40,497 bases of DNA from Thermoplasmata archaeon. GTDB taxonomy: Archaea > Thermoplasmatota > Thermoplasmata > Thermoplasmatales > Thermoplasmataceae. The stretch is taken from NCBI GenBank assembly GCA_021797555.1, contig JAJZZM010000007.1, positions 1 to 40,497 on the forward strand, read 5' to 3'. Each line of letters opens with the position of its first letter. Position 1 is the first letter of the stretch. Position numbers and translations under genes: made by a program. The notes under the pieces are model-generated. The model worked only from the letters and a program-made list of their open reading frames with translations, searched no databases and was not told the origin of the DNA. This document shows positions 1-40,497 of the stretch, piece by piece.

Positions 1-1
1 T

Positions 2-97
2 GAAAATGATCTGAAAAGCAGGATTAAGGATAGCTTTGAGAAACTCTCATGCAGCCTTACATTTGCAAAAAGCTGGATTCTGAGATTCATAAATTAA
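2..97 (+). pseudogene. C-terminal end of an unrecognised, edge-truncated ORF (possibly transposase)
   Basis: An open frame enters from the left edge and runs 31 codons to a TAA. The tail is basic and aromatic, ending in AKSWILRFIN. It sits beside decayed mobile-element pieces, so a transposase C-terminus is plausible, but no catalytic motif is visible and the family is not recognised. Whether the full gene is intact cannot be judged because its start lies outside the window. Confidence 0.3.
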
Positions 98-131
98 AGT
101 ATAAAAATGTAGGTAATAAACTATAATCATA

Positions 132-326
132 AATAAATGTAAATGTTAAATTAAATGATGTTGAAATTACATTAAATAAGTATAATAATTATATAGAAAA
201 TATGATAAGTATATCAGGAATAATTGAGAATATTATAAATCCGCCCGAAAAAATAGTTGTAGTCATTGATGATTTCCAGTATATAAGATTTTTAAACAAC
301 CATTTCCAGAAATATCAAGAACGATG
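132..326 (+). pseudogene. Remnant of an archaeal AAA-type ATPase (Walker B region)
   Basis: One frame stays open from about 132 to the TGA at 324-326 and encodes a hydrophobic strand followed by acidic residues, IVVVIDDFQYI. This is typical of the Walker B segment of archaeal P-loop ATPases (the ATPase_2 type, usually hhhhDEFQ). No start codon, Walker A loop or C-terminal part is present, and the continuation is broken by several stops in all frames up to about 390. I read it as a decayed gene fragment. The assignment rests on a single motif. Confidence 0.35.
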
Positions 327-392
327 ATATTAATATTAAATGAATATAGTTGATGAAAGTGATAACTATATATTAAAGTATATGATAAATTA

Positions 393-552
393 TTAACAAG
401 TAAAGCAAAGGAAGTTTTGAACCTGTTCCAGATATCAAGAAAAACACTTCATGCCCATGCAAACGATGTAAGAGTGCTGTACACTGTAATACCAAACAGT
501 ATGTACAATTACAATGAGGGAGATGTTTACAAACTTCTATGTTATTTATAAA
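393..552 (+). pseudogene. Remnant of IS607-type TnpA (serine resolvase) N-terminal HTH
   Basis: The frame ending at the TAA near 552 encodes a MerR-like helix-turn-helix: SKAKEVLNLFQISRKTL, then a spacer, then PNSMYNYNEGDVYKLL. This is the usual order in the DNA-binding head of IS607-family serine recombinases (EVxxLLxISRxTL followed by PNGRYxYxEEDVYKLL). The recognition-wing residues have drifted, there is no start codon, and the catalytic resolvase domain and tnpB are absent. It is a short dead relic of an IS607 element. The family call is from motif memory. Confidence 0.5.
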
Positions 553-576
553 CTTTATTTTAGGTTTTTAATAACC

Positions 577-587
577 TTTTTATAAAA
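577..587 (+). promoter_or_regulatory. TATA box of the alcohol dehydrogenase gene
   Basis: The sequence TTTTTATAAAA is centred near 582, about 24 nt before the ATG at 606. This spacing puts the transcription start at or next to that ATG, i.e. a leaderless mRNA. It argues against the in-frame ATG at 591. Confidence 0.55.
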
Positions 588-605
588 TGTATGTATATTA
601 ATATT

Positions 606-1616
606 ATGAAAGCAATGGTTCTTGATAAAACTGATAAGGTAGAAAATAACCCATTGAAGTATAGAGATGTTAGTATTAAGGATCCGAAGGGCTATGAGGT
701 TCTTCTAGACATAATATCGTGTGGTGTATGCCATTCTAATTTACACATGATTGAGGGTGATTGGGTTGAATATGGATTGCCAGGCAAGTCACCACTAATA
801 CCTGGACATGAAATAATAGGGAAAGTATCAAAGCTTGGAGACCTTGTTGATAATTTAAAAATTGGTGATGTAGTAGGCATACAGCCTTTATACCAGGCAT
901 GCGGGAAATGTGAATACTGCATAACCGGCAGGGAACATTTATGCCCCTATGGCAAATGGGCCGGTGAAACCGTTGATGGTGGATATGCAGAGAATATAAT
1001 AGCTGATTCAAGATATGTAAATAAGGTCCCTGACAATATAGATTATGTTAAAAACTCACCATTATTCTGCCCGGGGATAACAGCATACTGTGCTGTAAAT
1101 AAAGCAGAATTGTCTCCAGATAAAACCGTATATATTGTAGGTATAGGTGGTGTAGGCCATGTTGCAATACAGATTGCAAAATTATACGGGGCTAAGGTAG
1201 TTGCTGTATCAACATCAAAGAACCATGAAGAATTAGCATATGAAATGGGAGCAGATGATGTAATACTTGTAAATAGGGATTATTCTAATATAGATAAATA
1301 CAAAAAAACTGCAGATTCATTGATTTTATTTGCACCTTATGAGGCACCGATAATGAATTCAATAAATTTTGTAAAGGATGGGGGCATACTTGTTCAGGGA
1401 GTTCGTGGCAAATTAAATTATGACTTCACAACCGAAATAAAATTAAAGGGTACAAAAATAGGTGGCAGATCTGATATGGACAACGTTTTAAGGCTGGCAT
1501 CACAGGGAAAGATAAAAATAGAATCTAAGGAATATAAACTTGAGGATGCCAATATTGCATTGCAGGATCTAAAGCATGGTAATATAAACGGAAGGGCTGT
1601 ATTAAAAATCAGATAG
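606..1616 (+). CDS. Zinc-dependent medium-chain alcohol dehydrogenase
   Basis: The 336-residue protein is a cytoplasmic NAD(P)-dependent MDR dehydrogenase of the propanol-preferring AdhP type, interconverting alcohols and aldehydes. Catalytic zinc ligands are Cys42 (CGVCHSN), His68 (GHE) and Cys155 (LFCPG). The structural zinc lobe has Cys99, 102, 105 and 113 (CGKCEYC..C). The Rossmann motif GIGGVGH lies near residues 179-185. Length is normal for the family (about 340). An in-frame ATG at 591 would add five residues, but the TATA box centred at 582 fits a leaderless start at 606. The gene stands alone between decayed mobile-element fragments and the collapsed sugar-transport duplication. The physiological substrate cannot be told from sequence. 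Confidence 0.9.
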   Translation: MKAMVLDKTDKVENNPLKYRDVSIKDPKGYEVLLDIISCGVCHSNLHMIEGDWVEYGLPGKSPLIPGHEIIGKVSKLGDLVDNLKIGDVVGIQPLYQACGKCEYCITGREHLCPYGKWAGETVDGGYAENIIADSRYVNKVPDNIDYVKNSPLFCPGITAYCAVNKAELSPDKTVYIVGIGGVGHVAIQIAKLYGAKVVAVSTSKNHEELAYEMGADDVILVNRDYSNIDKYKKTADSLILFAPYEAPIMNSINFVKDGGILVQGVRGKLNYDFTTEIKLKGTKIGGRSDMDNVLRLASQGKIKIESKEYKLEDANIALQDLKHGNINGRAVLKIR

Positions 1617-1767
1617 TTAAATAACTTTTTGTATTATACCGTTTGATACGTTGGAACCTAGATTAAACCATAGTATGCATGTAGAAATATATTTTTATTA
1701 ATATATTATTTATCATTGTTGATAATATTAATTCATTATAATATAAAATTTATTTATAATAATGTAT

Positions 1768-1832
1768 TTTTAATATATGCCTTAGAAAAATATTGAGAAA
1801 GTATAGCAGTTATAATGTTATATTAACAATAA
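1768..1832 (+). pseudogene. Internal fragment of a second anmK-like gene
   Basis: Positions 1780-1807 match 4530-4557, inside the intact anmK-like gene, at 27 of 28 bases (mismatch at 1801). Weaker similarity extends over roughly 1768-1832. The fragment has the same orientation as the intact gene and lies just before a permease remnant, which is the gene order expected of a collapsed tandem copy of the kinase-transporter block. Confidence 0.6.
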
Positions 1833-1848
1833 TACTCCAATAAGCATT

Positions 1849-1912
1849 ATAAAATACCGAAAATAAGCGTTGGTATTAAAAATAAAAAAATTGTAAATTT
1901 ATTTTTATTCAT
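1849..1912 (-). pseudogene. 5' remnant of a duplicated ABC sugar permease (glcT-like)
   Basis: This stretch is identical to 7757-7820, the first 21 codons of the intact permease gene. It begins with the same ATG overlapping the stop of the upstream binding-protein gene, and then ends abruptly at 1849. Only the N-terminal signal-anchor part remains. It shows that the binding-protein gene at 1909-3558 once headed its own transporter operon. Confidence 0.85.
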
Positions 1913-2109
1913 CTTTTATCACTCATAATAAGCGAGCCCAGAACAAATGCTATAAATGGTGCTATTACATAGTATATAGACGATGAGTAGTTTGATGAAG
2001 TATTGGTATGTACTGCATTGTCTGCTGTAACTGTTGTGGATGTACTGCTATTTACCCATGGAGGTAGATACCCTCCAAATGGATGTGATAATGTTCCCAT
2101 AAAGCCAAA
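1849..2109. repeat. Direct repeat, copy 1 (261 bp, identical to 7757-8017)
   Basis: By eye, every base of 1849-2109 matches 7757-8017 at an offset of 5908. The repeat covers the permease 5' remnant and the 3' end of the binding-protein gene. The first mismatches come at 2110 onward. Confidence 0.85.
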
Positions 2110-3558
2110 ACCCAGACCATTGGCTGCCAACCAATCAGATTTTTCACTGCTTATTACAGATGATAATTGATTATCAAAAGTGGTTATACCACTTGATGTT
2201 GGAGACCCCACAAGGCCAAGTAATCCACTTTCTAAAGATGTTGTAGGTCCTGCAAAAAGACCGCCGGCATCTAAATCTACTATCCAGTCAGATGGTATAC
2301 TTGCCTCTGCTTTTGCCTGCTGATAGCTTGCATACTGTGATGGCGTGTTATAATAATCAGTTGTTATATTGTTATAATAACTTGATGCTTTCCATTTTGT
2401 AAATATCATCTGTCCATTATATGATGCAAAGAATTTTGCAAATGTTAAACCCTGTGTAGCTGTTGGCCCTGAAGGCACTGCAATTGAATCACTTACTATC
2501 ATAAAATATTTGCTTGTTCCCGGGAAATCCATAGACATTAACCTTATATTGCCTGTATCTGGTTTTAATGTACCGTTATTCATGTATACATATGTTGAAT
2601 TAACAGGATATGTTGTTACGTTTAGATAATCATATGCATAATTTGTATACGAATTTACATCGACTTCAAATCCTACATCCTTGTCTAGAACTTTTGGTAT
2701 AGCCTCTGTCCATGTCATGCTTGTCTCTGCACTGTAACTTTCTTTCTGGAATTTAACAAACTGATCATTTGTCTCATTTATTATTTTAGATGCTGTCGAA
2801 TTTGATAGGTTCAATGTTCCGTACATAAATTTATCAAATAAAGTAGCATTTCCGCATATCGAATTGTCAAATCTTAAAAATAGGGATTCCCATAATTCCC
2901 CCTGATCGTATCCTCCATCATCACCTGGTATTATCCATGGAGTTACTCCTTTTGCTTCCAATGCGGCTGTATCACTTAAAAGTAATGTATAGTTTATCGG
3001 TGCCGGTAAACCATACTCTTTTAATGTCTGTGGATTAAAGTATAAAACACCTCCCTGATGCAAATCAACAGGTAATGAGAACATGGTTCCATTGAAGGTA
3101 CCTGCATATAAATCCTGAGGGAAAACCGTGGAAGTGGTTAGATTTATGGAACTTGCTACAGAGTTCATTTTTACAAATGCGCTTGAACCTCCTGGAGCCG
3201 TTTCAACATAACTTAATATCTGAGGGCCATAAAGTGATTGAAACATGTTAGGCGCCTTCCCCTCTTTCATCAATGTTAATATTGCACCTATTGCAGTTAC
3301 GCCTGCAGCCCCAGGTTTTATTGTTTGTTCTACCTTTATATTTGGATGTGATGCTTCAAATGACGATATCACGTGATCCAGTGCTACCTTTCCAGTAGAA
3401 GCCCACCAACTATAAAAGTATATAGTCTTCTTTGTAGGAGGATGTGTAAATTCATAAACACCAACTCCAATGCCCGCTATAACTATAATAACAACCACTA
3501 TGGCCATTACTTTTTTATAACCACCACTTTTGGTAGGTGGCGCATCAGGTTTTTCCAT
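1909..3558 (-). CDS. Orphan membrane-anchored sugar-binding protein (GlcS paralogue)
   Basis: This 549-residue extracytoplasmic binding protein has a short Lys-rich cytoplasmic head, a membrane segment at about residues 17-38, a large ligand-binding domain with many N-glycosylation sequons (e.g. NLT, NTS), and a second membrane segment just before the C-terminal SDKR. It is a close paralogue of the operon-borne protein at 7817-9463. The two are nearly identical at both ends and over the stretch around NVTTYPVNSTYVYMNNG, but differ in the regions likely to contact ligand. It has no permease or ATPase of its own; only a permease stub follows at 1912. It therefore probably feeds the single transporter encoded at 4939-7820. 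The start at 3558 (MEKPDAPP) is supported by a TATA box centred near 3584. Confidence 0.85.
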   Translation of the reverse strand: MEKPDAPPTKSGGYKKVMAIVVVIIVIAGIGVGVYEFTHPPTKKTIYFYSWWASTGKVALDHVISSFEASHPNIKVEQTIKPGAAGVTAIGAILTLMKEGKAPNMFQSLYGPQILSYVETAPGGSSAFVKMNSVASSINLTTSTVFPQDLYAGTFNGTMFSLPVDLHQGGVLYFNPQTLKEYGLPAPINYTLLLSDTAALEAKGVTPWIIPGDDGGYDQGELWESLFLRFDNSICGNATLFDKFMYGTLNLSNSTASKIINETNDQFVKFQKESYSAETSMTWTEAIPKVLDKDVGFEVDVNSYTNYAYDYLNVTTYPVNSTYVYMNNGTLKPDTGNIRLMSMDFPGTSKYFMIVSDSIAVPSGPTATQGLTFAKFFASYNGQMIFTKWKASSYYNNITTDYYNTPSQYASYQQAKAEASIPSDWIVDLDAGGLFAGPTTSLESGLLGLVGSPTSSGITTFDNQLSSVISSEKSDWLAANGLGFGFMGTLSHPFGGYLPPWVNSSTSTTVTADNAVHTNTSSNYSSSIYYVIAPFIAFVLGSLIMSDKR

Positions 3559-3578
3559 TATATTTTATTATATAATGA

Positions 3579-3594
3579 TATTTAAATATTTTGC
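3579..3594 (-). promoter_or_regulatory. Promoter of the orphan binding-protein gene
   Basis: Read on the minus strand this is GCAAAATATTTAAATA, beginning 36 nt upstream of the ATG at 3558. The operon copy has GCAAAAGATATAAATA at 37 nt from its MEK start codon. The GCAAAA element plus TATA is thus conserved between the paralogues. Confidence 0.55.
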
Positions 3595-3686
3595 AATGAT
3601 ATTTTAATAATCTTTCATATGTATAATACATATTTATATTATTATATAGAAATTGTGTTTATAAATATCCATAATAGGTCACAAAA

Positions 3687-3694
3687 ATTAAATA
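3687..3694 (+). promoter_or_regulatory. TATA box of the anmK-like gene
   Basis: ATTAAATA is centred about 25 nt before the ATG at 3715, consistent with leaderless transcription from that codon. Confidence 0.45.
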
Positions 3695-3714
3695 TTGTTA
3701 TTTATTTGCTGAAT

Positions 3715-4902
3715 ATGAGTATTGCAATAGGATTAAATAGTGGATCATCAGTGGATAGTGTGGATGTTGCTATAATAGAAACTGAAATATATAAAAAACT
3801 TATGAAGCCTATTAAAGTATTAAAACACTTTGAATTCCAGTGGCCTGATAACATTAAAAAATTAGTATTAAACGCAATAGAATTCAATATAAAAATACCT
3901 GAATTTTCGAGATTAAACACAATGGTTGGATCATTTTTTGGTGAAACTATAAATATGGCATTGAAAGAATCAGGTTTAAATAGTACCGATATAGATGTGA
4001 TAGGCTATGATGGTCAAACTATATACCAGGAACCACCGTTAATAGGAAAAACAGATAAAAATGGTTGTAAACTGCCTGTAACTTATAATGTTGTAAACAA
4101 AACATTAGGAACAACATTGCAGATAGGTGAAAGTGCAATGGTGGCGGCTATAACGGGAATAAAAACAGTAACAAAATTTAGACCGGCAGATATGGCAGTT
4201 GGAGGTACAGGTGCACCCATAGAGGAATTTCTTGATTATATTCAATATAAAAATATTGCACCAGTGCTGACCTTGAATATAGGGGGAATAGCAAATATAC
4301 ACGCTATTCATAAAGATATAAATAAGGTTATGGCATTTGATGTGGGGCCAGGAAATATTTTGATAGACAGACTCTCAAGAGATAAATTTGGAAAGGAGTA
4401 TGATAAAGATGGCAATATTGCATTATATGGAAAAATAAATAATAGGTTATTAGATGAATTAATGGCACACCCTTTTTTATCTATTAAACCACCTAAATGT
4501 GCATGGCGTGAAGATTTTAATGATGCATTCCTTAGAAAAATATTGAGAAAATATAGCCATGTAAATATCAATGATATAATGACAACAATAACAGAATTTA
4601 CAGTAAAAGCTATACTTGGGGGCCTTAAATGGGTACCGTACATGGATAATATAAACACAATAATAGGCAATGGTGGTGGTTTATTAAATAAATATATAGT
4701 AAATAGTTTAAGAAGCCAATTACCTGAACATATTAAACTTATAATGTCTGATTATTTTGGTATCCCGATAAAAGCAAATGAAGCTGCAAAATTTGGTGCA
4801 CTTGCACTTGCAACTATAAATAACATACCAGCAAATTTTCCTAATGCAAGCGGTGCAACAAAAATGTCAATACTTGGAAAAGTAAGTTACCCACCCTTAT
4901 AA
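3715..4902 (+). CDS. anmK: AnmK-like anhydro-sugar kinase (ASKHA fold)
   Basis: This 395-residue protein belongs to the anhydro-N-acetylmuramic acid kinase family, which phosphorylates 1,6-anhydro sugars with ring opening. Visible motifs are the N-terminal phosphate loop GLNSGSSVDSVD (residues 7-17), GYDGQT (97-102), RPADMAVGGTGAPI with the expected catalytic Asp159, NIGGIANI (188-195), and a later FDVGPGN. Length fits the family (about 370-400). Departures from bacterial AnmK are SGSSVDS for SGTSxDG and Asp99 where HGQT is usual. Archaea lack murein, so the substrate is probably another anhydro or ordinary sugar taken up by the neighbouring transporter. Upstream in-frame codons back to 3619 are rejected because the family motif starts right at 3715 and a TATA box fits there. 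It converges on the transporter ATPase gene. Confidence 0.8.
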   Translation: MSIAIGLNSGSSVDSVDVAIIETEIYKKLMKPIKVLKHFEFQWPDNIKKLVLNAIEFNIKIPEFSRLNTMVGSFFGETINMALKESGLNSTDIDVIGYDGQTIYQEPPLIGKTDKNGCKLPVTYNVVNKTLGTTLQIGESAMVAAITGIKTVTKFRPADMAVGGTGAPIEEFLDYIQYKNIAPVLTLNIGGIANIHAIHKDINKVMAFDVGPGNILIDRLSRDKFGKEYDKDGNIALYGKINNRLLDELMAHPFLSIKPPKCAWREDFNDAFLRKILRKYSHVNINDIMTTITEFTVKAILGGLKWVPYMDNINTIIGNGGGLLNKYIVNSLRSQLPEHIKLIMSDYFGIPIKANEAAKFGALALATINNIPANFPNASGATKMSILGKVSYPPL

Positions 4903-4938
4903 TTAAATTTTAAAAATTAAAATTTATTAAAAATATAT

Positions 4939-6090
4939 CTAATTTCTTTCTATTTCTTCATTTAATTTTATAGCGTCTTTTGATGCATATTCAAACAATT
5001 TAATTTTTGATTTATTTATATATACATTTACTTTATCACCATAGAATATGGGTTCCCTGCTTATGCCTTTTATTTTAGTTCCAGATATATTTAATACTAC
5101 AGAAAATGATCCCTGATTGTAGTTAACTGTATCCGCTTCAAATACACCAATTTTTTGAGTATTGCCCTCATATTTTGTTTCTATATTACTATCTATTTCT
5201 GTAGATTTTTCGATTATTAGATCTTCCGGCCTTATACCTAGAGTTATTTTAGAATCATTATAATCATTAAGTTTTATGCCCGTTATAATAAAGTTCTCAA
5301 AAATAAGGTCATAATAACCATTTTTTTCTTTTAGATCAAAGTCTACAATGTTAATATCGCCTAATGTACCTGCAACTCTTTCATTTGAAGGATAATCATA
5401 AAGGTCCTTTGGTGTCCCCAATTGTACAAGATTTCCTCTGGATATTACTGCTACTTTCTCTGCCAGTGCAAATATATCTGCAGGGTCATGCGAAACAATA
5501 ATTGTTGTGATACCAAGTTCATTTTTAACCTTTTTTACCAGTGCCCTTGCATCATCCCTGGCATTAGCATCAAGATTGCTGAATGGTTCATCCAGCAATA
5601 AAAATTTAGGATTCTTCGCTAGAGCCCTTGCAACGGCAACCCTCTGCTGCTGACCACCACTTATTTCCCCAGGTCTTTTTGCAAGGACTTCCCTTATGCC
5701 AAGTATATCTGCAAGTTCATAAACTCTTTTTGTTATCTCATTTTGATTCCATTTTTTAACCTTTAATGGAAATGCTATGTTCTCATAGTTATTCATATGC
5801 GGATATAATGCCCAGTTCTGAAATACCATGCCAATATCCCTTTCTTCAGGGTCTATTATTGTTCTATCATCCTTGGATACAACAGTTTTGTCAAAAAGTA
5901 CCTCACCCATCGTGGGTGCCTCAAGACCTGCAATTATTCTCATTGTTGTTGTTTTTCCTGCCCCGCTTGCCCCAAGTATACCAAAAAATGAATTATCTGG
6001 TATTTCAAGATTTATATTGCTCAAAGCTTTAAACTCTGTTTTCCCTTTTTTAAATATTTTAGATACATTGTTTAATTTTATATTAACCAT
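4939..6090 (-). CDS. glcV: Sugar ABC transporter ATPase (GlcV/MalK type)
   Basis: The 383-residue cytoplasmic ATPase powers CUT1-type sugar uptake. Walker A GASGAGKTT (40-48), Q-loop Gln91, signature SGGQQ (144-148), Walker B LLLDE (164-168) and H-loop His201 are all intact. A C-terminal OB/TOBE-type domain follows, with GIRPEDL. It closely resembles the Sulfolobus solfataricus glucose transporter ATPase GlcV, including ALYP after the Q-loop, VSHDPADIFA and the tail. It is the last gene of the binding protein-permease-permease-ATPase operon. I place the start at 6090 (MVNIKLNN) rather than 6117, because the usual ABC N-terminus begins there and a GGTGAT ribosome-binding site precedes it. That leaves 4 nt after the upstream stop. 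Confidence 0.93.
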   Translation of the reverse strand: MVNIKLNNVSKIFKKGKTEFKALSNINLEIPDNSFFGILGASGAGKTTTMRIIAGLEAPTMGEVLFDKTVVSKDDRTIIDPEERDIGMVFQNWALYPHMNNYENIAFPLKVKKWNQNEITKRVYELADILGIREVLAKRPGEISGGQQQRVAVARALAKNPKFLLLDEPFSNLDANARDDARALVKKVKNELGITTIIVSHDPADIFALAEKVAVISRGNLVQLGTPKDLYDYPSNERVAGTLGDINIVDFDLKEKNGYYDLIFENFIITGIKLNDYNDSKITLGIRPEDLIIEKSTEIDSNIETKYEGNTQKIGVFEADTVNYNQGSFSVVLNISGTKIKGISREPIFYGDKVNVYINKSKIKLFEYASKDAIKLNEEIERN

Positions 6091-6093
6091 TTT

Positions 6094-6100
6094 ATCACCC
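6094..6100 (-). promoter_or_regulatory. Ribosome-binding site of glcV
   Basis: GGGTGAT on the minus strand lies three bases before the ATG at 6090 and contains the stop codon of the upstream permease. It indicates translational coupling and decides the start. Confidence 0.6.
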
Positions 6101-6964
6101 TTTTCTTCCTGTTCCAAATGCCTGGAATCCTCTTATGAAATATCTGCCCAGGAATACAAATATCACCAATGGTATCAACGATGCTATAAATGCAGATGCA
6201 AAGCTTTCGTTATATAATGTTCCATACCCACCAGTATAACTCATAAGAGCCAGCGATGCCGAATTCATACCCGGTGTGGTTACAAGAACCAGTGGAACAA
6301 AGAAATTATTCCAGCTTTCTATCAATATAAATATAAATGTGGATATAAAGCCTGGCATTGCAAGTGGCAGTACTACTTTATTGAATATTGTCCAATCATT
6401 GGCCCCATCTATTCTGGCAGATTCAAGTGTTGTTTTTGGCAGTACAGCAAGGAATATTGACATTAGCAATGCCCCTGTAGGCAAATAAAATATAAGCATT
6501 GCTATAATTATGCCTGGATACGTATTTAAAAGCCCTATGCTGCTTATAAACTTTGTTAATGGCAATAATGTTATCTCATATGGAACAAATGTGGCTATAG
6601 CTATTATTGTAAATAATAATGTATTTATCATTCTTGCCTTCTTATAGAAATAGAATGCAGCCATTGCACCTATATATGTTGATATTATAGCTGTTGGCAC
6701 AGTATATATTATGCTATTAAGAATGGGCCTTTCCAGTGCCGTGGTAACTGTGATAAAAGGGCCTAAAGAGCTTTTTGCCGGAAATAATATTGGTGTTATA
6801 AGCACACCGGACGCAGATTTAAGGCCATCTATAACCATAACATATATAGGGAATAACCATAAAATTGAGAATATTACCAATATTATATTATGTATTATCC
6901 TCTTAACATTTTTAACGTTTTTTGCACCGTTTATATTACTATTTGTATTTTTATTTTTAATCAT
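6095..6964 (-). CDS. glcU: Sugar ABC transporter permease (GlcU/MalG type)
   Basis: A 289-residue integral membrane protein with six predicted helices. The EAA loop, which docks on the ATPase, is visible as ESARIDGAND..VLPLAMPG. The cytoplasmic N-terminus is Lys/Asn-rich. Its start codon overlaps the end of the preceding permease gene by 8 nt (6957-6964), and its stop lies 4 nt before glcV, so the four genes form one tightly coupled operon. Size, EAA motif and order match the second permease of CUT1 systems. The name follows the Sulfolobus glcSTUV order and is inferred from gene position. Confidence 0.88.
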   Translation of the reverse strand: MIKNKNTNSNINGAKNVKNVKRIIHNIILVIFSILWLFPIYVMVIDGLKSASGVLITPILFPAKSSLGPFITVTTALERPILNSIIYTVPTAIISTYIGAMAAFYFYKKARMINTLLFTIIAIATFVPYEITLLPLTKFISSIGLLNTYPGIIIAMLIFYLPTGALLMSIFLAVLPKTTLESARIDGANDWTIFNKVVLPLAMPGFISTFIFILIESWNNFFVPLVLVTTPGMNSASLALMSYTGGYGTLYNESFASAFIASLIPLVIFVFLGRYFIRGFQAFGTGRKG

Positions 6965-7820
6965 TTGCTAACCACCTTTTTATTCCGTATAATGCAAATG
7001 GTATAACCACAACCAGTGCTATAAGCATCACTATAACACTTTCGGCAGAAGATTCTGAAAAGGATAATGATGTATATAATACATATAAATTCTCAACTGA
7101 AGTTTCTGTATATGGATTTAATAGAGTTGCCACATATGGTAAACTAAAGAATCTTAATGCAAATATAAAGATTATTGCTGTTGATACTATAAAGGCATTT
7201 TTAGCTTCAGGTAGCAATATTTTCCTTAATATCCTAAAGGAAGAAGCCGAATCAATTTTTGCAGATTCAACTATATCTTTACTTACATTCTGGAATGATG
7301 CAAGATAAAATAATGATGCAAGTCCCGAAAATACCCATATAGAAACCAGTATTAAACTTGGAAATGCCGTTGCCGGTGAATCAAGCCATGGGAATCTTGG
7401 CAGACCTATCCTCACAAATAGGTAATCTACACCATCATTTATGTTAAAAAGCCAGGTCCATATTACACCGGAGGCAGCCATTGATACTGCTAATGGATAA
7501 ACAAATATGGATGTGTATACAGCACGGGTTTTTTGATTTCTAAGGAAATAAATAAGGCTTGCAAAGAATATACCCATCACATTTCCTCCGGCTATTAAAA
7601 CAAATGCCCATATTATTGACCTTTTTAATGATGAAACAACAAGTGCATTTGAAAATAATTCCTTATATGTTGCAAACCCTACAAACTTTGCTACCAGTAC
7701 TGTTGCAGATGAATCGAGAAAAGAATAATAAACGTTATAAAATACGAAATATAACAATAAAATACCGAAAATAAGCGTTGGTATTAAAAATAAAAAAATT
7801 GTAAATTTATTTTTATTCAT
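6957..7820 (-). CDS. glcT: Sugar ABC transporter permease (GlcT/MalF type)
   Basis: A 287-residue membrane protein with about six helices and an EAA loop (ESAKIDSASSF..ILLPEAK, near residues 186-208). It partners the next permease to form the transmembrane channel. Its ATG overlaps the stop of the binding-protein gene in an ATGA arrangement (7817-7820), and its end overlaps the next gene by 8 nt. The first 64 bases are duplicated at 1849-1912 as a dead stub. The protein itself looks complete. Confidence 0.88.
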   Translation of the reverse strand: MNKNKFTIFLFLIPTLIFGILLLYFVFYNVYYSFLDSSATVLVAKFVGFATYKELFSNALVVSSLKRSIIWAFVLIAGGNVMGIFFASLIYFLRNQKTRAVYTSIFVYPLAVSMAASGVIWTWLFNINDGVDYLFVRIGLPRFPWLDSPATAFPSLILVSIWVFSGLASLFYLASFQNVSKDIVESAKIDSASSFRILRKILLPEAKNAFIVSTAIIFIFALRFFSLPYVATLLNPYTETSVENLYVLYTSLSFSESSAESVIVMLIALVVVIPFALYGIKRWLAND

Positions 7821-8017
7821 CTTTTATCACTCATAATAAGCGAGCCCAGAACAAATGCTATAAATGGTGCTATTACATAGTATATAGACGATGAGTAGTT
7901 TGATGAAGTATTGGTATGTACTGCATTGTCTGCTGTAACTGTTGTGGATGTACTGCTATTTACCCATGGAGGTAGATACCCTCCAAATGGATGTGATAAT
8001 GTTCCCATAAAGCCAAA
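7757..8017. repeat. Direct repeat, copy 2 (261 bp, identical to 1849-2109)
   Basis: This copy spans the 5' end of the intact permease gene and the 3' end of its binding-protein gene. Perfect identity, including third codon positions, contrasts with strong divergence of the two binding-protein genes further inside. Confidence 0.85.
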
Positions 8018-9463
8018 GCCAAGTGAGTTTGCAACCTTCCACTCACTTTGTTCCGTTGAAAGAACACTTGAAAGAGAGCTGTCAAATGTATGTATACCTG
8101 CTCCATCTCTTGTAGATGCCAGCGATAGCAATGAACTTATTATTGTTAAGTACGGACCATCAAATAATCCACCATCTGATAGCTGATATAGCCAGTCTGT
8201 TGGTTTGTTGGCAACTGTTTTTGCATCCAAATAGCTTGCATACTGTGATGGCGTATTATAATAATCTGTTGTTATATTGTTATAAAAGCTTGATGCTTTC
8301 CATTTTGTAAATACCATCTGTCCATTATATGATGCAAAGAATTTTGCAAATGTTAAACCCTGTGTTGCTGTTGATCCTGATGGCACTGCAATTGAATCAG
8401 AAACAAGGACGAAATATTTCCCAGTTCCCGGGAAATCCATAGACATTAACTTTATATTGCCTGCATCAGGTTTTAATGTACCGTTATTCATGTATACATA
8501 TGTTGAATTAACAGGATATGTTGTTACATTTAGATAATCATATGCATAATCTACATACCAGTTTCCATTTGCTTCAAATCCTACATCCTTATCTACAACT
8601 TTTGGTAGAGCCTGTGTCCATGTCATGCTTGTCTCTCCACTGTAACTATTATTTTCCATGGTAAGGAAATCACTGTTTGTTTCACCTACTATTTTAGCAA
8701 CCGTTGGATTGGATAAATTCAATGTACCATACATAAATTCATCATATAACGTGCCGTTTCCGCATGTTTTATTATCCAAAGCAAGGAATGTATCTTCCCA
8801 ATTTTGCATCTGGTCCCAGCCACCATCATCACCAGGTATTATCCATGGAGTTACTCCCTTTGCCTTCAATGCAGCTGTATCACTCATTAATGTGGTAAAG
8901 TTTAATGGTATTGGTAAATGGTTTTCTGCTAATGTCTGCGGGTTGAAATATAGCTGTGCTCCCTGATGCATATCAACAGGCAATGAATACATAGAACCGT
9001 TGTATGTACCTGCCATCAAAACCTGACAAAATGCAGTTGATGTTGTTAAACCGATGCTTGATGCTACAGAATTCATTTTTACAAATGATGCTGCCTTGCT
9101 AGGTGCTGCATCTATATAGCTTAATATTTCTGGTCCAAGATGTGTCTGGAATGTGTCAGGTGGCTTTCCCTCTTTTATCAATGCTAATATTGCACCTTTA
9201 GCTGCCGTTCCGCCAGCTCCTGGTTTTATTGTAGGTTTAACCAAATAGCCTGGATGAGATGCTTCGAAAGCTGATGCTTCCTTATCAAAGGCAATTTTAC
9301 CTTCGGTTGCCCACCATGTATAAAAGTAAACTGTTTTCTTTGCAGGATGTGTGAACTCATAAACCCCAACTCCAATGCCCGCTATAACTATAATAACAAC
9401 CACTATGGCTATTACTTTTTTATAACCACCACTTTTGGTAGGTGGTGCTTCAGGTTTCTCCAT
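7817..9463 (-). CDS. glcS: Membrane-anchored sugar-binding protein of the ABC operon (GlcS-like)
   Basis: The 548-residue protein captures sugar outside the cell and delivers it to the two permeases encoded just downstream. It has a Lys-containing head, a membrane anchor at about residues 17-38, a family 1-type binding domain rich in N-glycosylation sequons, and a C-terminal hydrophobic segment. An upstream in-frame ATG at 9478 would add five residues (MDTIT). I prefer 9463 (MEKPEAPP): the paralogue begins there, and in both genes the GCAAAA-TATA promoter lies 36-37 nt before this codon. Promoter-proximal IS DNA begins at 9618. The glucose specificity is inferred from the Sulfolobus-like ATPase and the nearby glucose dehydrogenase. 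Confidence 0.88.
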   Translation of the reverse strand: MEKPEAPPTKSGGYKKVIAIVVVIIVIAGIGVGVYEFTHPAKKTVYFYTWWATEGKIAFDKEASAFEASHPGYLVKPTIKPGAGGTAAKGAILALIKEGKPPDTFQTHLGPEILSYIDAAPSKAASFVKMNSVASSIGLTTSTAFCQVLMAGTYNGSMYSLPVDMHQGAQLYFNPQTLAENHLPIPLNFTTLMSDTAALKAKGVTPWIIPGDDGGWDQMQNWEDTFLALDNKTCGNGTLYDEFMYGTLNLSNPTVAKIVGETNSDFLTMENNSYSGETSMTWTQALPKVVDKDVGFEANGNWYVDYAYDYLNVTTYPVNSTYVYMNNGTLKPDAGNIKLMSMDFPGTGKYFVLVSDSIAVPSGSTATQGLTFAKFFASYNGQMVFTKWKASSFYNNITTDYYNTPSQYASYLDAKTVANKPTDWLYQLSDGGLFDGPYLTIISSLLSLASTRDGAGIHTFDSSLSSVLSTEQSEWKVANSLGFGFMGTLSHPFGGYLPPWVNSSTSTTVTADNAVHTNTSSNYSSSIYYVIAPFIAFVLGSLIMSDKR

Positions 9464-9483
9464 GGTGATAGTATCCATTAATA

Positions 9484-9500
9484 TTATTTATATCTTTTGC
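9484..9500 (-). promoter_or_regulatory. Promoter of the glcSTUV-like operon
   Basis: GCAAAAGATATAAATA on the minus strand has its TATA part centred near 9489, about 26 nt before the MEK start codon at 9463. It resembles the element upstream of the paralogous gene at 3579-3594. Confidence 0.55.
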
Positions 9501-9617
9501 ATATCTATTAATTGTAAGTTTAAGTTATTGTATATGTTTATATAGTATATATATAAATTCAGTTATTGATACTATTAAATACATTAGAATTAATAGAATT
9601 TATATTAGAAAATTATA

Positions 9618-9632
9618 TACCAGTTTCCAATA
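9618..9632 (+). repeat. Left terminal inverted repeat of the IS element
   Basis: TACCAGTTTCCAATA is exactly complementary to 10903-10917. Confidence 0.85.
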
Positions 9633-9687
9633 CTTAACCTTTGTCCTACCATGTCATATTTATAGAATGATTTAATTTTCAATTATT

Positions 9688-10686
9688 ATGAAAACAGTGA
9701 AGCAGATACTGAAAAAACCAGCTAATGAAATATCAGAATCAATGAATATTGATATAAACTCGAAGAGGATTAAATTCATTGACAATTTATATGCTATAAT
9801 CTACAGTGCACTGCATAGATATGATCTAACCGATACATCCATTGACAATGGAATAAGCAAATCATGGCTTTCAAAGCTTAATAACAGTAAATCATACATT
9901 CCATTCATTGAACTATTCTATAAATTATTAAAACTATACATTAAAGCACATGATTATAAAGTATACAGCAGGTACATGCGTGTACTGGCAATTGATTCCA
10001 CATTCATTAAAACATTTATAAATGGTTCAGGCAGTTACAAGGGAGAATCTAATGGAATTAAAATACATGTTCCTGCAATTGTATTTCCATTCACTGTTCC
10101 ACTGAATGCATACATATCATCTGCAAATGCAAATGATTCATCACGGTTTGATAATATAATTAATAATATTGATAATAAAATATTATACTCATCTATACTT
10201 GTATTTGATTTAGGGTACTATAATTTGGATAGGTTTAAATTACTTGCTGATAAAAATATATTATTTGTATCAAGAATAAAAAAGAATGCTGTTTACTCTG
10301 GATCCGGAACAGTCAATGGCCATGAAATGGTAAGAATGAATAATGGATTGAATTTAAGGATTGTAAGGGTGAATGTTGGAGGGATTGAATATAAGTATAT
10401 AACAAATATAATGAATTTACCTGATAGGTATATTTACTATGCATATAATTTGAGATGGAGCATAGAGGAATTATTTAAAAGAATGAAATCACAGTTAAAG
10501 ATAGATCATTTATTATCAAAATCATTAAATGGAATGATAATACAGGTATTCTCGTATATTATTGTGAACATGATAATGGAATCCATTGGTATTTTATTAT
10601 CATTCCCTGAAATCATAAGAGGTATAAGGCATGGAAATATAAGATATTTCAATAATATTTACAGTATTGATTTATCTAAAATATAG
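9688..10686 (+). CDS. IS4-family DDE transposase
   Basis: The 332-residue transposase mediates cut-and-paste movement of the surrounding element. The DDE triad is readable: first Asp in AIDSTFI, second Asp in VFDLGYYNLD, and Glu in RWSIEELFKRMK, the last matching the IS4 YREK-type signature region (Tnp_1 domain). A basic N-terminal segment probably binds the terminal repeats. There is no frameshift or stop. The length is slightly short for IS4 but within range, so the enzyme may be functional. The ATG at 9688 lies 55 nt inside the left repeat. Confidence 0.88.
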   Translation: MKTVKQILKKPANEISESMNIDINSKRIKFIDNLYAIIYSALHRYDLTDTSIDNGISKSWLSKLNNSKSYIPFIELFYKLLKLYIKAHDYKVYSRYMRVLAIDSTFIKTFINGSGSYKGESNGIKIHVPAIVFPFTVPLNAYISSANANDSSRFDNIINNIDNKILYSSILVFDLGYYNLDRFKLLADKNILFVSRIKKNAVYSGSGTVNGHEMVRMNNGLNLRIVRVNVGGIEYKYITNIMNLPDRYIYYAYNLRWSIEELFKRMKSQLKIDHLLSKSLNGMIIQVFSYIIVNMIMESIGILLSFPEIIRGIRHGNIRYFNNIYSIDLSKI

Positions 10687-11010
10687 TTAAAATACATAGG
10701 TACGGGATACCCATATGGGAATGCCTTACACACCCTCCAGTAAATATTATAAACTTTTATTTAAGAATTTCTGATATTTTCATAATTCATGCATTAAATT
10801 TTACCAATTGATTGATAATCGGCATTTCTGTGATAATAATTGCCATGGATTATAGATTAAATGAAGATAGGTTGCCAGGGGAACAGTAGAGAAAGATATT
10901 AATATTGGAAACTGGTAAGTAAGTAATAAGATATAGCTTATAAGATTGTAATATTTTATTAAAATTGTATTAGTAGAAAATTATTTAAGTTATACAATTA
11001 ATACATATAT
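10687..11010. other. Non-coding stretch: IS right end plus dehydratase promoter region
   Basis: From 10687 to 10917 lies the non-coding right part of the IS, including a 10-bp palindrome CCCATATGGG at 10710-10719. The remaining 93 bp contain a weak TATA-like TTATTTAAG near 10981-10989, about 26 nt before the dehydratase ATG. I see no gene here. Confidence 0.6.
10903..10917 (-). repeat. Right terminal inverted repeat of the IS element
   Basis: The plus strand reads TATTGGAAACTGGTA, the exact complement of the left repeat at 9618-9632. Confidence 0.85.
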
Positions 11011-12168
11011 ATGAAAATTATTAATTTTAAATCATACATAGTGAGAAATACATGGAAAAAGTGGGTTTTTATAGAAATTGTAACAGATGACGGATCAAAT
11101 GGATATGGAGAAGCAACTGTATATGCTGATCAATTTGGATTGATAAACCATATTAAGGATATAAAAAAATTTATACTGAATAAAGACCCTTTTAATGTAA
11201 GAAAATTAATAAATGAATGGTTTTTATCGACATTTAACAGGAGCAGGGATATTGTAAATATATCATTGATAAGCGGTGTTCAATCTGCCTGCTTTGATTT
11301 AATAGGAAAACATTTTGGATCAACTATTTATAATTTATTCGGCGGACCCGTAAGAGATAAAATAAAGGTATATGCCAACGGCTGGTATACAGGTATAAAT
11401 AATATAGAGGATTGGGGCAAGGGGGCAAAAAAGGTAGTAAATAAGGGTTATAAGGCATTAAAATTTGATCCTTTCGGTTCAGGGTCTGGATTTTTAGATT
11501 ATGACGAATATAAAAAATCAATGGATATAATAGAAACGGTACATAATGCAGTAGGGGATAAAATAGAGATGTTAATCGAGGGTCATGGCAGGTTTAACAG
11601 ATCTATGGCAATGAAAATAGGAAAGGAACTTGAAAAATACGATAATATAGGCTGGTTTGAGGAGCCTGTTATACCGGAGGATATAAATGGATTATCGATA
11701 CTATCTAAAGCCTTAAAAATTCCCATAGCCGCAGGTGAAAGATTAGTAACATCGTATGATTTTACGGAATTGTTTAAATTGGGTGCGGTAAGTATAGCAC
11801 AGCCGGACCTTGTAAATACCGGAGGTATAATAGAGATACTAAAAATAGGTGCAATGGCAGAAGCAAACAATATTGCAATAGCACCGCACCAGGCTGAAGG
11901 CCCTTTAAATACGTTTACAACATTGAATACTGATGCCTTATTGAATAATTTAAAAATACAGGAAATGTTTGATGAATTTGCATATCCAGAGTGGGTAAAT
12001 AATATTGTTGATAAAAAACCAGAGGTAAATAATGGCTATGTAAAATTGCCGGATAAACCAGGAATAGGAATAAACTTAAAAGATAGTATAAATGATTATA
12101 TAGCAGATGAAAATGACAGTGATTTTAATCTATTCTCCGAAGGATGGGAAAAAAGGGGATTTAAATAA
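11011..12168 (+). CDS. Enolase-superfamily sugar-acid dehydratase (probable gluconate dehydratase)
   Basis: The 385-residue enzyme belongs to the mandelate racemase/galactonate dehydratase group. It probably converts D-gluconate (and perhaps galactonate) to the 2-keto-3-deoxy acid in the non-phosphorylative Entner-Doudoroff route. Metal-ligand positions are Glu190 (LIEGHGR), the EEP motif at 217-219 and Glu243 (GERL); His293 (PHQ) is the expected catalytic base, with Asp266 (QPDL) nearby. YANGWY and KALKFDPFG are shared with the Sulfolobus gluconate dehydratase as I recall it. It is followed 56 nt later by glucose dehydrogenase, the preceding step, which strongly supports the substrate. The exact substrate range is inferred. 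Confidence 0.82.
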   Translation: MKIINFKSYIVRNTWKKWVFIEIVTDDGSNGYGEATVYADQFGLINHIKDIKKFILNKDPFNVRKLINEWFLSTFNRSRDIVNISLISGVQSACFDLIGKHFGSTIYNLFGGPVRDKIKVYANGWYTGINNIEDWGKGAKKVVNKGYKALKFDPFGSGSGFLDYDEYKKSMDIIETVHNAVGDKIEMLIEGHGRFNRSMAMKIGKELEKYDNIGWFEEPVIPEDINGLSILSKALKIPIAAGERLVTSYDFTELFKLGAVSIAQPDLVNTGGIIEILKIGAMAEANNIAIAPHQAEGPLNTFTTLNTDALLNNLKIQEMFDEFAYPEWVNNIVDKKPEVNNGYVKLPDKPGIGINLKDSINDYIADENDSDFNLFSEGWEKRGFK

Positions 12169-12187
12169 ATATAATTTATAGAACTTA

Positions 12188-12200
12188 GAAAGTTATATAT
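12188..12200 (+). promoter_or_regulatory. BRE-TATA element of the glucose dehydrogenase gene
   Basis: AGAAAGTTATATAT precedes the ATG at 12225 with the TATA centre about 28 nt upstream. The gene may therefore have its own leaderless promoter in the 56-nt gap after the dehydratase gene. Confidence 0.45.
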
Positions 12201-12224
12201 CTGTTATATTATTATATTTATTCT

Positions 12225-13301
12225 ATGAAAGCGATAACTGTTAACCCTCCAGATGCTGGAGTAACTATTAAACATGTAAATTACAGAAAAAATGGAGTTA
12301 AAATAAAAATTTTAGAGAACGGAATATGTGGAACAGATCGGGAAATTGTGAATGGTGAATTAAATTCTGCGGCCCTGCCATATAAATATAATTATCTTAT
12401 CTTAGGGCATGAGGCAATAGGAACTATAATGGAAGACCGGGTTATATTTAAAAAGGGAGATATAGTAATGCCAGTAAATAGGAGAGGTTGTGGAAGGTGC
12501 CTAAACTGCTTAAATGGTAGGCCAGATTTCTGTGAAACGGGAAATTTTATTGAGGCAGGAATAAAGGGAATGCAGGGATTTATGAGTGAATATATCTATG
12601 ATGATGAGAATTATTTGATCAAGGTACCTGAAGATATAAAAGATATGGCTATACTGGCACAGCCATTATCAGACCTGGAAAAATCTTTAGATGAAATAAT
12701 AAATATACAGAAAAGGATGATATGGACATGCAGTGATAATACATTCCACTGCCGCAAAGCATTAGTAATAGGAACAGGCACTATAGGAATATTGTTTTCA
12801 TTGTTATTAAGAACCTATGGATTTGATGTTACAATAGCAAATAAAAGATATGCCAGTGAAAATGAATTAAAAATATTCAATCTTGCGGATATAAGGTATT
12901 ATAATTCCATGAATGGCTATAGTTTTGGTGAAAATACATTTGATTTAATTATAGAAGCATCAGGTTCAGATGCAAATGTAATATCAGAAACGATAGGATT
13001 TATAAAAAATAATGGAATACTGGGTTTATTTGGCTTTATTAAAAGAGGGGACCTTACAGTAAGCAGATATGTACTTCAAAATATTGTTTACAAATCGATT
13101 GTAATTGCCGGTTTAATTAACGGGCAGAAGCCACATTTTGAAATGGCAATCAATCATTTAATACAGTGGAAGCATTTATTCCCGGGAATAGAAAAATTAT
13201 TGATAACTGATTCAATAAAAATTGATGATGAAAATAAAATAATAAATGCATTAACAAAAAAAGCAGGTGGCGAAATCAAAATAAAAATATTATGGCATTA
13301 A
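12225..13301 (+). CDS. gdh: Glucose/galactose 1-dehydrogenase (zinc MDR family)
   Basis: The 358-residue enzyme oxidises glucose to gluconolactone with NAD(P), the first step of the archaeal Entner-Doudoroff route. The catalytic zinc site is Cys35 (ICGTDR), His62-Glu63 (GHE) and Gln146 (AQPL). The structural zinc site is Cys89, 92, 95 and 103. The Rossmann motif is GTGTIG (183-188), and ANKR after the second strand suits binding of the NADP 2'-phosphate. The texture (AQPLxDxEKS, WTCxD, YYNSxNGY, LVNGQKPHF-like, GEIKIxILW) is much closer to Sulfolobus glucose dehydrogenase than to the Thermoplasma enzyme as I recall it. The last 4 nt overlap the convergent gene downstream. Confidence 0.92.
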   Translation: MKAITVNPPDAGVTIKHVNYRKNGVKIKILENGICGTDREIVNGELNSAALPYKYNYLILGHEAIGTIMEDRVIFKKGDIVMPVNRRGCGRCLNCLNGRPDFCETGNFIEAGIKGMQGFMSEYIYDDENYLIKVPEDIKDMAILAQPLSDLEKSLDEIINIQKRMIWTCSDNTFHCRKALVIGTGTIGILFSLLLRTYGFDVTIANKRYASENELKIFNLADIRYYNSMNGYSFGENTFDLIIEASGSDANVISETIGFIKNNGILGLFGFIKRGDLTVSRYVLQNIVYKSIVIAGLINGQKPHFEMAINHLIQWKHLFPGIEKLLITDSIKIDDENKIINALTKKAGGEIKIKILWH

Positions 13302-14260
13302 TTTAAACTATTTTTATAAATTGTTAACACTGCCCTTAAATCCCTCAATGCAAGTTCAGGCTTAAATGGTACATCTGCATTGTTTTCCACACTCTTTTTA
13401 AATTCTTCTATTTCCTCTGTATAAACATCATATTTTTCAATGTTCAGCTTTTTGCCATTCATTATTAAATCACCGTAAACCGTTCTTATTTTATCATCAA
13501 TGCCCCATGGAGTCCTTGATTTATAATCCTCATATATTGACCCCTTATTCCCAATAATTTCAAATGCAGGCACTTCTGGGGGGTTGTGGTATGACCATGA
13601 ATAGAAAAATAATCCAGTAATCCCATTCTTAAATTTAAATAGTGCAGATGTATTATCTTCACCTTCTATTACGGATCCTAAATGGCTGCTGGAGCTATAT
13701 ATATCTGAATATTCACCACCAAAATTTAATAGTGTATCTATAAAATGAATGCCGCCATCTATCAACGAACCACCTCCCATATATTTTTGATTCTGCCTCC
13801 ACCCTTCATGTGTAAAAAATCTCTGGTCCCTTACTATTAACGTATTTACATTTCCTATTGCATTATCTTTGATCAATTCCATTGCCTTCCTCACAGAAGG
13901 GTCAAAGAAGTACTGATCAGACACCATGAATTTAACATTATATTTCTTTGATGCATTTATCATTTCTTCAGCATCTTCTATTGTTGTTGCTATCGGTTTT
14001 TCTATTATTACATTATTCTTATTTTTCATAGCTTTTATTGCCATTTCCTTATGCAGATAATGTGGCACTGTTAAATCAACAATGTCAAAATGATCCTTTA
14101 AAGCAACATCATAATCATTATAAACCTTTTTTATGTCCAATCTTTCTGTTACATCATTGACAACTTCCTTATTCCTTTCGACAATACTTATTTCCATGTC
14201 TTTTATTGCAGACAGATGCATTTTGCCGAAACCTTTTACTCCAACTACAAGAATTTTCAT
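13298..14260 (-). CDS. Gfo/Idh/MocA-family oxidoreductase
   Basis: The 320-residue NAD(P)-dependent sugar or polyol dehydrogenase has an N-terminal Rossmann fold (GVKGFGKMH), the family EKP motif (IIEKPIA) whose Lys takes part in catalysis, and the C-terminal GGGSLIDGGIHFIDTL signature with the active-site Asp and His. Length is typical. The gene faces the glucose dehydrogenase tail-to-tail, and their TAA stop codons overlap in 13298-13301. The neighbourhood suggests another sugar-oxidising role, but the substrate is unknown. A TATA-like AATAAATAATT lies around 14280-14290, inside the end of the next gene, so it may have its own promoter. Confidence 0.85.
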   Translation of the reverse strand: MKILVVGVKGFGKMHLSAIKDMEISIVERNKEVVNDVTERLDIKKVYNDYDVALKDHFDIVDLTVPHYLHKEMAIKAMKNKNNVIIEKPIATTIEDAEEMINASKKYNVKFMVSDQYFFDPSVRKAMELIKDNAIGNVNTLIVRDQRFFTHEGWRQNQKYMGGGSLIDGGIHFIDTLLNFGGEYSDIYSSSSHLGSVIEGEDNTSALFKFKNGITGLFFYSWSYHNPPEVPAFEIIGNKGSIYEDYKSRTPWGIDDKIRTVYGDLIMNGKKLNIEKYDVYTEEIEEFKKSVENNADVPFKPELALRDLRAVLTIYKNSLN

Positions 14261-14274
14261 GATTAATATATTAT

Positions 14275-14730
14275 TTAATAATTATTTATTTTTTTGTATT
14301 TTATATAAAAGACCATAGATGATATAATGAGGAATGTGAAAAGTGTAAAGGCATAAGCTAAAAGCTTTTCACCCGTATAATATCCACCAAGGTGCCCAGT
14401 ACTGCCATATATTGTCCTTATATAAAAATCTGAAAAGAAACCTAAAATAATGGATAACAATGCAAAAATAAGAAATAAAAAACTTAATGTTAACGTATAA
14501 TTTTTTTCATAGGAATAATTTTCATAATTTAAAGGATATTTTATTAACTTTTCATTAAATAAATAATATATTAAAATAAGCCATAATGTAGAAACAAGCA
14601 TTAAAAAAAATGGTGATATGTAAAGACCTAAAGCGTTATCGGATAACATTGATAAATCTATAATAAAAAAGAATATAAACCACCCAATAGATAATATTGA
14701 TGTGAGAATTTTATATGCATAATTTTCCAT
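14275..14730 (-). CDS. Small four-helix membrane protein, unrecognised
   Basis: This 151-residue hydrophobic protein has four predicted membrane helices, at about residues 5-28, 32-56, 73-100 and 124-145. The loop between helices 3 and 4 is short and Gly/Tyr-rich. I do not recognise a family, and there are no charged catalytic motifs. It lies 14 nt upstream of the Gfo/Idh/MocA gene in the same direction and could be co-transcribed with it. Confidence 0.6.
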   Translation of the reverse strand: MENYAYKILTSILSIGWFIFFFIIDLSMLSDNALGLYISPFFLMLVSTLWLILIYYLFNEKLIKYPLNYENYSYEKNYTLTLSFLFLIFALLSIILGFFSDFYIRTIYGSTGHLGGYYTGEKLLAYAFTLFTFLIISSMVFYIKYKKINNY

Positions 14731-14820
14731 AGTGATATAAATATGAATAGCTATATAAATTATTGCATGCTTTAATTATGCCTATAAAACTATATTTAAA
14801 AATATAACTTTGTATATAAA

Positions 14821-14832
14821 TAAATTTAAATC
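14821..14832 (+). promoter_or_regulatory. TATA box of the carbonic anhydrase-like gene
   Basis: TAAATTTAAATC is centred about 26 nt before the ATG at 14853, consistent with a leaderless transcript. Confidence 0.5.
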
Positions 14833-14852
14833 AATATTATTATTAACTTTAT

Positions 14853-15377
14853 ATGATATATGAATTTGAGAATAGAATCCCAGAAATAAGTGAAAAAGCC
14901 TATGTCTTTGATAATGCAGTTATAATAGGAAGGGTGACTATAAAAGACAATGCCTGGATCGGCCCTGGTGCAGTTTTACGTGGTGATTACGGAGAAATCA
15001 TGGTTGATGAATATTCTGCAATTGAAGATAACTGCGTAATACATGCAAGGCCCGGAGAAAAAACATATATAGGAAAACATGTAACAGTAGGCCATTTATC
15101 TGTAATCCATACAGGAAAAATTAACGATTATGCAGTTATAGGCATGAATGCAACTGTTTCCGATTTTGCTGAAGTAGGCATATGGTCTGCAGTAGGAGAA
15201 GGCGCGGTTGTAAAAAATAAGGATAAAATACCAGATGAATCCATAGCAGTTGGTGTGCCTGCAAAGGTCATAGGAAAAATAAATGATGATTATAAAAAAT
15301 TGTGGATTGATTATAAAAATAATTATAATACATTCTGCACAAGGTATAAAAATAATTTAAAAATTATAAAAAAATAA
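14853..15377 (+). CDS. Gamma-class carbonic anhydrase-like hexapeptide-repeat protein
   Basis: The 174-residue left-handed beta-helix protein would form a trimer binding zinc or iron between subunits and may hydrate CO2. The three metal-ligand histidines are in place: His64 (VIHARPG), His81 and His86 (GHLSVIHTG). Arg43 and Asp45 (RGDYG) and Asp59-Asn60 are the usual accompanying residues. The acidic proton-shuttle loop of the Methanosarcina Cam enzyme is absent, as in the shorter CamH/YrdA type, so activity is uncertain. The C-terminus ends in a Lys/Asn-rich helix. Confidence 0.85.
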   Translation: MIYEFENRIPEISEKAYVFDNAVIIGRVTIKDNAWIGPGAVLRGDYGEIMVDEYSAIEDNCVIHARPGEKTYIGKHVTVGHLSVIHTGKINDYAVIGMNATVSDFAEVGIWSAVGEGAVVKNKDKIPDESIAVGVPAKVIGKINDDYKKLWIDYKNNYNTFCTRYKNNLKIIKK

Positions 15378-15384
15378 TTTTATC

Positions 15385-15535
15385 TTAAAATAAATTTCTA
15401 TTATATAATAAAATTATCAATCTGCCATTAATATATTTACAAATTTCGTTATAGGCCTTTTTTATAACTCTTTAACAATATGAACCACACAATAATCCCA
15501 CATTCATCAAATTTCTTAAGGTATGATAAATTCAT
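15385..15535 (-). pseudogene. Possible decayed small coding remnant
   Basis: On the minus strand an ATG at 15535 opens MNLSYLKKFDECGII and runs 27 codons to a TAA. A single frameshift in the A-run there leads into KKAYNEICKYINGRL and a stop near 15385. The joined reading looks like a winged-helix or transposase tail, but the family cannot be named. The rest of the 15378-15670 spacer shows no gene. Confidence 0.2.
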
Positions 15536-15670
15536 GCCTGTATATTTATATATAAAAATAATAACATCACGCTGTAATTGTTTCATTTATTTTTGTACCA
15601 AATTCCTATGCTTAATAATTCTGAATCAATAATATTAACTATATTTATAAAAAATTAAAAGCAATTATAA

Positions 15671-17428
15671 TTATTTATGCCTATTAAAGAAATCTATTGT
15701 TTCATTATATTGTTTTATCATATGTTCCTTTTCGGTGAATCCATGCCCTTCCCTGGGATATAATAATAATTTAACAGCTTTATTATTTTCCTTCAGAAAT
15801 CTATAGAATTCATAATATTGACCTACCGGAACATATGGGTCCTCGATGCCATGCATTAATAATACTGGTGTTTTAACATCGTGCTTCATCCTTATTGCAG
15901 AGAATTTATCATATTTATTGAAATTATATGGGTTTTCATCCATATGTATTCTATCCCAGTCATATAAATTTGATACACCGTGGAAACTTATCCAGTCAGA
16001 TATGCCATATAATGAAACACTTGCCTTAAAAATGTCTATTTTCATTATTGCCAGTGCAGAAATATAACCGCCATATGACCCTCCGGTTATATATATTCTA
16101 TCTGTCTTTATTATTTTATTTTCATATAAATATTTTATACCCAGTATTATATCATCAAAATCTTTGCCGCCCAAATCCCCCAAATTCGATTCTGCATATT
16201 TTCTTCCCTTGCCTATGCTTCCACGGTAATTTGGCATAAATATAGAAAATCCTGATCCAAGATACATTGTTGTCCTGTCAATAAAAGCAGGGTAAGAAAA
16301 TGATGTTGGCCCCCCATGAATATATACAACTAATGGGTCCTCAGGGTTCTTAGACCTGAAAAAACCATAAATTTCCTTATCGTCCACTGATTTCCACTGG
16401 ATTAATTCATTTTTATATGGCCTTAAATCCTTTAATTCGTCATTTATATTTGATTTTTTAATTTTATCGTTTAATAATATTATCTCGGCTATATCATTTT
16501 CGTTGGAATATGAAAATACAAATTTATTCCCGTGCATGGAAAATTCAGGTGAGAATACCGGATACACTATTCCCGATCCGTTCCATAATATTTTATTATT
16601 GCTTAAATTTTTAATTCTAAATTCTGCCATGTGGTTTTCCAGAACGTATATATCATCATTGTAAAATTCGATATGTGAATATGTGCTATCAGAATTTTCT
16701 GTTAAATTTTTTACATTGTTATTATCAATTAATATGACATCGCCTGAAATAACTCCACGGTCACTCATAACGGATTCAAGAAAGGCTATTTTGTTTTTAT
16801 ATGCCCTTAATTTTCCGATCTGCCTGAATTTAGGATCATAAATTTCCTTTACATTCCCATCTAAATCTATTTTTGATAATTTTGATTTATACCAGCAGCT
16901 TTCCTGTGGGCAATCTGATGTTAATGCATATATATTATCATTATAATTATCGAATTCAAAAATGCTAATATTATCTGTTATTTTTCTAATGCCATTATGG
17001 AAATCTAATAAATACAGCTCATTTAATAGATCAGATTCCTCAAAGAAATATGCATCGTCTTCCTTTTCATTGTTATTCAAAGTTGCAGAAAATAGTATGT
17101 TATTTTTAAACCATTTTGCCTCATCAATTTTCCCATCAAATTTTACTGTTAATTTATCATTATTGTTTATTACATTTATTAAATTATCCTCAACATATAA
17201 TAATCTATCATCATCAGAATAATTTAATGATTTTAATCCATAACCCTCCATTTTATTTTTTAAATTTAAATTTAAATCATAAATATAAATATATTTTTTA
17301 TAATTCTTATTTTTATACTCCTTATATGTACTGGAAACCAGGGCTGCTATTTCAGTGCCTGACCTATTTATAACAACATGCTCTATATTTTTAAATTTTA
17401 AAAAATCATATATATTATGTTCTTTCAT
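15671..17428 (-). CDS. S9-family (prolyl oligopeptidase/acylaminoacyl peptidase) serine peptidase
   Basis: The 585-residue cytoplasmic peptidase has an N-terminal beta-propeller of about 330 residues and a C-terminal alpha/beta hydrolase domain. The triad is Ser451 (GGSYGGY), Asp530 (EDPYVP) and His562 (EGHGF). The HGGP oxyanion motif precedes it. Such enzymes release N-acylated or short-peptide residues and fit peptide scavenging. Length matches archaeal acylaminoacyl peptidases. The start is uncertain: an ATG at 17443 would add MYLSI, and I chose the ATG at 17428. It follows sucD by a gap of about 40 nt in the same direction and could be read through. Confidence 0.88.
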   Translation of the reverse strand: MKEHNIYDFLKFKNIEHVVINRSGTEIAALVSSTYKEYKNKNYKKYIYIYDLNLNLKNKMEGYGLKSLNYSDDDRLLYVEDNLINVINNNDKLTVKFDGKIDEAKWFKNNILFSATLNNNEKEDDAYFFEESDLLNELYLLDFHNGIRKITDNISIFEFDNYNDNIYALTSDCPQESCWYKSKLSKIDLDGNVKEIYDPKFRQIGKLRAYKNKIAFLESVMSDRGVISGDVILIDNNNVKNLTENSDSTYSHIEFYNDDIYVLENHMAEFRIKNLSNNKILWNGSGIVYPVFSPEFSMHGNKFVFSYSNENDIAEIILLNDKIKKSNINDELKDLRPYKNELIQWKSVDDKEIYGFFRSKNPEDPLVVYIHGGPTSFSYPAFIDRTTMYLGSGFSIFMPNYRGSIGKGRKYAESNLGDLGGKDFDDIILGIKYLYENKIIKTDRIYITGGSYGGYISALAIMKIDIFKASVSLYGISDWISFHGVSNLYDWDRIHMDENPYNFNKYDKFSAIRMKHDVKTPVLLMHGIEDPYVPVGQYYEFYRFLKENNKAVKLLLYPREGHGFTEKEHMIKQYNETIDFFNRHK

Positions 17429-17467
17429 TATTGATAAATACAAAAATATTATTAAAATTTTATATTT

Positions 17468-18325
17468 TTATAATTTTTCCAGAAGTTCAGGTATGTCATC
17501 AGGATAATCCGCAACTTTTATCCCTGCATCCTTAAATGCATTTATTTTCGATTCTGCGGTCCCTGTTCCCTTTTCTATAATTGCACCGGCATGCCCCATT
17601 TTCTTTCCAGGTGGTGCACTCCTTCCAGTGATGTATCCAACAACCGGTTTTTTTACATATTTTTTAATATATGCTGCTGCCTTTTCCTCCTCACTTCCGC
17701 CGATTTCACCAACAAGGACTATCTGCTTTGTTTCGTTATCATCATTATATATCTTTATTATATCTGAAAATGTTGTTCCTATTATAGGGTCTCCTCCAAG
17801 GCCGACAACTGTGCTCTCACCGAAACCCGCATCTGTAACTGCCTTAACTATTTCATATGTTAGTGTACCGCTTCTTGATGCTATTGCAACGTTTCCTTTT
17901 TTAAATATATGATTTGGCATTATCCCAATTTTTGATTCACTTACAACTGTAATCCCGGGGCTATTTGGACCTATTAGCATAGCGTTTTTACGCTTTGCCT
18001 GGTGTGCTATTTCCATTGTATCATGTACTGGCACATGCTCTGTCAATATATATATTAATTTTATGCCATTGTCAATAGCCTCAAGCGCAGCATCCTTAAC
18101 ATATGGTGCAGGTACGGAAATCATTGATGCATATGGCTCATAATCTAAAGTTTCACTAACAGTGTTAAAAACCTTAACTCCGTTTATTTGAGTATTTCCT
18201 TTTCCTGGAGATACACCGGCAACAACCTTAGTCCCAAACTTAATCATTTCAGCAGAATGAAATGCTCCCTGGTGCCCTGTTATGCCCTGTACTATCACAT
18301 TTGTATCTTTATTTATTATAACCAT
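17468..18325 (-). CDS. sucD: Succinyl-CoA synthetase alpha subunit
   Basis: The 285-residue subunit binds CoA and carries the phosphohistidine of the TCA-cycle succinyl-CoA ligase. The N-terminal Rossmann motif is GITGHQGAF (14-22), and the active-site His245 lies in GHAGAIIEKGTGTA. The conserved GPNSPG stretch is at 119-124. Its ATG directly follows the TAA of sucC with a strong ribosome-binding site, so the two subunits are translationally coupled. Length is standard (about 290). Confidence 0.95.
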   Translation of the reverse strand: MVIINKDTNVIVQGITGHQGAFHSAEMIKFGTKVVAGVSPGKGNTQINGVKVFNTVSETLDYEPYASMISVPAPYVKDAALEAIDNGIKLIYILTEHVPVHDTMEIAHQAKRKNAMLIGPNSPGITVVSESKIGIMPNHIFKKGNVAIASRSGTLTYEIVKAVTDAGFGESTVVGLGGDPIIGTTFSDIIKIYNDDNETKQIVLVGEIGGSEEEKAAAYIKKYVKKPVVGYITGRSAPPGKKMGHAGAIIEKGTGTAESKINAFKDAGIKVADYPDDIPELLEKL

Positions 18326-19426
18326 TTAATTCACCTCATAAATTTTTGATATTGCCTTTATTGCCTCATTCATGTCTGGAAACGCCTTTATTCCATTACC
18401 CAGTAATATTTTTCTGCCTTCTTCCTCATGGATTCCACTTAATCTTACTATTATATTCTGCTTAATATTGAATTTCTTTTTTGATGACACTATTCCATTT
18501 GCTACTGTGTCAGCTTTGGTAACGCCGCCAAATATATTTACAAATATTATTTCCGGTTTAGCCTTCAAAACAAATGAAAAGGCGTCCTCAACAATATCTA
18601 TATTGTCTGTGCCCCCAAGGTCAAGGAAATTTCTTGGTTTCAATTTATGGAGTGTCAGTGCATCTAAAGTGGCCATGGTTAATCCTGCACCATTTGCGAT
18701 TACACCTATATTTCCATCCATTTCAATAAATGTAAAACTTTTATTTGCGGCTTCATTTTCCAGTTGGGTTTTATCCGTATCCTTGATTTTATATTCCTCA
18801 TGTCTGAACAGTGAATTGTCATCTATAATTACCTTTGAATCTCCTGCTATTATGTTATTGTCATTATCTATAATTAGGGGATTTATTTCCATTAACATTG
18901 CATCCTCATGTACAAATGCATTGTATAATGATTTTAAAATATCCTGGAATTGTTTTTTATTTTCTATTGATAGATAATCTAATGCCTCCCTTGCAATATA
19001 ATCGGAATAACCTATTAATGGGTCTATATATATTTTATGTATCTTATCCTCTGGAACACTTTCTATATCCATACCTCCATCATCGGAAATTATTATTACC
19101 GGCCCTTTTGTTGACCTGTCTAAAGTTATACTTAAATATAACTCCTTTTTGATGTTTATCATTCTTTCTATTAATAGTTTATTTACTGTTAAATTGTTTA
19201 TTTTTGAATTTAATAGCTCATTCGAATATTCTATTAATTCATCATTGCTTCTGGCAAATTTAATACCACCTGCTTTTCCTCTTTTGCCAGATAAAATCTG
19301 TGACTTTATCGCAACAGGGCTGTCGTATTTTTTTAATTCGTTTACATTGTTAATTACATAGCCACCTGGTACCGGTATGCCATATTTTTCAAATATTTGT
19401 TTTCCCATATATTCATATAAATTCAT
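18326..19426 (-). CDS. sucC: Succinyl-CoA synthetase beta subunit
   Basis: The 366-residue subunit has an ATP-grasp domain (N-terminus MNLYEYMGKQIFEKYGIPVP, KSQILSGKRGKAGG) and a C-terminal CoA-ligase domain with LDLGGT and the NIFGG nucleotide/CoA-side motif. It pairs with SucD to make succinate and ATP or GTP from succinyl-CoA. The start is set at 19426, because the family N-terminus begins there and a TATA box centred near 19455 fits. Upstream in-frame codons to 19513 encode an unrelated Ile-rich stretch. The gene diverges from the aldo/keto reductase gene at 19680. Confidence 0.94.
   Translation of the reverse strand: MNLYEYMGKQIFEKYGIPVPGGYVINNVNELKKYDSPVAIKSQILSGKRGKAGGIKFARSNDELIEYSNELLNSKINNLTVNKLLIERMINIKKELYLSITLDRSTKGPVIIISDDGGMDIESVPEDKIHKIYIDPLIGYSDYIAREALDYLSIENKKQFQDILKSLYNAFVHEDAMLMEINPLIIDNDNNIIAGDSKVIIDDNSLFRHEEYKIKDTDKTQLENEAANKSFTFIEMDGNIGVIANGAGLTMATLDALTLHKLKPRNFLDLGGTDNIDIVEDAFSFVLKAKPEIIFVNIFGGVTKADTVANGIVSSKKKFNIKQNIIVRLSGIHEEEGRKILLGNGIKAFPDMNEAIKAISKIYEVN
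18331..18337 (-). promoter_or_regulatory. Ribosome-binding site of sucD
   Basis: GAGGTGA on the minus strand lies five bases before the sucD ATG and inside the last codons of sucC. It is a near-complete match to the archaeal anti-SD. Confidence 0.7.
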
Positions 19427-19449
19427 AATTACCATGGATATTATTATTA

Positions 19450-19462
19450 TAATATATATAAT
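19450..19462 (-). promoter_or_regulatory. TATA box of sucCD
   Basis: An AT-rich TTATATATATTA is centred near 19455, about 29 nt upstream of the ATG at 19426. A start at or a few bases before the ATG is expected. Confidence 0.45.
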
Positions 19463-19649
19463 ATTATTTTTCAGGTGGAAAGTTGGATGGTTGATATTAA
19501 CTATATATGACAAAAATATGAATTAATAACACTTTTTTTGATTAATTATAGTTAATATTTTCATAAAATTAAATTTTTAAATTAAATATTAGTATTTGTA
19601 TATTTTTATGTAATATATAGCAAAACCGTGAATGATTGCAACATATAAT

Positions 19650-19660
19650 AATTTAAATAT
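19650..19660 (+). promoter_or_regulatory. TATA box of the first aldo/keto reductase gene
   Basis: AATTTAAATAT is centred near 19655, 25 nt before the ATG at 19680. It supports that codon as a leaderless start over the ATG at 19632. Confidence 0.55.
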
Positions 19661-19679
19661 AAAATGTGTATTATTAGAT

Positions 19680-20522
19680 ATGATTTATAGAAATTTCGGG
19701 AATTCCGGATTCAAATGTTCCGCAATAGGCATGGGAACATACTATGATATGCGCTGGATATTCAAAACATATTTTGGAATCTATTCAAACAGGGATGAAA
19801 AAATAGAAGCGATAAAAACAGGAATAGAAAATGGTATAAATTTAATTGATACTGCGGAATTATATAACACCGAAAAAATTATTGCAGAAGCAATTAAAGA
19901 TTTTAAGAGGGATAATTTATTTATAGCCACAAAAGTATTCCCGACACATTTAGCACCGCGCTCTCTGGAAAAGGCTGTTAATCGTAGTTTAAAAAAATTA
20001 AATACAAAATATATTGATTTATACCAGATTCATTTTCCGAGTCCCTTTGTTGACCTGAAAAAAACACTGAAAAGGATGGAAAAACTTATTGATGATGGAA
20101 AAATAAATAATATAGGTGTTAGCAATTTTTCATTAAAAATGATAAAAGATTCAAACAATGCCTTATCAAAACATAAATTGACATCTGTTCAACTTGATTA
20201 TAATATATTCCATAAGAATATTGAAAAAAATGGCATATTAGAATACTGCAAAAAAAATAATATAGTGGTAATGCCATATTTTCCATTAGGCCATGGAAAA
20301 GTTACAAAAAGTTACTATAATCAATATTTTGATCAAATACGTAGAGATATTAAGGGCATACCTAACGCAAATATTGCACTGTCATATTTAATAAGTAAAA
20401 ATGATAACGTTTTTGCTATACCCAGAGCATCGAATAAGGAACATGTATTGCAGAATATAAAATATTCCGATATTATACTTAATGATAGGCAAATAAAAAT
20501 TATTGATGACATTAAATATTAA
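19680..20522 (+). CDS. Aldo/keto reductase
   Basis: A 280-residue TIM-barrel NADPH-dependent reductase of carbonyl compounds. The catalytic tetrad is Asp57, Tyr62 (LIDTAELY), Lys85 (ATKVFP) and His118 (QIHFP). NIGVSNF and the C-terminal AIPRAS phosphate-binding motif are present. I reject the in-frame start at 19632: the family begins MxYRxFGNSGF-like at 19680 and a TATA box is correctly placed for it. Residues 22-36 carry an Arg/Phe/Tyr-rich insertion relative to the second aldo/keto reductase at 38784. Substrate unknown. Confidence 0.9.
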   Translation: MIYRNFGNSGFKCSAIGMGTYYDMRWIFKTYFGIYSNRDEKIEAIKTGIENGINLIDTAELYNTEKIIAEAIKDFKRDNLFIATKVFPTHLAPRSLEKAVNRSLKKLNTKYIDLYQIHFPSPFVDLKKTLKRMEKLIDDGKINNIGVSNFSLKMIKDSNNALSKHKLTSVQLDYNIFHKNIEKNGILEYCKKNNIVVMPYFPLGHGKVTKSYYNQYFDQIRRDIKGIPNANIALSYLISKNDNVFAIPRASNKEHVLQNIKYSDIILNDRQIKIIDDIKY

Positions 20523-20564
20523 AATAAGTATATATAAATGTGTTTAATATCATAATTGACTGAA

Positions 20565-20879
20565 ATGATAATAACATTAATATCATTTAAGGATGGCAAG
20601 CTTGTTGAATCTCTGCCATCAGATGTAATGGAAAAAGAAGATATTAAAATGTCACTGGCATATGCTTTTTTATATAACTATACAGTGAATGTATACTCAG
20701 ACAACAGGAAATTTGATAATTTAAGATTGTTATCAATAAAATATAACGAGAAAGGCAATCTATTCTTTTCTGGATTATATAAAAACAACGGCAATATGAT
20801 AAAGAAAAATTTTTCATGGAGGGAAATTCATTATATTGATGTAAACATTGAAAGAGAGCCGGAAAAATCTATTTATTAA
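20565..20879 (+). CDS. Small unrecognised protein
   Basis: This 104-residue soluble protein has a predicted alternation of short beta strands (MIITLISFKDGKLV, YTVNVYSDN, NLFFSGLYKN) and one helix. No family is recognised. A TATA-like TATATAAAT at 20529-20537 fits either a TTG at 20556 or the ATG at 20565; I chose the ATG. Codon use resembles the neighbours. It ends 3 nt from the convergent transporter gene. It is most likely a lineage-restricted gene of unknown role. Confidence 0.55.
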   Translation: MIITLISFKDGKLVESLPSDVMEKEDIKMSLAYAFLYNYTVNVYSDNRKFDNLRLLSIKYNEKGNLFFSGLYKNNGNMIKKNFSWREIHYIDVNIEREPEKSIY

Positions 20880-20882
20880 AAT

Positions 20883-21764
20883 TTATAAAATTGCGATTAA
20901 CATTGCTCCTGTTACCGACAATAATATTCCTGAATATTGCATTGATGTTAATTTTTCATGGAAAATAAATTTGCCGGTTAATGCTAACGTTACAGGCAAT
21001 AATGCTATCATTGAACCTGCAAGTATTATTATTCCATCCTGTATTGACAGCGCATATAAAACATTGCCAGTACCATCAAGCAGTCCTGCCAGTATAGATG
21101 AGAATAGTAATGCCGATGCTATTTTTGTACTATTTACATTGCTTATTTTTACCTTTGCCCTTATTCTTTTTACTATTGATGGAAAGTTAAATAATAAAAG
21201 CACAGAGAAAAAACCCATTATTCTTGCCAGTAATAACGGCACCGGTGATGCGTGCAGTGATAATATTGCAAATGTTAATGGTATATAATATATACCCCAG
21301 ATTATATTTGCTGCTGCGGCTATTATTAAAATTTTATTTACTTTAAAGCCTTTCCTTATTGTTACAAGTATTGAACCAAAGATTATTAATAATATTCCGG
21401 GCAATACAAATGATGTAATATTTTCCTTTAAAACAAATAAACCGAATACTATTACAACTATTTGCTGTATATTTATTGTTGCACCTGCATTTCCAAGATT
21501 TTCTGACTTTAATGATTTGTAAAATAATATATATCCCAAACCTAATAAAATACCAGAAATAGATGATAAAAACATTACAGGCAAGGATATCCCATGAATG
21601 GGATTAACCATAATGCTGATAAGCATTGGAATTATGCCTGCACCAACGATTATCATTGATATATCATTTGTATTTATTTTTGATGTCAGATTCTTTATCA
21701 TTGAATTTGAAATTGTCCATATAATTAACGTAATTGCCGGTATAAATATGAGGTCATATATCAT
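20883..21764 (-). CDS. DMT-superfamily (EamA-type) transporter
   Basis: The 293-residue membrane protein has about ten helices in two repeated halves, each with the EamA pattern: Gly-rich helices, FYKSLKSENLGNAGATIN in the first half and YALSIQDGIIILAGSM in the second. The second half carries the usual ...P.ALTGKFIFHEKL ending of drug/metabolite transporters. The expected role is export or uptake of a small metabolite across the cytoplasmic membrane; the substrate cannot be read. A TATA-like TTAAATTATT lies near 21784-21793. Confidence 0.85.
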   Translation of the reverse strand: MIYDLIFIPAITLIIWTISNSMIKNLTSKINTNDISMIIVGAGIIPMLISIMVNPIHGISLPVMFLSSISGILLGLGYILFYKSLKSENLGNAGATINIQQIVVIVFGLFVLKENITSFVLPGILLIIFGSILVTIRKGFKVNKILIIAAAANIIWGIYYIPLTFAILSLHASPVPLLLARIMGFFSVLLLFNFPSIVKRIRAKVKISNVNSTKIASALLFSSILAGLLDGTGNVLYALSIQDGIIILAGSMIALLPVTLALTGKFIFHEKLTSMQYSGILLSVTGAMLIAIL

Positions 21765-21973
21765 ATTAATCTAAATCCTGCAATAATTTAATGGATATAT
21801 ACTTTTTAATTTTATAATAAGTATATATCTGTATATAATCAGTTATATCAATAAAAATAATATAAATTAAAAGTATTATTTCAACAAAAAAATTTTAATA
21901 AAAATTTATACTATATAAGTATATCTATGTGAACTTATCAAAAATTTATAATTTATGTAAAAAATTACAGGTA

Positions 21974-23356
21974 TTAATCTGAAGATGGTCTTCTGCTTCT
22001 TCTATGATTATTCGAACCGTAATTTTTATCTGTGTTGCTCCTATAGTTTCTATGAGTTTCCTCCCTATAGTTACCATGATCCTCATTTCTATGGCTTTCA
22101 GTTCTGTGGGTTTCGCTTCTACGGTTTCTGTTATTTCCACCACTGTATCTTCTTCCATTGCTTCTACTTTCACTTTTATTATTTTCTTCCCTATTAAATT
22201 GGGTTATCAATTCACCATAATTTATATCTGTATATTTCTCTTCAAGATTTACGTCTATTTTTTCTAATTTGACTTTTCTTTTCTGTAATGATGATATTAG
22301 ATTGCGCTGGCCCTCGTCAAAAATGGTCATGGCTCTTCCATCCTTTCCCATCCTACCCGATCTACCAACTCTGTGTGTATATGTTTCAACGGTTTCGGGT
22401 GCATCAAAGTTTATTATGTCTGTTATATTTGGTATATCCAATCCTCTGGCAGCAACATTTGTTGCTACAAGTATTCCGGCATCAAGGTTCCTGAAATCGT
22501 TTATTGATCTTTCCCTTGAATTCTGTTTCATGCCTCCATGTATTAATATAGTTTTAAAACCAGATTTGTAAAGTATATTATTTAATAGATCTCCAGATCT
22601 CTGTGTCTTTACAAATATTATCGATTTTTTTGACTTGTATGCATTTAAATATGATAATAGCGTTGAAAATTTATTAAATTTTTCTGAGAATGTATATAAA
22701 TGCTTTATTGTCAATGGTATTGATTCATTTTCCCCGGCACTTATAAATTCAGGAGTATTCATAAATTTTTTTGCTATATCCATAATTTCTTTTGGTATTG
22801 TTGCCGATAGTAATACTGACTGTTTTTTCAATGGAATTTTTATAAGTTTTTTAATGTCATCAATAAATCCCATATCAAACATTAAATCCGCTTCATCCAG
22901 AACTAAAAATTTAACATTTTTAATATCCAAATATCCCTGATTAATTAAATCTAATAATCTGCCTGGAGTTCCGATAATAATATCTGCAGAGGGTATTTCC
23001 TTTATCTGGTTTGATATTGAGACGCCGCCATATACGATTACAGATTTTAATTTTGATGATTTACCCATTTTTACTGCAACTTTATGGGTCTGTAATGCAA
23101 GTTCTCGTGTAGGCAAGACAATTAACGCCTTTACATATTTTCCTTTTATATTCTCTATAGAATTCATTAACGGGATCATATATGCACCAGTTTTGCCTGA
23201 ACCAGTCTTTGATTTTATAATAACATCCTTTGATTCCATAATCACGGGAATTGCTTTTTCCTGTATTTCTGTTGGTTCCTTAAAATTCATTGAATTTAAA
23301 GAAGCTTTTATATTTTCTGATATATCCATATCTTTGAAACTTGACAATTTTAACAC
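21974..23356 (-). CDS. DEAD-box RNA helicase with Arg/Asn-rich C-terminal tail
   Basis: The 460-residue ATP-dependent RNA helicase has all motifs in order: Q-motif (F..PTEIQ), I (SKTGSGKT), Ia (PTRELALQ), GG, Ib (TPGRLLD), II (DEAD), III (SAT), IV (IIFVKT), V (TNVAARGLDIP) and VI (HRVGRSGRMG). The last 75 or so residues are a disordered Arg/Asn/His/Ser-rich tail with irregular SHRN, THRN and NYR repeats, of a kind that binds RNA nonspecifically in bacterial and archaeal DEAD proteins. The start is a GTG at 23356. A TTG at 23347 is an alternative. The likely role is RNA unwinding in ribosome assembly or mRNA turnover. Confidence 0.93.
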   Translation of the reverse strand: MLKLSSFKDMDISENIKASLNSMNFKEPTEIQEKAIPVIMESKDVIIKSKTGSGKTGAYMIPLMNSIENIKGKYVKALIVLPTRELALQTHKVAVKMGKSSKLKSVIVYGGVSISNQIKEIPSADIIIGTPGRLLDLINQGYLDIKNVKFLVLDEADLMFDMGFIDDIKKLIKIPLKKQSVLLSATIPKEIMDIAKKFMNTPEFISAGENESIPLTIKHLYTFSEKFNKFSTLLSYLNAYKSKKSIIFVKTQRSGDLLNNILYKSGFKTILIHGGMKQNSRERSINDFRNLDAGILVATNVAARGLDIPNITDIINFDAPETVETYTHRVGRSGRMGKDGRAMTIFDEGQRNLISSLQKRKVKLEKIDVNLEEKYTDINYGELITQFNREENNKSESRSNGRRYSGGNNRNRRSETHRTESHRNEDHGNYREETHRNYRSNTDKNYGSNNHRRSRRPSSD

Positions 23357-23838
23357 TGTTACTATATTATATATTAAAATATATAGTTATGTAATTATTC
23401 AGGAATATTTACATGTAATAAAAATAATATTAAGTGTCTGTAACTTTGCATTAATTTTATACTATTATTAATACAAAATCTATAAATCTATTAGAATGCT
23501 TAATGCTAAATGTATATATTGAAATTATTATTAACACATATAGAACCTATCATGCAATCAGATGCAAATATATTTTCATGCGGTCAAATACTATTTATAC
23601 AGAATTTATTAATAGCCAGCAAATTCCTATAAACTTGGTTTATTATACCAACTTAAATAATAAGTATATAAATATTACTATCTGTTCTATAAAGACCATT
23701 AGTTTTATAAGATAGAGAATTTAATTGCTTAGTTTATGATGTATCTATTTTCTAAATGTTTTATCTCTGAATAATAATTATACACAAAAATTATTAAAAT
23801 CGGAAGAGTAATATTGCATAAGGCAATAATAAAGTATT
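23357..23838. other. 482-bp spacer without a supportable gene
   Basis: The stretch is extremely AT-rich. It holds the helicase promoter (TATA-like repeats at about 23365-23387) and, near its right end, the upstream region of the next gene. A 70-codon frame at 23503-23715 has no promoter, RBS or protein-like composition, so I do not call it. No RNA gene or repeat is evident. Confidence 0.5.
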
Positions 23839-24297
23839 ATGGATTCATTAATACTAAAAATAAAAAAAGAATTAGAAAATTCTAATTATTATTCACATAT
23901 AGAAGAAAGAATTAATAATTATTCAAATATAATAAAAAAATTATACTCTTTTTCAATTTATAAATCATGGAATAATATAAAAATTAAATGTAATAATTCA
24001 AAATTGTATATTTATTTTGATTTTAAATACACTGTAAACATAAAATTTATTGAACACATACATACAAATGATGTTGCCGATGTATATTTTGAATTTCTAA
24101 AATATGATGATGTTAAACTTGAGAGAAAAGCAAAAAATGATGCCGCAAGTAGTGATTTAATAAAAAGAGAATTTAATGGCGTAAAATCATCAACAATTAT
24201 ATTTAACTTATCAATAAATGAGGTTGATATAATTATTAATTCTGATAAAACCTATGAATATGTCCTTGAAAAATGCAGCAATTTTCAAATATATTAA
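23839..24297 (+). CDS. Unrecognised 152-residue protein
   Basis: The protein begins with a charged, Asn/Tyr-rich helix (about residues 1-40), followed by alternating strands (KLYIYFDFKYTVNIKF, ADVYFEFLKY) and a final strand-rich part. No motif or family is recognised. It is soluble and has very high Asn, Ile, Lys and Tyr content. It converges with the 2-hydroxyacid dehydrogenase gene, ending 2 nt from it. No clear TATA box or RBS is seen, so expression is unproven, but the frame is long for such AT-rich DNA. Confidence 0.5.
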   Translation: MDSLILKIKKELENSNYYSHIEERINNYSNIIKKLYSFSIYKSWNNIKIKCNNSKLYIYFDFKYTVNIKFIEHIHTNDVADVYFEFLKYDDVKLERKAKNDAASSDLIKREFNGVKSSTIIFNLSINEVDIIINSDKTYEYVLEKCSNFQIY

Positions 24298-24299
24298 AA

Positions 24300-25190
24300 T
24301 TATATGTAATCATTTCTATTTACAATATTTTCTGGTTTGCCATTTAAATAATTTTTAACGTTGTTAAATGCCCTTATTAATGGTACATCTATGTAATTCT
24401 TTGCCATTCCTGCTATATGCGGAGTTATAACAACATTTTCAGGTATCTTATCATTTATTTCTGGTTCATTCCACCATACATCTGTCAGGAAAAATTTGTT
24501 TTTATTGTTTTTTAAATAGTTTAACATGTCATCATGGTTTACTATTTCTGACCTGCCGACGTTTACTATAATATTTCCTTTAATCTTATTTAAATTATTT
24601 TTATTAATAAAATCTACCGTATATTTATTCAATGGCAATGATATTATAATTATATCTGAATTTTCGTATATATAATTGGGGTCTTTTGTGAAATAATCTA
24701 TATTATTGTCCTTTTTAACTGTTCTGCCAAAGCCGTAGGTTTTCATGTTAAATGCTTTTGCCAGCCTTGCTACCTCGGAACCTATTCCACCATAGCCAAG
24801 AATTCCTATAGACATGTCGTATAATGATTCTGTAAATTCCCGTTTATAGATATTATTTTTGATTTCATAATCGAATTTGCATATTTTTTTTAAATGTGAT
24901 AATATAAGTGCAAAAACATGCTCTGCAACAGGTATTGAGTACGCATCGGCATTACTGCATATTAATATTTTATCATTTATTTTACTGAAATCTACATGAT
25001 TTACCCCTGCGGATAAACTCTGCATAAATACAGTTTTTTTACCCGGCTCTGGATAGCCCGAAAATATTACTATTTCAGCATCATCATCGAACCCTTCAAC
25101 AATTTCAGCATTTACAATGCTTTTTAATTTTTCTAAAAGATTTTTATCAATTTTTTTAATTCTGCCTTTCATCTGCAAAGATATTTTCAT
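24300..25190 (-). CDS. D-isomer-specific 2-hydroxyacid dehydrogenase
   Basis: The 296-residue NAD(P)-dependent enzyme reduces 2-keto acids such as glyoxylate, hydroxypyruvate or related compounds. The nucleotide-binding motif is GYGGIG (132-137). Catalytic residues are Arg213 (VGRSEIV), Glu242 (NEPE) and His258 (TPHIAG). The start is 25190: the 44 in-frame codons upstream encode a Tyr/Ile-rich stretch unlike the family. The N-terminal catalytic lobe is short, so the protein belongs to the compact archaeal group. Substrate not determinable. Confidence 0.9.
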   Translation of the reverse strand: MKISLQMKGRIKKIDKNLLEKLKSIVNAEIVEGFDDDAEIVIFSGYPEPGKKTVFMQSLSAGVNHVDFSKINDKILICSNADAYSIPVAEHVFALILSHLKKICKFDYEIKNNIYKREFTESLYDMSIGILGYGGIGSEVARLAKAFNMKTYGFGRTVKKDNNIDYFTKDPNYIYENSDIIIISLPLNKYTVDFINKNNLNKIKGNIIVNVGRSEIVNHDDMLNYLKNNKNKFFLTDVWWNEPEINDKIPENVVITPHIAGMAKNYIDVPLIRAFNNVKNYLNGKPENIVNRNDYI

Positions 25191-25413
25191 ATCTAATAAT
25201 AATATAATGTATAAAATATTTTTCTTTATAATCAATATATAAATATTTATGATGAAAATAATAAAACAATACCTATATATATTATATTTATTATAAAAAT
25301 AAATAAAAATGTTATATATCATTATTTTAATTTAATGAATAAATCGACAATTGTTAAAAATACAATATAATAATATACGTAAAGTTTTAATAATAATTAT
25401 ATATATAATTTAT

Positions 25414-26721
25414 ATGATAATGAAAGATTCTGAAAGAACAGAATATTTCAATGAGAAAGCTATAGAAATATCAAAAAAATACAAGGGAAAAATAAGAAAT
25501 TTACCTAAAATACCAATACATAGCATTGATGACTTTTCAGTGCTTTATACGCCCGGCATTGCAGCGGTTTCAAAAAAAATACATGCAGATAAGGATTTGG
25601 TTTTTGAGCTAACCGGAAAATGGAACTCTGTTGCAATATTAACTGATGGCACCAGGGTTCTTGGGATAGGCAATGTTGGCCCAGAGGCTGCAATACCTGT
25701 TATGGAGGGAAAAGCTTTACTGTTTAATTATTTAGGAGGTGTAAATGCAATACCGATCCCATTAAATGTAAAAAACAACGATGAATTTATAACTGCTGCA
25801 AAGGCAATATCTCCATTTTTTGGTGGTTATAATTTAGAGGATATAGAATCACCAAGATGCTTCTTCTTACTGGAAAAATTACAGAAAACAATGGATATAC
25901 CGGTATGGCACGATGATCAGCTTGGCACAGCATCAATAATACTGGCAGGCGTAATTAATTCATTAAGGCTTGTAAATAAAAAAAAGGAGGATGTTAGAAT
26001 AGTTTTTAACGGTGCAGGTGCAGCAAATATAGCTGCGATATATTTATTTGAGGCTGCTGGTTTCAATAAAAAGAATTTCATAGCAATAGATTCTAAAGGA
26101 ATAATAGAACCAGAAAGAAAAGATATAGATGCATTAATGTTGAATAATCCGTGGAAATATAAAATAGCGCTGGATACAAATCAGGAAAGAGTAAAAGGGG
26201 ATGTTAAAAATGCCTTTAAGGGTGCAGATATAATAATATCTGCATCAAAATCTGAACCAGATACAATAAAAAAAGACTGGGTTAAATCCATGAATAATGA
26301 TTCAATAGTTTTTGCTTTAGCCAATCCACTGCCGGAAATATGGCCGGATGATGCAAAGGAGTCAGGAGCGAAAATTGTTGCAACAGGCAGGAGTGATTTT
26401 CCTAACCAGATAAATAATAGCATGGTTTTCCCCGGAGTTTTTCGTGGTGTTTTGGATGCAAGGTCCAGGGGCGTAAATTTTGGCATAATGGTTGCAGCAT
26501 CATATGGCATAGCAGATTACGTTAAGGATATATCATATGACCATATAGTACCATCAATGTCAGATTTTGATTTATTTCCTGAGGTTGCATCAATAGTCGC
26601 AAGAAAAACTGTAGAATCCAATCTCGCAAGAAAAATTGATACACAGGCAGGTTTTTATAGAACTGCTTCTGAGATAATAAGTTCCAATAGAAAGATATAT
26701 AATAAGCTTTTTGATAAATAA
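25414..26721 (+). CDS. Malic enzyme (malate dehydrogenase, decarboxylating)
   Basis: The 435-residue enzyme converts malate to pyruvate and CO2 with NAD(P), linking the TCA cycle to pyruvate. It has the N-terminal malic domain (LYTPGIAAVS, SVAILTDGTRVLGIGNVGP, MEGKALLF with the catalytic Lys) and the C-terminal NAD-binding domain (GAGAANIAA). Metal-ligand regions are EDIESPRCF and DDQLGTA. It is the short prokaryotic form without a phosphotransacetylase tail. Starts at 25414 or 25420 are possible; in-frame codons from 25351 lie upstream of the family N-terminus. The GNAT gene follows 10 nt later, probably in the same operon. Confidence 0.93.
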   Translation: MIMKDSERTEYFNEKAIEISKKYKGKIRNLPKIPIHSIDDFSVLYTPGIAAVSKKIHADKDLVFELTGKWNSVAILTDGTRVLGIGNVGPEAAIPVMEGKALLFNYLGGVNAIPIPLNVKNNDEFITAAKAISPFFGGYNLEDIESPRCFFLLEKLQKTMDIPVWHDDQLGTASIILAGVINSLRLVNKKKEDVRIVFNGAGAANIAAIYLFEAAGFNKKNFIAIDSKGIIEPERKDIDALMLNNPWKYKIALDTNQERVKGDVKNAFKGADIIISASKSEPDTIKKDWVKSMNNDSIVFALANPLPEIWPDDAKESGAKIVATGRSDFPNQINNSMVFPGVFRGVLDARSRGVNFGIMVAASYGIADYVKDISYDHIVPSMSDFDLFPEVASIVARKTVESNLARKIDTQAGFYRTASEIISSNRKIYNKLFDK

Positions 26722-26731
26722 AGGTGTTGCA

Positions 26732-27199
26732 ATGGTAAATATAAGATTAATGGAAAAAAAGGATATTAATGATGTTATGGATGAGTTATTAAGACTAAAA
26801 AGATTAAATTCAGAATTTGATTTTGCATTGAAAGTATCTTCAGGCAATGAAAATGAAATAATAAATAGGTTAAATAAAATAATAGATGACAGGGAAGATC
26901 ATATTATACTGGTGGCTGAAGACGATAATAAAATAGTTGGCATACTTATATCTGATATACTTTTCAGAATTTATTATGACCCTAAATACGAAGTAAGGAT
27001 TAGGGAATTTTATGTTATGCCCGAGTACCGCGGAAAAGATATAGGGAAAATGCTTATAAATAAACTCCGGGATATTGCACAGAAAAAGGATATAAAAATG
27101 ATGACTTCAGAATTTCCGTCATTAAATTTAATAGCAATAAACTTCTATAAAAATATGGGATTCAAAGAATTAATTAAAATTTATTCAAAAATAGAATGA
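26732..27199 (+). CDS. GNAT-family N-acetyltransferase
   Basis: The 155-residue acetyl-CoA-dependent acetyltransferase shows motif A, REFYVMPEYRGKDIGKMLI, whose RGKDIG loop binds the CoA pyrophosphate. The later NFYKNMGF segment is motif B. The acceptor could be a protein N-terminus or a small amine. The ATG at 26732 has AAAGGTG six bases upstream and starts 10 nt after the malic enzyme stop. An upstream TTG at 26711 would overlap that gene and is less likely. It ends 1 nt from the convergent aconitase gene. Confidence 0.85.
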   Translation: MVNIRLMEKKDINDVMDELLRLKRLNSEFDFALKVSSGNENEIINRLNKIIDDREDHIILVAEDDNKIVGILISDILFRIYYDPKYEVRIREFYVMPEYRGKDIGKMLINKLRDIAQKKDIKMMTSEFPSLNLIAINFYKNMGFKELIKIYSKIE

Positions 27200-27200
27200 A

Positions 27201-29714
27201 TTAATTGTTTCTCATATTGTTTGATATGTATTTCAGGATATTACCTGTTTTTATATAGTCAAGTTCGGCGTTTGTGTTGATTAATGCAGTTCCGTTTACT
27301 ATTTTATCATTTATCTTTATTTCAAGTTTTTTATTTATAGATATGTCATCTATGCCATTTATGTTTATTACTTCATCGCCTTTTAATTCGGGCAATTTAT
27401 CGACCTGTACCGGAATTACGCCCATATCGACTAAATTGCTTCTATGTATTCTTTCAAAGCTTTCAGCTATTACAGCCTTTACTCCCATTAATGCCGTTAC
27501 CTTGGCTGCCCAGTCCCTGGAACTCCCAGATCCATATTGCTTGCCTGCGAATATTACTAATGGCACATTTTTTTCTTTGTATTTCATTGCCGCATCATAG
27601 AAGCTCATTTCTATATTGTCAGGGTAATATACTGTATTTCCACCGTTATTCTTTACCATTAGATTTCTAATTTTTGGGTTTGAGAAACCTCCACGCAGCA
27701 TTACCTCATGGTTTCCACGTCTTGATCCAAATGTATTTAACTCCTTTGCCCCCAGGGATAATAAATATTTTCCGGCAACCGAATCTTTTGTTATTGGGCC
27801 GGCAGGCGATATATGGTCTGTTGTTATTTTATCGCCGAATACTGCAAGTATCCTTCCATTTATTATATTCTTAACAGGTTCCATATACATCCATGGTGGC
27901 TCACTTATATATGTTGAATCACTGAAATTATATATCGACCCGCCTGTTGATTTTAATGATTCCCAGTTTCTGTCACCTTTAAACACATCTGAATACTGCT
28001 CTTTATATATTTCTGGATCCATCGCCAGATGGAAATATTTTTTAATTTCATCTGTTCCTGGCCATAAATCTTTTAAATAAACAGATTTATTATTGTTGTA
28101 TCCTATAGGTTCATTGAGAAAATCTATATCTATTCTGCCAGCTATTGCAAATGCAACAACCAGTATTGGTGAAGCTAAAAATGCACCGTCTATATATGGA
28201 TTAATTCTACCCTCAAAGTTTCTATTTCCACTTAAAACAGCATATGTTTTTACATTATTTTTTATGATATCATCCTGAACCTCCGGTATTAATGGGCCTG
28301 AATTGCCTATGCATGTTGTGCATCCATATCCTACTATATCAAATCCAACCTTATTTAAATACGTTAATAAATCAGCTTTTTCAAGATACTGTTTAACAAC
28401 TTTTGAACCTGGTGCAAGGCTCGTTTTAATATAATCTTTTGAAATTAAGTTGTTTTCATATGCTTTCTTTGCTAAAATGCCGGCACCAATCATAACAGTA
28501 GGATCTGAAGTATTTGTGCAGCTTGTTATTGCTGAGATGACTACAGAGCCATTTTTCACTATTTCACCATCTTTCCCATTATTAATTATTTCCTTTGCAC
28601 GGTTTTTTAAATCCCTTATATTTATCAGTTCATCAGGATTTTTTGGGCCTGCCACAGAACTTTCTATATCAGACAAATTAACATCTATAACCTTATTATA
28701 ATTTTTACCGCCATTGTAATACAAACCCTGTAATTTAAAATACTTTTCCACAATTTCAGAATTTCTGTTAGTGCCTTTTAAATATTTCAGTGTTTCCTCA
28801 TCAACAGGGAAATATCCAATGGTTGCACCATATTCAGGCGACATATTTGATATTGTTGCTCTATCCTGCGCGGTTAATTCAGAAATATTGCCGAAAAATT
28901 CAACAAATTTGCCAACAACGTTGTTGTTCCTTAATATTTTGACTATATACAATACAACATCTGTGGGGGTAACACCTGTATTGAGTTTCCCCTTTATATT
29001 TACACCCACAACCTCAGGCAAATTCATAAAATACGGTTCATTTAGCATTGATGCTTCCGCTTCCAAACCACCAACACCCCAGCCTAAAACGCCTATACCG
29101 CCTATCATTGTTGTATGTGAGTCTGCGCCTATCAGGCTTTCAGGGAATATTTCATTGTTTTTTACCATTGCAACAGATGATAAATATTCTAAATTTATCT
29201 GATGTATTATTCCATGACCTGGGGGTACAATCGTTACATTTTTAAATGATTTCTGTGACCATTTCAGGAAATCGTACCTTTCTTTATTCCTTTCGAATTC
29301 ATCCTTCATATTTACTATTAGTGGCTCATCACCCTTAAATGAGTCAATTATTATAGAATGGTCTATAACCATGTCAGATTGTGTAACTGGATTAACCTTT
29401 TCCGGATCCATACCATTTTCTTTAAAATATGATCTCATTGCTGCAAAATCAACTAATATAGGTACTCCGGTATAATCCTGAAATACAACCCTTGACGGTT
29501 TAAATGCAATTTCAGAATTAATTTTCATTGATGCTATATTAATTATTGATTTTTCATTTATGTCCTTATTGTCGTAATTCCTTAAAACGTTTTCAAGTAA
29601 AATTTTTAATGAGTATGGCAGATTATCAATATTATATTTGCCCTCCAGCTGTTTCAGTGGATAATAATCTAATGCTTTTCCGTCAAAATTAAATTTTTCT
29701 TTTATAATTTCCAT
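27201..29714 (-). CDS. acn: Aconitate hydratase
   Basis: The 837-residue [4Fe-4S] enzyme isomerises citrate to isocitrate in the TCA cycle. Cluster cysteines are in SCTNTSDP and GYGCTTCIGNSGP. Substrate-binding motifs DSHTTMIGG and GSGSSRDWAAK are intact, and the C-terminal swivel domain is present. It is of the AcnA/IRP type, slightly shorter than bacterial members (about 890). A TATA-like TTAAAATTT near 29735-29744 fits leaderless transcription from 29714. Isocitrate dehydrogenase lies divergently 270 bp away, so both genes of this metabolic pair share one intergenic region. Confidence 0.96.
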   Translation of the reverse strand: MEIIKEKFNFDGKALDYYPLKQLEGKYNIDNLPYSLKILLENVLRNYDNKDINEKSIINIASMKINSEIAFKPSRVVFQDYTGVPILVDFAAMRSYFKENGMDPEKVNPVTQSDMVIDHSIIIDSFKGDEPLIVNMKDEFERNKERYDFLKWSQKSFKNVTIVPPGHGIIHQINLEYLSSVAMVKNNEIFPESLIGADSHTTMIGGIGVLGWGVGGLEAEASMLNEPYFMNLPEVVGVNIKGKLNTGVTPTDVVLYIVKILRNNNVVGKFVEFFGNISELTAQDRATISNMSPEYGATIGYFPVDEETLKYLKGTNRNSEIVEKYFKLQGLYYNGGKNYNKVIDVNLSDIESSVAGPKNPDELINIRDLKNRAKEIINNGKDGEIVKNGSVVISAITSCTNTSDPTVMIGAGILAKKAYENNLISKDYIKTSLAPGSKVVKQYLEKADLLTYLNKVGFDIVGYGCTTCIGNSGPLIPEVQDDIIKNNVKTYAVLSGNRNFEGRINPYIDGAFLASPILVVAFAIAGRIDIDFLNEPIGYNNNKSVYLKDLWPGTDEIKKYFHLAMDPEIYKEQYSDVFKGDRNWESLKSTGGSIYNFSDSTYISEPPWMYMEPVKNIINGRILAVFGDKITTDHISPAGPITKDSVAGKYLLSLGAKELNTFGSRRGNHEVMLRGGFSNPKIRNLMVKNNGGNTVYYPDNIEMSFYDAAMKYKEKNVPLVIFAGKQYGSGSSRDWAAKVTALMGVKAVIAESFERIHRSNLVDMGVIPVQVDKLPELKGDEVININGIDDISINKKLEIKINDKIVNGTALINTNAELDYIKTGNILKYISNNMRNN

Positions 29715-29953
29715 ATATCATTATAATTATTTCAAATTTTAATTTTGTTATTTGTACTAAATTATAACCTTTTAATATACTACTTATAACACTGCTTTGT
29801 TTATAAATTATTTATTGGAAAATGTATTAAAATATTTAGGGGGTTAATGGTATAGTAAATTATTTTTGTAGAATTTGATAAAATTGATACAATAGCCTTA
29901 TTTACGGTTAGATTAAGTTATAAATAATATAGGTTATAATGGAAATATTAATA

Positions 29954-29966
29954 ACATTATATAATA
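29954..29966 (+). promoter_or_regulatory. TATA box of icd
   Basis: ACATTATATAATA is centred about 25 nt before the ATG at 29985, consistent with leaderless transcription. Confidence 0.5.
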
Positions 29967-29984
29967 TAACATTTTGATGATATA

Positions 29985-31163
29985 ATGGGAGATATAAAAT
30001 TTGAAAATGATAAATGGATAGTCCCTGATGACCCTGTAATATTATATACCGATGGCGATGGCATAGGCCCTGAGATCATGGATGTTGCAAGGAAAGTTGT
30101 TAATGCAGCAGTAAAAAAAGCATATAAAAATAAAAAAGTAATGTGGAAAGAGGTTTTAATCGGTGACAAAGCTTTAAAGGAAAAAAATGACCGATTCCCG
30201 GAAGAATCACAGAATGACATATTAAAATACAGAGTACTATTAAAAGCACCATTAGGAACCCCAGTAGGTGAAGGTTTTAAATCTATAAACGTAAGAATAA
30301 GGCAGATGCTTGATTTATATTCAAATATAAGGCCGGTAGCATATATGAATGGCTTAGAGAGTCCATTAAAGCATCCCGAAAGGGTTAATTTAACAATATT
30401 TAGGGAAAATACAGATGATTTATATTTAGGTTATGAATGGAAATTTAACAGTAAGGAAAATCATGAAATAAAAGAGTTTTTTAAAACAAAATTTAACATA
30501 GACCTTGGCGAGGATACAGGTATAGGGCTAAAACCTATGAATAAATATAAAACTCAGAGGATAACAAGGGCAGCAATTAAATTTGCAATAGAGAACAATA
30601 AGAAAAAACTTACAATAATGCATAAAGGCAATGTAATGAAATATACGGAGGGTGCATTCAGGGAATGGGCATATGAAACACTGGAAAATGAATATGGCAA
30701 TTATGTTTCCAGGGATGATGAGAATAAAATATTAATAAATGACATTATAGCAGATAATATGTTCCAGCAGATAATAACAAGGCCAGAAAATTACGAGGTT
30801 ATACTGGCACCTAATATTGATGGCGATTATTTATCTGATGCCGCAGGCGCTTTAATAGGAAATGTAGGAACTTTAGGTGGGGCAAACGTTGGTGACAATG
30901 GTGCAATGTTTGAAGCTGTCCATGGTACAGCACCGAAATATGCAGGCAAAAATATAGCAGATCCTTTAGGTTTAATAAGAGGGGCACAGTTAATGTTAAA
31001 ATACATGAACTGGCATGAGGCCCATGATGTAATAGAAATGGCAATAGGAAAATCCATAGAGGAAAAGAAGGTAACAAATGATGTTGCAAGATTTTTCAGC
31101 GTTGAACCTTTAGGAACTAAAGAATTTGGGGAGAGCCTTGTTGACATTATAGAGAATCTATAA
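29985..31163 (+). CDS. icd: Isocitrate dehydrogenase, NADP-type
   Basis: The 392-residue enzyme oxidatively decarboxylates isocitrate to 2-oxoglutarate. Substrate residues lie in SINVRIRQMLDLY (Ser100, Asn102, Arg104), TIFRENTDDLY and the Lys of MHKGNVMKYTEG. Metal Asp residues are in NIDGDYLSDAAGAL. HGTAPKYAG supplies the Lys-Tyr pair that contacts the NADP 2'-phosphate in E. coli Icd, so NADP preference is likely. It is divergent from aconitase, the preceding step. Length is normal (about 400). Confidence 0.95.
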   Translation: MGDIKFENDKWIVPDDPVILYTDGDGIGPEIMDVARKVVNAAVKKAYKNKKVMWKEVLIGDKALKEKNDRFPEESQNDILKYRVLLKAPLGTPVGEGFKSINVRIRQMLDLYSNIRPVAYMNGLESPLKHPERVNLTIFRENTDDLYLGYEWKFNSKENHEIKEFFKTKFNIDLGEDTGIGLKPMNKYKTQRITRAAIKFAIENNKKKLTIMHKGNVMKYTEGAFREWAYETLENEYGNYVSRDDENKILINDIIADNMFQQIITRPENYEVILAPNIDGDYLSDAAGALIGNVGTLGGANVGDNGAMFEAVHGTAPKYAGKNIADPLGLIRGAQLMLKYMNWHEAHDVIEMAIGKSIEEKKVTNDVARFFSVEPLGTKEFGESLVDIIENL

Positions 31164-31252
31164 TTTTTATAATTTATTTTAGAATATTAATATAAATATT
31201 TTTAATATAAATATTTATAAGCTACATTCCACATTAATAATTTATTATTATG

Positions 31253-31492
31253 TTATTTTTTATTTAACTTTTTTATATCATTTTTAAATCTGTACAGAAT
31301 AAATATTTCAACAACAAATAAAAACCCTATAATATCAAGTACTGTAAGAATATCAATTAAAAACAAGGGCAGTTTTATATTGATATATGATATAATTATT
31401 CTTAGAATTATTATAACTATACCTGCTGGGAGCAATATTCTTCTGTATTTCCATGTAAATCTTTCATAATCCTTTTCGTTTAATGCGGTCAT
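31253..31492 (-). CDS. Small two-helix membrane protein, unrecognised
   Basis: This 79-residue protein has a charged N-terminus (about 18 residues), two hydrophobic helices (about 19-38 and 44-68) and a Lys-rich tail, which suggests both ends are cytoplasmic. No family is recognised. It converges with icd. Composition is that of a genuine membrane protein, but there is no clear promoter. Confidence 0.5.
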   Translation of the reverse strand: MTALNEKDYERFTWKYRRILLPAGIVIIILRIIISYINIKLPLFLIDILTVLDIIGFLFVVEIFILYRFKNDIKKLNKK

Positions 31493-31530
31493 TTTAATAA
31501 TTATACCATTATTATACTTAAATTAATACT

Positions 31531-31640
31531 GTGAACTATCTATGCTAAAGCACAGAAGCTTTCTGCTTCATTGATTATACTTGCCTTAACACACTTATAT
31601 TAAGTCCTTGTAAGGTACTGGTATTTAATTAGATAGTAAG
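31531..31640 (-). pseudogene. Remnant of the right end of a TnpB-bearing IS (IS605/IS607 type)
   Basis: On the minus strand a frame interrupted by a TAA reads STLQGLNISVLRQ, stop, SMKQKASVL, stop. The last part matches the common archaeal TnpB C-terminus (SxMKQEAxxL). It is followed by a hairpin around GTGCTTTAGCAT and then ATAGTTCAC, the typical right-terminal sequence of these elements, where the guide-RNA scaffold end also lies. The catalytic RuvC part is gone. Confidence 0.5.
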
Positions 31641-31825
31641 TGTTAAACAAAAATCTTTCTATTTCATGAGACAGTTATAATCAACATATTATAATAATGG
31701 TGTTTTCTCCTTCTATGTCTTTCTTTAATATTCTTTAAAAATATCCTGTATTGATCCTGGAAACTCTTATCATTATTTCATTCATGGATAAGATATAAAA
31801 AGGAATTTAAATTCAGGCATCTTAG

Positions 31826-31987
31826 CATAGTAAAGGAGATATTGGGCAAGAAGAGATCAATAATAGCAATGCAATATTATTAGCAGAGACAATTTATACA
31901 ATGCTTAAGAACAATGTAAAATATTGTGACCATGAAAGAAATGAAATAATTAATCCTGAGGAATTGTATTTCAAAAGGCTTGAATAA
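31826..31987 (+). pseudogene. Transposase C-terminal remnant (probably IS110 family)
   Basis: The frame ending with TAA at 31987 encodes ILLAETIYTMLKNNVKY, then a charged tail ending YFKRLE. This resembles the C-terminal helix of IS110-type transposases (LAxxIYxMLKNxxxY). The preceding residues GKKRSIIAMQ lie in another frame, so a frameshift and stops have destroyed the gene. No catalytic domain remains. Confidence 0.4.
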
Positions 31988-32245
31988 CTTTCATTGAAGA
32001 AAATAAACAACAGAATAAATTTACAAATAACACTGGAACGCACGAATATTGAGTAAATTTAATATATATAAGATACAAAAATGAATATTAAATATATGTT
32101 TTAATATGAGAGCATAATAAATCAATATTTTTACATTTGATTAATAATGGCAATAATAAAAATTATTCCATAAATTATGAATATTTATTAGGTTATATTT
32201 AAAAATATATAAAAAATTTATTATATGATATAATTATCTATATGT

Positions 32246-33871
32246 ATGGATATTGATGAAACCAATATTGGAAACGATACCACAAAAACTGGATTAAAAA
32301 GAGGAATGACGACACATGAAGCTATAATGTTTGGTGTTGGCGGTGCTGTAGGGTCTGGTATATTATTTGCAGCGGCAGGTGGAACAGCATACGCAGGTCC
32401 TGCCGTAATAATTTCATGGATTTTAACAGCTGCATTTATTGTTTTAGTAACATTGCCATTTGCAGAATATGCCGCAATGTTTCCAAGGTCTGGAATAAGT
32501 GCAAGAATAGCATATTATTCATATGGTTCATATGGTGGATTCCTATCAGGATGGGCACTTCTAATATGGGCCGCCACAATACCTGCAATTGAAGCGGTTG
32601 CAGTCTCAACATACGCTTCGTTTTATTTCCCATTTTTATATAACCCAAAACTTGGAATACTTACCGACTACGGTATCTTATTATCTATACTGTTAATGCT
32701 CGGATTCTTTGCATTGAATTTAGTAGGCATATCAAGATTCGGTAAATTTAATAAATTCCTAACATGGGTAAAAATAGGTGTTGTTGTAGGATTTATAGTT
32801 ATATTGCCATTATTTATATTCCATCCATCAGATTTTACTGCACCGAGCTTCGCACCATCAATAGGAGGAATCTTTATAGCAATACCTGCATCTGGCATAC
32901 TATTCTCATTCGGTGGATACAGGCAGGTTGCCGATATGGCCGGTGAGGTTAAAAATCCGGGAAAAACAATGCCAAAAATTATAGGTTCTGTTCTTGCAAT
33001 ACAGAGTTTATTATATATAGGAATGGCAGTTGTTATAGTGGGCACCGTAAGCTGGGTAGGTTTTAAGGAACCCGTAGGCGATTGGGCATATGTTGCAGCC
33101 AGGGGTTCACCCCTTGCGGACATAATGAGGGCGAATATACCATTTGTTCCTGCCGGTGTCGGTGGATTATTAACGGTATTAATAGTGATATTTGTATTAT
33201 TTGCTATTTTCTCGCCTGGAGGTACTTTAGGCGTTTACCTTACAGGTGCAAGCAGAATTATATTCGGTTATTCTGAGGAAAAAGCATTGCCAGATATATT
33301 TAAAAAAGCAAATAAACACGGGGCCCCATATGTAGCATTAATTTTGTCCGTTGTTTTAGCCATAATATTTTTAGTTCCGTTGCCATCATGGTATGCACTT
33401 GTTGATTTTGTTGTTGTCGCCGCCGTAGCCAATTTTTCTGTCGCCTCATTGTCATTGCCCGTTTTGAGGAGATTATACCCAGATGTTGAGAGACCATTTA
33501 AAATACCTTATCCAATGCTGTGGTCATTTTCAGCATTTATAATAGCAACGTATCTAATTTATTGGGCCACATACCCAACAACATTATATGCTTTAGGTGC
33601 AACATTAGCAGGGTCATTAATATTTATATATCAGGCATACAAAAGAGATTTCAAGAATTTGAACTTGAAAAATTCAGTGTGGATACCATTCTATTTAATA
33701 GGCTTAATACTATTATCATATTTCGGCGGTTATCCAACAGGCGGTACAAATTTAATAGCATACCCATATGATTATTTGGTATTATTCTTCTATTCTATAG
33801 CCTTCTGGGCAATAGGATTAAAGTCTGCACCTAAAGAAAGGATAATGGAAGAGGGAGCATTGCTGGATTAA
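32246..33871 (+). CDS. APC-family amino acid permease
   Basis: The 541-residue secondary transporter has about 12-14 helices. The first helix carries the family GVGGAVGSGIL motif, an unwound substrate-binding segment. PRSGISARIAYYSYG and the FSFGGYRQVADMAGEVKNPGKTMP loop after helix 6 are classic APC features. It is probably a proton-coupled amino acid importer in an acidophile. A TATA-like TATAAAAAATTTAT lies near 32207-32220. It faces a second, unrelated-looking APC permease gene 6 nt away. Substrate unknown. Confidence 0.9.
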   Translation: MDIDETNIGNDTTKTGLKRGMTTHEAIMFGVGGAVGSGILFAAAGGTAYAGPAVIISWILTAAFIVLVTLPFAEYAAMFPRSGISARIAYYSYGSYGGFLSGWALLIWAATIPAIEAVAVSTYASFYFPFLYNPKLGILTDYGILLSILLMLGFFALNLVGISRFGKFNKFLTWVKIGVVVGFIVILPLFIFHPSDFTAPSFAPSIGGIFIAIPASGILFSFGGYRQVADMAGEVKNPGKTMPKIIGSVLAIQSLLYIGMAVVIVGTVSWVGFKEPVGDWAYVAARGSPLADIMRANIPFVPAGVGGLLTVLIVIFVLFAIFSPGGTLGVYLTGASRIIFGYSEEKALPDIFKKANKHGAPYVALILSVVLAIIFLVPLPSWYALVDFVVVAAVANFSVASLSLPVLRRLYPDVERPFKIPYPMLWSFSAFIIATYLIYWATYPTTLYALGATLAGSLIFIYQAYKRDFKNLNLKNSVWIPFYLIGLILLSYFGGYPTGGTNLIAYPYDYLVLFFYSIAFWAIGLKSAPKERIMEEGALLD

Positions 33872-33877
33872 AAATTT

Positions 33878-35251
33878 TTATTTTTTATCACTTTTTATTT
33901 TATTTCTACTTTTTCCTATTTCCCTTACTACACTTATTTCAGGTATTACCTTTGAGAACTTTTTTATATAACCTTTAGTTTCAAATAAATATTTTATGTA
34001 ATAAATTAATGATATTATTAATAGAACAGTTAAGCTTATTCCTATTGCCGGCAGACCCAGATAACTTATAGTTATTAATATTGTTGTAATGCCTGCTAAA
34101 GGTATAATAAAAAAATATTTAGTTTCCCTTAAATGCCTTGGATTTTCATTTTTTAATTTAGTCCATAATAATATTGCAGATATATTTATTATAGAATACG
34201 CTATTAGAACTGAAACATTAGAGGCCTCTATAATTGTTGAAAAACCTACAAAATAAACAAAAATTATACTTATTGTTGCAGATAATATGATTGAATAGAC
34301 AGGTGTTGCATATTTATCTATATAACCGAATTTTTCTGGTATTTCATGGTCCCTGCCCATGGCATATAAAACCCTGCTGGTTCCAAGAATTCCTGTTAAG
34401 ATAACACCTGCGGTTGCGGTTATGCCACCTACTGCTATTATAATATCTAAATAACTATTATGTAAAATCTTAATTGCAGTGGATAATGGAGCTGATGAAT
34501 TGGCCAGAGTTGTATAGGGTATTAATCCTATAGCAACAACCGCAATTATTACATATAGGAATGCTGAAATTATTATTGAGATTATAATTGCCTTTGGTAT
34601 TGTTTTTTCAGGGTCTTTTACCTCATCACCTATAGTAGTTATCCTTGAAAAACCAGTAAATGCAAAGAATATTAATGCTGACCCTTCCATTATTCCGGTA
34701 AAACCGTGTGGATAAAAATTATTAAAATGGTTTATATTAAAGTAGAATAATCCAGTAACAATAAATATAACTAAAATCAATATATTTACTATTACAAGAA
34801 TAGACAATGTTTTTGTGGAATTTTTTATTCCAAAAATGTTTAAAAGTGAAAACATTATTATTACAGGTATGCCGAATAATATTAAACTTATATGTATTTT
34901 TAATAACGCATTGATATAGCTGCCAAGGCTTAATGAAACTGCAGATATTGCAATCATATTTGAAAATGTCCACATTGTCCCTCCAATAAAACCTGCCGCA
35001 GGACGGAAAGATTCCCTTGCATATTCATACACACCACCTTCCTTTGATATATGCTGTGCAATCTCAGAAAAACTTAATCCTGTAAAAATTGCTATAACAG
35101 AGGATAATAATATTGATATTATTATTGCAGGCCCGGCTTTCCCTGCTGCTATTCCTATGATAACAAAAATGCCGGCACCGATAATTGCACCCAAATTTAT
35201 TATTACCGATTCTTTTAAACCAAGAACTCTTTTTAGTTGATAATTTTTCAC
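33878..35251 (-). CDS. APC-family amino acid permease (second)
   Basis: The 457-residue transporter has about 12 helices and a Lys-rich cytoplasmic tail. Helix 1 has the GAIIGAGIFVIIG motif. The loop after helix 6, FAFTGFSRITTIGDEVKDPEKTIP, is the standard APC signature. It is shorter than its convergent neighbour and differs in sequence throughout, so it is not a recent duplicate. Probable role: amino acid or amine uptake. Confidence 0.9.
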   Translation of the reverse strand: MKNYQLKRVLGLKESVIINLGAIIGAGIFVIIGIAAGKAGPAIIISILLSSVIAIFTGLSFSEIAQHISKEGGVYEYARESFRPAAGFIGGTMWTFSNMIAISAVSLSLGSYINALLKIHISLILFGIPVIIMFSLLNIFGIKNSTKTLSILVIVNILILVIFIVTGLFYFNINHFNNFYPHGFTGIMEGSALIFFAFTGFSRITTIGDEVKDPEKTIPKAIIISIIISAFLYVIIAVVAIGLIPYTTLANSSAPLSTAIKILHNSYLDIIIAVGGITATAGVILTGILGTSRVLYAMGRDHEIPEKFGYIDKYATPVYSIILSATISIIFVYFVGFSTIIEASNVSVLIAYSIINISAILLWTKLKNENPRHLRETKYFFIIPLAGITTILITISYLGLPAIGISLTVLLIISLIYYIKYLFETKGYIKKFSKVIPEISVVREIGKSRNKIKSDKK

Positions 35252-35309
35252 AATTGAATATTAAAATTAACTATTTATAATTATAATAATATATTTCAAA
35301 ATTTGTGAA

Positions 35310-35630
35310 TCACAATATTATATTATTAGAGATATTATTATATTTATAATGTATTATAAAATAATTGTGGTATACTGAAATTAATTCACATATATACTTA
35401 TTGTTTTTTACCAGTGTGTTTATTGTATTGTCTATTGTTTCCTCTTTATATACAAAAGAGTCGGCTATAAACCTTGATACATCGTCATCTATTATTAATT
35501 TCTCATTATAATTATATTTTATCAGACATGTGCCATAATGATTTTATGAATACATGATCACCTAGAGTCTCTGTGACAAGGGCATTAAAACTATTAAAAA
35601 TGGAAACGTTTTTTAAAATTTACAATCAGA
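35310..35630 (-). pseudogene. Decayed ORF of unknown family
   Basis: A first piece reads NSFNALVTETLGDHVFIKSLWHMSDKI before a stop. One frame over, a 69-codon open stretch reads YNEKLIIDDDVSRFIADSF and continues to a TGA at 35310-35312. Both have protein-like composition but no start codon, and one frameshift joins them. The family is not recognised. Confidence 0.35.
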
Positions 35631-35811
35631 TGATACGGGCATGACTGGACATGAAGAGTTAATATTAAACATATGTAATAAACATTAATTGCCGGAAAAT
35701 CATGAAACCTTCCCTGAATATATATAAAATTAATGAAATTTATAATGCTAGGAATAGTTATTACTTATTATATTACCTTGATTTAAATTATATATATTCG
35801 TTCAATAAATA

Positions 35812-35825
35812 ATATTTAAATAAAC
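35812..35825 (+). promoter_or_regulatory. TATA box of the penicillin-amidase family gene
   Basis: ATATTTAAATAAAC is centred near 35817, 26 nt before the ATG at 35843, giving a leaderless transcript. Confidence 0.55.
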
Positions 35826-35842
35826 CATAATATTTAGTATCC

Positions 35843-38341
35843 ATGAAGATATTTTCATCTAAAAAACGTTTTATAACAGGTTTAATTGTTATAATAGTTA
35901 TAATATCAATGGTTTCATTTTCAATAGGGCCCTTGCCACCATTGAATAAACTATTAAATCCATCAACAGGGGTTTATTCAATACCACCACAGTATAAGAC
36001 AGGTGCAAAATATATAAATATAACATATGATGGCAAAACTGCTGAGGTTATAACATTTCAGGAAACAGATGGATTTATAGGCATTTATAGCAACCATAAC
36101 TGGTCATTATATTATGAACAGGGATATTTAGAGGCAAAATACAGGCTTGCACAGATGGTTTTTATTAAGAAGGAGGGCCAGGGAACATTATCCCAACTTG
36201 TCGGTAAAAGTGAATTATCATCGGACATATTCTCCAGGGAATTAATGGACTGCCAGGTAGCAAAGGAGGAAGTAAATAATATCTCAAAAAGTTCATACAC
36301 ATACATGGCAACAAACAGTTTTGTTGCAGGAATAAATTCATATATAAATAATTTAAGCTATAAAAACACTCCCCTGCTTTTCAAATTATTAGATTATAAA
36401 CCTAAGGACTTTAACATAACAAATATATTTGCAATACAGCAGACATTCCTTTGGGAAAACAGCGCAGGAGGTTTTGATCCACTTTATTTCCAGTATGCAT
36501 TGCAGGAAATGCCAGAGAATGTTATAAAGGCATTATATCCTGCATATCCTGCAGGAATACAGAACCCTATAGTTCCATATAAATGTAATCCTGAAGTATA
36601 TAATGAAACTGGTGATATTAAAAATTTGACATTATATAAAACGTCCACACATATACCGGTAAACAATGTTAGCAGCATACCATCATTTTCATCACCGACC
36701 TCGCTTGAATTCCCATCTTCAGATAGTTTCAGCAATGACTGGGCAGTGAATGGAATAAAAACAGACAATGTTTCAGCTCTACTTGCGAATGACCCCCATC
36801 TTACAACGAGTGTACCTTCGATATGGATAGGTTTCCAGCTGGTATCGCCAGGCATGAATGTAATTGGCGTGGTTTTCCCAGGATTCCCAGGAATAATTTT
36901 AGGGCACAATAATTATCTGGCATGGGGGGCAACCAATGGCCAGATACAGGAAACATATTTCTATGCAGAAGAAACTTCCAATAGTCATCCATACAGTTAT
37001 TACTCCAACGGCAACTGGACAAAATTTACTGTGATAAATGAAACAATAAATGTAAAGGACTCAAAACCATATAAATTGCAGATGGAAGTTGCTAATAACG
37101 GTGTTGTTGTTGATAATGATTCTGGAACAAAAATTGCCATGGACTGGACAGGCTTATCACCGAGTTATGAGCTTACCTTTTTCCTTAACATCGATAGGGC
37201 ACATACAGTAACACAATTTAAGGACAGTCTTATACAATATTTTAAAGTTGCAATACAGAACTGGGCAGTTGCAGATTCAAAGGGCAATATAGGAATATTC
37301 CCATACGGCAATTATCCTGTTATTGAGTCAGGAAACCCGAGAGGTGTTTTAAATGGAACAGGCAGATCAAACTGGGTGGGTTTTGTACCGTTAAAATATG
37401 AGCCATATTTATATGACCCGGCAAGGGGATTTGTTTTCTCCGATAACCAGATAACAATATCTTCAAATTATCCATATTATATAGGCTGGGATTATGAATC
37501 AGGTTACCGTGCAGATGAGGCATATACATTATTGAACTCGACCTATGGATTTAATACATCAAAGATGGAAAAAATACAGCTAACAGTACATGATTATACT
37601 ACCGATATTTTCCTGAAACCTTTACTTAAGTCCATAGAAAAATATTATGGCAATACTAATATATATAATGAATTAAAATCGTGGAATGGAAATATGGACA
37701 TAAATTCCTCTGCAGCAAGCGTTTTCTATTTCTGGGAACAGAACATACTGAATGATACATTTCTGCCATATTTGGAAGAATATGGAATAACTTCAAATGA
37801 TGGTTTATACAATACAGCATTCTTCCTGGGTAGTGATTCAATGTACCATGGGCCATTAATAGAGGACCTGGTAAACTGGACAGTTAAAGAACCAAATTCA
37901 TCATATTTTAATAATCCATTAAATAACAAAACACGTAATTTCAATACATTATCACTGGAGGCATTTAATCAAACAATAAAAGAATTTAATGAAAAATATG
38001 GAAAAATATCGTCAAAGTGGAACTGGGGGAATATTCATAAAAGATATTTATCGAGTTTCTTTGGCATAAATACATTGAATACTAAGGAGATACCGGCTGC
38101 CGGAGATGGGAATACAATAAATGCTGCGTATGGTATAATTTCCAATTTTGGTCCATCCTGGAGGCTAGTTGTAAATCTTTCTAAACCTGAAAATGCCATG
38201 GGTATATATCCTGGTGGCATATCTGAAAATCCTTTAAGCAGTTATTATTCGAATAATTTCATAGCATGGAACAACGGCGTTTATTATAAACTAATGCCTG
38301 ACAATATGCCAAAGCAGTTTTATTATGGTTATGGTGATTAA
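35843..38341 (+). CDS. Exported penicillin-amidase family Ntn hydrolase
   Basis: The 832-residue hydrolase cleaves amide bonds of N-acylated compounds; relatives include penicillin acylases and acyl-homoserine lactone acylases. A signal anchor at about residues 10-30 sends it outside the cell. Ser297 in FSNDWAVNG is the expected N-terminal nucleophile of the beta chain, exposed by autocatalytic cleavage before it. ANDPHL and FPGFPGIILGHNNYLAWG are conserved family blocks. Many N-glycosylation sequons suit an archaeal surface protein. The region between the spacer and Ser297 is Ser/Pro-rich. It is followed by a coupled small membrane protein. The natural substrate is unknown; N-acyl peptides or lipids are possible. 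Confidence 0.92.
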   Translation: MKIFSSKKRFITGLIVIIVIISMVSFSIGPLPPLNKLLNPSTGVYSIPPQYKTGAKYINITYDGKTAEVITFQETDGFIGIYSNHNWSLYYEQGYLEAKYRLAQMVFIKKEGQGTLSQLVGKSELSSDIFSRELMDCQVAKEEVNNISKSSYTYMATNSFVAGINSYINNLSYKNTPLLFKLLDYKPKDFNITNIFAIQQTFLWENSAGGFDPLYFQYALQEMPENVIKALYPAYPAGIQNPIVPYKCNPEVYNETGDIKNLTLYKTSTHIPVNNVSSIPSFSSPTSLEFPSSDSFSNDWAVNGIKTDNVSALLANDPHLTTSVPSIWIGFQLVSPGMNVIGVVFPGFPGIILGHNNYLAWGATNGQIQETYFYAEETSNSHPYSYYSNGNWTKFTVINETINVKDSKPYKLQMEVANNGVVVDNDSGTKIAMDWTGLSPSYELTFFLNIDRAHTVTQFKDSLIQYFKVAIQNWAVADSKGNIGIFPYGNYPVIESGNPRGVLNGTGRSNWVGFVPLKYEPYLYDPARGFVFSDNQITISSNYPYYIGWDYESGYRADEAYTLLNSTYGFNTSKMEKIQLTVHDYTTDIFLKPLLKSIEKYYGNTNIYNELKSWNGNMDINSSAASVFYFWEQNILNDTFLPYLEEYGITSNDGLYNTAFFLGSDSMYHGPLIEDLVNWTVKEPNSSYFNNPLNNKTRNFNTLSLEAFNQTIKEFNEKYGKISSKWNWGNIHKRYLSSFFGINTLNTKEIPAAGDGNTINAAYGIISNFGPSWRLVVNLSKPENAMGIYPGGISENPLSSYYSNNFIAWNNGVYYKLMPDNMPKQFYYGYGD
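38333..38338 (+). promoter_or_regulatory. Ribosome-binding site of the downstream membrane-protein gene
   Basis: GGTGAT overlaps the last codons of the amidase gene and lies four bases before the ATG at 38343. It indicates coupled translation and rules against the in-frame ATG at 38325. Confidence 0.6.
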
Positions 38342-38342
38342 A

Positions 38343-38690
38343 ATGAATAATAAATATTTTAATATATATGGAATGCTTATACTGCTTGCAACTGCATTTC
38401 TGATCAGTTATTACGGTTACTGGTATTTACAGGTTATACCAGCAATTTTAATCGGTTATTTTATGGTAAGGAAAATATTATACATAATTTTATCAGGAAT
38501 ATTCTCTGTTATAGGAATTTATATAGCCTTAATACCATCATATGGCACAAGAATAAAAGGTGCAGAAATAGCATCAAATATAGCGGGAATACCATTCTAC
38601 CTCATAATAGCACTAACATTTTTAATAATATTTGTTATAACAATAGGTGGATTATTGATAGGATCATCAATTAAAAGAAATAATTTATAA
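38343..38690 (+). CDS. Small membrane protein coupled to the amidase gene, unrecognised
   Basis: The 115-residue protein has about four hydrophobic helices (about residues 7-25, 28-40, 43-60 and 82-108) with a short extracellular loop containing YGTRIKG. It starts one base after the amidase stop and shares its RBS, so the two are made together. A role as membrane partner of the amidase is possible but unproven. No family is recognised. Confidence 0.65.
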   Translation: MNNKYFNIYGMLILLATAFLISYYGYWYLQVIPAILIGYFMVRKILYIILSGIFSVIGIYIALIPSYGTRIKGAEIASNIAGIPFYLIIALTFLIIFVITIGGLLIGSSIKRNNL

Positions 38691-38783
38691 TTTTTATTAT
38701 ATATAATATAATAGGTAGTATTTCCTTATTTCCTTTTAAAAACATTTATAATTATTATAGAATTGTTTAACCGGTGTTTAAAA

Positions 38784-39584
38784 TTGATTAAACTTGGAGA
38801 TAAGGAAGTTTCAAATATAGGTTTAGGTACATATGGTATGGGAGGAAAAACCTTACCGGACTATAAAAATGATTCTGGGGAAATAGAGGCCATAAAATAT
38901 GCAATAAAAAATAATATAAATTTAATTGACACTGCAGAATATTATAGTGGTGGCCATTCTGAGGAATTAATAGGAAAGGCAATAAAGGATTTTAATAGGG
39001 AAGATATTTTCATAATTTCAAAGGTATGGCCCACACATCTGCATTATGATGATGTTATTAAATCGGCAAAAGCATCATTGAAAAGATTAGATACAGATTA
39101 TATTGATTTATACCTTATTCACTGGCCAAACCCTAAAATACCTGTTAAGGAAACATTAGATGCTATGGATGAATTAATGAAAAATGGCTTAATAAAGAAT
39201 ATAGGAGTAAGCAATTTTGATATAGGAACATTAAAAGAGGCTATGGACAATCTTAAAAATGGTGAAATAATAGCAAATGAGGTTGAATACAACCTTGAAA
39301 ATTATTATATAGAAGATGATTTAATGCCTTTCTGTGAGAGCAAACATATAAAGATAATAGGTTACTCCCCATTAAACCATGGAAAAATAAATAATAAAAT
39401 TGATAATATATCAAAATCACTTGGCATGACAAAAATACAGTGCGAGCTTGCGTATTTAAAGAAAAAATCAATACCGATACCTAAAGCATCAAAAATTGCA
39501 CATATTAATGATATTGTAACATCACTGAACATCGATCTAGATGTAAATGAATATAATAAAATAAGGGAGATAATAAGAAAATAA
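38784..39584 (+). CDS. Aldo/keto reductase with probable TTG start
   Basis: The 266-residue TIM-barrel reductase has tetrad Asp49, Tyr54 (LIDTAEYY), Lys80 (ISKVWP) and His113 (LIHWPNP). NIGVSNF and IPIPKAS cofactor motifs are present. There is no ATG near the N-terminus. The TTG at 38784 gives MIKLGDKEVSNIGLGTYG, which matches the family start, with GGTG seven bases upstream and a TATA-like TTTATAATT near 38743-38751. A TTG at 38763 is the alternative. It is a paralogue of the gene at 19680 but lacks that gene's insertion after the first strand. Confidence 0.88.
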   Translation: MIKLGDKEVSNIGLGTYGMGGKTLPDYKNDSGEIEAIKYAIKNNINLIDTAEYYSGGHSEELIGKAIKDFNREDIFIISKVWPTHLHYDDVIKSAKASLKRLDTDYIDLYLIHWPNPKIPVKETLDAMDELMKNGLIKNIGVSNFDIGTLKEAMDNLKNGEIIANEVEYNLENYYIEDDLMPFCESKHIKIIGYSPLNHGKINNKIDNISKSLGMTKIQCELAYLKKKSIPIPKASKIAHINDIVTSLNIDLDVNEYNKIREIIRK

Positions 39585-39806
39585 TTATTTTATAATTTGG
39601 ATTTTCATGGCGATATTTTTGTACCCCGGTATTTAATTATCTCTATAAAGGGTCATATACAATATTTTTGATCATACCATTTTCAATTATTTATTACCCA
39701 ATTATAATCCTGCATTCCTATTTTAATTGCTGCAATAATGCAATATTGTGCATTAGTATACCTGACCTATATTAAAAAAGGATAAATAATACAGAAAATA
39801 TAAGCT

Positions 39807-40415
39807 ATGAGGGTGAAAATGTTGAATAAAGATAGTATTAGAGAACTATTTAATAATCTTAACAATGTAAATCATTTGGCTGCATGCTCCAGGTCTCCCA
39901 TGCTAAAAACTGTAAGGGAATCATTTGAACATTATATAAGTGATGTTGAGAATTTTGGGAATCCTTGGGAATTATGGTCAGATAAGGTTGATGAGGCAAG
40001 AGAGTTATTTGCAAAATTAATAAATGCAGATAAATCTGAAATAGCTGCATTATATTCAGTATCATCGTGCTTAAATGCAATAATTAGTTCATTTAATTTT
40101 AATGGTAAAAGTGAAGTAATAACATCCGATCTTGAATATCCAACAACAAACTTTATATTGAATGCATATAAAAAGTATGGTTTAAAATTAAAAACACTGA
40201 AAAATAAAAATAATGAGATAAGTATTGATAATTATTACAATAATATAACTGAAAATACACTGTTAACTACAGCAATACATGTTTCATCCATGAATGGATC
40301 CGTTCAGAATATAAACGAAATATCTATAATTGCACATAAAAATAATTCATATATTTACAAATCAACATACCAGAAAGAAAGCCACTGAACTTGTGATGTG
40401 GATGAATTTCTGTAA
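39807..40415 (+). pseudogene. Truncated class V aminotransferase (cysteine desulfurase-like)
   Basis: The first 193 codons encode the N-terminal half of a PLP-dependent class V enzyme: a PWELW block, ALYSVSSCLNAI cofactor loop, DLEYPTTNF and HVSSMNGSVQNI. The frame then stops at a TGA (40386-40388). Past the stop, in the same frame, CDVDEFL continues the family pattern (DVxxLxVDF) up to a TAA at 40413-40415. The expected Asp of the DxxQ cofactor motif is replaced (STYQ), and the Lys-bearing half is absent from the remaining window. It is therefore a dead gene, though a short protein could still be made. The start may be 39807 or the ATG at 39819 just after GGGTGA. Confidence 0.7.
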
Positions 40416-40497
40416 AAATATAATACAAATATTCAATAAATAATTAATATTTAGAATATTTTCAAATCCCACGCATGGCATAATTTTCAAAACAACA
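40416..40497. other. AT-rich end of window, no gene seen
   Basis: Short stops in all frames follow the pseudogene; nothing recognisable remains before the edge. Confidence 0.4.

Follow-up and report, generated by a model that had tools for sequence, protein, structure and literature searches.

The mtrA-1 and mtrA-2 genes of methanogens are old paralogs that undergo recurrent conversion within species while another part of them stays distinct (PMC4632066), and for RF1 and RF2 of bacteria conversion is described within the domain whose function the two share (PMC4530459). From a different direction, ABC importers served by several binding proteins are the subject of Thomas 2010, ‘Homes for the orphans’, which appears as reference 32 in PMC7170509. 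The two binding-protein genes considered here lie in a 40,497-nucleotide stretch of DNA from a Thermoplasmata archaeon, referred to below as the window, and bear comparison with all three; one of them, SBP-A, is linked to a transporter and the other, SBP-B, is an orphan.

As with mtrA-1 and mtrA-2, archaeal paralogs from an old duplication have been kept alike species by species with one part spared. There, however, it is the catalytic domain that is homogenised and the membrane domain that differs, whereas in SBP-A and SBP-B homogenisation affects anchors and scaffold and it is the putative pocket that differs. The latest SBP-A/SBP-B tract in addition runs on into a neighbouring gene. RF1 and RF2 are likewise two paralogs of different specificity with conversion in a functionally shared domain, but there two cases concern essentially one domain, and in SBP-A and SBP-B there are a number of patches that enclose islands of divergence. 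Those orphans resemble SBP-B in having no permeases of their own and in their presumed use of the membrane part of another system; SBP-B would share its importer in the same manner, and relative to that account continual conversion is its extra feature. Paralog conversion with a spared part and importer-sharing orphans are each known. A word search of the literature, in itself weak evidence, found no conversion between binding-protein genes of ABC importers, nor any description of both phenomena together with islands of specificity residues in three lineages.

The importer cluster and the remnants beside the orphan gene

The kinase-transporter block comprises, from left to right, an AnmK/levoglucosan-kinase-like sugar kinase (3715–4902, plus strand; Pfam PF03702) and, all on the minus strand, an ABC ATPase (4939–6090; PF00005), permease 2 (6095–6964) and permease 1 (6957–7820), both BPD_transp_1 (PF00528), and SBP-A (7817–9463, with an alternative upstream ATG possible at 9478). 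Such a cluster, in which an ATPase is joined by two BPD_transp_1 permeases and a binding protein of the sugar type, has the make-up of a binding-protein-dependent ABC sugar importer. The Pfam search returned no family for SBP-A or SBP-B, and the best solved sequence match of both is a glucose-binding protein of Thermus thermophilus, 2b3b. For the kinase the best solved match is the yeast-type levoglucosan kinase 4zxz (E 1.4e-51), which outscores the AnmK structures (3cqy, 2.3e-43); because archaea are not known to contain murein, levoglucosan or another 1,6-anhydrosugar may plausibly be its substrate. A DDE transposase gene (9688–10686), missing at the corresponding site in the closest relative, adjoins SBP-A, and its left end region (about 9618–9700) recurs at many sites in the genome.

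SBP-B (1909–3558, minus strand) lies to the left of this block and is intact, with 549 aa. It has no permeases of its own, its neighbours being an alcohol dehydrogenase (ADH) gene (591–1616, plus strand), two gene remnants and anmK, and in the closest relative there are none beside it either. The gene is under purifying selection, with a dN/dS of 0.13 between the window's SBP-B and that of the relative.

Both remnants sit between SBP-B and the ADH gene. One is a stub, the first 64 bp of permease 1 (1849–1912, minus strand; 64/64 identical to 7757–7820), which continues unbroken into the 3′ end of SBP-A, such that the two binding-protein genes with their flanks share a tract identical at 261/261 bp (1849–2109, minus strand, equal to 7757–8017); beyond it SBP-A/SBP-B identity drops to 52–62% over 2149–2311. 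The other is a shard of anmK (1780–1807, plus strand) that is 27/28 identical to 4530–4557, and nowhere else in the genome is there a better match to the shard. Outside the collinear SBP-A/SBP-B match this is the sole 28-mer pair with at most one mismatch on either strand of the window, and its uniqueness there rules out a chance match. With blastn, 1768–1834 against 4515–4590 gave 78%, 51.8 bits and E=1.5e-7 (whole genome). An extension of the shard over 1768–1834 is possible, and weak: past the 28-bp core, comparable extensions were obtained with 9/150 and 5/150 intergenic pieces taken at random. Across 1808–1848 no extension of the stub was found, and that of anmK was weak.

Shard, stub and tail are collinear with anmK, permease 1 and SBP-A, with the same order and direction. 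On what lies here the original prediction was right: an anmK-like piece that the window-wide 28-mer comparison sets apart from noise, a permease 5′ stub identical to the start of permease 1, and a binding-protein gene, in the order and orientation of the intact block. The most recent transfer, that of 1849–2109, would have come from the SBP-A side, because the intact permease lies there. The shard is too short for exact dating, with 1/28 differences against 0/261 in the tract, and so might stem from a separate event.

Age and mosaic structure of the orphan gene

Did the orphan gene arise together with the remnants beside it? The original prediction held that it did, with one tandem duplication of anmK-ATPase-permease-permease-binding protein followed by a single deletion that began in anmK and reached into permease 1, leaving SBP-B, stub and shard. 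This history agrees with the collinearity of shard, stub and gene with the block, and it accounts for the orphan in a single step. Informative relatives are few, one close and one from another genus. The closest with the locus is of the same genus (G002, Thermoplasmata archaeon TL2-1.bin13), the locus being on contig JAJZZE010000011.1, the same contig as L029. Its order is SBP-A, permease 1, permease 2, ATPase, a 126-bp dead anmK remnant, a further gene and SBP-B, the last on the same side of the transporter and in the same relative orientation as in the window. Amino-acid identity is 82% between the SBP-B orthologs and 81% between the SBP-A orthologs, against about 66% between SBP-A and SBP-B inside the relative. 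In L029 neither permease stub nor anmK shard was found 3′ of SBP-B, and the tail of the gene differs from that of SBP-B in the window.

Because an SBP-B ortholog adjoins the same transporter in the relative, the comparison indicates that the SBP-A/SBP-B duplication is older than the split of the window species and its nearest sequenced relative, and that the identical tail, the stub and the shard are all younger than the orphan gene. Synonymous divergence between window and relative is heavy (dS about 0.8–1.1), so dead DNA of the original duplication should not retain matches of 27/28 and 64/64. SBP-B and its stub are not of one age, the relative being without the stub and core and tail of the gene being of very different ages. 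With an orphan older than the scar beside it, and with a further orphan of the same type that is unlinked and stub-free in another genus, a case that the prediction itself had named as refuting it, a single duplication and deletion as the source of SBP-B is highly improbable. Part of the proposal survives: a second, largely deleted partial copy of the block, or some equivalent copying, is likely given the collinear remnants, but it does not supply the origin of SBP-B.

The left flank is a breakpoint. The relative's ortholog of the window ADH gene (91%) is about 54 kb from its SBP-B, and the rearrangement breakpoint is located between 1617 and about 1780; the relative's gene beyond SBP-B was sought across this genome as the native flank of SBP-B, with no match. 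In the relative, anmK at the equivalent position is dead, with five in-frame stops (L029 6620–6840; G002 C43:24552–24737), and within the genus anmK matches occur only in that remnant and in the present genome.

The near-identity of SBP-A and SBP-B is itself patchy, a feature overlooked earlier: high identity at the two ends and in portions of the middle alternates with stretches of strong divergence. In a codon alignment of four genes (SBP-A and SBP-B from window and relative) the informative sites, 79 of within-species and 159 of ortholog type, are blocky, with 40 switches, where 20,000 shuffles averaged 105 and never gave fewer than 76. Codons 51–275 and 426–478 group by ortholog, the within-species tree being rejected (AU p<1e-4), and codons 276–425 and 484–549 group by species, the ortholog tree being rejected (AU 0.009 and 0.003, with four taxa); codons 1–50 lean marginally toward species grouping (AU 0.05–0.09). 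The zones of these tree tests were picked post hoc from the site pattern, whereas the permutation test on switches is independent of zones. Synonymous distances fall into the same blocks as the trees in both species. Over codons 276–425 the dS between SBP-A and SBP-B is 0.25 in the window and 0.45 in the relative, as against 0.84 and 0.64 for orthologs, and over codons 484–551 it is 0 for the window pair and 0.96 for the SBP-A orthologs. The homogenised middle zone of SBP-B (codons 276–425, approximately 2284–2733, minus strand) contains differing islands near codons 299–306 and 352–356. The mosaic has the pattern expected of gene conversion between the paralogs, in the lineages of both window and relative.

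In another genus, G027 has its transporter-linked copy on one contig and an orphan on a different one. The unlinked orphan (L091 7743–9380; G027 C3) is B-type, and its 3′ half is nearly identical to the transporter-linked copy of the same genome; the similarity between the two ends at the gene boundary, with no permease stub. Over codons 326–525 the DNA of the pair is nearly identical except for an island at 353–366 and codon 377, and over codons 226–300 the two are far apart, with third-position identity of 0.32–0.48. Concerted evolution, with paralogs that in tracts are more alike within a species than orthologs are between species and with a duplication that predates the species split, is seen in the window and L029, and the G027 pair adds a third lineage.

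Two other histories have to be set against this evidence. The assembly has 24 contigs, of which the window is one in its entirety, and an exact repeat of 261 bp is a usual trouble spot, such that SBP-B might have been joined to the tail of SBP-A in a short-read assembly. However, the tract runs into unique sequence, the shard and then the ADH gene, that is not adjacent to SBP-A, and independent signs of the same process come from the middle and 5′ patches, in L029 and G027 also; we regard an artefact as very unlikely. Alternatively, the whole block might have been duplicated in tandem before the species split, its left copy then decaying while later conversion refreshed only stub and tail. Conversion between SBP-A and SBP-B is well supported, and a decayed stub in the relative could be beyond recognition, but a 28-bp shard at 27/28 is too intact for dead DNA that old (orthologous dS 0.8–1.1), L029 has no trace of a stub, and the G027 orphan is unlinked, all of which leave so old a block duplication unlikely.

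Islands of difference and the putative sugar pocket

Over codons 296–425 the paralogs differ at 21, 20 and 10 amino acids in the three pairs, and positions 300, 301, 303, 353 and 354, within largely homogenised sequence, differ in all three. Pairwise overlaps of the differing positions have P=1e-4, 0.01 and 7e-5, that between window and relative being partly a matter of common descent. The structure prediction for SBP-B, from nine sequences, was unusable (pLDDT 36), and the pocket positions therefore rest on sequence alignment to 2b3b. In that alignment 109 corresponds to H66 and 303 to W244, and 353–355 immediately precede the Asp of the LSDS motif. We take W8, W9, Q64, H66 and W244 of 2b3b to be glucose contacts, and positions 109, 303 and 353–355 presumably line the glucose pocket. 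SBP-A retains the residues aligned with all five, whereas SBP-B has Leu at the position of H66 and Ser at that of W244. His at 109 and Trp at 303 are present in all five comparison genomes.

The G027 orphan has the B-type residues of SBP-B: G85A, H109L, W217Y, W303S and L354I, plus two milder changes. Sites shared by type between it and SBP-B number 7, against 0 in the cross-pattern control. Are these residues common inheritance? A B clade that includes the G027 orphan is unsupported or undecided by trees in every zone, with outright rejection in several; the B-type residues arose twice, or else the clade existed and conversion has wiped it out. Convergence after a separate duplication in the genus of G027 would fit the clustering of the two G027 genes with each other in most zones as well as the missing clade, and we put its chances only slightly below even. 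It would have to produce identical replacements at otherwise invariant sites (G85A, H109L, W303S) together with W217Y, and the 7 to 0 count of type-shared sites, and heavy conversion would in any event wipe a shared B clade from the trees.

Two further binding-protein genes may be mentioned. That at L093 8515–10005 (G031) has intermediate signature residues (FQTH but GGFDQ) and is on a 12.8-kb contig without matching permease or ATPase, in a genome only 63% complete. The transporter-linked gene at L094 6513–8144 (G016) is in three frames, through apparent frameshifts or assembly errors, and the ATPase and permease matches there are likewise split.

History of the locus and role of the orphan

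The relative ages, the mosaic, the identical tract and the absence of the stub from the relatives can be read from the sequences themselves, and the history that we consider probable is that SBP-B is an old paralog subject to recurrent ectopic conversion with SBP-A, that stub and shard are a recombination scar, and that the two proteins share an importer for different ligands. On this reading SBP-B is a paralog of the importer's own binding protein that predates the species split, and ectopic conversion between the two genes would have taken place in at least three lineages, making them alike in the anchor at the N terminus, in the middle and in the C-terminal tail while the pocket regions remained different. 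In the latest event of the window lineage the 3′ end of SBP-A would have been copied into SBP-B, overrunning by 64 bp into permease 1, with the 28-bp anmK shard just past the overrun in collinear order.

Recombination may have taken either of two routes. By the first, SBP-A and SBP-B would have crossed over unequally at about 2109/8017, giving one more copy of the block with a hybrid gene at its end; from the anmK and permease 1 of this copy, later deletions would have spared 28 and 64 bases, respectively. By the second, break-induced repair would have copied from SBP-A into permease 1 and then skipped forward on the template. Both would fit the sequence and we make no choice between them. The original downstream flank of SBP-B would have been lost or rearranged during the latest event or afterwards. 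For the remnants themselves the outcome is the more ordinary one: what had been taken for the origin of the orphan appears to be a real recombination scar, misread.

As to function, SBP-B is most likely an alternative binding protein that serves the importer of SBP-A with a different ligand. What might conversion contribute to such an arrangement? A tentative answer, to which we give somewhat less than an even chance, is that conversion keeps the scaffold and anchors of the orphan compatible with the importer, that selection purges conversions of the pocket, and that a B-type pocket has persisted across genera within a gene whose remaining sequence appears species-specific. If so, gene conversion would let alternative binding proteins diverge in specificity and still fit a single importer. 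Trees built on entire genes of this kind would then give wrong dates for duplications, just as the apparent stub was misleading here, and the positions that have resisted conversion in three lineages would constitute a short, testable list of specificity residues.
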